A DNA stretch of 64,000 bases, taken from NCBI GenBank assembly GCA_960531495.1, contig OY482847.1:17025630-17089629 (forward strand). The letters run 5' to 3'. The notes beneath the pieces were generated by a model. It did no database searches. It was not told the origin of the DNA and saw only the letters and a program-made list of their open reading frames with translations. Made by a program: the position numbers and the translations under genes. Shown piece after piece: positions 1-64,000 of the stretch (position 1 is the first letter of the stretch; each line of letters begins with the position of its first letter). Source of the DNA: Zeus faber. Taxonomy: Eukaryota; Chordata; Actinopteri; Zeiformes; Zeidae.

Positions 1-200
1 TTCTTTGCAGCCCTTAATTTCCATTATAATTTGCTCCTGTCAGTCATATTCCCAGATTAATGGACTTCTTTAACGTCCAGACGGAATTTCTTGACATGTG
101 CAGTGCATTTCCAAATCTTTCCATAGGTATTAAAAAACATTGAAAACATATATAAATTAAACCCAAGTACTTATAAATGAGACAGAGTGAAAAAAAAAAT

Positions 201-282
201 ATAGATAGATAGAGAGATAGATAGATAGATGGATAGATGGATAGATAGATAGATAGACAGATAGATAGATAGATAGATAGAC

Positions 283-314
<32 letters not shown>

Positions 315-326
315 GATAGATAGATG

Positions 327-373
<47 letters not shown>

Positions 374-385
374 GATAGATAGATG

Positions 386-416
<31 letters not shown>

Positions 417-428
417 GATAGATAGATG

Positions 429-459
<31 letters not shown>

Positions 460-471
460 GATAGATAGATG

Positions 472-522
<51 letters not shown>

Positions 523-534
523 GATAGATAGATG

Positions 535-573
<39 letters not shown>

Positions 574-620
574 GATAGATAGATCGATGGACAGATAGAT
601 GGACAGAAAGACAGACAACA
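201..620. repeat. compound (GATA)n microsatellite
   Basis: About 400 bp of GATA units are broken at regular places by GATGATAGATAGATGG interruptions (near 313, 372, 414, 460 and 522), giving a higher-order spacing of roughly 42-62 bp. It creates two long Ser/Ile/Tyr/Leu open frames on the minus strand that are artefacts. It lies in the intron upstream of the first exon in the window. Confidence 0.95.
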
Positions 621-1017
621 GTGAATAATAAGGTTTTTTTTCAGATTTGGCGTATACTCCATGATTCATCAGAAGAGCTCAGGAGAAACCTGGATTAACT
701 CTGGTTTGTCTGATCTCGGAGCAGGAATGACAGTACGGTGGCAGATTCCTCTCATCCGTCTCGGAGATACATCCCCCGAGCGTTAGGGGTCAATGCCGTC
801 CGTGTGATCTAATATCCCCCGTCCGGCGCTTCAGTCACTGACAGCACCGCGGCTCTTTAGCATAATCCTGCATCGCCGGCCTCATAGACCGGCCAAGCGG
901 ATGCAGAAGAAGAAAGGCACAAAGACAGATAAATTATTGTCAATATATTCCATGTATCAGTTTGTTTAGTGTATATGTACCGTATGTGTTTCGTAACTAC
1001 ATCTGAAATTTCCTTAG

Positions 1018-1139
1018 ATCCGTACGACACCTCGTCCGGCTCCCTCCAGCTGATTTCTATAAAGCAGACGAATCAACCCAGCTACTCACACCCCGCGTCT
1101 TCTGACCGCAGCCAGGACTCGGTCATCGTGAATGGAGAG
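1018..1139 (+). CDS. kiaa1549: kiaa1549-like exon 1 of window
   Basis: The acceptor is tttccttag at 1009-1017 and the donor is gag|gtaac at 1139/1140. The exon enters in phase 1 (the first codon's first base lies in the previous exon) and ends on a full codon. It encodes [18 protein letters not shown] and ends in VIVNGE. It is the least conserved exon of the set by eye, so its call rests mainly on the splice sites and on the phase match to the next exon. A (CA)n tract of about 95 bp begins nine bases after the donor. Confidence 0.72.
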
Positions 1140-1146
1140 GTAACGT

Positions 1147-1244
<98 letters not shown>

Positions 1245-2684
1245 CTCCCTATCAGATTCACAAACTTGCATGGATACGTCTCTATTCCGCGCTTTATCTG
1301 AAAAGTCATGAATGGCAGGAAAGGAGACGCCGTAAGAAGATAAGATTTTCCTTGCAGGAAGGTCCTTGGCTCCAGTGTATTGTGCTGGATCTGTGCTTAA
1401 TTTGGCCAGGAGGTGAACCCTGCTGCACCTCCACGCTGTGTTGAATGAATAATAACTCCTCCATTAGACTGTCCTCCGAAATGTTGAAAGCAAAGTCGAG
1501 GATCTAGTTTTAGCGCCCGTCGATTCGCTGCGTTTAAGGCGTCGAGTGACTGTAATCTGAATAACTTTAATATGACGGTGTTCTGCGGCACAGCAAACGT
1601 TCTAATTGCTTTGGAAAAATGGAATATACCTTGAAATACGACAGACCAGTTGTAAGAGAACATTTTTGTCCTTAAAGTCCCAAATTATTATCCTGTCAAA
1701 AAGTGAGGAACCTTTCAGGAAAAAATGATAGTCATCATTTTTAAAGTTCACCCATTTACACAGTACATTACCCCTGGCCATCACCCTGGCCTGATGATTG
1801 CTGACACTTTTTACATTTTTGATAAATACATTTTTCTCTATTTCCGATTTTTGGAAAATTTGAACGATATGGTGAGAAACCTTTAAATTATTCAAACACT
1901 TTTACTGTATTTCTCCTTTTTTTTCAACCAAGGGTTCTATTCGCTTATTGGTGATTTTTATATCTAGGCATCTCTTTTACACATGTTTTAATGATGCTGA
2001 AGCAAATTGTTTTGTTTCAGATTTTCTTTATTCAAAACGCTTTCCTCAATAGAATTATTTTTTTCTTTCTAAAATCCTTGGGCAACATTACCACTAGCTC
2101 AAATGCATTTTTTTTTTTTTATATTTTATGCAACCCTCCCGCGGCTACCCCTTGCACTGACCTGTCTATCTCAAGCCGTTCCCCTTTACTTTCTAACTTA
2201 CTTTCCTGTTTAAAAAATATAATAATGATAATAATTATGATAAATGACCTAATGTAATGTAATATCCCCCCCTCTGCTGGACCCTCCGCGCAGGTGAACC
2301 TGGCCCTGAAGCAGAAGTCGGACATCGAGCACTACAGGAACAAGCTGCGTCTGAAGGCGAAGAGGAAAGGATACTACGACTTCCCCTCGGCCGACGTGAG
2401 CAGCAGCCAGGCGCTGGAGAAGCAGCAGCGGCACGTGCACGAGCGGGCGCCCGGCGAGCGCGGCCGCACGCTGGAGCCCGATGACGAGCGGGGTTCCACG
2501 TACGTCAAGTCCCAAAGGAGGTGAGGCGCCCGGGGGGTCGGGGATCAACGGTGGGGTCAGAGGGCAGCGAGGGGAATGTGGGGTTTGGAGAACTGTAAAA
2601 TGTTGTTTGTTTTTTTTCCACCCTGGTACAGTACACACAGTATATGTATAGATTATACTTATATAAATATATATTTTATACTTA

Positions 2685-2718
<34 letters not shown>

Positions 2719-5700
2719 TAGTTTTCTATTATTTTTATTTATTTTTTATTTTTATTGTCGGCTTAATCGGCTTTTTCAATTCAAATATTTTGCTGAATTC
2801 CTGTTTATTAATGTTCCTTTGCCTTTTGAATTCATGATCGGAACGCCCTGCTTTGATTTCATCTGTCAAAGCACTTTGTAAACTGTGTTTTTAAAGGTGT
2901 ATTTTATATTGCCAAGACAAGACAGGATATCACTTTATCAATCTCCCGGGGGAAATTCAGGTGTTACAGCAGCAGAAGAAGAACAATGCAAAAAAACAAT
3001 AAAAAAAAATATAATTATAATAATAATAATAAAATTACATATTTATATATTTATACATACACACATAAAAACAGAAGTAACAGGGAGCCGCACTTCTGCG
3101 TTTGACGGGTGCAATAAGAGAAGTACAGTTTGTTCTATAGTATATAGTACAGTATACTGTATACTGTATGTATATTGTATATAGTAAATTGTAAATATAT
3201 TGTATATAGTAATATTAAATAAATTGTAGTCAATTGTATAGTTAATTTATAAAGTAAGTAGTGCATAATGATAATAGCAATAATATGTCATGAAATATGC
3301 TGTGGTATTATATAACATGCTGCTATAGTACTGTATAATATATATATATATATGTATACGGAAGTTACCTTTCAATAAGTTGTATTATATGTTTAGTTTA
3401 ATTGAGATATCTGCAGGAGCCTGTCTGAATGGCGTGATACTCTCCCTGTTCCTCCTTAATAAGAGAAAAGATGATCCACTCCAAACTGGGCAGAGTTTGA
3501 ATTTATCACTAATGAAGGTCGATGGTCCAAACGCTGGGCGTCCCCATTGTCCAAATCAGCGTTTGAATGTTGGCCGGTGAAGGGATGAATGAGGTTTTTA
3601 TCTTGTAATCCACCATCTGGTGAGACAGATCTGGCACTTTCCAACCGTTTAAATACTGAATAATGTGCAGATCTTATGAGATACGTGTGAGCGTCCTCCA
3701 ACGGCTGAGGAGTAAACAGCTCGCTAATTGACATTCATTTCCATAATGGTTTTGTTGCTTCTAAATATCCCATTTTATTGTACCACACCGCCTTGCCTCG
3801 TCTAGTACAGTTTTTAAAATAATATCCAAAATGATGTTCCGCCAGAACTTTTATTATGTGCTTAGTCGTTCAGTAACAGGAAACTGATTATTATTCAAGA
3901 TGATTAAACCCCGCCTAAATATAGCTGCTTGACTTCCACTCGGTGGGGTATTTTCTTTCTTTGTTGAGGTCTTAGAAAGGCATGGAATTTAAATAAAAAA
4001 ACGATTGAATTAAACCATGCCCTTAAAAACACCCAAAAACCAGCCGAAATGTCTGGCTGATGCTCGTGTCATGTACGTAATGAGAGGCAGGGTGTCAAAG
4101 TTTATGGATAATAGTTGCATATTTGAAGTTAGAGCTATTCCTAAAAGTAGTTCCCCCGCGATAGCCGATATTTATCACATTTAAAACACAACCTGGTTGA
4201 TTGTTAATTATCTGAAGACACTGTTACTAAACCTATCATGTCATGTCATTTCAGAAAGCAATATCTTTGTCCCTCGTTTTTTCTTCCATTTCTAAAATGA
4301 GGGGCTTTTACGAGGATTTAAACAAAGGTGACAGAATGAATGAATGAAATCATTTGCCCACTGAACTGCATTTAAAGAAATAAAATGCAAATTCCAACTC
4401 CCTGAATAGACTCTAGTTGTTGTGACACAGTGTTTTAACACAGTATTAGATGCAAAAAAAAAAAAAAAAAAGGTTTCCCTCAATACCTTTCCTCAATAAG
4501 CCGTTAATATCCATCACAGCGTCACACTGTGCTGCCATTGCAGGCGCTGCCAGGCGGGGCAGCCGGCGTATCGCAGCGGGCAGAGCCTGAACAGCCCCAG
4601 CCCCGGGGGGACGGAGATCGACCTGCTGGTGATGAGGGAGAGGCCCCGGAGAGGCATCCCCAACAGCGGCTACGACGTGAGTCCCTCCACGCCGCCACGC
4701 TCGGCCGTCTTGAAATCACGAAAACGAAACAAAAACTAAAAAAAAAAAAACCCCGACTCGTGGGCGCCGGCGGCGTCCGGCCATATTTGTCGAAAAAACC
4801 CTCCGGAGGCGTCCGGATGTCGGGGTTCAGAACGTGCGCCCTGCAGGATCGATCATGGCTGCCGCTGAGTCTCTGTGCAGCCATGTGTGTGCGAGGCAGC
4901 TCTGACACACGCTGCCCAGGTGTGGATGGAGGAGTGAGGAGAAGAGCCTCCTTCATAATTTAGTGCGGGGGCTGATTGGCTTCTGTGGTATTGATATATA
5001 ATGCATTTCAGGAATCGCTGGGCTTCCCGTGTCTCCTCCGTTTTTTTTTTTAACTTTTTATATCCGCCGGTTTGATGCTGTTGTAGTGGACGCTGAGACG
5101 CCTCAGAACATCTCAGGCTGTAAGTGCTCCAGCGCCGGAACACGTGAACCTTTCAGAGGCTTCCTTTAGAAAAAATGCTTCTTAAATATTGTTGCATTCT
5201 ACTCAAATATACCAAATTATTATTTTCATATAATTTAAAACTTAATTTTGTAAATGTTTAAAAAATGAAAGGACTTCAAAGACAGCAGGGTGGTTTTGAT
5301 CCTGTAGTGTGTATATATACTGTATATTAGGGCTGGTCAATATATTGATTGAATATCGATATAATATAATACCAATATAATATAATATAGTATAATATAA
5401 TATAATATAATATAATATAATGTAATATAGTATAATATAATATAATATAGAATATCAGATAGAGATATTGTCTGGGATTTTGGTTATCGAGTAATATCGT
5501 GTCATATAATTTAATGTTGCTAATATACTTCAATGTTTTCTTTAAGGAGCATCACAGTAAATTAATGCTGTTTCCGGAACGTCACAGACTGATCCACCCA
5601 ACACCTCCACCTGCTTGTCCGTAGCATCCACATTACAAATGATTCGTTCTCTAATATTTTGTGTGTGTACATATCTGATGGAAGCACCGAAAGCCATCCG

Positions 5701-6998
5701 CAAAAATATTACCAGATGATCAGATAATCAGATTATCTATATCGAGGCATGGAAAGTGTGGAAAGCGGCTCAATCCACTCCGCTTTTGACGCCGTGTTTA
5801 AATTATAGTGAAGGCCTGGTCGTGGTTTGCCCGCTGCCCTTCCCTCTGAAAGGCGTCCTCGCCAAACGGATTACGGCGGGAGCGCCGTCCCCGCCGCCAT
5901 GTTGCAGCGGGGACTGATTTATGAGTCGCTCTCCTCCCGGTCTCCCTGTGGCTACGCGTTACTCACAGAGGAAGTAGGGCATTCCCTGAGCACGGCGGTC
6001 AGGAAGAAGACAGGGGCAGCGGGATAGGAACGGGGGGAAAATAAATGGTCGGAAGGGGGGGGTGGGTGAAGGGGTGGAGGTTCTCAGTTCGAGGAGTGGG
6101 GGGGGGGGTGATATTTCACGGTGAAGTCGGGGCCGCGAGGCACGGGCGCTGGACCTCGAGCGCTTTGCCGCAGTGCTTAATTACTCGCCTGTAACGTGTC
6201 CCCCCCCCCCCGCCGTTCCCTATCGCCAGTTAATCTGGAGAGCGAGACGAGGGGAGCGGAGACGGATTATTTTTTTCCGACGACTAAAGCTCGCTCACTT
6301 TCGGCGCGCGGCGTCTCGGGGCTCGGACTCGGAGCCCGTGTGGGGCGCCGCGGGGTCCAGAAGGCGCGGCTGCCCAACCTGAGCACCGCGGTGCGGCGGT
6401 GAGCACACCGCTGTTTCCTGCCGGCATGGCGGCGTTCATCCCTTTCTCGCTTACGTGAACTTACCGTGTTTGGAAATGTGTGGAAGACTTAACACGGATG
6501 TAGATTCTATTTATTTATTTATTTATTTTTAAATCTTTATAATGAGGGATATAGCGTGGACATGGCATTGGTATCTGGTAACGTTGGATCGTTTAGCAAC
6601 TATTTTCCCAGACAGAGGAAAAAAAACGAATAAATACCTTATTGTTCCCCTCGTTTCTACGACACGACCTTCAATCCCGACCACGCTCATTCCTGGAGGA
6701 AACAACTAGTCTCGGTATCACATCCCCATCCCGCCAACAAGACGAACGCCTCCTTCGATGCTAAGAAAAATCCATTACGCCGCCGTCAAACCTCATTATT
6801 AACAATAAAACCTTCCCGTCAGCGTGTTTCCTAGACCCAATAAGCCACTGATTATTATAAAGCCATATTAACAAAGCTCGTTCAAAGGGGATTAATGATG
6901 GTGCACGGTATGAAAGACCCGGGACTGTGCTGTCCAATTCTGACGGCAAAGCGCATTTTAAATGGGCATTCGGCCAATTGCGCGCGCACTCGAGAGGG

Positions 6999-7069
<71 letters not shown>

Positions 7070-8129
7070 GAGAGAGGTATGTTTGCTGAGGGGGGTTATT
7101 CCACCTGGGATCGTATTATTTGCACACGGCACTTCTGCACGTGTTTTTTTTAACGACAGGGCGTCCACCCCCTGCAAATCAATGCAAAACTAGGAGCCAT
7201 TTGTGTCCGTCATCTGGAGCACCAAGGGCACGGGGCGCAAAATCGAGGGGCAACGCTTGTTTCATGAACCTCACATTCATGGTGGAGGAATTGATCTCGG
7301 TCTGAGTTGCATAAGTGTGTTCAGAGTGAACACGATGTGCAGCATTCCATCAGGTCGGCAAACGGAGGTTTCATTTCCTGTCGGGGAGCCCAGCGGCGTA
7401 TTTCTACATGGCTTGAGATCCAACGAGGAACCTTTTTTTCCCGTGACGGCTATAAGTTACCGACGGACTTTGCCATCTGCGTTTGTCGTAGACCGAGCCC
7501 GAGCTGATCGAGGAGACCAACGTGGACCGCCTGCTGGGGCCCCGGGGCTTCCTGTACGGCCGGGCCGGGAAAGGCCACTCGGAGACGTCCACGCTGAGCT
7601 CGCAGCCCTCCATAGACGAGGTGCGGCAGCAGATGCACCTCCTGCTGGAGGAGGCCTTCAGCCTGGCCTCCGGGGGCCACTCCACGTCCGGGAGGCACTC
7701 CCACCACCACCACCACCCGTCCGCCAACGTGGGACCCTACAGCCCCGCCCCTCCGCCCCTGCCTTACACCGATGTGATCACCAGCGCCCCAGGCACGGTG
7801 AACCGCGGACGGGGAGGCCTGCAGTGGGTGCCGTCCTACGGCGCCGACGTGTACCAGTGCAGCCTTCCCAAACCAGTGAGTGGGAGGATACGAAAAGTCT
7901 AGGGTAGCGTTTCATATGTGACTTGCCCATCCTGAAATGACTTCCTCTTTCTTTTGAAGGCCTTTCGTTTCACCCAGCTCCCCGACATGGCCGTGGGCTC
8001 TCCTCCACCTCCTCTTCCTCCTCGCGCTGGCCCGCCTCCAGGAACTTCCTTAAGGCGGTACGGGCTGACGAATAAGACATACGACTTCGTACATGTGTGT
8101 ATATACGTATGTGTGTGTGTGTATATGTG

Positions 8130-8182
<53 letters not shown>

Positions 8183-10743
8183 GCTCACACATTAATATAA
8201 AAAATTTCCAAGCATTATAATCCTCCCTCACGCTCGCTAAAGTCACACTCTCTCACTCTCTGTCGCATAAGCAGTGCTATTATTTATTCACATCCAAATT
8301 CACATTCAGGGACAACGTTCACTCTGTAATGTGCTGTGGGTTGTGTGATTTTCGGCCCTGTATAAATTTGAATATTGAGCCAGTGCATTGAAAGATGCCG
8401 AGAATGTGAATTAGGGGCCATGCACTTTCTTATATGGAGTGTCTGCGCCCCCTGGTGGCAGAAACTCAGCATTACATGATTACGGCTACACATTTAAAAT
8501 CTTTGTCCACTTCAGATCATCATCTGACTTTGGGCCAAAGGGCAGGAGCTCTGAGGCGGCTGCTGATATGCAGGGTCAACATGAAAATAACACCTATGGC
8601 CCGACACCAAGTGCAGCACTACCATCTCTCACTGCAGAGCAGCCCCACTACTCAGGTGAGAGGGACAACATGGGATTCTTAATGATGTTTTAGAAAGTGT
8701 GTCGCCTATTGAATGAAAACTCAACCTTAAAAGGTGCGGTGTGTAAAATTTACAGAACGGATTTGGCAGAGATGGAATACAATATTCATAATTTTGTTTT
8801 AATTAGTGTATAATGGACATGAAAATAAGAATCATTGTGGTTTTTTTTTAACCTAAGAATGAGCCCTTTTTTATCCGCATAGGGAGCAGGTGCGCGTGCG
8901 ATCTGCGACCTCATCGCTGCTGTAGATGCCACTAAATTTAGAAGACTGCACCTTTAAACCTAGGCCTTGTGTTTTTTTTACTATTGGGAGTCAGTTCAAG
9001 TGATCAAAATCTATTAACTTGAGTCAGTGTTGAGAGAATAGCTTTAGCTGATAGACATGCATTGGGGCAAACGCAACCGTTGTGCAGGAGGTTTCAGGTA
9101 AAAAAAAAGTTGTAAAAATAGAGTTTTCAATTGAAACAAAAGATATGTATACTTATATTAGCAATGCAACCCCAAAATCCATATTTACATAATCATAGTG
9201 ATTATATCATCATTGTACCATCTTATGTGCCGTTAAAACACCAGTAACCCAGATTTGATATTATATTTTGTGATCCAGCTCTTCCTTCCTCCCGCGGTGC
9301 ACTTATCAGTGTTAGTCTCCGCTGTGTCCTCCACCAGGAAACCCCATAACAGCGGTGTACGCCATCCCGGCCAGCCGGCCCGGCTACTCAGAGTACCTTG
9401 TGTCCACGCCTCCGACCTCCTACCGCAGCCCGTCCTGGATGTCCTACCCTCCCGAGCCCGAGGACGTGCCGTCGCAGTGGGCAGAATCTGTAAGAGAACC
9501 GGGCTCCCTGGAGCCACGCCCGCTGAGGAAACCACCCCCCCCCCCCCCGCCGGTCCTCCTCAAGGGATAGGAACACAAGTTAGAGGGAGAAAAAAAGTTG
9601 ATATTTGAAGACTATTTCATGACAAACTATCTCAATATGCTTTCACAGAACGAAAGGTTGAAAAAGTAAACTAGGCCCCCGTCCGTCTCGCTGTGTCACA
9701 TACACAGAACGATGGCATACAAACATGAAACATGCTTATAATCACACGACTGCAAATAAAAGATGGAAACATTTTAAGGATGATACAGGTGGCAAATTTA
9801 GTTTTATTTACTAGTCAGCACACATGTTTTTACTTTACCCCTGGGCCCTGACGGTGATATCTCACATTTTTAGATTTTTGAATCAGAAATTTTCTTTATT
9901 TCCCGGTTTTGGAAAATTCGACCGATATGGTGTGAAACGCAACTTAAAACGCTCCTAACAATGGTCCTACACATCATTTTGCCATATTTTGTATCTGAAT
10001 CAATGACACTTCCGCCTTTTCTAATGGCATTAACACAATACAATTTAAATCACTGTAGGTATGTCTTATCATAATTGTCAGCGGGACCAGGAGATCATTT
10101 TGAGGTAGGCTTCTCTTCTCACCATATCGTTCCAATTTTCCAAAACAGGAAACATTATTTAAAAAATCTAAAAAGTGAACTATCATCAGGAAAATGCTCA
10201 GGCTGTAAGACTATTAACTGCCCTGCAACTCGATTTTATAGTCCTATATGGACAAAACTCACAAATGACACAATATGCTAAATGAATGTGTTTTGAACTT
10301 GCTTTGAAAAAAAAAATCTCAGTTACATTTGCGGAAGACCTAAAATCCGAAAGCACTTTGTTCTCGTCCAAAACGTGATCGTTTCGACCCTTGAGCAGGA
10401 TGGGGTGTCGGACCTTGTTTGTGCTGAACTTCTCCTCCGCCGTCGTCCATAAAAACATCTCGTCTGTCAGATCTGCTCTAACAAGTATAACTCCCCTCAT
10501 GCGCAGCCCCCCTCCCCGCACTGGATTCTCCTTGTTTGTATGGAATGTTGTCTTTATCCCTGTCTGTCTGCCTGTTTCAGCCAGATGCCTTCACACAGAA
10601 CCAGGCTCATTTAGAAACCATTTGCTGAACTGAGTTTATGGCCGCCGTTGAGTGGACTCAGCAAAATACCGGGGTAGTTGAGCACATTTTCCTAAATGAA
10701 CACCCACTGTGTTTTCCTTTCACTTTTTTAAAGTGTGATTTTG

Positions 10744-10786
<43 letters not shown>

Positions 10787-10940
10787 CATATTTTTTTATT
10801 ATTATAATTATAGTATTAATTACACAGCTACAAATCTTTTATATCCACTTTATAAAATTAATTGCTCCATTTATTGGAATTCAAACTATTTGTTTGAATC
10901 AAGAGTCATTTAGAAATCCTAGATTATCAACACCCCTCCC

Positions 10941-10988
<48 letters not shown>

Positions 10989-11541
10989 GACATACACACA
11001 CACCTCGTCATTTTCATTCCATTTCAGAACATTTTCAAGTCTGTCTTTGTATACACATTATTTTCACTGTCACCCATTTAATGATTTAATTTAATCTAAT
11101 TAATGTGCGAATGATGCAATTATCATCTTACAAATTGAGAAAAAAGGCAATTATTGGCAGCTACCCCTTCAATGCGGTGATAGTGTGTGATAACCTACTT
11201 TAATTATTTCCTAATGCCTCTACTACTGTTTGTTTTTGTTTGGTCTTTCTTCTCAGGATCCCCTTCCGGGGTACGTGGAGGCCTTCCCCCGCCCCCGCTA
11301 CCCGGCGGGCAGCCCCGCCCGGCTCCCGCTGCAGTACAACCAGGGCCCGGAGCCGCTGCCCCCGCCGGCCCCGATGGCCCTCATGGCCCCCGCATCCAAG
11401 CAAAGCCCCCCACGCGGCGGCACGGACATGGACAGCGTCCCCCTCAGCAGCCTCTCCACCTCCGCACTGGTCCAGGCCATCCGCCAAGAGGTGGCCAAGC
11501 TGGCCAAGAAGCAGAGCGACATGTTCGAGTTCCACATGTGA
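1018..11541 (+). CDS. kiaa1549: KIAA1549-family protein, C-terminal eight exons (5' part outside window)
   Basis: Eight exons at 1018-1139, 2294-2520, 4544-4676, 7492-7875, 7960-8057, 8516-8655, 9338-9489 and 11257-11541 have AG/GT borders and matching phases. They sum to 1541 bp, which is two carried bases plus 513 codons including TGA. Recognised family blocks are [66 protein letters not shown] and the terminal [11 protein letters not shown]. Family knowledge: KIAA1549 and KIAA1549L are large membrane proteins (DUF3827) with a long cytoplasmic tail. KIAA1549 is linked to photoreceptors and is the partner in KIAA1549-BRAF fusions. The window shows only the cytoplasmic tail: no signal peptide or membrane segment. 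From memory the blocks fit KIAA1549 better than KIAA1549L, but the paralogue call is unproven. The upstream exons lie to the left of position 1. Confidence 0.85.
1149..1244. repeat. (CA)n microsatellite
   Basis: About 48 CA units with one T interruption, starting nine bases after the donor of exon 1018-1139. It generates spurious His/Thr and Cys/Val frames. Confidence 0.97.
1790..1885 (+). repeat. single arm of the fold-back MITE family also found at 9.85-10.2 kb
   Basis: The stretch from tgatgattgctgacac to gaacgatatggtgagaaac aligns by eye with both arms of the inverted repeat at 9848-9939 and 10114-10200. The shared core is ttggaaaatt followed by cgatatggtg. Homology may extend leftward to the ttacccctgg at about 1768. 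No second arm is seen nearby, so this is a solo or half copy, in the intron after exon 1018-1139. Confidence 0.7.
2150..2210 (+). repeat. short fragment of LINE 3' UTR
   Basis: The stretch cactgacctgtctatctc...ctttactttctaacttac...ttcctg aligns with 14937-14990 at the end of the LINE remnant there. It is a 60-bp scrap in the intron before exon 2294-2520. Confidence 0.5.
2294..2520 (+). CDS. kiaa1549: kiaa1549-like exon 2 of window
   Basis: The acceptor is ctccgcgcag ending at 2293; the donor is aggag|gtgagg. It enters in phase 0 and leaves in phase 2. The product is basic and charged: it opens [20 protein letters not shown], then [11 protein letters not shown], and later a Q-rich then R-rich stretch ending TYVKSQRR. 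The [12 protein letters not shown] and KRKGYYDFP blocks match my memory of the cytoplasmic segment of KIAA1549. A helical, possibly coiled-coil start is likely from the spacing of charged residues, but this is inference. Confidence 0.88.
2684..3370. repeat. AT-rich intron with (TA)n tract and a LINE-tail fragment
   Basis: Contains (TA)n at about 2688-2716. At 2925-2965 there is a cactttatcaatctcccggg/ggaaattcagg motif, the usual antisense 3' end of fish Rex/L2-like LINEs. Then come A-rich runs, imperfect tact(g)tata repeats at 3140-3250 and (TA)n near 3340. I see no gene. Confidence 0.6.
3371..4543. other. intron sequence, no recognised feature
   Basis: AT-rich unique-looking sequence with an A18 run near 4454. 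No repeat family or coding signal recognised. Confidence 0.5.
4544..4676 (+). CDS. kiaa1549: kiaa1549-like exon 3 of window
   Basis: The acceptor is gccattgcag ending at 4543; the donor is tacgac|gtgag. It enters in phase 2 (completing an Arg codon) and ends on a full codon. It encodes [20 protein letters not shown] and then [23 protein letters not shown] in two adjoining blocks. The [19 protein letters not shown] block is strongly conserved in the family and is one of the two best anchors for the gene call. Two 144-aa open frames overlap this exon, one on each strand; they are not the gene. Confidence 0.92.
5326..5530 (+). repeat. MITE-like 'GGGCTGG' element expanded by (TATAA)n
   Basis: The start tagggctggtcaatatattg and the phrase gaatatcgatata match a common fish MITE type that begins GGGCTGG-[C/T]-AATAT. 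Its middle is replaced by about 90 bp of a 5-bp TATAA repeat (5370-5455). The right end is not clearly identified. Confidence 0.45.
5827..6420 (+). promoter_or_regulatory. CpG-rich block inside the intron, possible internal promoter/alternative exon
   Basis: About 600 bp of GC- and CpG-rich DNA in an otherwise AT-rich intron. Near its right end is a strong donor-like site (gtgcggcg|gtgagc, GT at 6399). The frame ending there is open from about 6196, with several acidic and basic residues. This may be an alternative first exon of the kiaa1549-like gene or merely a CpG island. No TATA box or conserved protein block is evident. Confidence 0.3.
6999..7076. repeat. (GA)n microsatellite
   Basis: About 78 bp of GA with single g and c interruptions, in the intron before exon 7492. 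It yields false Arg/Glu and Ser/Leu frames. Confidence 0.97.
7077..7491. other. intron sequence, no recognised feature
   Basis: No repeat or regulatory motif recognised. Open frames here continue into exon 7492 in wrong frames. Confidence 0.5.
7492..7875 (+). CDS. kiaa1549: kiaa1549-like exon 4 of window (longest)
   Basis: Acceptor ttgtcgtag ends at 7491; donor cca|gtgagt at 7875/7876. It is 128 codons long with both borders in phase 0. It begins [14 protein letters not shown], then a block with [20 protein letters not shown] and [17 protein letters not shown], then [12 protein letters not shown] and [20 protein letters not shown]. The [14 protein letters not shown] and TSAPGT blocks are the clearest family signatures. 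A His-rich run (HSHHHHH, about 7698-7718) sits in the variable middle and is probably lineage-specific. A 234-codon frame at 7203-7907 crosses the same DNA in another frame and is a shadow. Confidence 0.94.
7960..8057 (+). CDS. kiaa1549: kiaa1549-like exon 5 of window
   Basis: Only 84 bp of intron separate it from the previous exon. The acceptor is tcttttgaag ending at 7959; the donor is aggcg|gtacgg. It enters in phase 0 and leaves in phase 2. It encodes [18 protein letters not shown] followed by [15 protein letters not shown]. The SPPPPLPPR segment is an SH3/WW-type proline ligand by composition; whether it binds anything is inference. The donor gtacgg is weaker than the others but is the only one that keeps the phase with the next exon. 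Confidence 0.92.
8092..8175. repeat. (TG)n/(TA)n microsatellite
   Basis: Mixed tgtgta/tatata tract starting 35 bp after the donor of exon 7960-8057. Confidence 0.95.
8445..8460 (-). promoter_or_regulatory. CTCF-like motif in the intron before exon 8516
   Basis: The sequence gcgccccctggtggca is a close match to the reverse complement of the CTCF core consensus (CCASYAGRKGGCGC type). It sits 55 bp upstream of the splice acceptor of exon 8516-8655. Occupancy is not shown by sequence. Confidence 0.45.
8516..8655 (+). CDS. kiaa1549: kiaa1549-like exon 6 of window
   Basis: Acceptor tccacttcag ends at 8515; donor actcag|gtgag. It enters in phase 2 and leaves in phase 1; 140 bp = 1 + 138 + 1 fits. 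It starts [17 protein letters not shown] and ends [11 protein letters not shown] serine-rich start right after the SLRR of the previous exon matches the family order as I recall it (SLRR then an S/T-S-D block). The remainder is variable and polar and I see no known domain. A CTCF-like motif lies 55 bp upstream of the acceptor. Confidence 0.85.
8727..8958 (+). mobile_element. non-autonomous DNA transposon (MITE), internally deleted
   Basis: The ends form a short inverted repeat: cttaaaaggtgcggtgtgt on the left and gactgcacctttaaa on the right. Internal phrases such as gagccctttttatccgcatagg and atctgcgacctcatcgctgc, followed by tagatgccactaaat, match a well-known abundant fish MITE that I recall as longer. 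The middle seems to be missing here. It lies wholly within the intron between exons 8516 and 9338. Confidence 0.65.
9338..9489 (+). CDS. kiaa1549: kiaa1549-like exon 7 of window
   Basis: Acceptor tcctccaccag ends at 9337; donor gaatct|gtaaga. It enters in phase 1 and ends on a full codon. It encodes [20 protein letters not shown], then a block ending [20 protein letters not shown], then VPSQWAES. The A-I-P-A-x-RPG, TPPTSYR...WMSY and SQWA-S blocks are conserved family features, in the order expected before the last exon. The exon is Pro/Tyr-rich and looks disordered. Confidence 0.93.
9848..10200. mobile_element. fold-back MITE with about 90-bp inverted arms
   Basis: The left arm 9848-9939 and the reverse complement of 10114-10200 align over roughly 90 bp. 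Shared parts include tttttagattttt, ccygttttggaaaatt and cgatatggtg[t/a]gaa. The spacer is about 175 bp and non-coding. It is in the intron before the terminal exon, and a third arm lies at 1790-1885. Confidence 0.72.
10747..10806. repeat. (TTA)n microsatellite
   Basis: About 13 TTA units followed by a T run and mixed ATTATA. Confidence 0.95.
10947..11003. repeat. (CA)n microsatellite
   Basis: Slightly interrupted CA tract in the last intron. Confidence 0.95.
11257..11541 (+). CDS. kiaa1549: kiaa1549-like terminal coding exon
   Basis: Acceptor tttcttctcag ends at 11256, entry in phase 0, stop TGA at 11539-11541. It starts [18 protein letters not shown], runs through a Pro/Ala-rich variable middle, and ends with a short helical tail: [20 protein letters not shown] then QSDMFEFHM. 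The [20 protein letters not shown] terminus is a near-invariant family ending and fixes the 3' end of the reading frame. The exon is GC-rich compared with the AT-rich intron before it. Confidence 0.95.
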   Translation, partial: DPLPGYVEAFPRPRYPAGSPARLPLQYNQGPEPLPPPAPMALMAPASKQSPPRGGTDMDSVPLSSLSTSALVQAIRQEVAKLAKKQSDMFEFHM

Positions 11542-11547
11542 GCCACT

Positions 11548-11564
11548 CTGCCCCCTGCTGGTCA
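11548..11564 (-). promoter_or_regulatory. CTCF-like motif just after the stop codon
   Basis: The sequence ctgccccctgctggtca resembles the same consensus and orientation as the motif at 8445, with one or two mismatches. It lies in the first bases of the 3' UTR. Confidence 0.35.
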
Positions 11565-12239
11565 GATGGGGGGTTGCAGGTGTGTTGCCCAAAAACGGGT
11601 GGAACTCCACCAGACCGGACTGCTTTTTGATGTATGTATTATAGGACTGATCAATGTTCTCCTTTACTAAGTCATTTCCTTTTTCTGCTCGCTCACTGCA
11701 CTATCGGTCTTTTAAATTCTCGGTTTAAAGGCTGATGGTTGTTGGAATGACGCTGTCAGTCATCTTCTATCAACGATGTCTTAAGGAATTATATTTAACA
11801 CGTCATATTAAATATGTCAGTAGTCAATGAGCTCACCGGGGAATATTGTCACGATAAAGATGATTATTTTCTTTTTCAACTATGTGAATCAATACAATTT
11901 GGGTATTTGGGTGATTTGGGTATTGTTTGTACTTAGGACCAAATTATTCACAACAGGAAGTTAAGCAAAGAATACAGTAATATATCAGTGTTAGAATGCC
12001 CTGTGTCTTTCATGTTTTTAATTGCATTTAAATTGTGAGCACCACAATGGGTTTACGTAGCCCTTTCAGTGTGCAGTCAGCCAGCTATTCAGGTCCTGGT
12101 TGGTGACATTAATACTTCCATAACCATAGAAGAGTCTTTTCATTCACCTTCCATCAAATAACTTGATGTAAGATTGAAATGACAGCTAAAAACAAAACCC
12201 ATACACGACCATGCAGCACCCTGCAGGGGCGATAATGTC

Positions 12240-12245
12240 AATAAA
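12240..12245 (+). promoter_or_regulatory. candidate polyadenylation signal AATAAA
   Basis: Canonical hexamer about 700 bp after the stop codon, in the context tgtcAATAAAgttg. A second A-rich variant, aaaataaaa, follows near 12287. Which one is used is unknown. Confidence 0.45.
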
Positions 12246-12320
12246 GTTGAAAATTCATGGAAGCATAATTATCTCCAGTGTCCACAAAATAAAATGTGAA
12301 CGGCTGAGTGTGGCAGTTCC

Positions 12321-12542
12321 GCCTGCCAGATGCCAGCCGAGCGGTGTTTTCAGGGACCTCCGACACGGGGACACAGGCCATGGAGTTGAAAACACACCAG
12401 TTTATTGTAGCGCGTGGACTAAGTGGAACAAGCCCGGAGCAGATGGACATCATGGGGCTCCTGTCCCGTGTGTGTGGGGGATGCATGTTTTACCCGTTGC
12501 TCGATGATTATTGTAACGAGCAACAGGCGTACAGCCACCCTG
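12321..12542 (-). repeat. 222-bp dispersed repeat, copy 1
   Basis: Read on the minus strand, this stretch aligns end to end with 50930-51152 on the plus strand. Shared parts include agggtggctgtacgcctgtt, the hairpin gttgctcg...cgagcaac (12496-12524 on plus), and gtgtcggag..cctgaaaac. Size and style fit a solo LTR or a SINE/MITE; no tRNA boxes are seen. An aataaa lies within the minus-strand copy. Confidence 0.75.
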
Positions 12543-13555
12543 ATCCTGGGCCCAATGACCTAGACCCATGACAGGTGTGGCTGCACCGTGCCCACACCAC
12601 ACTGTGATTTTATGGTTCTTTGAGTATAATCATTTCAAATGGGGCTTGCTGGATGGTTATAGACTATAATATTAATATAGACACTCAGCCTTAAGGGGAC
12701 AGAGTTGGAAAAAACGACAAAAGCCGTTTGAACATGAACTGAACTAAATCACTGTTAAAACAGTAATTTTTATATACATTTTTATTGTTTATTAGATAGG
12801 TTGCTTTAGTAGATGAGACAGAAATATTTCAGAAATACAAAATGAAGACCGATTATAGTGAGGGACCAGTTTTGTTTTTTTAAGGATTGACTAAGGAAGT
12901 TTTGGCCCCATAGTTCTTGTTTTTGGTTGATTTTGTTATTTTCACGTTGAATGCACAAGGCATATACTGTATGAAGAGACAAATCTCCCTAACTCCACTC
13001 CACATTTACAAAATGTATTGTGAAAATAATTTTCAATCATTTTTTTGATATATTTTTCTTTTTACCGAGTCAACGTCTAAATAAATGTGTAAGTAAAAGT
13101 ATCATTATATATTAAACTTTACCTTTGAATTTCCCCGGTTTCATGTGAAAATCCACACAAATTGGGAAGGAAAACGGAAATCTGTCACCACCACAAATGC
13201 GCCTTCAGACATGTACATTTCTACTCGATGCTTTTACTTTGCCATAACCTCACGCGGTCGTTTCACTCGGTGTTCCGAGACGCTCCGGGCACATGGTCGA
13301 ACTCTGAGCTGGCGGTGAAAATGTACATTGTGATTGTTGACTTATGTGTTGATTCCCGCTGATTGTACTGTACATTGATTTTCTCCGAGAGCTATTCGAG
13401 ACGCACTTTACTCCGTCTGTCGTCCGAGTCCTGCCCACGCTGTCTGTTGCCCCCGTGTACCATCCACCCCTTAAGGTGCCAAGCCCGCGCTTTCTTTTTA
13501 TAATACTTTAGTCACCCTTCTTAAAAGTTTGATCATGATTTTCTTTAAAACTATA
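12543..13555. other. intergenic, no recognised feature
   Basis: AT-rich unique-looking sequence. Short open frames have no conserved block. Confidence 0.5.
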
Positions 13556-13557
13556 TA

Positions 13558-13582
13558 CAGTGTGTATATATATCATTCGCTT

Positions 13583-13623
<41 letters not shown>

Positions 13624-13710
13624 CATTCGCTATATATATATAAATATATATATATCATTCGCTATATATATATATATATATGTGTATATATATATATATA
13701 ACTCACCAAA
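13558..13710. repeat. (TA)n tract with three embedded atcattcgct units
   Basis: A (TA)n array of about 150 bp is interrupted three times by the same 10-mer atcattcgct (near 13571, 13622 and 13653). This implies duplication of a TA-plus-insert unit. Confidence 0.9.
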
Positions 13711-14430
13711 CGTAACTCACCAAATGATATTTGGATATGTTAAGTCATTAACTTATCTCCTCATGCAGTGGCTGAAGTGACAGACTGAGATATATGCACC
13801 GCAGGGGGAACAGGAAGCCTCACACTGTACATCTGCACAAAAAATCCTGCAGACGCTGAGGATCAGGATGGTCAAGTCGAATTTCCAAGAAACGCGTCGA
13901 CAGTTACCGTAGACAAAACTCCCGCTCTTCAAAAGGGTTCTGTCCTCAAGCCGCGGTGTGTGTTGATGACCGGTGTGTGTAAATATGGACCGGGAAAAAG
14001 TTCCTTCATAGTTTGGGAGCAAAACATGGAGGGTCCACATTAGGATGGTGGACGCAGCATCAAGAAACGAAACATGGGAACGAGATAAAATTTAATTATG
14101 ATTTGGCGTTGGTTTTAAGGACTGTTTGACCCAATATTTATTCTAGAAACTGACATATAAAGTGATCTTAATCTATTCATGTCTTTTCTTGTCTTTTCCT
14201 GAATGGTCTCCCCATTTTCGTCTCATTCTCATTCGCTACTTTGCAATTACTTGATGCCGCTCAGAAATGTTTCTGAAAGAGAGAAAGAGGAATTTAACTC
14301 AATAAAACGTGTAACCACCCCCCCCCCCCCCCCCCCACCTCGCCCATTAATTTGTCTCTGGTTCCAAGAATTGATTTTGCTTCCTGTAAAATGATTAAAA
14401 CTGCGAGTGGCCATAATTTAGTTTCACATT
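13711..14430. other. intergenic with a poly-C run
   Basis: Contains C19 at about 14318-14336. No gene or known repeat recognised otherwise. Confidence 0.5.
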
Positions 14431-14432
14431 TG

Positions 14433-15060
14433 TAACATCATGTCCGGACTATTGTAATGCGCTGCTCTCTGGCCTTGCCACTCGCCATGACGAGCATTAA
14501 ACACCTCCATTTGGTGCAGAACGCGGCGGCCACAATCCTGAATAAAACTCAAGTTTACCCATAAAACTCCTATCGTGGCCGCTTTGCACCAGCTCCCGGT
14601 TCATTTCAGTTGTGACTTCAAAGTCCTACAGCTTACCTTTAGAATGCAGCACGGTCTGGCACCTTCGGGTTTATCTGACTCGGTTGAACCTTATGTGCCA
14701 TCTCCAACCCCAAGCTCACGGCATTCTGGCCGTTTATCCATTCTTAAACAATAAGGTATTGGAGCATTATCGCCCTGGTAATCTACCTGAGATGCCACTT
14801 CTCCAGACTTATTTTTATCGCGTTTTTTTTACCAAGCAGAGTCTACCGTACCTGCCCTGGTTGGGTCCATCTCTTCGGACCTAGGTTCCTCCCTAGACCT
14901 GGCGTCTAACGTCTGGACACGGACCCTCTTCTCAGTCACTGACCTGTCTGTCCTCTTGTCCTTTCCCATTACTATCTAACATACTTTCATTACAAAGAAA
15001 TATATATAAGAATTTCTCTGTAACTCTTCTAGTGCTGCTTGTTTCTGGAGAATGTTAAGC
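14433..15060 (+). pseudogene. LINE (CR1/L2-like) ORF2 C-terminal fragment plus 3' tail
   Basis: The first codons read PDYCNALLSGL, the usual post-RT block of fish CR1/L2-type LINEs. Further along, SGLSDSVEPYVPSPTP and SSRHSGRLS appear in other frames. Several stops and frameshifts separate them (for example a stop soon after ATRHDEH). The 3' tail (14937-14990) shares sequence with 2150-2210. The 5' end is truncated, as is normal for LINEs, and no endonuclease or RT catalytic motif is left. The element is non-functional; the exact family needs a library search. Confidence 0.65.
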
Positions 15061-15230
15061 TGGCTGTGACTGTGACAGTCTGCTGAATGATATAATGTCA
15101 AATTGGCATGCGTGGTAAAGCAATACATACAACTCACTTCAGAATTACCTATCCCCTACCTTAACCCCTATCTCCCGAGGGGTTAATGTAACAACATGAT
15201 GAATCCTCACAGTAGATGGAACTGATATAA

Positions 15231-15280
15231 ATATTATTATTATTATTATTGATAATAATAATAATAATAATAATAATAGG
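15231..15280. repeat. (ATT)n then (AAT)n dyad microsatellite
   Basis: About eight TTA units followed by g and about nine ATA units, so the tract is self-complementary and could form a hairpin. Confidence 0.93.
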
Positions 15281-16330
15281 CAGAAATGAGGTCAAACCAA
15301 GGGGCACACAAGGTGTTGAAGCCAATGTGGAAGTGCTTTGAACCGCAGTTCAGCTAATGGCCACTAGGTGCTGCTCCAGAAAATGTCAGTGGGGAAAAAA
15401 AACCTCTTCAAACTATAAATTAATGGATGTCTGAGCTTAACGAAAATGATCATTCCACTGAGGGGTTACCTTGATTGACAGGTCTCTCGCTCCACAGGGG
15501 TGGGCGTGTCTCTTTCTTCACCACGCCCCCATCACGCAAGACTCCGCCCCACTGCCAAAATATATAGGGCTCCTCCACTTTTTTATACACTTTATGAGAG
15601 AACCACACAAAGGCAAAGGAAATGGCTTTGGTTCAGCAAATGTGCCTCATATCTATGGCATGTTTCCCCAAAAATCCAGTGGAAAGTGGTGCTGGTGATC
15701 CAAGTTGACTTGGAATGTTGACTCCAGTCCAAAAGCCAGCCTTGTTCTTAGTAACTTTGACAGAACGTTGCACAAAGATATCATGAGGGAGAGGAAAAAC
15801 GTAATTTTCACCAATGTCAAGAATGAAAAATAAACTGAAGGGCCCGAATACCACAGCGAGTCATGTAATCTGAATCGCACCGGAAGGCTTGAGAGATGCG
15901 TTTCGATGAGCCGACGGACTTGTTGAAGTAGGCGATATGGTGCAGGTAGGACACTTTTCATGCCATTTTGGGCTGTGATCTGCATGTGTCTACTGCTTGA
16001 CAGTTATGTGCAGGATCAGGTTTTATTTACATTGTTAGGGTCTGGATTTGGGTTTTGAACCTTAATGATCAATGTTGTGTATTGTATTATACAATGACAT
16101 TACATGTACAATATCAATTTAGACTTGTTGTGCTCGACAACATACAGTAGTTATCATTAAGGGTTATGGTTGGGCATTGCATTTGTATGCATGGATAGAC
16201 AGATTGACAATAATAAAGTAAAGAAAATGGCAATATATAGAACATTTGCAAATATGCAATAAATAATTGTATTATAATTGTAAAATAATTAACTGGAAGC
16301 AACAAAATATATAATCTAAAAAAAAACAGA
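15281..16330. other. intergenic, no recognised feature
   Basis: No conserved block or repeat end recognised. A weak CTCF-like string (ggccactaggtgctgctcc) is at 15358-15376. Confidence 0.5.
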
Positions 16331-16336
16331 AAAACG

Positions 16337-16351
16337 AGAGTGAGAGAGAGA

Positions 16352-16394
<43 letters not shown>
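16337..16394. repeat. (GA)n microsatellite
   Basis: GA tract with two gt interruptions. Confidence 0.95.
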
Positions 16395-16395
<1 letters not shown>

Positions 16396-18886
16396 CCGTC
16401 TGCCCTGAACCGGTGTTCTTATAACTAGGAGGAGGAACCATTGCTCTCTTTGCGCCGCCAGCCAGACCTGGCTCCCCTTATGCTTGTTAGGTGTCTAAAG
16501 TGAGTTATTCTTTAAGGTTTATCAGTTTGGTATTGCCACATGTTTCTTTAGTTCCATGTATGACTAATACCAGTGTTTAACTGATGTGATGTTTGTGTTT
16601 GAATATCACTCTCACTTTGTTCAGAGCCAATGAGAATTTGAGTTTGATAATTGAGAGGACTGAGATGAGCACATACATGGAACTGATCTCTTATGCCGTA
16701 CTCCTTCCTCTGTCGGTGTAATTGATACAGACCCAGCGCTTGACAAAGTTCAAGGGGACGTTCATGTCAGAATAAAGTTCTTTTATGTGGAATCTGCCGC
16801 CCTCTCTCTCCCTAATTCCGGTGCCTCACGTCCAACATTTGATGTCCCTAGGCGCCAGCCCTCTCCAATTAGGTTACACCTAAAACACTAGCAGTGAACC
16901 GGAACACTAAAGCAAACATGAGAGTAAAACATTAAGCCTAAGCCACATTTTTATTTATTTATTTATTTTTTTTACAAAAACCCATAGACCATGAACCCAA
17001 ATTAAGTAGTAACAGAAGGGCAAAACCTAAACCTCAAAATGAGCAGTAAGCAAATACCACTGTACATACATTCATATTATGGATGTTGTGCAACTCTTTA
17101 TTTTTAATACCATATATTATGGTATAAATAGGACTATATGTTGGGCGGGGTTTGAGTTTGTGTCCCAGGCCTTTATTTATTTATTTTTTTAGTTATTTTG
17201 GTTTGGTTGAGTCACGTCTTCAACGTGTACATTCTGTACCTCAGCTCGGCAGCAGTTTCGGAATATGTAATCCCATACTGTGCATTCTAGAATGGACATT
17301 TATAAATAAGAACTTATTTTTACTCCTCGCAGCGTACGGCGCTGACCTTAGAAATGTTGGCTGCCGCTCTGGCGGTTGAATGGCCTCTGAACCTCGTCTT
17401 TTCTCTTCCTCTTTTGCTCCGTCCGTTTTAGGCGCCGCCGCCGCTGCCTCGCTCACTTAAGTCGTTGATTTTCTCTTTCTTACTTCTACATCTCATTTCC
17501 GTGGTACTCACTCACGTTCCAAGTAACATTCTGAATATTTTTCTTCAATGCGTGACATCGTCTTTGACCTCCTGCAGAACTTCATGGAGCCATTACGGCG
17601 GCAGAGACACCTGCGAATATCAAATCTGCTGTTATTTCACTGCAAAACAAAGACTTTTCCCTTTCTAATAAACTGATTAAGCTGGAGTAAAAGAAATACG
17701 GCTGGATTCTTGCGAGTTCTTCACCTCTGCTTTGGCCGCTATTTTCCAATCATCAGCAATTTTACACGATTAATCACAGTATCTGCTCGTGAATTCAAAG
17801 CACCGCGCAGAAAATCCAAAGGTCTGGATGTTTATCATCAAGCTCCACGGTAAATTAAAGTGAAATAAAAAGAAAATGCCCGGTTAAATTTCAGACCTCA
17901 TAACATGCTCATTTTAGTTCAAGTCACAATATGAGGCTGATTTATCCTCCAGCCCTGGTCTAAGCGTAACGTGTCGAGAAGCCTCTTTGCGGGTGATTGG
18001 CCAGCAAGAATTGTGCCTGCCAACGACTGAAGTACAACTAAACATGAATTTTCCTTCATTGGTAATATTTGGCGCCTGGCTGCATTGGCAGTAAGAATCA
18101 GTAAACCTGTGTTGGCGTGATACAACTTACTGGGAAAGATGAATCAGTTGACAACCTCAACGTTTGTTTCTTGTGTAATTTGAGTATAATCAGCGTAAAT
18201 CAAATTGCACTCCGACAATTCGGAGCCGGGGCTACGGCTACGAACGGGAAGGATTTATACCCGGCGCTCTCAGACTGTAATAACGTACACTAGGCAGGGC
18301 CGTTGAGCTGAGCCATCCATCACAGCTGCTCCAGTGATCACTGCCTCTTTAAGCAAAGGGGTTGAAGGACCTATTTTAGCAAATTAAATGCTCGGTCGGC
18401 CCCGGCAGGAAAGGCTCCGGGAATGACGTTACCCCTGCACTCGCAGCTGGGGCTCAAATGAAATGGTCATTGACGGGACTGAAGAGCAAATTAGAGGGGC
18501 GGTTTTTAGTTTTACAGTTACGAGCGCTCTGAGGGCCGATTGCACCGCGACGCCTCTTTGCCCAGGGAGCGACCGCGCAATAGTTATCAGTCCAGTTTTG
18601 ACGGTGATAAGTTCCAGTGATAAGAATAACGGTAACGGTCCATTTTTTGGGGGGGTTTATTCATTCCAATTTATTGCCAGCAACCGAATCGTTCAACTGG
18701 AGCTCAGTCACCGATGGCAACTTCCTCCGGGCAAATTTGTGATAACACGTTCCGTGTGTCCCGCCACGCCAAGAACTCATTTGGAATAAGGCTCTGCACG
18801 GTAGATTTCACTTCCATCAACTGGAAACCAAAATGATATTTCTGGATAATGACTCTAGTTCCCACACTTCACTTTGACGCCCCCAC

Positions 18887-18920
<34 letters not shown>

Positions 18921-19774
18921 TATTCCAACTACCCACGCCAACCGCAGATGATGTTATTTTCTCCTTTTTGATTTTCATTCTTCTTTCTTCTTTTTTTTAT
19001 TTGCTTCCAAAATTAACTGCGTAGAAAGGCCGCCCCCCCCCCCCCCCCCCCGACGGACCCTGGCGACCTTCTCCCATCTGCTCACAAAGCCCCTGTCATC
19101 CCTGCATCCTCACTGACTTTGGCACTTAATGACCACGCATTCAGGCTCCACAGGTTCGCCCCCAATCACATCCACGACAAACCTCATCTCAGGACAAGGA
19201 CGTATTCAAATGCATTCACTGGCGTGTGCGTGCGGGCGTGCACGCACACACACGCACTATAAACGCCTAAACCCACATTCATTGCAACAGCCTCTGTCTT
19301 CCTTTCATGAATCCTTCAATAGTCTTTAGCCTTTCCTACTCTCCCCTGCTCATATCTTTCACTATGGTTAGCACTTGTTTTTTGCTCTTTATTTGGCAGT
19401 AAAATTGAGTTAAAAACTGAATTCTACAGAGTTTCTACAGAACTCTAATCTTTGATTGTACACGATCTTGCAGGACTTAAATGTAGTACTTTATACATTG
19501 TAGTGCCTGTTTTAAATCAAACCTGACTCAATCTGAGACACACTTATGTGCAGCATGCAATCTATATTTTTCTTAATATATTTATTAGCACTCTGGTCAT
19601 TTTTGTCTGAATTGGTTCTATTTGCGTAGTCGAGGGAGCAGGGGTTTTGGAGGCTAACAATACATTAGCACATATAGTCATGGAGGTTGTTACAATTTCT
19701 GTATTTATGCGTTATGTTGATTTTTTACATCAATATTTCACCACGAGGAAACATACGCCTCAATTTGTCCAAGG
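16395..19774. other. intergenic, simple repeats only
   Basis: Contains a (CA)n at 18888-18918 and a C20 run at about 19032-19051. Some GC-balanced stretches (17330-18800) could be conserved non-coding DNA, but nothing specific can be named. Confidence 0.5.
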
Positions 19775-19836
19775 CCTTGTGCGCTCTGGCGACCCCCGGT
19801 GGGGGTCTGGCACCCGGGGTTGGGAACCCCTGTGAT
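19775..19836 (-). repeat. hAT-type terminal fragment
   Basis: On the minus strand it begins caggggttcccaaccccggg and continues ccagacccccaccgggggtc. CAGNGGTTCCCAACC is a common hAT/Charlie-like terminus in fish. Only about 60 bp is recognisable. Confidence 0.5.
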
Positions 19837-22007
19837 ACGCTGCATGTACCTGTTCTATGGTCCAAAGGATTTCAGAGCTGCCATCAGCTTTAAATCTTGA
19901 TGCGGCATAACAAATGTTTTGCTGCGATATCTTTTCTACTCAATTGTCTAAAAATAGGTTTGTGCATAACTTGAAAACACTGCTCCAGCTCAATTTCGCC
20001 AAGGGGCGGCTTTGTGTTTTTCTATTTTGTATATAATTTGCCGTTCAAGTCATGAATTGTTGATGAGGATGAATAAAATATAATGGCGCACTCTGCATAA
20101 CTCACGGGGGAACAAAAGCCCAAAAGACCTGCAGCGTCAAGAGGCAAAGGTGATAAATAGTTTCTGACAACTTCACACTACTGAGTCGATGGATAATGAT
20201 GATGGTCCGCTGTTCATTTGCTGCTGTTTATTAAGGATTGTTTGTTTTTTAGCCGTTTATTGTGTTGTTAAGACATATGCATCAGTGTGATAGAACTGAT
20301 TATATTATCTCAATACTTTAGTCTTGTCCAAGTCGTTTTTGACATTGTCCCGTCTTCCATTTTGTGTAGACGGCTGGAACCCTAAATGAGCAGCAGTAAT
20401 TAGACGTGGTCTCAAACAGAGGGTCCATTATCTCCTAATAAATGCTACTTAGCAAGTGCGTAATTAAGGTACAGCTGCCTGAGCTGGTGACAGCTCCCAG
20501 ATTAAACAATTAGCACAATGGTCAAACGCAAGGGCGGTCAAGGGAGGAAAAGCACGCGTCGGAGCGCACCAACTTTATAAGCAGCGGGACCTGCTTCCAG
20601 CGTCTGACTCCCACCGTCTTCGAGACCGGAACCGGAGCCGAGGACGCCTTGATTTCAACTTAAGTTACCGACTTAAACATATTCAACGAGCAACTCTCAT
20701 TGTTGAGGATGTGGCTGCGCTCGTAAGGAAAAAGACAAAAACAAGAAATTTAATCGAAACGTGTCATTTCATTATTCTTAAAAGCACGCTGCCTCCGCGT
20801 CCGTCGTGTGTCAGACGCTGGAATGAATGTGGCTGCGCCTCATTGCCGGCCTCCGATGTTTTCAAAGGGCCGGTCTGCACCGAAGCGTGGGCCGCGTTTG
20901 GCCCACATGCGCGTCAGGTGCCGCGGCCCAGAATGAGACATCGTTTTTTAATGACGTCCAACTTTTTCCCAGCGGTGCCGGCGGTTTCGTTATCAAAAAG
21001 CGCCTTTGAACAAGAGCAGAACGAGACGCGGAGATTATCTGAGCGACCGCTGTTCGGCTCAACTTTCTTTTCAGCCCAAACTAGCTGTAAATAAAAATGT
21101 CCCACGGGGTGGCGGGCTTTCAATTTTTATTGATTGTCTCGCTGCCTCCCCCGTACGCTGTGGAGCATCAAACCGCCTTGAAGCTCTCGGAGGTTGAGCG
21201 TCCGCGGCGGTGACGGATTGGCCGTCCGTCCGCTCCAATGGCAATTTTCCCTCCAGCTTCGCCACGGTTGTAATAAGAAATTCACAGGAAAACAAAAAGG
21301 TATAAACAAAAAATAAAAGCCGTAGTACAAACCATGCAGCGCCAATACAGGCCCCAGTCAACGCAGTCCATGGATGACACGTTACACGAGTTGTTTGAAT
21401 ATTTGTAAACGATGATCTATTGCGTTATATTTGTCGTCTGCTGCATTTGTAAATATTTGAATGATATTAAATGTAGGAGCAAAAGGCTTCCATTAAATTC
21501 CCGATTTCCCAATTTAAATTGAATTCCACACTGGAATGCACTCGCATCCTTTCGGGTAATTTGAGGATTTCTCCGGCAGCCCCCCCGGTTGTCACCTAAA
21601 GAGACGGAACCGCCGGAAGATCTCTTTCTGACACATAACCTCGCCCACGTCACGCGCTGCGTCTCGTTAATGACCCCTTACTCGGTCATTTACGAGCCGT
21701 CCGCCGTTGGATGTTGACTCTGCTGCGACTCGGTCGAGGGGGAAGGACAAACGGGGCTTCCTCATGGCCATAATCACGCACTTCATCATGTTTAGGTGTG
21801 CTGCAGAGGCTAATTTGCATGAAAAAAATACAAGAAGAAATACCCATAATGCCCCAAGACTTCCCCTCTTTTGCTTTGGAATGACTAGATTCAAAACAGA
21901 TGAGCGCACACACACACACACACACACGCGCACACACAGACAAATAGAAATTCCTGCATTTCATCCTTGCAAGCAGCAAAGATTATTATTGAGCAATGAC
22001 TTGCGTC
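19837..22007. other. intergenic, no gene recognised
   Basis: Includes GC-richer DNA at 20510-21700 and a (CA)n at 21906-21942. Several 60-130-codon frames occur, but none shows a recognisable domain or splice context. Confidence 0.5.
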
Positions 22008-22053
22008 CCCATCAGGAATGCGTCAATCTGGGCTGCCGGGTTCCACTCGCTCA
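22008..22053 (-). repeat. isolated 46-bp exact copy of the Gypsy gag gene
   Basis: This stretch, cccatcaggaatgcgtcaat to gttccactcgctca, is identical base for base to 26761-26806 inside the Gypsy gag coding region. It has the same orientation and lies 739 bp left of the element's end. The flanks do not match. Confidence 0.9.
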
Positions 22054-22791
22054 TCAACATTATGCAATCCTCCAGAATAATTTATAACCCCTACAAATTT
22101 GACCGATTTACAACTGTCCTTCATCAGAAATCTGGTTTCTTTCATCTGATCGTGCCCGGACATCGTGGCGTCCTCCACCCAAGGCATCTGAACATGGAGA
22201 ATTGGTATAAATTAGCATTTCAATTGAATTGAATTTGAGGTGCTTTTGTTTTCTCACATGTTGTACATCTGTGGGGTTTCTGGTACAAAATGACCGCCCA
22301 CACAGTATTGAATGTCCGAGGCTATATAAAAGGGCGATTTCAGCGATATTTCCTCGAATGTCAACCTTTGTTTTTTTATGGTAAAATACCTTTTTTTCCT
22401 TTTACACAACCATTCTAGTCTCTGCGGCATCAAAGCACCGCTGGCCGGGAGGATGCAAAATGTCCCTGCTTCCTTCTCTCAACAATAACTCATTTTCTCT
22501 CTCCCTCTCTGAAACTCTCGTTCCAGCGTTCCCATACTAATATTCATGATGATGATGATATTCATCACAGCCTTTTAACAGGAGGGGTGGGGGTTTAATT
22601 TATCAGGAGAAATGAGACGGCGCGGGGTCGTTGCAAATAAGAGCACGGAGGAACATCTATGTGAGAGAGGAAAATACGCTGAGAGCGTGTTTGGCGTGTT
22701 ATTTTGTGTGCCTGATATACTGTTTATAATGATGTTACAGTCAGACCTGTTTCTGTATCCCGAAAAAAAACACACAGGATAATGGCAACTG
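22054..22791. other. intergenic DNA left of the Gypsy element
   Basis: No gene or repeat recognised. A (GAT)n-like stretch is at 22541-22562. Confidence 0.5.
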
Positions 22792-22953
22792 TGTAACGGG
22801 TGTGGTTAGGACCCAATTGCAGCACAAAGACAGGCAGGGATATTTGGTAATGTCTTTTATTTGTAGAGCAGACAGAAGACAGGCAGGGAGCATGCAGGAT
22901 ACGTGGTCGGAGCGAGGCAGAGTCGGTAGCGGGGAATCAGTCCGGAGAACGCT
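22792..22953 (-). repeat. Gypsy 3' LTR, truncated (promoter half missing)
   Basis: It aligns with 27421-27623 of the other LTR, with about five substitutions, a 2-bp indel and the 43-bp length difference. It stops abruptly at the integrase stop codon. The 175 bp corresponding to 27624-27798 (U3 with the TATA box) and the expected polypurine tract are absent. The AATAAA is kept (22856-22861 on plus). Confidence 0.9.
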
Positions 22954-24470
22954 AGTACACGTCGGAGACCCCGTCCATCTCCTCGTCCTCCACTAAATGG
23001 GCCACGTCCTCATCGGAGCAGGGACCCCCAGGGTCGACATCCTCCGCCTCTGAAACATTAGACAACAATAGAGGTGGTGGGGTCTGCGGTCGGGAGGGTT
23101 GACCCGGTCTGGAGGGCTGGTCAGGATGGCGCTGATGGAACTTCCTGATGAGGGTGTGGTCCAGAATCTGCCTCGCAGGAACCCAGGACCTCTCCTCCGG
23201 GCCGTAACCCTCCCAATCCACCAGGTACTGCAGGCCTCTTTCACGCCGGCGGAAACGTAGGAGACGGCGGGAACGTAGGAGATGGCGGACAGAGAAGGCA
23301 GGACCCCCGTCAATGAAGCGCGGAGTAGACGGGGGAGGCGCCAAGGGGACCAGAGCACTCTCCCGGACTGGCTTGACCTTGGACATGTGGAAGGTGGGAT
23401 GGACTCGCATGGACCTGGGGAGCTTGAGCTGCACTGCCACCGGGTTGACGACCTTCTCGATCTTGAATGGGCCGATGAACCGAGGAGCCAGCTTCTTAGC
23501 GTCCACCTTCAGGGGGAGGTCCCGGGTGGAGAGCCAGAACTTCTGGCCCGGCTGGTACTCCGGGGCCTGGGAGTGGCGACGCTTGGCGGCAGAGTCGTTG
23601 CAGCCAGCGGCTCGGAGGAGGGCGGCCCGGGCCCGGGTCCAGGTCCTGCGACAGCGGCGAATGAAGGCCTGGACGGACGGGCAGGAAGCCTCCCTCTCAA
23701 GGGCCGGGAACAGAGGCGGTTGGAAGCCGTAGGCACACTGGAAGGGGGAGAGGCCTGTGGCCAAACTGGTCAGGGTGTTGTGGGCATATTCCACCCACAA
23801 AAGCTGCTCAGACCAGGAAGACGGGTGTTGAGACGTCATGCAGCGCAGGGCCATCTCCATCTCCTGGTTCTTCCGCTCCGTTTGGCCGTTGGACTGGGGG
23901 TGGTACCCTGAGGACAGGCTGACGGTGGCCCCCCAGGAGCGAACAGAACTCCCTCCAGAAGACCGAGGCGAACTGGGGACCCCGGTCGGATACCACATCT
24001 ACCGGGATGCCATGGAGGCGGAAGACATGATACAACAGTAGCTTGGCGGTGCCATTGGCCGACGGGAGCTTCGGTAGAGGCACGAAGTGAGCCATCTTGC
24101 TGAACTGGTCCACCACGGTCAGGATAGTAGTGTTGCCGCTAGACGGTGGCAGACCGGTGACGAAGTCCAAGGAGATGTGAGACCAGGGGCGATGAGGAAC
24201 CGGCAGTGGGTGTAGGAGACCGGCAGGAGCAAGAAGAGAGGGTTTGTGCTGGTTACAGGTGGTGCAGGCATTGACGAACCCTCGGGCGTCCTCACCCAGG
24301 GAGAGCCACCAGAAGCGACGCTGGACGACCTCCTTCGTCTGCTGGATCCCCGGGTGGCAGGTGAGTCGGGAGTTGTGGGCCCACTGAAGAACCTCAGACC
24401 TCGGAGGTCAGGGAGGACGAACAGACGGTCGGGCGGACATGCGCTGGGTCCAGGTTGGTCCTGGGCGGCG
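22952..24470 (-). pseudogene. Gypsy integrase with C-terminal chromodomain, broken
   Basis: The zinc-binding H2C2 part lies at about 24240-24390, split by a frameshift. The core has [11 protein letters not shown] (first Asp), [12 protein letters not shown] (second Asp) and [11 protein letters not shown] (Glu), a D,D-35-E catalytic set. A G-run near 23935-23945 shifts the frame between the second Asp and the Glu. The C-terminal part is a 348-codon open frame holding a GPFKI linker and a chromodomain block [18 protein letters not shown], followed by a Pro-rich tail ending in TAG at 22954-22952. Family role: strand transfer of cDNA; the chromodomain targets chromatin marks. Confidence 0.9.
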
Positions 24471-24679
24471 GCTCTGACCTTCTCTTCCACCTCCCAGGTG
24501 AGTGTGGCAACTAGACGGGAGGACGGTAGAATGGTGTCAGGGTCAGCAGCGTCTTCCTCCTCCTCCTGGAGTTCAAACCTGACGCCCTGCCGGGACAGGG
24601 CGTCAGGTTTGACATTGCGTGACCCTGGCCGATAGGAGAGGGAGAAATTGAACCTGGTAAGGCCCAACGGGCCTGACGG

Positions 24680-25950
24680 GAGTTCAGTCTCCTGGCGGAC
24701 TGAATATACTCCAGGTTCTTGTGGTCAGTACACACCAGGAACGGCAGCTGGGTTCCCTCTAGCCAGTGTCGCCACTCCTCCAGGGCTAATTTCACGGCGA
24801 GAAGCTCCCTATTCCCGATGTCGTAGTTCCTCTCGGCCGGGGTCAAACGCCTGGAGAAGAAGGTGCAGGGATGAAGCTTCTGGTCGGAGGCGGTTCTCTG
24901 GGAGAGAACAGCTCCGACTCCCAAGTCGGAGGCGTCCACTTCAACCACGAACTGCCGTTCGGGGTCAGGCAATACCAGAATGGGAGCTGAAGTGAACCGT
25001 GCCTTCAGGGCCAGGAAGGTGCCGTTGGCGGCGGCGGACCACAGAAACGGCACCTTGGAGGAGGTTAGGGCTGTGAGGGGGGCAGCCACCGTGCTGTAGC
25101 CTCGGATGAACCTCCGATAGAAGTTGGCAAAACCGAGGAAGCGCTGGAGTTGTTTGCGGGTGTCCGGGGCGGGCCAGGTGGTGACGGCGGAGACCTTGGT
25201 GGAGTCCATCTGGATGGTCCCCCTCCCCACGACATACCCCAGGAAGGAGACGGACGGGAAACTCACACTTCTCCGCCTTCACAAAGAGTGAGTTCTCCAG
25301 GAGGCGCTGCAGGACCGTCTGGACGTGGTGGACGTGCTCAGCTTGGGATCGGGAGAAAATCAGGATGTCGTTGAGGTACACAAAGACGAATTCTTTGAGC
25401 ATGTCCCTGAGCACGTCATTGACCAGGGCCTGGAAGACCGCAGGGGCGTTGGTGAGACCAAAGGGAATCACCAGTTATTCGTAGTGACCGGAGGGAGTGT
25501 TGAACGCCGTCTTCCATTCGTCTCCCTCTCGAACCCGGACCAGATGGTAGGCGTTGCATAGGTCGAGCTTGGTAAACACCGTGGTCCCCTCCAGGAGTTC
25601 GAATGCTGATGAGATGAGGGGATAGCGGTTCTTGACCGTAATGTCGTTGAGACCGCGATAGTCAATACAGGGGCGAAGCGACTTGTCCTTCTTCTCCAGG
25701 AAGAAGAAGCCAGCCACCACCGGGGATGAGGAGGGACGGATGATGCCCACCGCCAGAGCATCGTAAATATAGGTGTCCATGGCCTCTCTCTCCGGGGCGG
25801 ACAGGGAGTACAGGCGGCCTCTGGGGGGGGGGTGGAGCCGGGCTGGAGGTCGATGGCAATATCGTATGGCCTGTGCGGAGGAAGGGATGTCCCCTTGGCC
25901 TTGCTGAAGACCTCCCTGAAGTTGAGGTACTTGGCGGGGACCCCCAACAT
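24680..25950 (-). pseudogene. Gypsy reverse transcriptase and RNase H, broken
   Basis: The RT opens [19 protein letters not shown] and runs into a run of nine C (plus G at 25828) that shifts the frame. It continues with [12 protein letters not shown] and [15 protein letters not shown] (Asp of motif A present). A TAA at 25477-25475 follows GHYE. The palm motif reads VYLNDILIF instead of Y-x-D-D, with Asn at 25370-25372, so a catalytic Asp is lost. A further frameshift lies near 25265. The RNase H part keeps VDAS, NREL and TDHKN, so its acidic residues look intact. In the family this enzyme copies element RNA into DNA. Neighbouring frames on the plus strand here are antisense shadows. Confidence 0.9.
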
Positions 25951-26099
25951 GTCAGGTGCAGAGCTGGAGCTGGTGGGTGGCTGAGGTGCGGCGGCTTGCT
26001 TCAGGCAGACCTGATGGCACGCAGGACCCCATCCTAGAATAGCCCCTGTGGTCCAGTCGAGGTGTTGTGACGCCGGAGCCAGGGGAACCCCAGGAGGAG

Positions 26100-26340
26100 G
26101 GGGTGACGAGGTTAGTGCAGGATGCAGAACTGCATCGTCTCGTGGTGGTTGCCGGACAGGAGCATGCGGATCGGCACCGTCTGATGGGTGACTGTCCCCA
26201 GGAGGCGGCCATCCAGGGCAGTGGCAGGAACCGGAGAAGGCAGGAGAACTCGACCAATACCCAGCTGCCGTGCTAGGTTATCGTCGATGATGTTAAGAGT
26301 CAATAAGTATGGCGAGGGAATGTGAGCATTGGGGCAGCAG
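26100..26340 (-). pseudogene. Gypsy aspartic protease remnant
   Basis: The block [18 protein letters not shown], then [19 protein letters not shown] and [12 protein letters not shown], is the retropepsin-like segment of this Gypsy group. Just upstream (about 26290-26310) the reading frame gives ILIDS followed at once by TAA, and the rest of the protease is in another frame. The catalytic D-S/T-G is therefore cut after Asp-Ser by a small indel, and the enzyme cannot be made as written. Confidence 0.75.
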
Positions 26341-26411
26341 CAGCTGAGCCTGACACAGGGGGCATGGGTTTCAGGAGGGTTTGGAGGTGTGGCTCACCAG
26401 GACCTCCTCCC

Positions 26412-27403
26412 TCACTGGTGAGCCCGGCCTTTTACCAGACACCCGGAGATGTAGTGTCCAGCTAGACCGCAGTAGAGACAACGGTTCCCCACCCGGCGTC
26501 TCTCCTTCTCCTCCGGGGTGAGGCTGGCCCGGCCAACCTGCATGGGAGGGGCCTCACTCGTGGGTTAACGGGCCGGAAGAGCTGGCGGCCCGGAGGAACC
26601 TGGGAGACAGGTTGCTGGGCGGCGCTCCACTTGGCTTCGACGCCGCTCTCGCTGCCGGGCCTGCATGCGTCGGTCGATACGGGAAGCAAGCTCAATGATG
26701 CCATCGAGAGAGGTGGGCAGGTCGTGGGAAACTGGCTCTTCCTTCACGTACTCTGCTAATCCCATCAGGAATGCGTCAATCTGGGCTGCCGGGTTCCACT
26801 CGCTCAGTCGAGCCTGGGTGCGGAAGTCGATCGCGTAATCGACCACGGAGCGGGACCCTTGACTGAGACCCAGGAGACCACCAGTAGCATCGGGACCCCG
26901 TGATGTAAACCCGAACACCTTGCGGAGCTCGGCAGCGAAGGCGTGGAAGGAGGAGCAGGCTGGTGTGCGTCGTTCCCACTCGGCCTTTCCCCATAGCCGA
27001 GCGCTGCCCGTCAGGTGATTTACGGCGAACGCCACCCTGGCATCCTCGGAGGCGAAGGTGTGGGGCTGCAGAGCGAAGAGGATGGAACAGTTCGTGATGA
27101 ACGGACTACAGCCGTCTGCGTCTCCAGCGTAGCGTTCTGGAACCCCCACCCGGGGCTCCAGGGGGTACCCAGTCTGGGTACTGGTGGAGGTGGGTCCGGG
27201 GAAGCGGGCGGCGGGATGAACTGACCGAGAGCGAATGCGAGCTGCTGGTCCTGGGCGGCTAGCGTGGCGAGCCCTTGCTCCTGGCTAGCTGCTGCTAGCC
27301 GAGCGTCCGCTGAGGTGGAGGCTCGGACAGCCTCCTGGTGTTGGAGCTGTGACTCCACCCGTCCCAGGCGTGCCAGCAACTTGGGGTTGTGTGCTGGGTC
27401 CAT
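26412..27403 (-). pseudogene. Gypsy gag (capsid and zinc knuckle), broken
   Basis: ATG at 27403-27401 begins MDPAHNPKLLARLGRVES, 18 bp after the 5' LTR, then a Q/A-rich N-terminal part. A frameshift near 27150 separates this from the capsid part, which has GVPERYAGDADGCSPF, LTGSARLWGKAEWE and the R-RMQARQRERRR region before the knuckle. A premature TAA at 26564-26562 follows. In the same frame beyond it lies the CCHC box C-LY-C-GLAG-H-YISG-C at about 26439-26481, then a stop at 26414-26412. In the family Gag packages element RNA into particles. A 46-bp segment of it (26761-26806) recurs exactly at 22008. Confidence 0.88.
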
Positions 27404-27420
27404 TGTTGGCCAGATTGTAC

Positions 27421-27798
27421 TGTAACGGGTGTGGTTAGGACCCAATTGCAGCAAAGACAGTCAGGGATATTTGGTAATGTCTTTTATTTGTAGAGCAGAT
27501 GGAAGACAGGCAGGGAGCAGGCAGGATACGTCGTCGGGGACAGGCAGGCTCGATAACGAGCAGGCAGGATACGTGGTCGGAGCGAGGCAGAGTCGGTAGC
27601 GGGGAATCAGTCCAGAGAACGCTGGAGAGTCTGGTGCAAGCATCGAAGACAATCTGGCAATGGGTGACTGGTGAAAGAGGCATATATAGTAGTTAGATTA
27701 CAGATCGGGAACAGCTGTGTGCGCAGGTGAATGGAGTTGGACTAATGGGACAGGTAAGGAGAGGGAGGGGAAAGTAGAAGAAGGCGGAGATCATGACA
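27421..27798 (-). repeat. Gypsy 5' LTR (full length, 378 bp)
   Basis: On the minus strand it starts TGTCATGA and ends CGTTACA, the TG...CA LTR form. A TATATA-type box is at about 27679-27686 and an AATAAA is at 27483-27488 (TTTATT on plus), in the order U3-R-U5. It carries a 43-bp extra segment, a partial tandem duplication of gagcaggcaggatacgt, absent from the other LTR. Confidence 0.9.
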
Positions 27799-30060
27799 AG
27801 CTGAATGAATAGACATGAGGAAACTTGTCCATAACAGCACCTTAAAAGTGGGACTTTGGGCATTTGCATGTGACTGTGACATTTCCTAGACTTTCCTAGA
27901 ACTTCTGGGTGAAAGAGGAACGGGGGAAGAGGGTGATAACAGAGTGAAGGGGGGAGGCAGGAGGAGGAGGGAGCGGAACCGGACGGGATGTGCTGAGGAT
28001 TAAGTCTAATGGCGGAGGGAACGGAGTGGGGAAGTCATTATTAGTGATCATTAAAAAACAGCGGAGGGCTCGCGATTTATTTTACATTATTCTATGCCAG
28101 TATCACGCTGGGGAGAAGAAATGGTGCAAATAAAGGCGCAATTTGAAAAGGTAAAATATTCTTTATAATGAGTCTCTTCTACTCTAGATAGAGAGAGTGG
28201 TCACATAAAGAATGGATTTAAGGCGGCCATTCTAAATATAGAAATCCCAGGAATCACGCCTGGCCTGAAGGGTAAGTTCGTTATTTTTCAACCTGGGCCC
28301 TATTAAAATGACGGGGAACCTTTCCTTTCGCTGAATGGCATCGTGCGTTCGCTCACATGGTTTCCATAATGTCTGGAGAGTTTTTACCTAAGAATCAGAC
28401 ACAAGATGCATGGGTGCGTACACAGGACAACAAGTTTTTATTGTTTTAGCGTTTTGAGAAGATTTTGTCCTGCACCAGCTCGGTTTTATAACCACTCTCT
28501 TGGACTGTGCTCCACTTAATGTGCTTATACAGCCCCTTTTGAATTATACCATTTTAAAAGACAGATTTGAGCTCTAAACAGCAGTGGTGGGATGTTGGAA
28601 AGTGTCAGATGAAGCAGTTTTGCCGGTTTTTAAAATTGACATCGGCACATGGATGAAAGATGGAGGGATTGGACGAGTGGAACCACAGTCCTTAGCAGAT
28701 TCCACAGCAGATCAGGGCTGTAATGTTGCTCTTGAGTGTAATAACCCTGCTCCAGCCGACCTGCAGGCCGGTTGGTTGAGATTTTCCCAAACTTGCGACG
28801 AGATTTGCGTAAGCATAAAAATGCAAGAGGTTGCAGTGTCCCAGTCTTCTTTGCCATGCTGGTCCACCTCGGATCAACGCCAGATTATTGGCCTCCCCTC
28901 TTTTAGGGGATTGATCTTCCCTCAGCACAAAGCTTCCTGGAGGAATGAAGATTGATGGCGCCGAGGCCAAATGCTTACAATCAATAACTTGTATTTTTTT
29001 TTTTTTTAACTCTGATACCGCTTGACACGTGTGGACCCTCCACCCGAGTTCAGACAGTGTTGGGGCATTTCCTTTTTGTGGGGACCGAGTCTGTTGTAGC
29101 TCCCTTAGGACGACGCTGCTCAGGTTATTATTCTTTGGCCACAGGAGCCGGCGGGGACCGGAAAGTATAACGCTGCTCGAGCTGAATGGTTAATCGATTC
29201 CATATTGAAATGACTATTTGAACAAACACAAATTGTCAAATTGAAGAAGCTACAATTTCTTTTTTGTACAAGGAGGTTTTCCGGTTGGGTGGTTATTATA
29301 GCGATCAAAATGTGAGCAGAGCAGCCCTATATAAATCAACTCTCTCTCTCTGATGATTCCGATTCCCCATCTTCCATCTGATTCCCACTTCGCCCAGGCC
29401 ATATGCATGGAGACTGAGTCCTGTCTGTCTCTCGTAAAAGATAAACCACCGTGTCTGTGCACAGTACTATAATGTGTATATGCAGTACAGAAGTCTTTCA
29501 CTACCGAGGAGGATCTGGGCAGAACGGGTTTATTTCCTTGTAAAAACACAATGTAATATTAGAAAGAAATAATGAGGTTCAGTCCAGTGGAATTTGTCTT
29601 TGGCTCTTGTCTAAGCGATACCACACAGCTTTAGTAATGATGGGGTCAGTGTCCAAAAAGATCTTAATTGTGGTTGTGTTGTATTTACGGTCAACGTCGT
29701 TCTGAAAAATTACACTTCATCAATCATTTTTACTCATCTACCGCGTGATGCGGTGATGAATCACAAATTTGTTTATGCTTCTCAGCATTGATCATTTCCT
29801 AAATGATCCTCATCTTGTCCTCATCTCCTCCACCCTTGGCTAAAGTCCATCTCTCGCCCATGGAATGCTGCGGAAATGCGTCAAAAACACTTTTTGGAAA
29901 AATATGCAGACCTCCCCCCTCCTTTCCCTTTGAACTACTTTTTGGTTATAAAAAGGGTCATTTGAATAATGTAATTTTGGTAATTGGTCCATTTGGCTGT
30001 TACAAATAGGGAAAATATCCATTATGTTCAATCAGGGGAAAATACCTTTATGGCTGAAAA
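27799..30060. other. intergenic, no gene recognised
   Basis: Unique-looking sequence. GA-rich stretches at 27890-27980; T13 at about 28996. No known repeat end or coding block recognised. Confidence 0.5.
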
Positions 30061-30064
30061 TGAG

Positions 30065-30067
<3 letters not shown>

Positions 30068-30142
<75 letters not shown>

Positions 30143-30143
30143 A
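30068..30143. repeat. (CT)n microsatellite
   Basis: About 36 CT units. Confidence 0.97.
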
Positions 30144-30900
30144 TGTAATGGTGCTCTGGCTCAGACCCCATAACCACCTATTGGTTTCTCTAATTTACAG
30201 GACAGGTCTTTCCCCTTTGGGCCAAGTTGCAAAACGACCATTAGTATACATTAACTTTGATACGTATATATCCTCCCATAGGCCTCTACTCTTGCTTAAA
30301 ATTGGCCTCAAGGTCTCCAGAGAACTTAAACTCAGTTTACTGTTCCTTTCTTGGAAACAAAATATACCCAAGTTCATTGTTGGCAATTTGGGTAATTTTT
30401 AAAAGCTGCTCTCTCACTGCCTTGGTTGTTTTTTTTTTTTCGTTTTTTTTTAATGAAAAGCATCTATGAATTGTAAGCTGGATGACATTTTCAGAACTTT
30501 GGATGGCGCCAGAAGACAGAACCACCAAGCTTAGCCCCTGTTATTAGGATTAACCACCTCAACACCTGTCTGGGGAAATTAATGGGTGTTACTTTAAGCT
30601 TCTCTCTTACTTTATGGATCCTCCTTTTTCTGCTGAATTCCCTCCCTTCTTCCACCTCTCTCTTCCACCTTATTTTATGATCCATCCCACATGCTCCTGC
30701 TGGAGATTAATAGCTTAGTGATATGTAGAAGACTGCTGTTTCCCTGCACCGCTGCTGCAGAGCCAAGCAGTCAGAACCTCACTCTCCCCTCATTCCGCTC
30801 TCCTCCTCGTCCTTTTATCCTTCAGTGTTAGGTGAAATTTCACTCATTGGTCAACTGGTCTTTCATTCTCTATATTATTATTTACGAGCTGAAGTACAAC
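30144..30900. other. intergenic, no recognised feature
   Basis: A T-rich stretch at 30429-30452. No gene or repeat end recognised. Confidence 0.5.
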
Positions 30901-31065
30901 TTAAGTAGCTTTTTTTTCAGGTGGATTTCATTTCACCTTTATTTAGTTCTCGGGGATACATTGAGGGGTGAACCCCTATTTTCAATGACGCTGAGATCGC
31001 ATGATGCAGAAAAATAAAATTAATAGAAATAAACTAAAATAAGTCGGACAATAACAACACACACA

Positions 31066-31375
31066 TCAATATTGGTTCAACAATTCCGAGTTAAAACAAT
31101 TACATTCTAACACAATGAGATTTTGAAGCATATTTTTAAAATGGCCCAATGGTATCAAGGAATCGATATTTAATGTGCATTGTAGGTTATTCCAGGAGTC
31201 CGGAGAACAAAGTTTAAAAGCGGTAATTCCAAGTTCTCTTTCAATAGCTGTACTGAGTAAAGTGCTTATTTTAAGTTTGCTATAATCGATTCCCTTAGCT
31301 CTTGTGAATAGCAAATATCTGCAAGAAAGTTGCAGATTGTCAATAATCAATTGTCTGGAATCAGCCCAACAATAT
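31066..31375 (-). pseudogene. LINE ORF2 C-terminal part
   Basis: Continues the LINE beyond the TIR insertion: VIYCWADSRQLIIDNLQLS, then RAKGIDYSKLKISTL, then ERELGITAFKLCSPDSWNNL and LIPLGHFKNMLQNLIV, ending NQY. This is the post-RT region typical of fish L2/CR1 LINEs. The frame is mostly open, suggesting modest age. Confidence 0.75.
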
Positions 31376-32190
31376 ATTACCCCTTTCCCACTGCACCAAA
31401 ACCCGGTAACACCTGCTAACATCTGGCATTTGTCACCAGTGGGAAATGAAAAACCCGGATCTAGGTTCCAGGTCAAATGACCCTGCAATATATTGTTTTC
31501 ACACCAAAATTAGCGGGTTGACCCAGGTTTTTTAAACCTGGGTCAACCTGCTAATAATAGGTGATGGACACCTGCGCAATGCGACGTGCGTTGAAATTCC
31601 GGAGGCTGGCGCGTAAATAGAAAGGAATATCTGTGTATCATTCCATCATTTCATATTCCATTTAGAATCCAAAAGCAGAAGTTATCGACTTTTTTCTGCA
31701 TGGGGGACCGTGAAATGCTGTGAGTGTGGGGATCGCACCGCGGGGACCACGGCTGAGAACCCCCACGCTCCCCTCTGGGCTCTGGGTCAGTCCAACATCA
31801 CCATAAGCTGGTCCCCGCTCCCAGCCGCCGACAGAACGGTGCGCATTAGTAAGGAGTATCCGTGCCAAGTGCGCACCGGCAGTATGGAGTATCCGTGTGC
31901 GAGTGCGCACCGGCAGTACGGAGTATCCATGTGCGGTGCTCCATGCTGCTTCTACTGTAATGCTCGTTCATTCATGAACGATGCGATTCTTTTGAACGGG
32001 TCAAAATCCTTTTTTTTTTTTTCAAGTTTTACAGTTTTATGTTGTTTGTTTCAGTTGCTGTCTCCTCTACTCTTTTCTTTCCAATTACAGTAGAACTATG
32101 ACACGCCCATTTTCCAATGTGTTCATGTCACTGTGACGCAGCAGAAAAAAACCACCTATTTTTATAATTTTGGTGTGAAAACGGTGTAAG
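31376..32190. mobile_element. non-autonomous TIR element inserted in LINE RT
   Basis: The left part, cccctttcccactgcacc...aaaacccgg, and the inner phrase agcgggttgacccaggtttttt with its palindromic partner aacctgggtcaacctgctaat match a known fish MITE type. A perfect inner inverted repeat gttttcacaccaaaatta (31495-31512) has its complement at about 32167-32184. The LINE frame is interrupted exactly here (…YSILH | VIYCWADS…). The class (hAT- or Harbinger-like) is not certain and no clear target duplication is seen. It holds a 33-34-bp tandem repeat. Confidence 0.6.
31830..31935. repeat. 33-34-bp tandem repeat, about three copies
   Basis: The units are gtatccgtg...gtgcgcaccggcagta.gga, starting at 31856, 31889 and 31923, with a partial unit to the left. 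They lie inside the TIR element and account for the repeated Y-P-C frames there. Confidence 0.85.
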
Positions 32191-32780
32191 ATACTATAGG
32201 TATTCAAAGATCGGACAATATCATTGATATAAATTGTGAAAAGGACTGGTCTGAAGATCGAACCTTGAGGGGCACCTTTTGTTATCGATAAGAATGCAGA
32301 TTGATCATTCCCTGTTTTACCTGTTTTGTCTGGAACCATCTATAAGTATTAGGGTCACAGCCAATATTTAACAGTCCGTATAAGAGCAGGGAATAATCAA
32401 CTGTATCAAAGGCTTTTGATAGGTTGATGAACAGAGCAGCACAATGCTTCTTTTTATCCACTGCTGTCACAATATCAGTTAAAAATAAAGATGTTGCAGA
32501 GATGGTGCTGTGGTTAGCCCTGAAACCAGATTGACGAGGGTTCAACACAGAATACGTTACTAGAAAAGTCGTGAGTTGATTATTTGGTGTTGTTTCAAGT
32601 ATTTTAGACAGACAGGACACTTTAGAGATGGGACGATAGTGAATAAGATCACTATCGCCTCCTTTATGGAATGGGGTAACGTGGGCACCTTTCCACACTT
32701 TGGGAATTATACCTAATTAAATGGATAAATTATAATTTTGTTCGATATCCTGAAATGCAGAGAGCTGAAGAAAGAAAGGA
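32190..32780 (-). pseudogene. LINE ORF2 reverse transcriptase, N-terminal and palm part
   Basis: Reads VTPFHKGGDSDLIHYRPIS, then NPRQSGFRANHSTISA, then CAALFINLSKAFDTVDYSLL (motif A; the first Asp of the usual D-L-S-K-A-F-D is Asn here, FINLSKAFD), then ITKGAPQGSIFRPVLFTIYI (motif B region). The frame is lost between GLLNIGCDPNTYRW and the next block. The sequence stops at about 32190 just before the expected motif C, where a TIR element has inserted; the LINE resumes at about 31376. Confidence 0.82.
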
Positions 32781-33299
32781 TCCAGACTATTTTCTCCAGT
32801 TGCTTACTTGGAGTCAATAGGTGTTTGAGGACCAAACAGTTCTGGGGACTCCCTGAGGGGACCTAAGAACTGGGGAGATCCCCTAAGAACTGTATACCTT
32901 CAAGGGCTTTTTGTCTGATTGCATTTGCACCGCCTGTAGGAATGCTGAAGTGATGCTGAAGGGACGATAGCCAATGGGGTTTCACCACAATTTCCGTGTT
33001 GTATTAGCATGTAAACTTTAACTGATTTCACCTTATCGGTCCACCAAAATCTGTCTCGCAACAAAATTGAGGCTAGAAATAGGCAATCCACTTGCTGAAT
33101 CTTCACTCATATTACTGTAGATCTAAAAGATGTAATTGTTATTTATTTTTATTGGTTAATTTTTCACCCAGAGTGATGCGACCCGGTTGGGGCATGCTGA
33201 AGACAGGCTGCCCCGGTGCAGGGTCGGTCAGAGTCTGCAGTCTCTCGCTCTCTTGGAGAACTTAAGATAAGACTAGACCTATAAGTTATTTACTTTTTA

Positions 33300-34060
33300 A
33301 ACGGGGCATGTTTGTTAACCACTAAGTAGAATGTATTTTTAAAATGATCCAGTTCTAGATCAATGTCCGGGATTTCCAATGTATTTGAAATGTCACTATA
33401 TAAAGGACCTGTAAGAAGACCTGCTCATTAAAATTTCTAAAATTTCTCTTCCCAACAACTCGTGGTCGAACCTTCTTGAGCAGCGTATCCCTAATGCAGG
33501 CTATGGGGCAATGGTCACTTATTCCAAGGTCAAAGGCACCAGACGAAACAATTTTCATCACACCTATTGGATAAGATCAGATCAATTAAAGTTGACTTGG
33601 AAATCATTTTTTCTGTTAGGCCTGGTATGGTCAGTAATCAGATGGGTTCGATTGAGATTACCACACACCTCTCTCCAATTATCAGACACATTGGTCAACC
33701 AATTGAGATTAAAATCACCAGAGACTATCACCAAATACTGTAGATTAGATCTGCCAATTTATCAATGGCGGCAGATTCAGCAGAGGGAGGTCTATGAATC
33801 CCAATCACAACTGAATTATTAGGCCCTAAATTGACCTTCAGAGCAAGAAATTCAAAACCTTTCTGTACAGTCACCTTATTAAGAACTGTAGCCAAAAGAC
33901 ATGATTTAATAAAAATGGCCACCCCACCTCCTCATGCATTTCTGTCTATTCTGAACGAATTATGTTAATTTAAAGAAACCTCAGAATCACTGATATTTTT
34001 GTTTAGCCAAGTTTCATTCAGCACCAATATATCAGGGTCCGTTTGAGAAACCAGTATCTT
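33300..34060 (-). pseudogene. LINE ORF2 apurinic-type endonuclease, broken
   Basis: Blocks in order on the minus strand: SQTDPDILVLNETWLNKN (the ETW glutamate of APE enzymes), then KVTVQKGFEFLALKV and GIHRPPSAES (the usual Y/H-RPPSA strand), then LGISDHCPIACI (the SDH catalytic histidine). They lie in two or more frames, with a stop after SEVSLN. In the family this domain nicks target DNA to prime reverse transcription. The right border at about 34060 abuts a SINE insertion. Confidence 0.75.
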
Positions 34061-34067
34061 AAAGAAG

Positions 34068-34385
34068 AAGAAGAAAGAAACAGTCTTTAATCATCACACG
34101 ACACTCCACAACACATGCTTGCACACACACACACATGCACATGCTTGATGGTGGCCGGTGAAATGGCTCCTCTGCTTTTGACCCATCCTGGCTTGTCCTT
34201 CCTCCGGGGGCACAGCCAGGAGCAGTGGGCAGCATACGTGGACGCGCCCGGGGACCAGGTGATAAGTGTCCATCGCTGGTCAGACGATGATGGGTGCATG
34301 TTTTTGGTGGGGGTCCTTACTGACGTGAGGTGGAGGAAACCCCATGTGAACACGGGGAGAACATGCAAACTCCACACAGAAAGGC
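34068..34385 (-). mobile_element. tRNA-type fish SINE, 5'-truncated copy
   Basis: On the minus strand it reads ctgtgtggagtttgcatgtt, then ccccatgtg...gtttcctcca, then tgctgcccactgctcctggc and a tail ending in aagaagaag on plus. It aligns in inverse orientation with 49003-49425 but lacks the tRNA-like head. It lies between the LINE ORF1 and ORF2 parts. Confidence 0.7.
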
Positions 34386-34429
34386 TCCTGTTTTTTGGAA
34401 GATAACCCACATAAAAGTATGTGGATGAG

Positions 34430-34770
34430 GGCTGAATGATTTGGGAAAGTAATATAATTGTGATTTTTTTTTTTTCAACCAATATTGGTATTTAATTTAG
34501 TACATCATCTATTTAAAGAAAATCTCTATTACTTAGTAAATACAAGCAGTAAATCATTCTATAGTATGACCATCACAACATTGGATACAGTCAACATATA
34601 AAATGTTCCTTCCTGTAGGCCAGGCCCAGGTGTTACGATGAGATGAGTTAATGCAAGAATTGATATAAATAACATATCATAGCATCTTTGATATCGTTGG
34701 GGTGGCAATGTGCCCACAGTCGGGAACGCGGCGATTAAAAAAACAAAAAACAAAACAAAACAAAAAAACA
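34430..34770 (+). repeat. MITE-like insert in LINE ORF1/ORF2 boundary
   Basis: Begins gagggctgaatgatttggga and aagtaatataattgtgattt, a phrase common to fish GGGCTGAACGATTTG-type MITEs. It ends near gggaacgcggcgatt followed by an A-rich run. It separates the esterase block from the rest of the LINE. Confidence 0.45.
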
Positions 34771-35802
34771 TTCAGTGCATTGTTTGTTTGTGTTCAAAAC
34801 ACTGTTTATGAGGCTGACAAAATCTTCTTTGGGTTTTTCCTGATTGCTGCATTTTAAGTTTATTGGTGCCTACATGCACCACAACAGCAGGGACAGAAGG
34901 GTGATAATCAAGCAGCTGCGGGATGACTATGTTGATGTGCACCTGGGTGGTAGGAAGTGCGGCGCCTGTTTATCTGGACATGACGCACCACGGATGAAAC
35001 AAAACGACCAGCGGCGTGGAACAGCCAGCACGACCGTCTTCTGCAGACACCTGTCCCGGATGTCCAGGGTGCGTACCGTCAGAGGGACCCGGTGGAGGTC
35101 CCGTGTGGTGCTCAGCCCCATCAGGTCCCACATGAGAAGGCTGGCGGCGGTAGAGTGGAGCGTGCCTCCCTTAGCGATGCATGGACTGCTGGATAGACCC
35201 CGGCGAGGAGGAGGGCGGCGGTGAAAAGCGTCTCCGTGCCCTCGATGCCATGGGAGACTGCGATCCTCTCCCCAAATGGGGGGGACTCCTGCATATCCCT
35301 GACATCGACTGTGGGCTCCAAGGCTTGGAATCCCATCTCCAGCAGGCGAGTCTCCGGCAGCGAGCAGCGCAAGTAGTGTTCGCATTGCCGCCGTCCATTC
35401 GGGCCATGGATGCTCTATCACACCCGGCGGGGCATCAGATGGACCTGAATCACCCACAGCGAGAATGAACCCGGGCCAAAGGAGAGTGGTGTCAAAGTCG
35501 GGTGCGATCGCAGCCGAGGACGTGGAGCGGGAGATGTGCTTAGCCTGAGGGCCGGCGATGGAGGTCAGACGCAGTTCAGACGGTCCATCCTTTTTCTTCA
35601 CATCCTCATGCAGGCTGTGGGTGTCTTTAAAGACCGGCTTTTCGAGAGCACAGAGTCTGTCAACCAGGCGCGAGCAGTTCTCACCGTCCGATAAGGAAGG
35701 CATAGACGCCGGTACAGTTGGCAATATGCTCACAGTGCGAACGATCCAAAATCTGTAATTCAAAATCAGATAAAGTTCGGAAGTTATTCGGTGTAGACTC
35801 AC
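34770..35802 (-). pseudogene. LINE ORF1 with SGNH esterase-like block
   Basis: The N-terminal part contains GENCSRLVDRLCALEKPVF, resembling the start of L2-type ORF1 proteins. The C-terminal part reads DYHPSVPAVVVHVGTNKL; VVVHVGTN is the block III signature of SGNH/GDSL esterases found in ORF1 of L2/CR1 LINEs. Frameshifts are evident, because the following block (EDFVSLINSVLNTNKQC) is in another frame. After 34770 the sequence is cut by an unrelated insertion. The family role is RNA binding and possibly lipid-related; the role of the esterase is not settled. Confidence 0.65.
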
Positions 35803-37046
35803 ACAGATGTAACTTGACAGCTGGAATTGCTGCTAATTCAATAATATGTCGTTGTACTGTATGGTGTATGTATGTACTGTATGGTTTCAAACTATTGTAG
35901 GAGATTGAATTTAAAGGCAAGTCTGTCCACAATTTCTAAATACTAAATGGACATGAATCATATGGAGCCACTTCATTCCAGCGAGTTGTTCAGTGAGAAG
36001 CGGTTCCGCACCCGGCTGGAGGCAGAAGGGCTGTTTTGACTTGTTTTCTCGAAAACAATTTCCGTCAACTTCTTTCCCAGGTTGAAGAAACGTGATTGGG
36101 TGTCCCTCCGTGGCCGTCAACGTGTTGTCTGGTGACTTTCCCGCGTTGGGCTTTGTCCTAAACTTTATTTGCCGTTCTAGGGTTTGTGATAACCCATTAA
36201 ATAGTTTTGTTTCAATGTGAAAATAATGTGTAATGTGTAAGTTTGCCGTTTTTTTTCCCAGTGACTCCCCCTCTGTCCCGGCTCCTCCTGCAGGTAATGC
36301 TTATTCAGACCCCAGCCCTCATCTGAAATCTGCCTCCTGACTCCTAATTATCTCAGAGAGAAACAAAAAGAGGTGACAGCACGCGCTGATCTGAGACAGC
36401 CGGGCGTTTGACCTTTAACAATCTTTGATCTCGGCCAGATTCACAGCTTGTCAGAGACGACCATAATTGGGGTTTTTAATGATTTTTTTTAATTAATTTT
36501 TTTTTTTTTTTTTTACGCTTTAGCTTTAACCACCAGCTACGCATATGCGCCTTTTACTCTTTTTGGCTGACAATTTACCAAAAGACCTTCAAGCCGTGAC
36601 AGAATGTCAGAGAAGCTCACAAGTCATCGAGTCTTGGGTCACGGCTAAAATCTCAATCCGGTTCCACTGGCTCACCATCACAGCCTGCGCCATGTAGAAC
36701 ACATCCCCAGCTACAATACCTATCTTTTCACTAGCGGGAGTTGGAAAACAATAAGGGCCGGTTTCGTGGATACAGATTTGGCCTAATCTTAAATGAAATC
36801 ACACTTATCCCCACCTCCCCATCCAAAACCCACCCATTCCATTCCGCACCAAAAAAAGACACGGTAAGATCGTGCTCCAAAGAGGGGGATTGGCGCTCTT
36901 GTCGTCCCACAGGTTGTGGGATGACAAGATAACAGAGCTATTACAGGTTGAGAATTTGAATTCCACTTGCAGATGAACTCTGTCTTGGATCTAATGGAAT
37001 CAAATACCCTGTGTTGTATGACAAGCCTGCTGACAGCACAGAAAAA

Positions 37047-37090
37047 CAAACAAACAAACAAACAAACAAACAAATAAATAAATAAATAAG

Positions 37091-37137
<47 letters not shown>

Positions 37138-37145
37138 ATATATAA
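37047..37145. repeat. (AAAC)n-(AAAT)n microsatellite
   Basis: Tetranucleotide array switching from AAAC to AAAT units; produces false Leu/Phe/Ile frames on the minus strand. Confidence 0.95.
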
Positions 37146-38615
37146 ATTAAACCTGTCTGTGAAACCGCCCATTTATGTAAGTGGAATAATCTTGGGCTGC
37201 CATGATATTAATTGAGAGGTAAAATCAGGCGTAAACTGGGACTCCAATATTTGAATTAAGTTAATGACCGTGTCAACGGCCGGCCCGACGTGGAATAAGC
37301 TCCGGTGTCTCGTGAAATTTGACGTCGTCGACCGTGAATTTTGAAGGTAGTGGGCGGAGAAAGGAGCGGAATCAGAGCAGGGAAGCTTGACAGCTATAAT
37401 AGACCGTCCGTCCCGTCAGATGTGGCACCATCCAAGTTGTCAGCCTGAATTCATTCCATTTACACAACCCTGTATCCGGCCCGAGTGGATTAATGATCAC
37501 CAGGCTTCACGGAGGAAATGAAGGGAGACGAGCGACAAGAGAGCTGTCATGCTGTTTAAATATACCGCTTAATCAATGGATCAATTTATGATGCATCATC
37601 ACCACAAGGGCCCAAGTGACCACAGCATTTATATTGGTTTTACTCCTTAAGTTAACAGACTAGTGCATTTATTTTACAGCAGAACAGTTTCACATTTAGG
37701 TTAGCAGTAATGCCTGTTTAAGTATTGAAGCAGAGGTTCATAAGCTGATGTCTTTAGAATACGTACACTGAATGTCCAATGGATGTCATATTGTCCATTC
37801 AGTGCTGCAGGCAGATATTAGGAGATCTGTAGTTATTATTGGAATTATTTATTTATTATTATTATTATTTTATTTTTTTTACTTTTCCATTGTGCATTGT
37901 CAATTTACCAAGAAGCATTTTCCTTACTGTTGAATAAGGGAATACACTAGTGAATAAAGCCGGGGGGGGATAACAGCCTGTCCCACACCTTAATTAACTG
38001 CTGAATATTGTACAAATGCACCATGTAAATTCTATGGCTCTCTCCTTACTGCTGCTTTGGAAAGACGCTTTGTCATGGTAGTAATTTGATTTATCACACA
38101 GACTAGCTGTGCACAATAAGATTATCTGGCCCTCTCGCTCTTAGTTCATCCTGTTTCATCCGGGCTCTTGCTCCGTCTTTTATGCCACTGTGCGTCTTTC
38201 CCCCTTTGTCAGATAGGTATTTTGGTCTTTAATTTACAAGCACAATGGAAACTATACCTACCATGGACTGACATTTGAAAATTTCCAGTGTGCGTGTGCA
38301 ACCTGGCATCACGCTTTTTCGTGCTCATAATCATGAAAATTAATCGATTGAATCGTGTCCCGGAGCACGATTGTCCGGCTTTTCTCGTGCTTCATGAGTG
38401 TAAAAAAATACAGGTCATACCTTCATATGACCTGAAGGTATTTCTTAAATTCTTTTGTTTGGTGGCTCTTTAAGTACCGAATTTAATTTAACTTTGCTTA
38501 CATTCATGCTCTGAACGGAACTTAATTTTCCTTTTTCTTTGGGCACCGAATTACCCGGACTGAAAAATAGTGGGCGGGGGGTATAATTTAGACAGATAAA
38601 ATTAAATTATCATTT

Positions 38616-38777
<162 letters not shown>

Positions 38778-39109
38778 CCAAATGGACCAAGTACTTTCTT
38801 CAAATAACCGTTTTTATGCAGTTCAAAGGGAAAATATAGAGGAGGGGGCGTCTTGCTTCTGGCTCGGTCAGGGGACCCTTGTACCTAGCAGATGTAGAAG
38901 GAATACAACCCTTAATACGCCCACACCCCCCCCCCCCCACAGTGTTGAATTTGAGCATTAAAATCTTGAATATATTCGAACGCTATTAATAAAGCATTAT
39001 ACAGATTATAGAGGATCTAGCTGCAGTCCTAAACTATAATAATAGTAACAAAAAAGAGCTCTGGTATCGGTATTGGCTCATATGGGATGCACTACTGTTC
39101 TCACACACC

Positions 39110-39960
39110 AAATTTTCCCTACCCAGGAAGTGTCCATCAAACCTATCATGCATCACCACCTTCATTACCTTCATGTCATCAAAGAGCATGTGGAGGCATG
39201 TGCAGTTGTCTCGGTGCTAAAAAAATTTATCCAAAACCAAGGTTCGACGTGAACAGAAAATTAAATGCAGCTACTCACACTGACCCACTGCAGTTTGTCT
39301 ACCGGCCCAAGGTTGGAGTTTAAGGCGCCACCATCTACCTGCTTCAGCGAGCCCACTCTCACCTGACCAAAGCAGGGGGCACTCTGAGGATCAGGATCTG
39401 GCCTGCACTGCTTCGAGAGAAGCTCCAAGAGATGAAGGTGGACACCTCCACAACCTCCCGGATTACTGACTACCTGACAGACAGATCACAGTTTGTGCGG
39501 CTGGGGGAATGCCTGCGTCTGAGCGGGTGGTTAGCAACACAGGAGCACTGCAGGGGACTGGACTCTCACCTTTCCTCTTCACCTTGTATAACTCAGACTT
39601 CCAATACAACTTGGAGTCCTGTCACCTGCAAAACATTTCGGGTGACTCTGCAGTTGTGGGGTGTATCACTGGTGGACAGGAGACCGAGTACAGGGAACTG
39701 GTGGACCGCTTTGTGGCATGGTGTGGAAACAACCTCCTCCTCTTAAATGCGACCAAGACGAAGGAGATGGATGTGGATTTCAGGAGGACCGGTACTTAGC
39801 CGAACACTATTTCCATCCTGGAAGAAGAGGTGGGATGGTGGAGGGTTACAGGTACCTGAACCTGATAAGAACCGTTACAGGAGGTCATTCCTGCCACCGC
39901 AATAGCACCTACCATGACTCCCCTCTGTGCCAGGAGAGGAAACCACTCCTCTGAATGGCA
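39110..39960 (+). pseudogene. LINE (Rex1/CR1-like) reverse transcriptase fragment
   Basis: Blocks: THTDPLQFVYRPKVGV, a stop, then IYLLQRAHSHLTKAGGTLRI. The catalytic motif A segment is missing: RIRIWPALLREKLQEMKVD joins directly where D-F-S-S-A-F-N-T-I is expected. Then SRITDYLTDRSQFVRLGECL, VVSNTGALQGTGLSPFLFTL, and motif C reads SGDSAVVG in place of the expected S/A-D-D. It ends with LVDRFVAWCGNNLLLLNATK and VDFRRTGT. Both catalytic sites are therefore lost. Later frames (GYRYLNLIRTVT) carry the remnant of the next block. It is 5'- and 3'-truncated and of a family related to 53.6-56.4 kb. Confidence 0.8.
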
Positions 39961-40168
39961 ATGCACATTTTTACTTCACATTTAATTTCCACTTTTAAGC
40001 TTCACCTTTCACTAAGTTAATTTCTATTATATTCTACTTATTTTTACAAGATACAGTAGTTATTTATTTATGTATATATACATATGCATATGTGTGTTTA
40101 TCTGTATATATGTACCTATGTATGTACATATACTGTATACATATGGCCATACTGTAAATACGTATGTA

Positions 40169-41310
40169 TGGCCACTTTATTAGGTACACCTTGCTATTCC
40201 CGGGTTGGACCCCCTTTTGCCTTCAGAACTGCTTTAATTCTTTGTGGCATAGATTCAACAAGGTGTTGGAAACATTCCTCAGAGATTTAAGTCCATATTG
40301 ACATGATAGCATCACGTAGTTGCTGCAGATTTGTCGGCATAGAGCACCCGTTCCATCACATCCCAAAGGTGCTCGACTGGACTGAGATCTGGTGACTGTG
40401 GAGGCCATTGGAGTACAGTGAACTCATGTCATGTTCAAGAAGCCAGTTTGAGATGATTTGAGTTTTGTGACATGTTGCATTATCCTGCTGGAAGTAGCTA
40501 TCAGAAGATGGGTACACTGTGGTCATAAAGGGATGGACATGGTCAGCAACAATACTCAGGTATGCTGTGGCATTTAAAGAATACTCAATTGGTACTAAGG
40601 GGCCCAAAGTGTGCCAAGAAAATATCCCCCACAACATTACACCACCACCACCAACCTGAACCGTTGATACAAGGCAGGATGGATCCATGCTTTCATGTTG
40701 TTTACGCCAAATTCTGACCCTACCATCTGAATGTCGCAGCTGAAATCGAGACTCATCAGACCAGGCAACATTTTTCCAATCTTCTATTGTACATTTTTGG
40801 TGAGCCTTTGCGAATTGTAGCCTCAGTTTCCTGTTCTTGACAGTAGTGGCATCCGGTGTGGTCTTCTGCTGTTGTAGCCCATCTGCTTCAAGGTTCCATG
40901 TGTTGTGCACTCAGAGATGGTATTCTGAAAACCTTGGTTGTAACGAGTGGTTATTTGAGTTACTGTTGCCTTTCTATCGTCTCGAACCAGTCTGCCCATT
41001 CTCCTCTGACATCAACAAGGCATTTTCGTCCACACAACTGCCGCTCACTGGATATTTTCTCTTTTTCGGACCTGTCTCTGCAAACCCTAGAGATGGTTGT
41101 GCGTGAAAATCCCAGTAGGTCAGCAGTTTCTGAAATACTCAGACCAGCCCGTCTGGCACCAACAAGCATCTTCCTCATTCTGATGCTCAATTTGAACTTC
41201 AGCAAGTCATCTTCACCATGTCTACATGCCTAAGTTGCTGCCATGTGATTGGCTGATTAGCTATTTGTGTTAACAAGAAATTGAACAGGTGTACCTAATA
41301 AAGCGGCCGG
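40169..41310 (-). mobile_element. Tc1/mariner transposon, nearly complete but dead
   Basis: The ends are tggccactttattaggtaca on the left and, on the minus strand, cggccgctttattaggtaca on the right: about 23-bp inverted repeats with three mismatches by eye. TA dinucleotides flank both sides (40167-40168, 41311-41312), as expected for Tc1 target duplication. The length of 1142 bp suits a compact Tc1 element with one transposase gene. Confidence 0.92.
40210..41230 (-). pseudogene. Tc1-like transposase, broken
   Basis: The N-terminal helix-turn-helix part contains GLSISETADLLGFSRTTISR. The catalytic part holds NVAWSDESRFQL (first Asp), YFQQDNATCHK (second Asp) and SPDLSPVEHLWD (Glu), consistent with DD34E. 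The HTH and catalytic blocks are in different frames and a stop follows shortly after the probable start. The C-terminal part near 40260-40400 is again in another frame. All three catalytic acids remain readable, so decay is moderate. In the family the enzyme cuts and pastes the element at TA sites. Confidence 0.9.
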
Positions 41311-41374
41311 TAAGTATATATGTATATATATATATATATACACTATATATGTATGTGTATATATGTATTACCCA

Positions 41375-42100
41375 TATTATGGGCGTGCCCAGGGGCCCCT
41401 GAGCGTGACAGGGCCCTCCGCATTGGGCTCCACCTATGACCCATTCTCTTGATCTTGATAATTATCCAATCAGAATTAAATAAAAATTGCTTTCGAGAAA
41501 ATTTTGTTTTATGATTGACTGTTTTATTCGTGAGATGGCTGGCCAAGTAGTAACTGGTGAGCAAGTATTCTGCGTCGCTTCAACGGATGCTATTCGGTGC
41601 TTTTCTCCCCGTCTGGAGAAATCCTCAAAAAGAAGAAATAAATCGCTGTGAAACCCGTTTCCAGGTCAGTCTGAAACAGGCTTTCTCTCTTTCTTTCTTT
41701 CTTTCTTCCTTTGTTCGGTTCAGTTTGGTTCAGATATTGGAGGAACAACGCGCTGAACGTGGCAGGACGGAGAGCAGCCGCCTCCTCCTCCTCCTCCGGG
41801 GAGCAGATACACAGACCGGGGGGTGGGACTTTCTCCAGGATAATTACACAATTTGGTCCTTTTTTTGCTCCTCTGCCCTTTTTCCTTTGAGAGATTTTAG
41901 AAAGTGGCCAAAAAAAAAAGGAAAATAAAAAAATATACCTAATTGAGCAAAACCAACCACCCCCAGTGAGACCCAGTGCGCCATCCATCTATCTATGGGC
42001 CTGTGACTGACAGGGGCTCTAAAAAGTATTAGAACATTAGAGTGGGGCCAATTGGGATATCTTTTCAGGGGGCTCAAAAACCCTGGTAGGGCCCCTGTTG
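41375..42100. mobile_element. short non-autonomous hAT-like element
   Basis: The left side has cgtgcccaggggcccctgag and the right side ccctggtagggcccctgttg, i.e. paired GGGGCCC-rich ends. The inside segment 41757-41925 aligns in reverse with 48470-48665 of the larger hAT remnant (ggcc.ctttctaaaatctc, aggaccaaat..tttaattatc, cctggagaaag). It has no transposase of its own. Boundaries are approximate. Confidence 0.55.
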
Positions 42101-42135
42101 GGGTTGGTGCGCGCGCATACATTCGGGCGTACACA

Positions 42136-42286
<151 letters not shown>

Positions 42287-42329
42287 GCACAGACACAGAC
42301 TCGCCTTCAGACTTCATGCATGAAGGTAA

Positions 42330-42850
42330 ACAACTCTCACTCTCCACACCTCCTCCTCTTCTCGCCTCTCCTCTCTCCTCCTCCACACAGCTTATTGTCT
42401 CCTCTCCTTTCCCCCTTTTCTTCCTCTTCCTCTCCCTTCTTCTCTCCTCTCCTCTTATCCCCTCTCCCCTCCTCGGCTCTCATCTTCTCCTCACCACCCA
42501 ACTCCCTATTTGTCATCTCCCCTCCTCTTTTCTCCTCTTTCCCCTTCCTCTCCCCTCCTCTCTCCTCATCTCCTTTCCCTCTCCACTCCCCGTCTCTCCT
42601 CTCCACGCATCGTCTTGTCCCTTCCCTCCTTTCCTCATTTTCTCTCTCTTGCTCTTCCTCTCCCCTCGTCTCTCCTCCTCTACTGTCCTCTCATCTTTCT
42701 CTCCCTCTCCTCTCCTTTGACAACCTCTCTACTGAACTACTGTCTGTTCTTCCCTTCTCTTCTCCTCTCCCCTCTGCATCGCCTCCTCTTTCCCTCTCCC
42801 TCTTCTCTCCTTTCCTCTCTTCTTCTCTACTTCCATCTTCTCCCCTGCTC
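42330..42850. repeat. polypyrimidine (CT-rich) tract
   Basis: About 520 bp of almost pure C/T on the plus strand with scattered A/G, built of tcctctcc-like units. The following 42855-42900 switches to purines (aggagaggagagaag). The 277- and 222-codon frames crossing it are composition artefacts. Confidence 0.9.
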
Positions 42851-42899
42851 CTGAGAGGGTATAAGAGGAGAGGAGAGAAGTGGGGAGAGGAAGGAAATA

Positions 42900-43290
42900 A
42901 GGGGCATGGATTAGGCTTCTTCCCGTTCTGAATGAATGAAATATACAAGCTCGGCCGCAAAGTAGTCTGGATTCCCAAAGAAAACTCCCTTCCTGATAAA
43001 CAGAGTGAGACTTGGCCTCAGCTGGGAGCCAGGACAACCTGGAGTCCATTTCAGTGCACCTGGTGCGATATGGGCAGTGAAGTGTTAAGCCCTACTTTGA
43101 TGTGATTTGACCCCAGACATACCCCCTTTACTCTCCCCAGATTGGTTGCATGAGTGAAAATGGCTTCAAGGCCTCAGTGCCTCGATGCAGTCATGTTCAG
43201 GCACCTCTACTCAGAACCGTTAGTTGGAGGTGTTAGCTTGTTTTTATTCGTCTCGATGAGAATATGTAATTTGAGCCCTTCACACATTCT
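42900..43290. other. intergenic, no recognised feature
   Basis: Nothing specific recognised. Confidence 0.5.
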
Positions 43291-43294
43291 CCAG

Positions 43295-43973
43295 GGCCCG
43301 TATTCACAAAACATCTTAGGGCTAAAAGTAGCTCCCGACTTACTGATTTAGGAGAAACTCTTAAAAGTAATAGGTGTGTCAGTCCTACTTTAAGTACTCC
43401 TACATTTTTGGTCTAAGAGTATTTCACAAAGCGCTTTGGCACTAAATCCAGCTCCTAAATCTGTGAAAAATCAGAGTAGTCAAGAGGACTCATAAATCAC
43501 TAAGACCAAATAACAAACAATCCGAAAACGGCTGCTGCCGACAAATCCGCCTCGTGACGGCGTCAACATTTTAAAATCATTTAATGATACTGAGCTTTTA
43601 TAAAGGTATCGCCTTAATTGCGAGGGAATTATGATAATAGTAGAGCTAGTCAGGAGGGCAGTCACTTGACCAAAAAACAGAAACAACCCAATAAAAGCGG
43701 AGATCAAGGTTCTGACAACTCAGAGACTCATCCCTTATCAGCCAATCACTGTGGGCAAAGTAAGAAGGCTTGTTCGTATAACATGACATTATCCATAGCA
43801 ACAAGGTCAATGCTTCCCCTTCTCTTAGCTTGAGATTTCTCCACATTCCTTAGTAAAAGTTGTTCTCAGTAGCTTTGTGAATAGGTTTTAAAAGGAAACT
43901 TTTAGGTACAAACTGTTGTTGCTATTTGGGAGAACTCTAAGTGGTCAGATAAAATGTTTTGTGAATAGAGGCC
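43295..43973. mobile_element. PIF-Harbinger-type non-autonomous element (679 bp)
   Basis: Inverted ends: ggcccgtattcacaaaacat on the left and ggcctctattcacaaaacat (complement of the right end), 18 of 20 identical by eye. CAG trinucleotides flank both sides (43292-43294 and 43974-43976), fitting the 3-bp CWG target duplication described for zebrafish Harbinger. No transposase frame is seen. Confidence 0.78.
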
Positions 43974-43976
43974 CAG

Positions 43977-45560
43977 ATTTCCATTTGTTACAACATTTTA
44001 CATACCGCACGGGTTTATGGGTAAATTCAAATTTTCAGCAAGGCGCACACAGGAGCAGGGGAAGCCAATAGACCTCAACAGTGACGGCCCACTTTTTGAA
44101 CGGCTCAGTTTTCGGAAGTGAATTTCCCATTTATTCACGCCGTTGACATTTCAGAGAATCCTTATATAAAGAGTTTTTAAGCGTGGAACCAAGCCAAAAC
44201 CACTATGGCATGAATCATGACAAGAAAACATTTGATTCCGAGCATTAAAAAATTGGAAAATGGGAAAAAAATGCAAAAGGTACAAGAAAGTGTACATAAT
44301 CATTTTAAGAGTGAAGAAACCGCTCGTAGACTAGCTTCGTACTTATCGACTTCCCCCATGCTCATGCACGTCTTGTTGAAAATATGAATGTACCCATCAG
44401 CCAGTGCGGTAAACATTTCCAGGGTAACAGTGAGCTCCACCAATCAGAGACGTAACACTTCTACACTTTAGGATTGTAGATAGTGGAGTACTGCTCCATG
44501 CCATCGCAATTTTTTTCTTAGAACAAGGTTGATTGTTGCCCTGTGTAGCATAAAAAAGTCGGACAATTGTGCTCGGGGATACGATTTGAGAGATTCATTT
44601 TCGTGACTATGAGCGCGATACAGTGGTGTGTGATTAGCAGGCCTTCCATACAGGTATCCGTTCCTTTCCAGGCACAATTTCATGTTGGATCGGTGTGCCC
44701 CCCCCCCACCCCCCCCCCCCCACTGTTTAGCAGGAAAAAAGCCTAATATGATCATTCTAGAAGAGAAAAGCTGCAAGGGCATGTTTAGTCCATTTGGTGG
44801 AATCATATAAAATTGCGGAAATTGGAATAATATGGGACCTTTGAGGCAAGAGTCCATGTTGCCCAATTTAAGACCCACAGGAATGAGACATGTTCCCCAT
44901 CACCTCCCCCTGAGCCACTAGACATAGATGTTTTTGGGAAGATGAAAACACTAAATAGCACAGACCTTTGAAAATATCATCTTCTTTAGATGCACTAATA
45001 AAAACAAAACATCTTATTTTCATCAAATGTTAAGAATTTGTTGCGTTTTTCTATTGGTCCTGGCTTCTGAAGAGCCCTCAAACATTCTATTCATAGTTTT
45101 GCACCTGTGTGTCATGAAATATATATGGACAACATATACAGAATCTTTGGGCTATTTTTGAAAAATTTAACAGACCTGCTCAAAAGGTCACAGAAATCTG
45201 TTCAGATAAGTAGTTTCAGCGCGAGGTGTCATCTGTTCTCATGCCAACGTGAATATTCATTACGCACCCCACACTGAGCTCGGCCACTTCCAACAGAGGG
45301 GAACAACTGCTTAGTGAGCCAGAATAAATGGCCTTCATTAATGAAACATTATTAATGAATGAATGTTTTCATGAAAAATAGGAGGTCATATATTTTGTGA
45401 AAATAATTCTCAGCTCACTTTCCTTTCTGCCTCAGACCAACTTTTGTGCGGTTTTCCTCAACATGTCCATTACAGTAGAACACTAGTTCAAATTTTTTCT
45501 TGTCCCCCTGTTGATATTGTGAGATAATTTAACATTGAACTTTTAATAGAATGCCTTGCA
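43977..45560. other. intergenic with poly-C runs
   Basis: C8-A-C12 near 44699-44720. No gene recognised. Confidence 0.5.
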
Positions 45561-45561
45561 T

Positions 45562-45640
45562 CAGCGGTTCCCAAACTTTTCTGACTCACGACTTGAAAAT
45601 CTCAAAAATATTTGAGGTCCGCATCCACCTTGATTTTAAC
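45562..45640 (+). repeat. hAT-type terminal fragment
   Basis: Begins cagcggttcccaaacttttc then tgactcacgacttg, a common hAT-like start in fish (CAGNGGTTCCCAAACT). No matching opposite end identified. Confidence 0.5.
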
Positions 45641-46489
45641 GATCAAAGGAGCAGCCAGTGGCGATTCTGCAGTCTGCTGGGGCCCTAGGCATAAATTCCT
45701 AGGGGGCTCCAACGAGCGTTCATCACCATTATGTTATAAGTAATGTGCACCAAGGAAAAATGTACAAAAATCTGATCTTTTCCTTTTTCAAATGTTCACA
45801 ATAGAAGCATTTTTTTAAATTTAAAGAACAATAAGTTAAACAGAACAATAAAAACCTAAATAAATAACGAAAGAAGTTCAACGTTGTCACATTGTAAATA
45901 ACCCATATGATAAGGCCGGTGCTCATCAACAATAACGCATCGATTCTATAAATGCTGCCTATATGTAGGACTTGGTTTGTGCCACTGGGCTGCCGCTATG
46001 TCCTCCAGTTCCATAGACCTTTACACAATGCGCTCTACTGAAATAAGAGCCAGTCATCAAAGTCTCTCCTGGGACACGGTTGACCTGAGGGAGGATTTCA
46101 TGAGTTTTAAAGCTGAGAAGCTTCTCTCTCCAGAGGCAACAGTGTCTGGAAGAGTTAACGGCAGATGAAGGACACTGCTGAGGCTTTACAAAGAGATCCA
46201 GAAGCTGTCCCTTGTAAAAGTAATAAGCACCTCTCTTGGGGAGGAATATACACGACCGGGAACGGCATGGACAGCAGCACTGACCTCCAGAACCAAATCC
46301 TCAGGCTCACAACGTGTAGTGTTTTCTCTTCTTTCATATGGTTGTCTGCAAGTTTGTCACTCTACATAGTCTTTGACGCATTTTCTTTTCAGAGCAGAAA
46401 ACCATAAAGGACATAAACATCTTCCAGTTTTCAAAATCTGTCATTCATGTTGAGGGCTGTGTCCACTAGGGGCAGAAAACAACTCTCTG

Positions 46490-46935
46490 TTAAAGTGCAG
46501 TCATACAGGAATTGCCAGGTTGTTTTCCACTGTCTTTTTCTCAGGAAATGTCCTGTCACTGTCACTCTCTAGGTTTTCTGCAATCTCTCTAGCATCAGTT
46601 CGAGAGACAGCAAGTCCACTTTCCCTGAAATTGTCCAGATATACTCTCACTGAGCTCTTTTATGTTTTTCAAGAGAAACGCCTTGGCTATGCAGAATATT
46701 GCTGGCGTGGTTGATCTGATACAATACAAACCAGATTACACTGCATAGTCCAAAACTCCATGTCATGAGTTCACCCTTCATGCTGGTTGCTGTGGACATT
46801 GTCTCGGTCCTTTTTTCTGCACTGAGAGGGTTTGGAGAGCAGACAATGTTTGTAGGATCTCTGGCAGGGAGTAACCACCACGCATCCACCTTTCCACTGT
46901 CAATCCTGGCTTCCCATCTGATCCCAAAGATTTGA
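46490..46935 (-). pseudogene. hAT transposase, C-proximal piece
   Basis: Continues the same protein beyond the LINE insertion: IRWEARIDSGKVDAWWLL, then SAEKRTETMSTATSMKGEL, then MTWSFGLCSVIWFVLYQINH and ASNILHSQGVSLEKHKRAQ followed by TGA/TAA-type breaks. The R-W-E-x-R-I-D and W-x-x-V-L-Y-Q-I-N-x-x-S-x-x-L-Q blocks fit DUF4371 transposases. It is frame-broken and lacks a clear C-terminal dimerisation domain, although weak homology may run to about 46150. Confidence 0.6.
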
Positions 46936-46949
46936 CTGTTAAGTGCTAA

Positions 46950-47640
46950 ACATGTAAAACTGCGCAGTATTGCACAGAGGAACTAAAAAAGCTTGTTCAA
47001 TGAAAACCAACGATGTAGACGGTGACTACTGAAGATCAGGCTGCATCTGCTACAACCAGATTAGGAGTGTGACTGCTGCATGGGACACACGGTGCCTTCT
47101 CATTCAGTTGCAATATTCTTGCATCCCATCTCCAGAGCTCCGTCGTAACTTCCTGACCTGGCCTGCAAGAGTGCAGATGAGCCAACAAGCCTGATCCCCC
47201 CGCCTGCTGAATATAGCCACCAGAGACTCAAACGCAGACACTTCTCCACCGAAGCTAGGAGACTCCTTACCACGAGCCCTCCAAACCCTGGATGGATCCT
47301 TGACTGCTGGAACAAGCAATGGTCCGAGTCAACCTCCACGTTGAGGAAGTTCATCAACTCCCCTTCAACCAATCCGCCTGGGTGTGACCTACCACGGAAT
47401 GCCTGGGTCAACCTCAACAGACTTAGCTCTGGAGTAGCAAAGACCCAAACCTATCTGCATATGATTGGAGTGTCTGCCACAAATCTCTGTGAATGCGGAA
47501 AACCACAGACAGTTGAACACATCATTGATGAATGCCCAATCTTCAAATCACCACATGGAGTAAGCGGCCTCATTGAACTGGATGACGATACCACTTCTTG
47601 GCTAATGTCCTAATTGCCTGTGTAGCCCTACACGAACGAT
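46950..47640 (+). pseudogene. LINE ORF2 C-terminal fragment inserted in hAT
   Basis: Blocks: CWNKQWSESTSTLRKFI, NPPGCDLPRNAWVNLNRL, GVAKTQTYLHMIGVSAT, and the zinc-knuckle-like CECGKPQTVEHIIDECPIF (C-x-C...H-x4-C), then LIELDDDTTSWLMS. LPR-x-x-W-x-x-LNRLR/S-G and C-x-CG-x-x-QTV-x-HI are typical ends of several fish LINE ORF2 proteins. Upstream, LKPTN and IPSPELRRNF mark the same protein in other frames, with stops. It is oriented opposite to the hAT gene it splits. Confidence 0.75.
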
Positions 47641-47860
47641 TCTTGCATGAACCCCTCGTCTATGTCCCATCATGTTGCACCCATTATCGTGGGATATTCC
47701 ACGGCAGTGTGCAATGTTCAAGTTTAGCTTGTCCAGCTTCTCCAGAAGTGTGGGGCACAGACCTTTTCCAGCGGCGTCTTGAACATCAACAAATCCTACA
47801 AAATGTTTAGAGATTGATGCACCAAGTGATGGCTCGCAGTTAAGCACTCTCAAGATGGCA
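47602..47860 (-). pseudogene. hAT (DUF4371-type) transposase, N-proximal piece
   Basis: Reads SISKHFVGFVDVQDAAGKG, then LEKLDKLNLNIAHCRGISHD, then NGCNMMGHRRGVHARI. The H-F-V-G-F-V-D and C-R-G-x-S-x-D-N-G-x-N-M-M-G blocks are hallmark sequences of the TTF-type/DUF4371 hAT transposases; the first catalytic Asp region of hAT enzymes lies around DNG. The homology stops abruptly at about 47640, where the plus-strand LINE piece joins. Confidence 0.78.
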
Positions 47861-48132
47861 GGAAGTCGATCAGTGCGGCCAGCCGGGAGTAAAGTACATT
47901 ACAGTGGAAAAGACAATTTACAGAAATAAAAATGTGCTGTTTTATTTTAAAAGGAAAAAGTCACAGAGTGAAGTAGTGCTTCAACATACAAAAATCATTA
48001 AGTTAAATAGTGCTTCTTTTAAACGTAGACACCAAATAATATATTAACAACTGTAAACAGAAGGTATGTGGTAAGTACTTGCTGTCATTAACAACCATGA
48101 CGAGAGCCTCAGCTCTCCATCTCTAACTCACA

Positions 48133-48172
<40 letters not shown>

Positions 48173-48469
48173 TTCGATATTCGAATGCTATTTAAATTAG
48201 GAAAAAAAGACGTTCAAATCTGAAAATTAACATTTGAAAAAAAAAATGCAGTCTTTCTGAGCAGCAGCTAAGCAGTTTCAGTGACAGCTTTATGCTCATT
48301 AAATGAAAAAGGTAAATAAAACAGAGGCAGTCAGGACTCCGCTGGACTCATCAGATGTTCCGGGCTCTGCCAGCAGCTCACGCCAAAGCGCACAGCGAAG
48401 CACCGGATCTCACCAGGGGGCAGATAAAACAATCGCTCAGTAGGTGTTTTTTTGTCTGTATTTTTTCTC

Positions 48470-48665
48470 CATGTTTTGGGGCCGCTTTCTAAAATCTCAC
48501 AACAAAGAATACAGAGCGGGGGAGGAGCAAAATGAAAAAGAAAAAAGAAAAACAAGGACCAAATAGTTTAATTATCCTGGAGAAAGGAGCCGTTGCACCA
48601 GGCGGTCTGGGTCTCTGCTCCGAGGAGGACGAGGAGGCTGGGGTCTGCGAATGGACGATTGAAAT
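48470..48665 (+). repeat. segment shared with the short hAT-like element at 41.8 kb
   Basis: Aligns in reverse with 41757-41925. Conserved strings include ctttctaaaatctcacaa, aggaccaaatagtttaatta and gctccgaggaggacgagg. This links the two elements as one family. Confidence 0.72.
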
Positions 48666-49002
48666 GTTGCACGATCATCCAAGCCTAACGTACAACACAC
48701 TCACAGGCATGAATTCAGGCTCCCTCCTGGTGTTTCACATGATATATGAAAAGAAACAAAAAACGTATACTTGCAAGTTGCGCTTGTACACCTAGTTGTG
48801 AAATATAGTAGCACCGTCTCCAAAAATAGTCGTAATGGCCTGGGGCCCCAAGCGGTTGCCTATGGAACGCCAAAGGGTTCATTAATCTCTTTGTTTTTCG
48901 CCGTCACCAGGCGTGTTTTAGTTAAACGCCGCACAGGAAGGTGCAAATTATGCAATGTGCTGTTTAATAAGTGCCATACGCCGGGTGTTGTTGTATAGGG
49001 GT

Positions 49003-49323
49003 ACGGTGGCACAGTGCACTGCTGCCTCACAGCAAGAAGGTCCTTGGTTTGATTCCCACCTGGGGCGCTGTTGGCACGCCGCTCCGGCAGGTTACCTCCT
49101 GATAAGGGGCCTTTCTGGCTAGAGTTTGCATGCTGTGAATGGGGTTTCCTCCATGAAACATCACTAACAACATGCAGAACAGGGTCTTCTGACCGATGAT
49201 GGACATTTGCAATTGGTCCCTGGGCGTGTTGCTGTATGCTGCCCACTGCTCCTGGCTGCCCCCCGGAGGAAGGACGGATGGGTTAAAAGCAGAGAACTCA
49301 TTTCACCTGCCACCATTTGCAGC

Positions 49324-49361
<38 letters not shown>

Positions 49362-49425
49362 GACGCCATGAGTGCATGTGTTGCGGTGTGTGTCCCCTGT
49401 AAAGATTCTTCTTCTTATTAAACAC
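49003..49425 (+). mobile_element. tRNA-derived fish SINE
   Basis: The head has box A-like tggcacagtgc (49007-49017) and box B-like ggtttgattcc (49046-49056) at normal tRNA spacing, after acggtggc and with gcctcacagcaagaaggtcc between. The body has ctagagtttgcatgctg, tgctgcccactgctcctggc and ggatgggttaaaagcagaga, then a (GT)n tract and an aagattcttcttctt tail. A 5'-truncated relative lies at 34068-34385. Confidence 0.75.
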
Positions 49426-50195
49426 CGCCAGGCGTCTTAGGTAAATTTTCACTATATCACCTTCCTCCCAAAAAGGCACTGCCTACTGGCCTACAATTTG
49501 TCTGTATGAGGGCTTTTTTTAGGGTAGAGGCAACTGCCATGCATGGATTTGAGAGAAGGACATTACTTGCGTGCGTTGTGCGTATGTTGAAGACTCATTG
49601 AAGTGGTCCAGGAAAGCCCACGACAGAAAGTACAAGTCACAGAAAAACACCACATCAACCCCAGCCCATTCCAGAGCCCTCAACCTTTTCTGACTGCTAT
49701 CGGCTCTGAAGCTGTTTCCGACACCGACAATTTTACAACTTTGGCAAAAACGGGCATGTGTTTGTTAATCAGTGCTGAGGCAACAACGCACCAATAAAAG
49801 TGGAAAGACCTGTCACAATTATAAATACAATTTGGTTGACCAGTATTGCCACGGAAATGATTTAGATGAAAAATGAAATTGTTTATTATTTTTCATTTAA
49901 TGTGACTATAACAGTGTAAACCAAATAAAAGTGAAGTAATAATGACAAAAGAACTAAGGAAGAGGGAAAGCAGATAATTGGCAACACAGAACAAAAAAAA
50001 AAAAATTGCTGTTCAAACACTTTAAAAATAACGGCACATATTACATATATAATATAAACTATAGAGTATATATACATTTTATAAATAACTCATTGATCGT
50101 GGAAATAGCCGATGGATGATCAAATTCAAATGACAATAGCCCACATTACAAAGGTTGTATTAAATTATAGTAGTGTATTGCAATTATAGGAATAC
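49426..50195. other. intergenic, no recognised feature
   Basis: AT-rich; nothing specific recognised. Confidence 0.5.
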
Positions 50196-50300
50196 GAACA
50201 TTATTCATCCCCGAGGGGAAATTCAGGCGTTCAGCAGTGGATTGGGCTTGGGTACAGGATAAGTGCAAAATAAGTCACAAATATAAAATAAAAAAAAACA
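50196..50300 (-). repeat. LINE 3' tail fragment
   Basis: The motif attattcatccccgagggg followed by aaattcagg, then aagtgcaaaataagt and an A-rich stretch: antisense 3' end of a Rex/L2-like LINE, related to pieces at 2925, 52310, 62244 and 63864. Confidence 0.6.
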
Positions 50301-50929
50301 AGAATTCAGCAAATTGACCATAAAAGCACAAAGCACTAAAACACAGATAAGTGGAGAGGTGATAAGAGGCGAGGTTTGGGAGGGAGGCGATATGGACATA
50401 ATTTTTGGCTCTCCCGGACCACTTTAATGAGTCTTCAACACATACGCATACACAATGTCCTTCTCTCAAATCCACGCATGCCGGTTGCCTCGCAAACTCT
50501 CATTCGGAAAAATTGTACTACCTGAGGCTCCATGGAGGCCAGTAGGCGGTGCCTTTTTGGGAGGGAGGAGATAAAGTGAAAATTTGCCAAACAGCCTAAA
50601 AAATGGGGGTGTGATGGCGGCAGACGTATACAACACCATACGGCATATGGTGCTTATTAAAGGGCGCATTGCAACATCTTGCGGCTTCATGTACGGCGGT
50701 TTTAACCAAAACAGGCCTGGTGACGGTGAAAAAACAAAGAGATTAATGAGCCCTTCGGTGTTCCATAATGTCCTGTCTGCTCACAAGCTGTGCGTCTGGG
50801 AGCAGCACACAGCAAACGTGCACAGACATTGGCGATCAACGTAGTGTTTCATACGTTTTCTATACTGTTTTATCACAGCAGAAATGCATTTCAAAAATGT
50901 AACCGGAATAAAAAATGTAATGTGTGTGG
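50301..50929. other. intergenic, no recognised feature
   Basis: Nothing specific recognised; short frames only. Confidence 0.5.
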
Positions 50930-51152
50930 TAGGGTGGCTGTACGCCTGTTGCTCGTAAGAGGAATCAACGAGCAACGTGTAGAACCCCCATCCCCACACA
51001 CACATGAGGAGGGCCTCTGTCATGACAATGTGTCATCTGCTATCGGCTTGTTCCGTCTTGCTCACTCTCTACAATGGACTGATGGATTTGCGACAGCTGT
51101 GTCTCTGTGTCGGAGGGGCCTGAAAACGCCACTCGGGTGGCGTGTAGCAGGC
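50930..51152 (+). repeat. 222-bp dispersed repeat, copy 2
   Basis: Aligns with the reverse complement of 12321-12542. The 9-bp stem gttgctcgt/acgagcaac (50948-50976) is preserved with a different loop. See copy 1 for shared strings. Confidence 0.75.
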
Positions 51153-51214
51153 GTATCAGAGACAATGTGTTTTTAAACACCTGGATTAAAAAAAACAAAA
51201 AAACACACCATCAT

Positions 51215-51275
51215 TTGACTGGCCACTTGCAGTACCCCTGTGGACCACTAGTGGTTCCACAGGTTGAAAATAGCT
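51215..51275 (-). repeat. hAT-like short fragment
   Basis: On the minus strand, tttcaacctgtggaaccact then agtggtccacagggg. This resembles a hAT terminus with internal palindrome; only a scrap. Confidence 0.35.
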
Positions 51276-51339
51276 ACTTCTCATAATTTTCATAAACTCT
51301 TCAACTGATTTATTGTTTTTATTATTAATTATAATTGTC

Positions 51340-51340
<1 letters not shown>

Positions 51341-51383
<43 letters not shown>
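51341..51383. repeat. (GT)n microsatellite
   Basis: About 21 GT units. Confidence 0.96.
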
Positions 51384-51384
<1 letters not shown>

Positions 51385-52265
51385 GCTGGGGTGTGGATTG
51401 TGTCCCTCTGTTTGAAAGACGGGCATTTTCACAGGTATTCTCCGCACGGTTCCATCAGAGAAATAATAATGGCAGAGCTTTTCTTGCGGGTCATAAAAGC
51501 GTAAAGCGGATAAATGCGTCCATTTTATCAGTGATGTAAGAGGTGTTCTAGCGTAGACGGGACAATGGCAGGGATGGCTCCCTCTCTCTGTGTCTTTTCT
51601 CATGCTTCCATCCGAACGGAGACGAAGGCAGATATGGCGCCTATTGTTTTCATATTTAACACATTGGAGCGTGTCCTCCCTTGCGTTCTCTCCGGAGCCG
51701 TGTGAGATAATGGCTGACTGATAATGGGACGCCATGTGTTGCTTTCTGAGTAGTTCCTCCATATCCATTCTCCCACGGTGACAACAGCACGTCAGCCATC
51801 CAATCCGAGGTTCAGCGAGGCGGTCATTCGCCAGTTTGCTCAGGGGGGAGGAATTGCTTTCCAATTTCCAGAGAAATATATCAAGGGGATTGCTCTTCCA
51901 TCGCACCACCACCCTAAGCAGTGAATACCGACAAGGCCATATCGTAGCCTCACACCAGCCGACACTGCTGCACAGTGTGGGCCGCGCTGAGGAAGATGAG
52001 GGACGTGCTGTATATCTTTGTATAAAAGGGAAATGTGATAGTGCGTGGCGGAGTCCTTGGTGGGCTCCGCTGGACATAAAATTGAATGTTTTTTCCCTTT
52101 AAACATCCACCGCTGTTGCCTTTCATTACGATTTGTCCCGAGTGTCACTGGTGCCCCAAGTGTTGCTCTTCTTCTTCTCCATGGTGGTGGGACTTCACAG
52201 GGAGCCCAGATGGAACGTTCTGACTGGTTTCTGCTGCAATGCTTTCTTTTATGGATGCGCATGCC
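51384..52265. other. intergenic, no gene recognised
   Basis: A 250-codon minus frame (51325-52077) begins as the (GT)n shadow and shows no domain. Confidence 0.45.
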
Positions 52266-52520
52266 CTCAGATAGATATGTCGATAAATAGATGAATAGAT
52301 AGATAGATGGGTACTTTATTCATCCCTCAAAGCAGTATGCAAAATAATAATAATGCAAGGCAATAAAAATAGAAAAAAGAAAATGGCATTATAGCCAAGG
52401 CAAGTTTATTTATATACAACATTTCCACAACAAGGCAATTCAAAGTACTTTACATAAAACATCAAGAAGACATGAAGACGAAGTGCAAAAGAAACACATT
52501 ACTAGAGGACATAGAATGCA
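52266..52520 (-). repeat. two LINE 3' tail fragments with a GATA tail
   Basis: A short (GATA)n-like stretch leads into gggtactttattcatccctc (52309-52328), an antisense LINE end. At 52395-52460 a second motif, aaggcaagtttatttatata then acaaggcaattcaaagtact, is the antisense end of another common fish LINE. The GATA repeat probably grew from the LINE's terminal repeat. Confidence 0.6.
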
Positions 52521-53279
52521 TAAAGTTAAAAAATAGAATACATAGAACGCATAAAAAGTTACAGTGCAGTGCAAGAAATCAATCAAAGGAACCTTGTTTT
52601 ACTCTTTGTGAACAATTATTTTGCCTTTTCCCTGAATAGCGTTTTACCTTGTCAAGGCGGTATCCTAGCCCAGGAGAACCGGTCTGGAGATCTTATTATA
52701 TGGAAAATATACAACCTGACAGTTAACAGTAAACAAAAAATATGGCAATATACACTGAACCTAATAATAAATAACAAATATGACCTAAAATAACAGAAAA
52801 AAACAATAAAAGATATAAATGAAAAAATAAAAGGACATGTCAAAACGTAATATATGGTCCTTTAGTTTTTATGTGCCATGATGAACATAGATCATATATG
52901 ACGTCATAAGACATATGAGAGATCCTCTCCGTAGGGCCAGTATGGTATTTATGTTTTTTTCATATTTTTTTAGTTTTGATTAATATTTTGGATATTTTAA
53001 ATGGAACAGTAATGTGTTCATAGTTTACATTTATTGTGTTTTTTTTTTCAAGTTTTCTGGCTTGCTACTTGGGTTATGTTCATACATTATTCAGAACATG
53101 GGAGGAAAGCACCGTTTTGCTGATATATTCTATATTTCCATAGGGCATTTTATGAAATCCAAGTGATTCCACAAAGTGTCAGGTCTTCCAGGGAAATTTG
53201 ATCCGATCATCACTCAAGCAATTGGCTTAAAAGGTGCAGACAGATTAAAAACAACATCTTGAGTAATGGCTTCGGTCAA

Positions 53280-53280
<1 letters not shown>
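52521..53280. other. intergenic, no recognised feature
   Basis: AT-rich; nothing specific recognised. Confidence 0.5.
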
Positions 53281-53343
<63 letters not shown>

Positions 53344-53500
53344 GCGCGCATGTGTGTGTGCGTGTACGCTCACGCGCGAATAGGAATGGATATGGAAACT
53401 TAATATGTTTATGGCGCTGATTAAATTGCACTGATACTATGAGGTACCAAAAATATTCTGTAGCATCCAATGGCAGATTTTGATAAAAAAATACAAAAAA

Positions 53501-53570
<70 letters not shown>
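53281..53570. repeat. (GT)n and (TA)n microsatellites
   Basis: (GT)n at 53281-53338 and (TA)n at 53503-53570, directly left of a LINE fragment. Confidence 0.95.
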
Positions 53571-53573
<3 letters not shown>

Positions 53574-53629
53574 TCTAGGTATGTATTTGTATATATAGTG
53601 GGAAAAATGGGGCTGCGGACTTTGGTCCT

Positions 53630-56057
53630 ACATAAACAAAGGTTGGTGTACATATGTCACAGTGTCATGCAGCCCTCACTTAGAGACCATTTCATTGACT
53701 GGAAGCCGTTTTATTCACTGTGGGAGTTCCCCTGGTTTATCCTGGTCTTGGTTTACATCCCACCTCAGGCTTGTGTTAGCGAGGCGTTACAACACCTGGC
53801 TGGCCAGATAACAAACCTGGAGAAAAAACACCCAGACTCTCTGCTCATTGTTCTTGGTGACTTTAACAGAGCTAACCTCAGCCATGAACCGCCAAAATAC
53901 AGACAGCACATTAAATGTCCAACCAGAGATCAAAATACACTGGACCACTGCTACACAGTATTCAAGGACGCCTATCGCTCTTCCCCCCGAGCAGCTTTTG
54001 GACTCTCTGATCACTGTCTCGTTCGTCTTCTCCCGACTTTCAGGCAGAAACTAAGATCTGCTAAGCCTGTGGTCGAGTCTGTGAAGAAATGGACGAACGA
54101 AGCAAAGCTGGAGTTACAGGCCTGCTTTGACTGCACCGACTGGAGTGTTTTTGAGGCTGCTGCTACAGATCTGGACGAACTCACTGACACTGTGACGTTG
54201 TACGTCAGTTTTTGTGAGGACATGTGTGTGCCGAATAAAACCTTCTGCACATACAACAACAACAACAACAAACCCTGCTTAGCTGCACATCTCAGGCAGC
54301 TTCGTCAGGCCAAGGAGGAGGCCTGCAGAAGTCGGGACAGGATCCTGTACAACCAGGCCAGAAACACACTCACAAAAAAGATCAGAGTAGCAAAGAGGTG
54401 CTACACCGAAAAGCTCAAAAATAGGTTTTCAGCCAACAATCCTGCGTCAGTGTGGAGAGGCCGGCAGGAACTCACCAACTACAGTACACCATCTGCTAAC
54501 ACTGTAGAGAACCTTCAACTTGCTGACGACCTGAATCGGTTTTACTGCAGGTTTGAAAAGGCCACATTCACACCCCTCACCCACTGCTGCAACATCACAC
54601 ACCTATCTGCTCCCCCTGCCTGCCCCTCACCCTGACCCCCCACCCACACTCAGGATTTTTGAAAAGGATGTGAGCCAGCTCTTCAAGAGAGACAGAAGAT
54701 CAGGAAGGCTCCAGGCCCAGACGGTATGTCTGTCTGCCTCCTGCCGGAAAGTCCGTGCTGACCAGCTGGCCCCCATCTTCACCCAGATCTTCAACAGATC
54801 ACTGGAGCTGTGTGAAGACCGCTCGTGCTTCAAACGCTCCACAATCCTCTCCTGGTCCCCAAGAAACCCCCCATCTCTGGATTAAATGACCACAGGCCCG
54901 TCGCCCTCACGTCTGTGACCATGAAATCCTTTGAGAGACTGGTGTTGGCCCACCTGAAGGACATTACAGGCCCCCCCGCTGGACCCCCTGCAGTTTGCCT
55001 ACCGGGCAAACAGGTCGGTGGATGATGCCGTCAATATGGGACTGCACTACATCCTGAAACACCTCGACTCCCCAGGGACATACCCCAGTGTCCTGTTTGT
55101 GGATTTCAGCTCTGCATTCAACACCATCGTCCCTGAAACTCACCCAGCTCACTGTACCAGCCCCCACCCGCCAGTGGATCACCAACTTCCAGACAGACAG
55201 GAGGCAGCAGGTGAGGCTGGGGAAAAACACATCCAGCACCCAGACCATCAGCACTGGCGCCCCCCAGGGTTGTGCGCTCTCCCCTCTGCTCTCCTCCCTC
55301 TACACCAACGCCTGCACCTCAGGAGACCCGTCTGTTAGACTCATGAAGTTTGCAGACGACACAGCGGTCATCGGCCTCATCCGGGACGGTGACGAGTCTG
55401 CATACAGATGGGAGGTTGAACAGCTGGCGGTCAGAACAACCTGGAGCTGAACAAACTCAAAACTTTGGAGATGACAGTGGACTTCAGGAGGAGCCCCCAA
55501 ACACTGCCCTCCCCCCACCACAACCACCACCATACTCAACGGCACTGTGTCTGCTGTGGACACCCAACATCGACACAGTCATCAAAAAGGCCCTGCAGAG
55601 GATGTACTTCCTGCGCCAGCTCAGGAAGTTCGACCTGCCCTGGTAGCTGCTGATCCGGTTCTACACTGCACTTCATCCAGTCTATCCTCTGCACCTCCGT
55701 CACTCTCTGGTTGGGTTCGGTCATCAATCACGACAGGAAACAGGCTACAATGGACCGTCAAGACTGCAGAGAAAATCATTGGCACCAACCTACCCTCCGT
55801 TCAGGACTTGTACATGTCCAGAGTCGGGGAAACGTGCAGGAAACATCACTGCAGACCCATCACACCCTGGATACAACCTGTTCCAACTCCTCCCCTCTGG
55901 TAGGCACTACAGAACACCTTACGCCAAAACAGCCAGACACAAGAACAGCTTCTTCTCCCAGTCACTCTGAAGAACACTTAAACCAGGCACACAGTGTCAA
56001 AGACAATCCCTATGCAATTAACCTGTAACACTGAACACACTGTACATACAAATTATA

Positions 56058-56148
<91 letters not shown>

Positions 56149-56369
56149 TATATATTATATATTTGAGAGGCCAAACTGTTTTTTTTTTTAACATATTTTC
56201 ATTTTCAATATAAACCAAAATACGGTGTATACGGTATACTGTACATTGTATATATATGCATATGTAATATCCACCCACCTCATGTATATAAAGTAACCTG
56301 TAATTATTTCATTCCAGCATCTTTGCACTCTGCACCTTTGCACTATTGCCTTCCTGTGACAATTTCATT

Positions 56370-56403
<34 letters not shown>

Positions 56404-56440
56404 TTTTATATACATCTACATCTGTATATAGTAGTTATAT
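53630..56440 (+). mobile_element. LINE (Rex1/CR1-like), 5'-truncated
   Basis: Carries the second half of the APE endonuclease, the full RT and the C-terminal region in order on the plus strand, then a 3' UTR with tttgcactattgccttcctg and gacaatttcattg. Two (TA)n tracts (56055-56150, 56373-56402) lie in the tail. It lacks ORF1 and the endonuclease N-terminus. It is the least decayed LINE in the window but is still broken. Confidence 0.88.
53640..55960 (+). pseudogene. LINE ORF2 (endonuclease-RT), broken
   Basis: The first 330 codons are open: VLVYIPPQACVSEALQHL, LLIVLGDFNRANLS (GDFN), LDHCYTVFKDAYR and FGLSDHCLVRLLP (SDH). The open stretch ends in a stop at 54633-54635. A single-base shift near 54695 changes the frame before KAPGPDG. 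The RT then shows NDHRPVALTSVTMKSFERLV, VLFVDFSSAFNTIVPE (motif A), TGAPQGCALSPLL (motif B) and LMKFADDTAVIGLI (motif C FADD, 55349-55360), spread over three frames. A deletion of a few tens of bp follows VSAVDT at about 55560. It ends with KKALQRMYFLRQLRKF and SRV-KRAGNI blocks. Catalytic acids of both domains are present. Confidence 0.88.
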
Positions 56441-56785
56441 GTTTATGTTTAGCTCGTTGTATTTGTTTCAGCTCTATATCTAGTCTATGTTTGTACACTC
56501 AGGAAAAAGAAAAGCTTTGTAAAAAAAAAAAAATTCCTTATAAATTAAATAAATTACATTATACCAAAGAGAGGTTGTGGCCATTGGTCAGAAGTCATTT
56601 ACAAGACTGTGACCCTCAATTGTCTCCCTGGGTGCTACCTTCAAACAGTGAGTTCACAGGTACTTGCAAACTTTGGTGCAGACGCAGACCAATATCCCTT
56701 ACAATGATCTCTCAAGCTCCCCTGGGGTGATCTTTGTCTCCATACAAGGTTGAATGAGATGAAATGTGATCTGGTCCTTCAATAC
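56441..56785. other. intergenic, no recognised feature
   Basis: Nothing specific recognised; A13 near 56521. Confidence 0.5.
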
Positions 56786-56880
56786 AGTGGCACCTCGACT
56801 TACGACTGTAATTCGTTCTATAAGAACGGTCGTACGTTAAAACAGTCGTATGTCAGAGCAATTTTTCCCAAATACACCGT
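56786..56880 (+). repeat. terminal fragment of a DNA transposon
   Basis: The start acagtggcacctcgacttac followed by gactgtaattcgttctataag is a common animal DNA-transposon terminus (CAGTGGYACCTCGACTTACGA type). The opposite end is not identified. Confidence 0.5.
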
Positions 56881-56912
56881 GCTCATATTTTTCTCTGATT
56901 TCCTTCCTTTCC

Positions 56913-56916
<4 letters not shown>

Positions 56917-56958
<42 letters not shown>
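56917..56958. repeat. (GT)n microsatellite
   Basis: About 21 GT units. Confidence 0.96.
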
Positions 56959-56961
<3 letters not shown>

Positions 56962-57915
56962 TGTGTATATGTATGTATGTATATGAATGCAATGTAATTG
57001 AGATGGTCTTTAACCAATAAAATAACAAAAAACAACTCCTTCCTAAACCTGTTAAGGTAGATAATGGCACCCAGTAACACCCAGTAAGTAACAAGCTCAT
57101 TGGTATTTAATGGTCCATGTATTCTTGCACATGTATAGGCAAAAAGTACCTTCAAAATAGGCAAGGTGAGTTTTAGATCACTAGATTTGTACACAAGCAA
57201 TGTAAAACATAGCAAAAGTAATCAGTAAGTAGCACTAAAGGTACAACTATAAATGAAATGCTTGTTCTTCACAAATAAATCAGAATCCTCTGTACGCCTG
57301 ACTGGCATACGTATCACAAACTCTCCATATCTGCAGGGATTAAATCCTCAAATCTCCTTATAGATCCAATGGTTAATATGGAGCAGCAGGGGTGTTTGAT
57401 TGCTTTTCCTGCTGCGTTTATCTACTCAGGAATCTACTGCAGGTTTCTAGAAGGCAGGTGAGGCGAGCGCGTAACCGACTATGGATTTTTTTGGGGGGGG
57501 GTGTAGAATCCATTTATATTTCATACATTGAGATGAGCGCTTTCGTTGCGTTGACCATTTCTGCCCGTAGAGGACGAGATGAGGACATTGGCAGTTTTTC
57601 CGAATCCATTTGGAAGCTGATATGCGTTGGTGTTGTGGTGTAAAGTTGGACATCTTCAAGTGCGGTTCTGTCTTCTGCGTAACAGGCGGCCATTACACCT
57701 CCCATCACAGGCTGTAGTCTCCGTGCTGGAAGGGCACTTTGATATTTTGTTCTCAGACAAACCGACCATGTTGTCATTGTCCGCTGGAGAAGGAAGTATC
57801 TCAAAAAGCAGCCTATGGATTGTTTATTTTTCATTTTTACACTTTGAAAGCCAGTTCCCCATTATCACAGTACATTCTGATTGGGACACAGTGCTTCATT
57901 GGGATTTTTCCTCTG
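56959..57915. other. intergenic, no gene recognised
   Basis: Nothing specific recognised. Confidence 0.5.
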
Positions 57916-57916
57916 T

Positions 57917-58386
57917 ATCCAAGGAGGGGGGAAAGTAAATTTTTTCATACTTTAAGTATATTTTGAATATATAAAATATCTTAAAAGTATATTTTTAGTA
58001 CCTTTTTATAGTCGTGTATTTTTTGGTGCTTCTTCTTTATTTTATGTACACATTTAAAGTAGTCATTAATATGCTGTAAGTGGATTGAAATAGTGATATA
58101 ATAACATACTGTACTTTAGTGTGCTTGGTAAGTGTTATTTTGATCATAACCAAAACAACATGAAAAATATATTTTCAATATACTGTATTAAAGCACATTA
58201 CTGAATAAGTACAACGTTTAACAGATTAAGGACAACTTAAAGCACTTTTAATTGAAAACAACTTGATTCTATTTCTTTCTATTTATTAATTATTCTTTAT
58301 CTATTAATTGAGAATAAATAAAAATGTACAAAGTACTCTTAGTATACTTTCAGATAACAAACTTATACTTTTTTTCTCCTTGGGTA
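57917..58386. mobile_element. AT-rich MITE with CCAAGGAG ends
   Basis: The left end tatccaaggaggggggaaag and the complement of the right end (tacccaaggagaaaaaaagt) form an imperfect inverted repeat. The inside is rich in agtatatttt-like strings (aagtatattttgaatat, aaaagtatatttttag). It is about 470 bp with no frame, typical of a fish MITE of this kind. Confidence 0.6.
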
Positions 58387-59975
58387 TTGCAGTACAACAA
58401 TGGTTTTGTATGTAAACGTCCAATTTGCGACTTCATAGCCCGTGGTAAAGAATGAATGTGTGTTTTGTTCCGGCACAACATCAAAACGCTGTCGCTGATC
58501 TTCCAGATCTACACGGTAAAACACAGATGAGACGCCCCTATCGCCGTGATTTCTGACTTTCTGTGTTCTCCCGCTTGTGGATCGCACTCTGACTGATATC
58601 TGAGTGGGTATTGCGTGTGTTCAGCTCCACGTCTACCTGCCGCATTGCTGCCGTTGTCCTCTCATTATGATGTTTCATTTCCATCATACGTTGCCAAAGG
58701 GGCAGCAACTCCACTCCCGAAGGAAACGCACTCTTTTTTGCGTTTGTTCTTTTTGTTCAAAAAGCTTTTCCTGGCTTAAATTCTGGCTGAAGGTAAAAAA
58801 AAAAAAAAAAAGGGTAAAATAAACCACTGTTGGCCAATGCCTTTGATTAAACATGGCCTGCCAAGCCCTTTGGGCCTCCAATTGTAACTGAGGACTATAC
58901 AGATAACCTTGACTCGATACACTACATTCCAAAAACACAAATGGATGTTTTGTGATGTTTCGCCGCCCACCAGCAGCCGAGGCAATAATTACATGCGACG
59001 TGGCTCTGGGTTGATGAGCTCTCTCTCACTCTCTCTTCGCTCTCGCTCTCATCCTCTGACTCACGGGGCTCCTCACATCGCACATAATGACAGCTTGATT
59101 AGGGCCAAATTCCGTCCCCCCGGAGACGTCGATCCATCATAAAAGGTATCCCTCAGCAGTCACGGCAACCTGTCGGCTTCTGATCGACGACTTTCCGAGA
59201 GGACTGATTGGAAAGCCATAAATGCTTAAAGTGCACTCCAGTGCTCGGGAATATCGACACACCCTGCGGCGATGGTGTGTCGTCAGTTTGTTGTGGCTAT
59301 TTTGGTCGGCGTCGGTGTACATACAGTGAAATATTGAACATGCTGTCTAGCAATATGAAGGCATGAGATTTTTTCTTTACAATTGAAACCATAAGTTGGA
59401 AAGAAAGAAAAACTGGAGGAAAAAAAGTTTGTTTTCTTATATTGATGAGGTTCCCTAGTCTAAGCCAAAATCAGTTCATTTCCATTATTATTTTACCATA
59501 CAAGTGAGGGAAACACATTATTGGGGGTTGTTTTTTTTAAAATTCTAACTGTAAAACTGTCCGATAGTAACTTTGTAATTTAATGTCATAATATGGCTTT
59601 ATTAATAAAGGCTTATGTCTGAGTTAACGTTTTCGCTTAACCAATGCATACATAAGTCATAAGCAATAATTAATATTAGTAGTTTACTGCTGATAACTTA
59701 CGTAGATGACAAAGTTTGTTGCTGAAGAAACCCATCCAACTTCTTTTTCCCTCAGTGTGAAGAATGCTGCTTCAGTAGCAGCAAAATAGAAATAATACGA
59801 ACTAATAGAAGCCAGAAAATAATAGAAACTCAAAACGACATATTATAAATTCTCTCCTGAAATCCTTAAAAACAAGATCGTCAGCTTGAAACGTAATAAC
59901 TTTCAATCAATGAGTTTTAATCCTTTTCTCTGCGATTTTGTGTTTCTCTCTTTACTTATCGGCTCGTGTATGCAT
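58387..59975. other. intergenic, no gene recognised
   Basis: Some GC-balanced DNA (58560-59330) without recognisable frame or repeat; A16 near 58796. Confidence 0.45.
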
Positions 59976-59980
59976 TTAAA

Positions 59981-60000
59981 CACACACACACACACACACG

Positions 60001-60087
<87 letters not shown>
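59981..60087. repeat. (CA)n microsatellite
   Basis: About 107 bp of CA with a few g interruptions. Confidence 0.97.
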
Positions 60088-60091
<4 letters not shown>

Positions 60092-60827
60092 ACAGGATTT
60101 CAACAGTTTCCCATGTTTTCAATATTTCACGTTTTCTAAGACAGAGAAAGGCCAGCAGAGCTCCCATGGCATGGTGTGGTAAAAATAAATTACCATCTAT
60201 TGGTGAGTGTAGGAGCATTTCTTCATTAGCTGCGATTCTGGGCGACAGGCACAGCGTGGCGTGAGATAATCAAGGCCCGCGAAGGACGGAGACAACCGTT
60301 TGGAGGAAGGATGAATCTCCCACAGCGGAGAGAAAATAATTAGCACATTCTACTTTCAAGTGATGAATTGCAAAGTACTGATTGACACGACGCGACAATT
60401 ACGATTGCTGCGATGCACGTCAACTACAATCCCACCCTCATTCAGGGTTACATGCTGTCAAATCATCTTGAAGGATTGTAAAAAAAATGTTTTTTTTAAA
60501 TTGTTTATTTTTATTTTTATTTTACATGAAATAGGCAGTTTGGTTGGTTTTGGCTTTCAAGTCATTAGCAGGAAAGGTGATTTCGATCTGGTTGAGGAGG
60601 ACAGCTAATGTGTGTGTGTCATTAACTACTTGAATGGTGTTGACATCATTTATACGGGATCCGTGCCTTTGGGCTTCTCCCACCATCGCACGTTGCCTCC
60701 AGTGAGAGAGCGAGAGAATCGCTCTCTCTCTTTCTCTCCCTCTGTGAGAGATCTGCGTCGATGGTGTTAGCGTGTACATTTGAACAGTGCTAATTGAAAT
60801 GAAAATGCTGTTAATAACATTTGGATG
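60088..60827. other. intergenic, no recognised feature
   Basis: Nothing specific recognised; CT/GA stretches at 60705-60745. Confidence 0.5.
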
Positions 60828-61285
60828 AAGATTATTTTGTTTTTTTTTCTGTTCAAAATAATCATCGTAGTACAGCGCACTGCTTTTTGCATAGAAGAGT
60901 CTTTCGTTAGCGTCAAATTGGGCTGAATTTAGAAATTGTGATTCATCGCGATTAATCGCACAAATGTTGCGCGATTAATTGTTTTAATCGATTATTTAAC
61001 TCAACGCACTGCTTTTTAAATCGAGAAATCCTTCTTTAGAATAAAATTTGAGATTATTTGGAATTGTGATTAATCGAGATTAATGGCACTTATATCACGC
61101 GATTAATCGTGATTAATTATTTTAATCGTTTGCTAAAGATTATTTTGTGTTTCTGTTCACAATGATCAAGTCAAAGTTAGGCCATAACCCAACGCACTGC
61201 TTTTTATATTGAGAAATCTTTCTTTAGGGTAAAATGAATTATCGATTAGCGATTAATCGTGATTAGTTATTTCAATAATTTGACA
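60828..61285. repeat. three-copy ATTAATCG-rich repeat
   Basis: A unit containing aagattattttgt..tctgttca, then cgcactgctttttna.agaa..ctttagg/cgt, then gattaatcg...cgattaatcg occurs about three times (starts near 60828/60875, 61003 and 61136/61191) with 60-80% identity by eye. Many overlapping ATTAATCG/CGATTAAT palindromes lie within. Confidence 0.75.
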
Positions 61286-63660
61286 GCCATAGCAAAATGC
61301 TTCCGTATGGAAAACGTGCAAAGGTGAAGTAAAAGCTTGAGAATACGCTTTAGGTTTCCCACACTTTTCTCCTCTGCACTGACATGGAATATAAATGCGT
61401 TCTTAGGGGGGGGGATCTTTTGATTAGCCAGTAAACGCGTAGATTATACGAGGCGTCACGTCCGCGTGCCATTACCATATCCTGAGTGGCCGACGTATCC
61501 TGGCGACTAACCTTCAAAAAACCCTCGCGACCTTCACACTCCGATTAGAGAGCGTCTTAATATGTGGCCGAGCGTAAGCCCCGTCTGTTCTCATGCATCC
61601 CATTAGCGGGCTCACCTCCATAACCGAGGGGTTATCGATTCTTTCGGGGGTGTCACGGTTCACAGGGAAAATGGGGAGAAACTAATTGAGGCCTCTCTAA
61701 TTTCTCACACTGCTGCTCACCTCCCGTGTTAAGTTAAGCAGGAGCCTTTTGAAGACAAAAAGTTCTCAAATGAGCCGAGGTGATGTGAAGGACGCCCGGT
61801 CCCCGCGGGGGGAAACAGAGAAGGAAATTTGGACGCAATCGAGTGCACTTCTCATTTTTTCCCCTCGTGTCTTTTTTTTTTTTTTTTTTATTCGGGGGGT
61901 TAGCTATCAGTGATAATTGCTGATGAAAGTGCGGGTGAAAATGAGAAGCATATGACTATGAATAGAGAGATTAATCTTCCAAATGATCCTGTAATTTTAT
62001 TTAACCTTTTTGTGAAGGTGTTTTTCCGATCGACTGCCAGCTTCGCCGTCTCGCTGGAAAGAAGGATGGACCCACGACCATGATGTGAGACGCTGTGTCG
62101 GTCCCGATTCCAGACCAAAGTCGGGTATTTGTATATAAAGGGTACCCTAAATACTGGAATCTGATACCAAAACCTACATCAAACATGTCAGATATCCGGG
62201 GAAAAAGCCTTGATTTTCAACTATTAGAAGCCTCTTAATAAGATAACACTTTATTAATACCCCAGGGAAGGGTCTCTTTAATTGATGTCTTTAATCTCCT
62301 TAATTAAGAAAATGAGGGGAAAAATTGAATGTATGTTGGAATACACAGTATTTTAATTGATTATCATCATATGAGCCCAAAGTATAAGAACATACTGATC
62401 ATCAAGTAATAGATTGGATCAGTACTTTCCAATATCTTCAAGACTATGATTCAGTGTCAGGTGTGGAAAAAGTGGCCATCAGTCCGCCCCTTAGTTCTAA
62501 CTATAGAATGAACATTATAAAGAGAGTATTTTTCCACCTGAAATGGTTGTATAATATACGATAGTTTTATAATAATGTATAATAAAGTCGTCATCATCTC
62601 AGAGTGCAGCTGTAACCTCTGGAGCATTCCTCAAGGTGACGGGCGGAGGCCCAGGCGGCGCCCTGTGGGGCCTCATGGGCTCGTTTATCCGTCTTTTGGG
62701 CCTTTGAAAACGGGGGTGGAGAGGGAGGTCTCCGCCTGCCCGTCACAGCACCGCCGCCTGAGAGAGCGGCTTTTATCCAGGAGAAAAAAGGCCCCGAGTA
62801 GTTAACCACAGATCCGAGAAAGTGTTCGAATCGTTCAAAGGGACGGCGTGTACTTTTTCCCTTCTTCTTCCTGTTTCTCAGGGAACAATTTGGGAGATGT
62901 TCTTATAAACCAAAAAGGGATCGACTGTGGACCTCCATCTCTTTTGACTTCATTACTACTGAGGGATAGTTTTGGGTTCGACGGATTTTGTGGAAGCTTT
63001 TTTTTTGTTTTTGTTTTTGTTTTTTTTGCACATTCTGGTCATTCATTTTTAATCATTAATTGCTTTTTTGAGCTCATATAAACGGGGACGCTTCCCAGGT
63101 CGTGAGTCGACCCCAGAACTCCCATAGTTATGCGCGGGACAGAGGGCTGTGCTTTATATGGTATTTTCCAGCCGCCATTATCTTTGGCTCGTCCCGGCCT
63201 GAGCGCTAATCTCAAAGCCTATGCATAATCAATGCTTTTAGAATGCGGCGAGATGGGAAGCCGAAGCGGCTCCGTCCCTGCCAGGACAAAACGCCGGGCA
63301 ATGGATTGTGTGTGGAATTGGAAGCCACGCGTGTCGCTGCACGTGATCACCGCCCATCACTTTTATAATCCCCTCCCCGGGTGCTTAGCCCTGCTTTCAA
63401 TACCACAGGAGCTACACCATTTGTTTGCACACCGTTTGTCATTTTTCTGCAAATACTTTTTTGTTGTTGTTGTTGCTGAACAGTGTTTATGTGTTTCCAT
63501 ATAAAAGGTATTTTGTCTGACTGGGGCTACGTTGCTAATACACCGTCAACCTGTTGGGCCGTATGTAGGTGGACCTTAAGGGCTTCTCAGGTTTTTCTTT
63601 GTTTGTTGTTGATTTATTTATTCATAAAATCTCATGAATATAGAACTGTCCCCTTGCACT
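61286..63660. other. intergenic, scraps of LINE tail
   Basis: At 62240-62270, taagataacactttattaat then accccaggg is a LINE-tail motif. GC-rich DNA at 62620-62830 and 63080-63340 has no recognised frame. No gene named. Confidence 0.45.
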
Positions 63661-63859
63661 GAAACAATGTAAGCACTGTATCTCGCTGAGGTTACACTCT
63701 GGAGGAGTCACCTCTCGCTAGGAAAAATTAGAATTTTGCTGTGGCTACACTTACTATTGGAAAAAAAAAAAAAAGTCGTTGTTGGTTGTGGAGAACAAAT
63801 TGATCAGCACAGATTGTAGAGGGCAAGAGGAAACAAGATAGATCAAATATGATGGGACT

Positions 63860-63895
63860 ACATTGTATTAATACCCGGGGAATTCAGGAAGAAAA
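63860..63895 (-). repeat. LINE 3' tail fragment
   Basis: Motif cattgtattaatacccgggg followed by aattcagg, a further antisense copy of the Rex/L2-like LINE end. Confidence 0.5.
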
Positions 63896-63927
63896 TAACA
63901 AGTAGATCATCTAAAATTCATTCAGCA

Positions 63928-63968
63928 AAATTAGAATTCTCTGCCACAGTGGCAGGGAATTCTAATTT
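63928..63968. repeat. near-perfect 41-bp palindrome
   Basis: Arms aaattagaattctctgccac (63928-63947) and its complement (63949-63968) match at 19 of 20 positions around a single central A. A half copy with aaaaattagaattttgctgt is at about 63724. Confidence 0.9.
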
Positions 63969-64000
63969 ATCTCATGTATTTCATTTAACACAGCAAACCC

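Follow-up and report, generated by a model that had tools for sequence, protein, structure and literature searches.

A naked 46-bp piece of Gypsy gag in Zeus faber DNA, probably a templated repair patch

The window, which is the whole 64,000-nucleotide stretch of Zeus faber DNA that was analysed, contains a degraded Ty3/Gypsy element and, to the left of it, a short piece of gag sequence (here called the scrap) situated in unrelated DNA. The features in and around these two are as follows.

21907-21942, plus strand: CA microsatellite, 65 bp left of the scrap
22002-22007, plus strand: TGCGTC, possible microhomology, directly left of the scrap
22008-22053, minus strand: the scrap, a naked, exactly matching 46 bp of gag in unrelated DNA
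22094-22316, plus strand: old diverged dispersed repeat, right of the scrap
22792 to about 27623, minus strand: degraded Ty3/Gypsy element with RT, RNase H and chromodomain pieces (outer right end approximate)
22792 to about 22960 and 27421 to about 27620, minus strand: LTR-like ends of the element, found by self-match
26565-27149, minus strand: gag reading frame piece of 194 aa
26761-26806, minus strand: stretch of gag identical to the scrap, its nearest and most likely donor

The scrap and the gag stretch at 26761-26806 agree at 46 of 46 positions in direct orientation, and the very next base on either side is a mismatch. Chance alone, given the base composition of the window, would yield about 1.4e-18 such matches. 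The ungapped identity of the adjoining 20, 50, 100 and 200 bp on both sides is at the random level found for random pairs of places in the window. The earlier note had described an exact 46-bp identity in the same orientation with unmatched flanks, and this is what is found. The scrap consists of internal gag only, without any LTR sequence. Read in the frame of the element it gives 15 codons (SEWNPAAQIDAFLMG). As to an exonised or coding role, a reading that was considered but not adopted, the gag-codon frame across it is a 31-codon open stretch.

With simple repeats masked, 15 self-matches were listed in the window, the 46-bp pair among them. Four inverted pairs of diverged dispersed repeats are also present (12320-12541/50931-51153, 34148-34309/49162-49316, 48861-48997/50627-50767 and 49437-49618/50407-50591), with partners clustering at 48.8-51.2 kb. 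Long simple repeats at 201-615, 38618-38775 and 42131-42716 consist of ATAG, GA, and AC with a CT-rich tract after it; a perfect GA run of 158 bp is among them. At the gathering score no Rfam family was found in the window, and four of the larger frames outside the element have no Pfam match up to E 0.1.

Between LTR-like repeats, the element carries gag, RT, RNase H and chromodomain pieces in that order, with the last three lying in separate frames. The placing of the second 46-bp copy inside the gag gene of a Gypsy element starting at 22792 was also correct: the frame at 26565-27149 matches Pfam Retrotrans_gag (2.1e-11) and DUF4939 (3.4e-8), and an LTR-like repeat begins at 22792. Other minus-strand pieces match RVT_1, RT_RNaseH, SH3_Tf2-1 and Chromo; the scan of six element pieces showed no integrase core domain. 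The gag frame has 87 homologues, which include named proteins from the fish Takifugu, Lucifuga, Merluccius, Champsocephalus and Scortum. A search of IMG/VR for gag relatives gave seven pattern matches, none of which was confirmed. Of 154 aligned sites in the two LTR-like repeats, 5 are different, a divergence of 3.2%; there are indels in addition. About 43 bp of the right repeat, at about 27515-27557, are absent from the left one (22792-22953); they look like a GAGCAGGCAGGATACGT-like unit duplicated in tandem. A clean target-site duplication was not found at the ends of the element. A 4-bp GCAA pair at its ends is not convincing, the left copy being 3 bp off the LTR start and the right one lying at 27636-27639.

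The genome searched for further copies was the window's own assembly (803 Mb in 153 contigs), in which the window lies on a 40 Mb contig. An exact pattern search found 16 copies of the 46-mer, nine forward and seven reverse; the reversed control gave none. Fifteen of the 16 are flanked by gag, 14 of these lying outside the window, and 22008-22053 is the only naked exact copy. In viral and prokaryote contigs the exact 46-mer was absent, as expected. A looser DNA search with 21900-22200 as query gave 40 scored matches out of 771 first-look candidates; the query included the CA microsatellite, and the 771 need not all be gag copies. Thirty-nine of the 40 were fetched as loci L001-L039, and the fortieth is the window copy at 26761-26806. 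Gag continues on both sides in 38 of the 39 fetched loci, by at least 41 bp on the left and, except in L028, by at least 52 bp on the right. The one naked locus among the 39 is the scrap itself. The frequency of scraps is given only by these two counts, 1 of 16 exact copies and 1 of 39 fetched loci. The isolation of an internal gag piece, as claimed in the earlier note, is supported by the genome search that it had proposed.

In L028 the gag alignment extends 120 bp to the left of the 46-mer and 7 bp to the right. This locus was considered as a second scrap (173 bp) and rejected, as it sits in a long element copy with internal deletions that spans 23330-27636 of the element. Another element copy, L040 (G000:C2:50481000-50488500), lacks positions 26494-26640 and 26814-27307 around gag; its second gap starts 7 bp past the 46-mer.

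The copy of the 46-mer nearest to the scrap is 4,753 bp away, and the next identical copy on the same contig is at a distance of 2,045,044 bp. For a random site, the chance of having one of the 15 possible identical donors within 4,753 bp is 1.8e-4. The chance is at most 0.9% if all 771 candidates are counted as copies, which is an upper value because the query held the CA microsatellite.

The flanks of the scrap were also searched against the genome, with the understanding that an absent match in such a DNA search does not prove rarity. For the left flank (21300-22007), where 40 of 506 candidates were scored, all matches listed other than the flank itself run through the CA microsatellite. 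The right flank (22054-22750; five candidates, all scored) matches four other places, L042, L043, L044 and L045, at 67-83% identity. These matches begin only at 22094, 40 bp past the scrap, and the sharp start is common to three of the four places, so that the old dispersed repeat begins at 22094. No gag piece was seen in the displayed stretches adjoining the four repeat copies. The possibility that the scrap belongs to a longer repeat family unrelated to Gypsy, which had been named at the outset as an observation that would overturn the claim, was rejected: the searches with the flanks (the left one with 40 of 506 candidates scored) and with the 46-mer gave no such family, and 15 of 16 exact copies are in gag. 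A decayed second Gypsy copy was looked for in 750 bp on the left side of the scrap and 738 bp on its right side, where the only matches to the element have E of 1.5 or more. When the six element protein pieces and the 87 gag homologues were used as queries, all 14 matches outside the element fell on the scrap.

TC is all that the two sequences bordering the scrap have in common, and no useful target-site duplication is formed. Direct inspection of 21940-22120 showed no poly(A) adjoining the scrap. The TGCGTC on its left recurs inside it (P about 0.009, post hoc); the recurrence lies 11 bp inside the scrap and not at its edge. If the flanks were joined with the shared TC, they would read TGCGTCAA, 8 bp that are present in the donor (frequency at random places 0.005, post hoc). 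The right flank alone has a 4-bp match to the scrap, which is no excess (P 0.15). These two matches to the scrap and donor are only hints of microhomology: both were found post hoc, the first is 11 bp in from the edge of the scrap, and there is no excess on the right. At 17 of 19 bp, positions 22056-22074 are like an internal part of the neighbouring old repeat in its L043 copy (P about 0.003, post hoc). The left flank has no such likeness to the old dispersed repeat (P 0.56). To explain the resemblance at 22056-22074, the break may have hit remains of older repeats, or the repair may have used a second template.

The scrap is best explained as a patch copied from the gag gene of the element 4.75 kb away during the mending of a double-strand break, a reading to which a probability of about 0.6 is assigned. 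A break would have occurred near 22008, after the element had been inserted. A patch would then have been synthesized on gag DNA of the same chromosome, by synthesis-dependent strand annealing or other templated end-joining, with the neighbouring element rather than another identical copy, or its cDNA, as the probable donor. Joining of the copied strand to the other end would leave 46 bp in direct orientation without an LTR, a poly(A) or a useful target-site duplication. Local copying is favored because the identity is exact over 46 bp, the edges are sharp, the scrap is the sole naked copy and the donor is only 4,753 bp away. On the other side, the pair was noticed since both copies lie in one 64 kb window and, given this ascertainment, a distance of 4,753 bp or less has a 15% chance. 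Simple priming at TGCGTC would also leave the first 11 bp of the scrap uncopied. Templated repair of a break had been put forward in the earlier note, and becomes the favored reading for an internal gag piece with neither LTR, poly(A) nor target-site duplication.

The patch might alternatively be a fragment of Gypsy cDNA, or of RNA copied at the break, that came from any active member of the family and was end-joined into the break. This ranks second after local copying and is rather unlikely. It would agree with the presence of the exact 46-mer in 15 gag copies, which implies a widespread version as the source, and with known systems: in yeast, breaks are reported to capture Ty1 cDNA fragments that derive from every region of the element (PMC10802722, a preprint), and RNA and cDNA patches are among the subjects reviewed in PMC5110952. 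However, it leaves the identical copy 4.75 kb away unexplained, an argument that is strong for a random site and much weaker after ascertainment. A more elaborate version, in which a break in the vertebrate germline was patched from Gypsy RNA or cDNA and two templates were used in series (gag and then, 2 bp on, the 19 bp resembling the old repeat), is decidedly doubtful. The scrap could also be what remains of a second, longer Gypsy insertion after deletions on both sides. The gag alignment is interrupted fairly often in the family, ending at least 59 bp short on one side in 11 of the 38 other fetched copies, and the gaps of L040 flank gag. But two deletions, each ending inside gag and leaving 46 bp unchanged, would be needed; among the 38 other fetched copies there is none with close cuts on its two sides, L028 being part of a long copy; and the protein matches outside the element all fell on the scrap. 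This origin is improbable.

An artefact of assembly or library preparation is a shade less probable still. The scrap is known from one assembly only, but the window is part of a 40 Mb contig of a genome assembled into 153 contigs, and contains no N. Gene conversion from the Gypsy element, which had also been suggested and with which the common orientation and chromosome agree, can be nearly dismissed. It needs a homologous acceptor, whereas the identity of the flanks to the donor is at the random level and the 40 scored matches (of 506) of the flank at 21300-22007 all run through the microsatellite. Outside the 46 bp, then, no homology between acceptor and donor can be detected, and the suggestion is not supported.

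The perfect identity says little about age. The absence of differences over 46 bp excludes, at 95%, only a divergence above 6.3%, which is twice that of the element's LTRs, and if the divergence were the 3.2% of the LTRs, 46 bp without a difference would be seen with a probability of 22%. As divergence of up to 6.3% is compatible with the data, and the stretch is identical also in 14 gag copies beyond the window, neither a very recent event nor constraint follows from the identity; the proposal that the scrap is recent or conserved was an overstatement. Special conservation of the segment was rejected, since 80 of 180 15-residue windows of gag (its own included) are at least as conserved. The same 15 residues occur in none of the 58 homologues, out of 87, that cover the segment ungapped, the nearest having 13 of 15.

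The closest known class is that of the repair-mediated duplications (RDs) described in vertebrates, zebrafish included, by Pace, Sen, Batzer and Feschotte in 2009 (PMC2671141). That survey reports 1,136 duplications in human, 824 of them with a donor within 5 kb, and 80 cases in zebrafish; the breakpoints are described as having 2-9 nt of microhomology, filler and deletions. Like the RDs reported there, the scrap is a short non-tandem duplication without poly(A), an extra copy in non-homologous flanks, and the TGCGTC on its left may be microhomology of the kind described there. Its probable donor is also on the same chromosome and, at 4,753 bp, within 5 kb, although the 14 other identical gag copies leave the donor unproven. 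The differences are that the scrap has 46 bp against a cut-off of 50 bp in PMC2671141, and 15 other exact copies against a filter for a single other copy. In our reading of the survey these two limits are detection filters and not mechanistic criteria. RD acceptors, as described there, lay inside interrupted transposable elements, unlike the acceptor of the scrap.

Class 2 templated sequence insertion polymorphisms, as presented in PMC5110952, are similar in being patches from elsewhere without a target-site duplication of at least 5 bp and without poly(A). However, the experimental class 2 inserts reported in that review are 73-414 bp long and come from distant sources, and the scrap is known from a single assembly. 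Ty1 cDNA capture in yeast, according to the preprint PMC10802722, likewise puts a fragment from inside an LTR retrotransposon into a break, as would have happened here, but the nearby donor of the scrap favors a DNA source. Templated insertions made by Pol theta (PMC12426944, PMC5730883) are also described as short products of templated synthesis at a break, the process proposed for the scrap. They are generally shorter than 25 bp and templated from the break flanks, with more than 20 consecutive bases only occasional, according to PMC12426944; the scrap has 46 bp. About 40% of the inserts at breaks in rad27 yeast are reported to be shorter than 50 bp (PMC11724301). A normal LTR retrotransposon insertion would have LTR ends and a short target-site duplication, and a LINE-mediated (class 1) insertion would have poly(A) and a target-site duplication of at least 5 bp; the scrap has none of these.

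The view that normal retrotransposition did not leave the scrap therefore stands, as there is no LTR, but the process is not as strange as the earlier note implied, the type of scar having been catalogued in PMC2671141. The scrap is best regarded as an ordinary example of a repair scar of a known class, unusual mainly in being short and in having been copied from a repeated element. With 46 bp it falls under the 50 bp size limit used in that survey. A single case does not decide between copying from a neighbour and cDNA capture in the germline. Counting such scraps across fish genomes, together with the distance of each to the nearest identical element, would gauge how local copying compares with the capture of retroelement cDNA.
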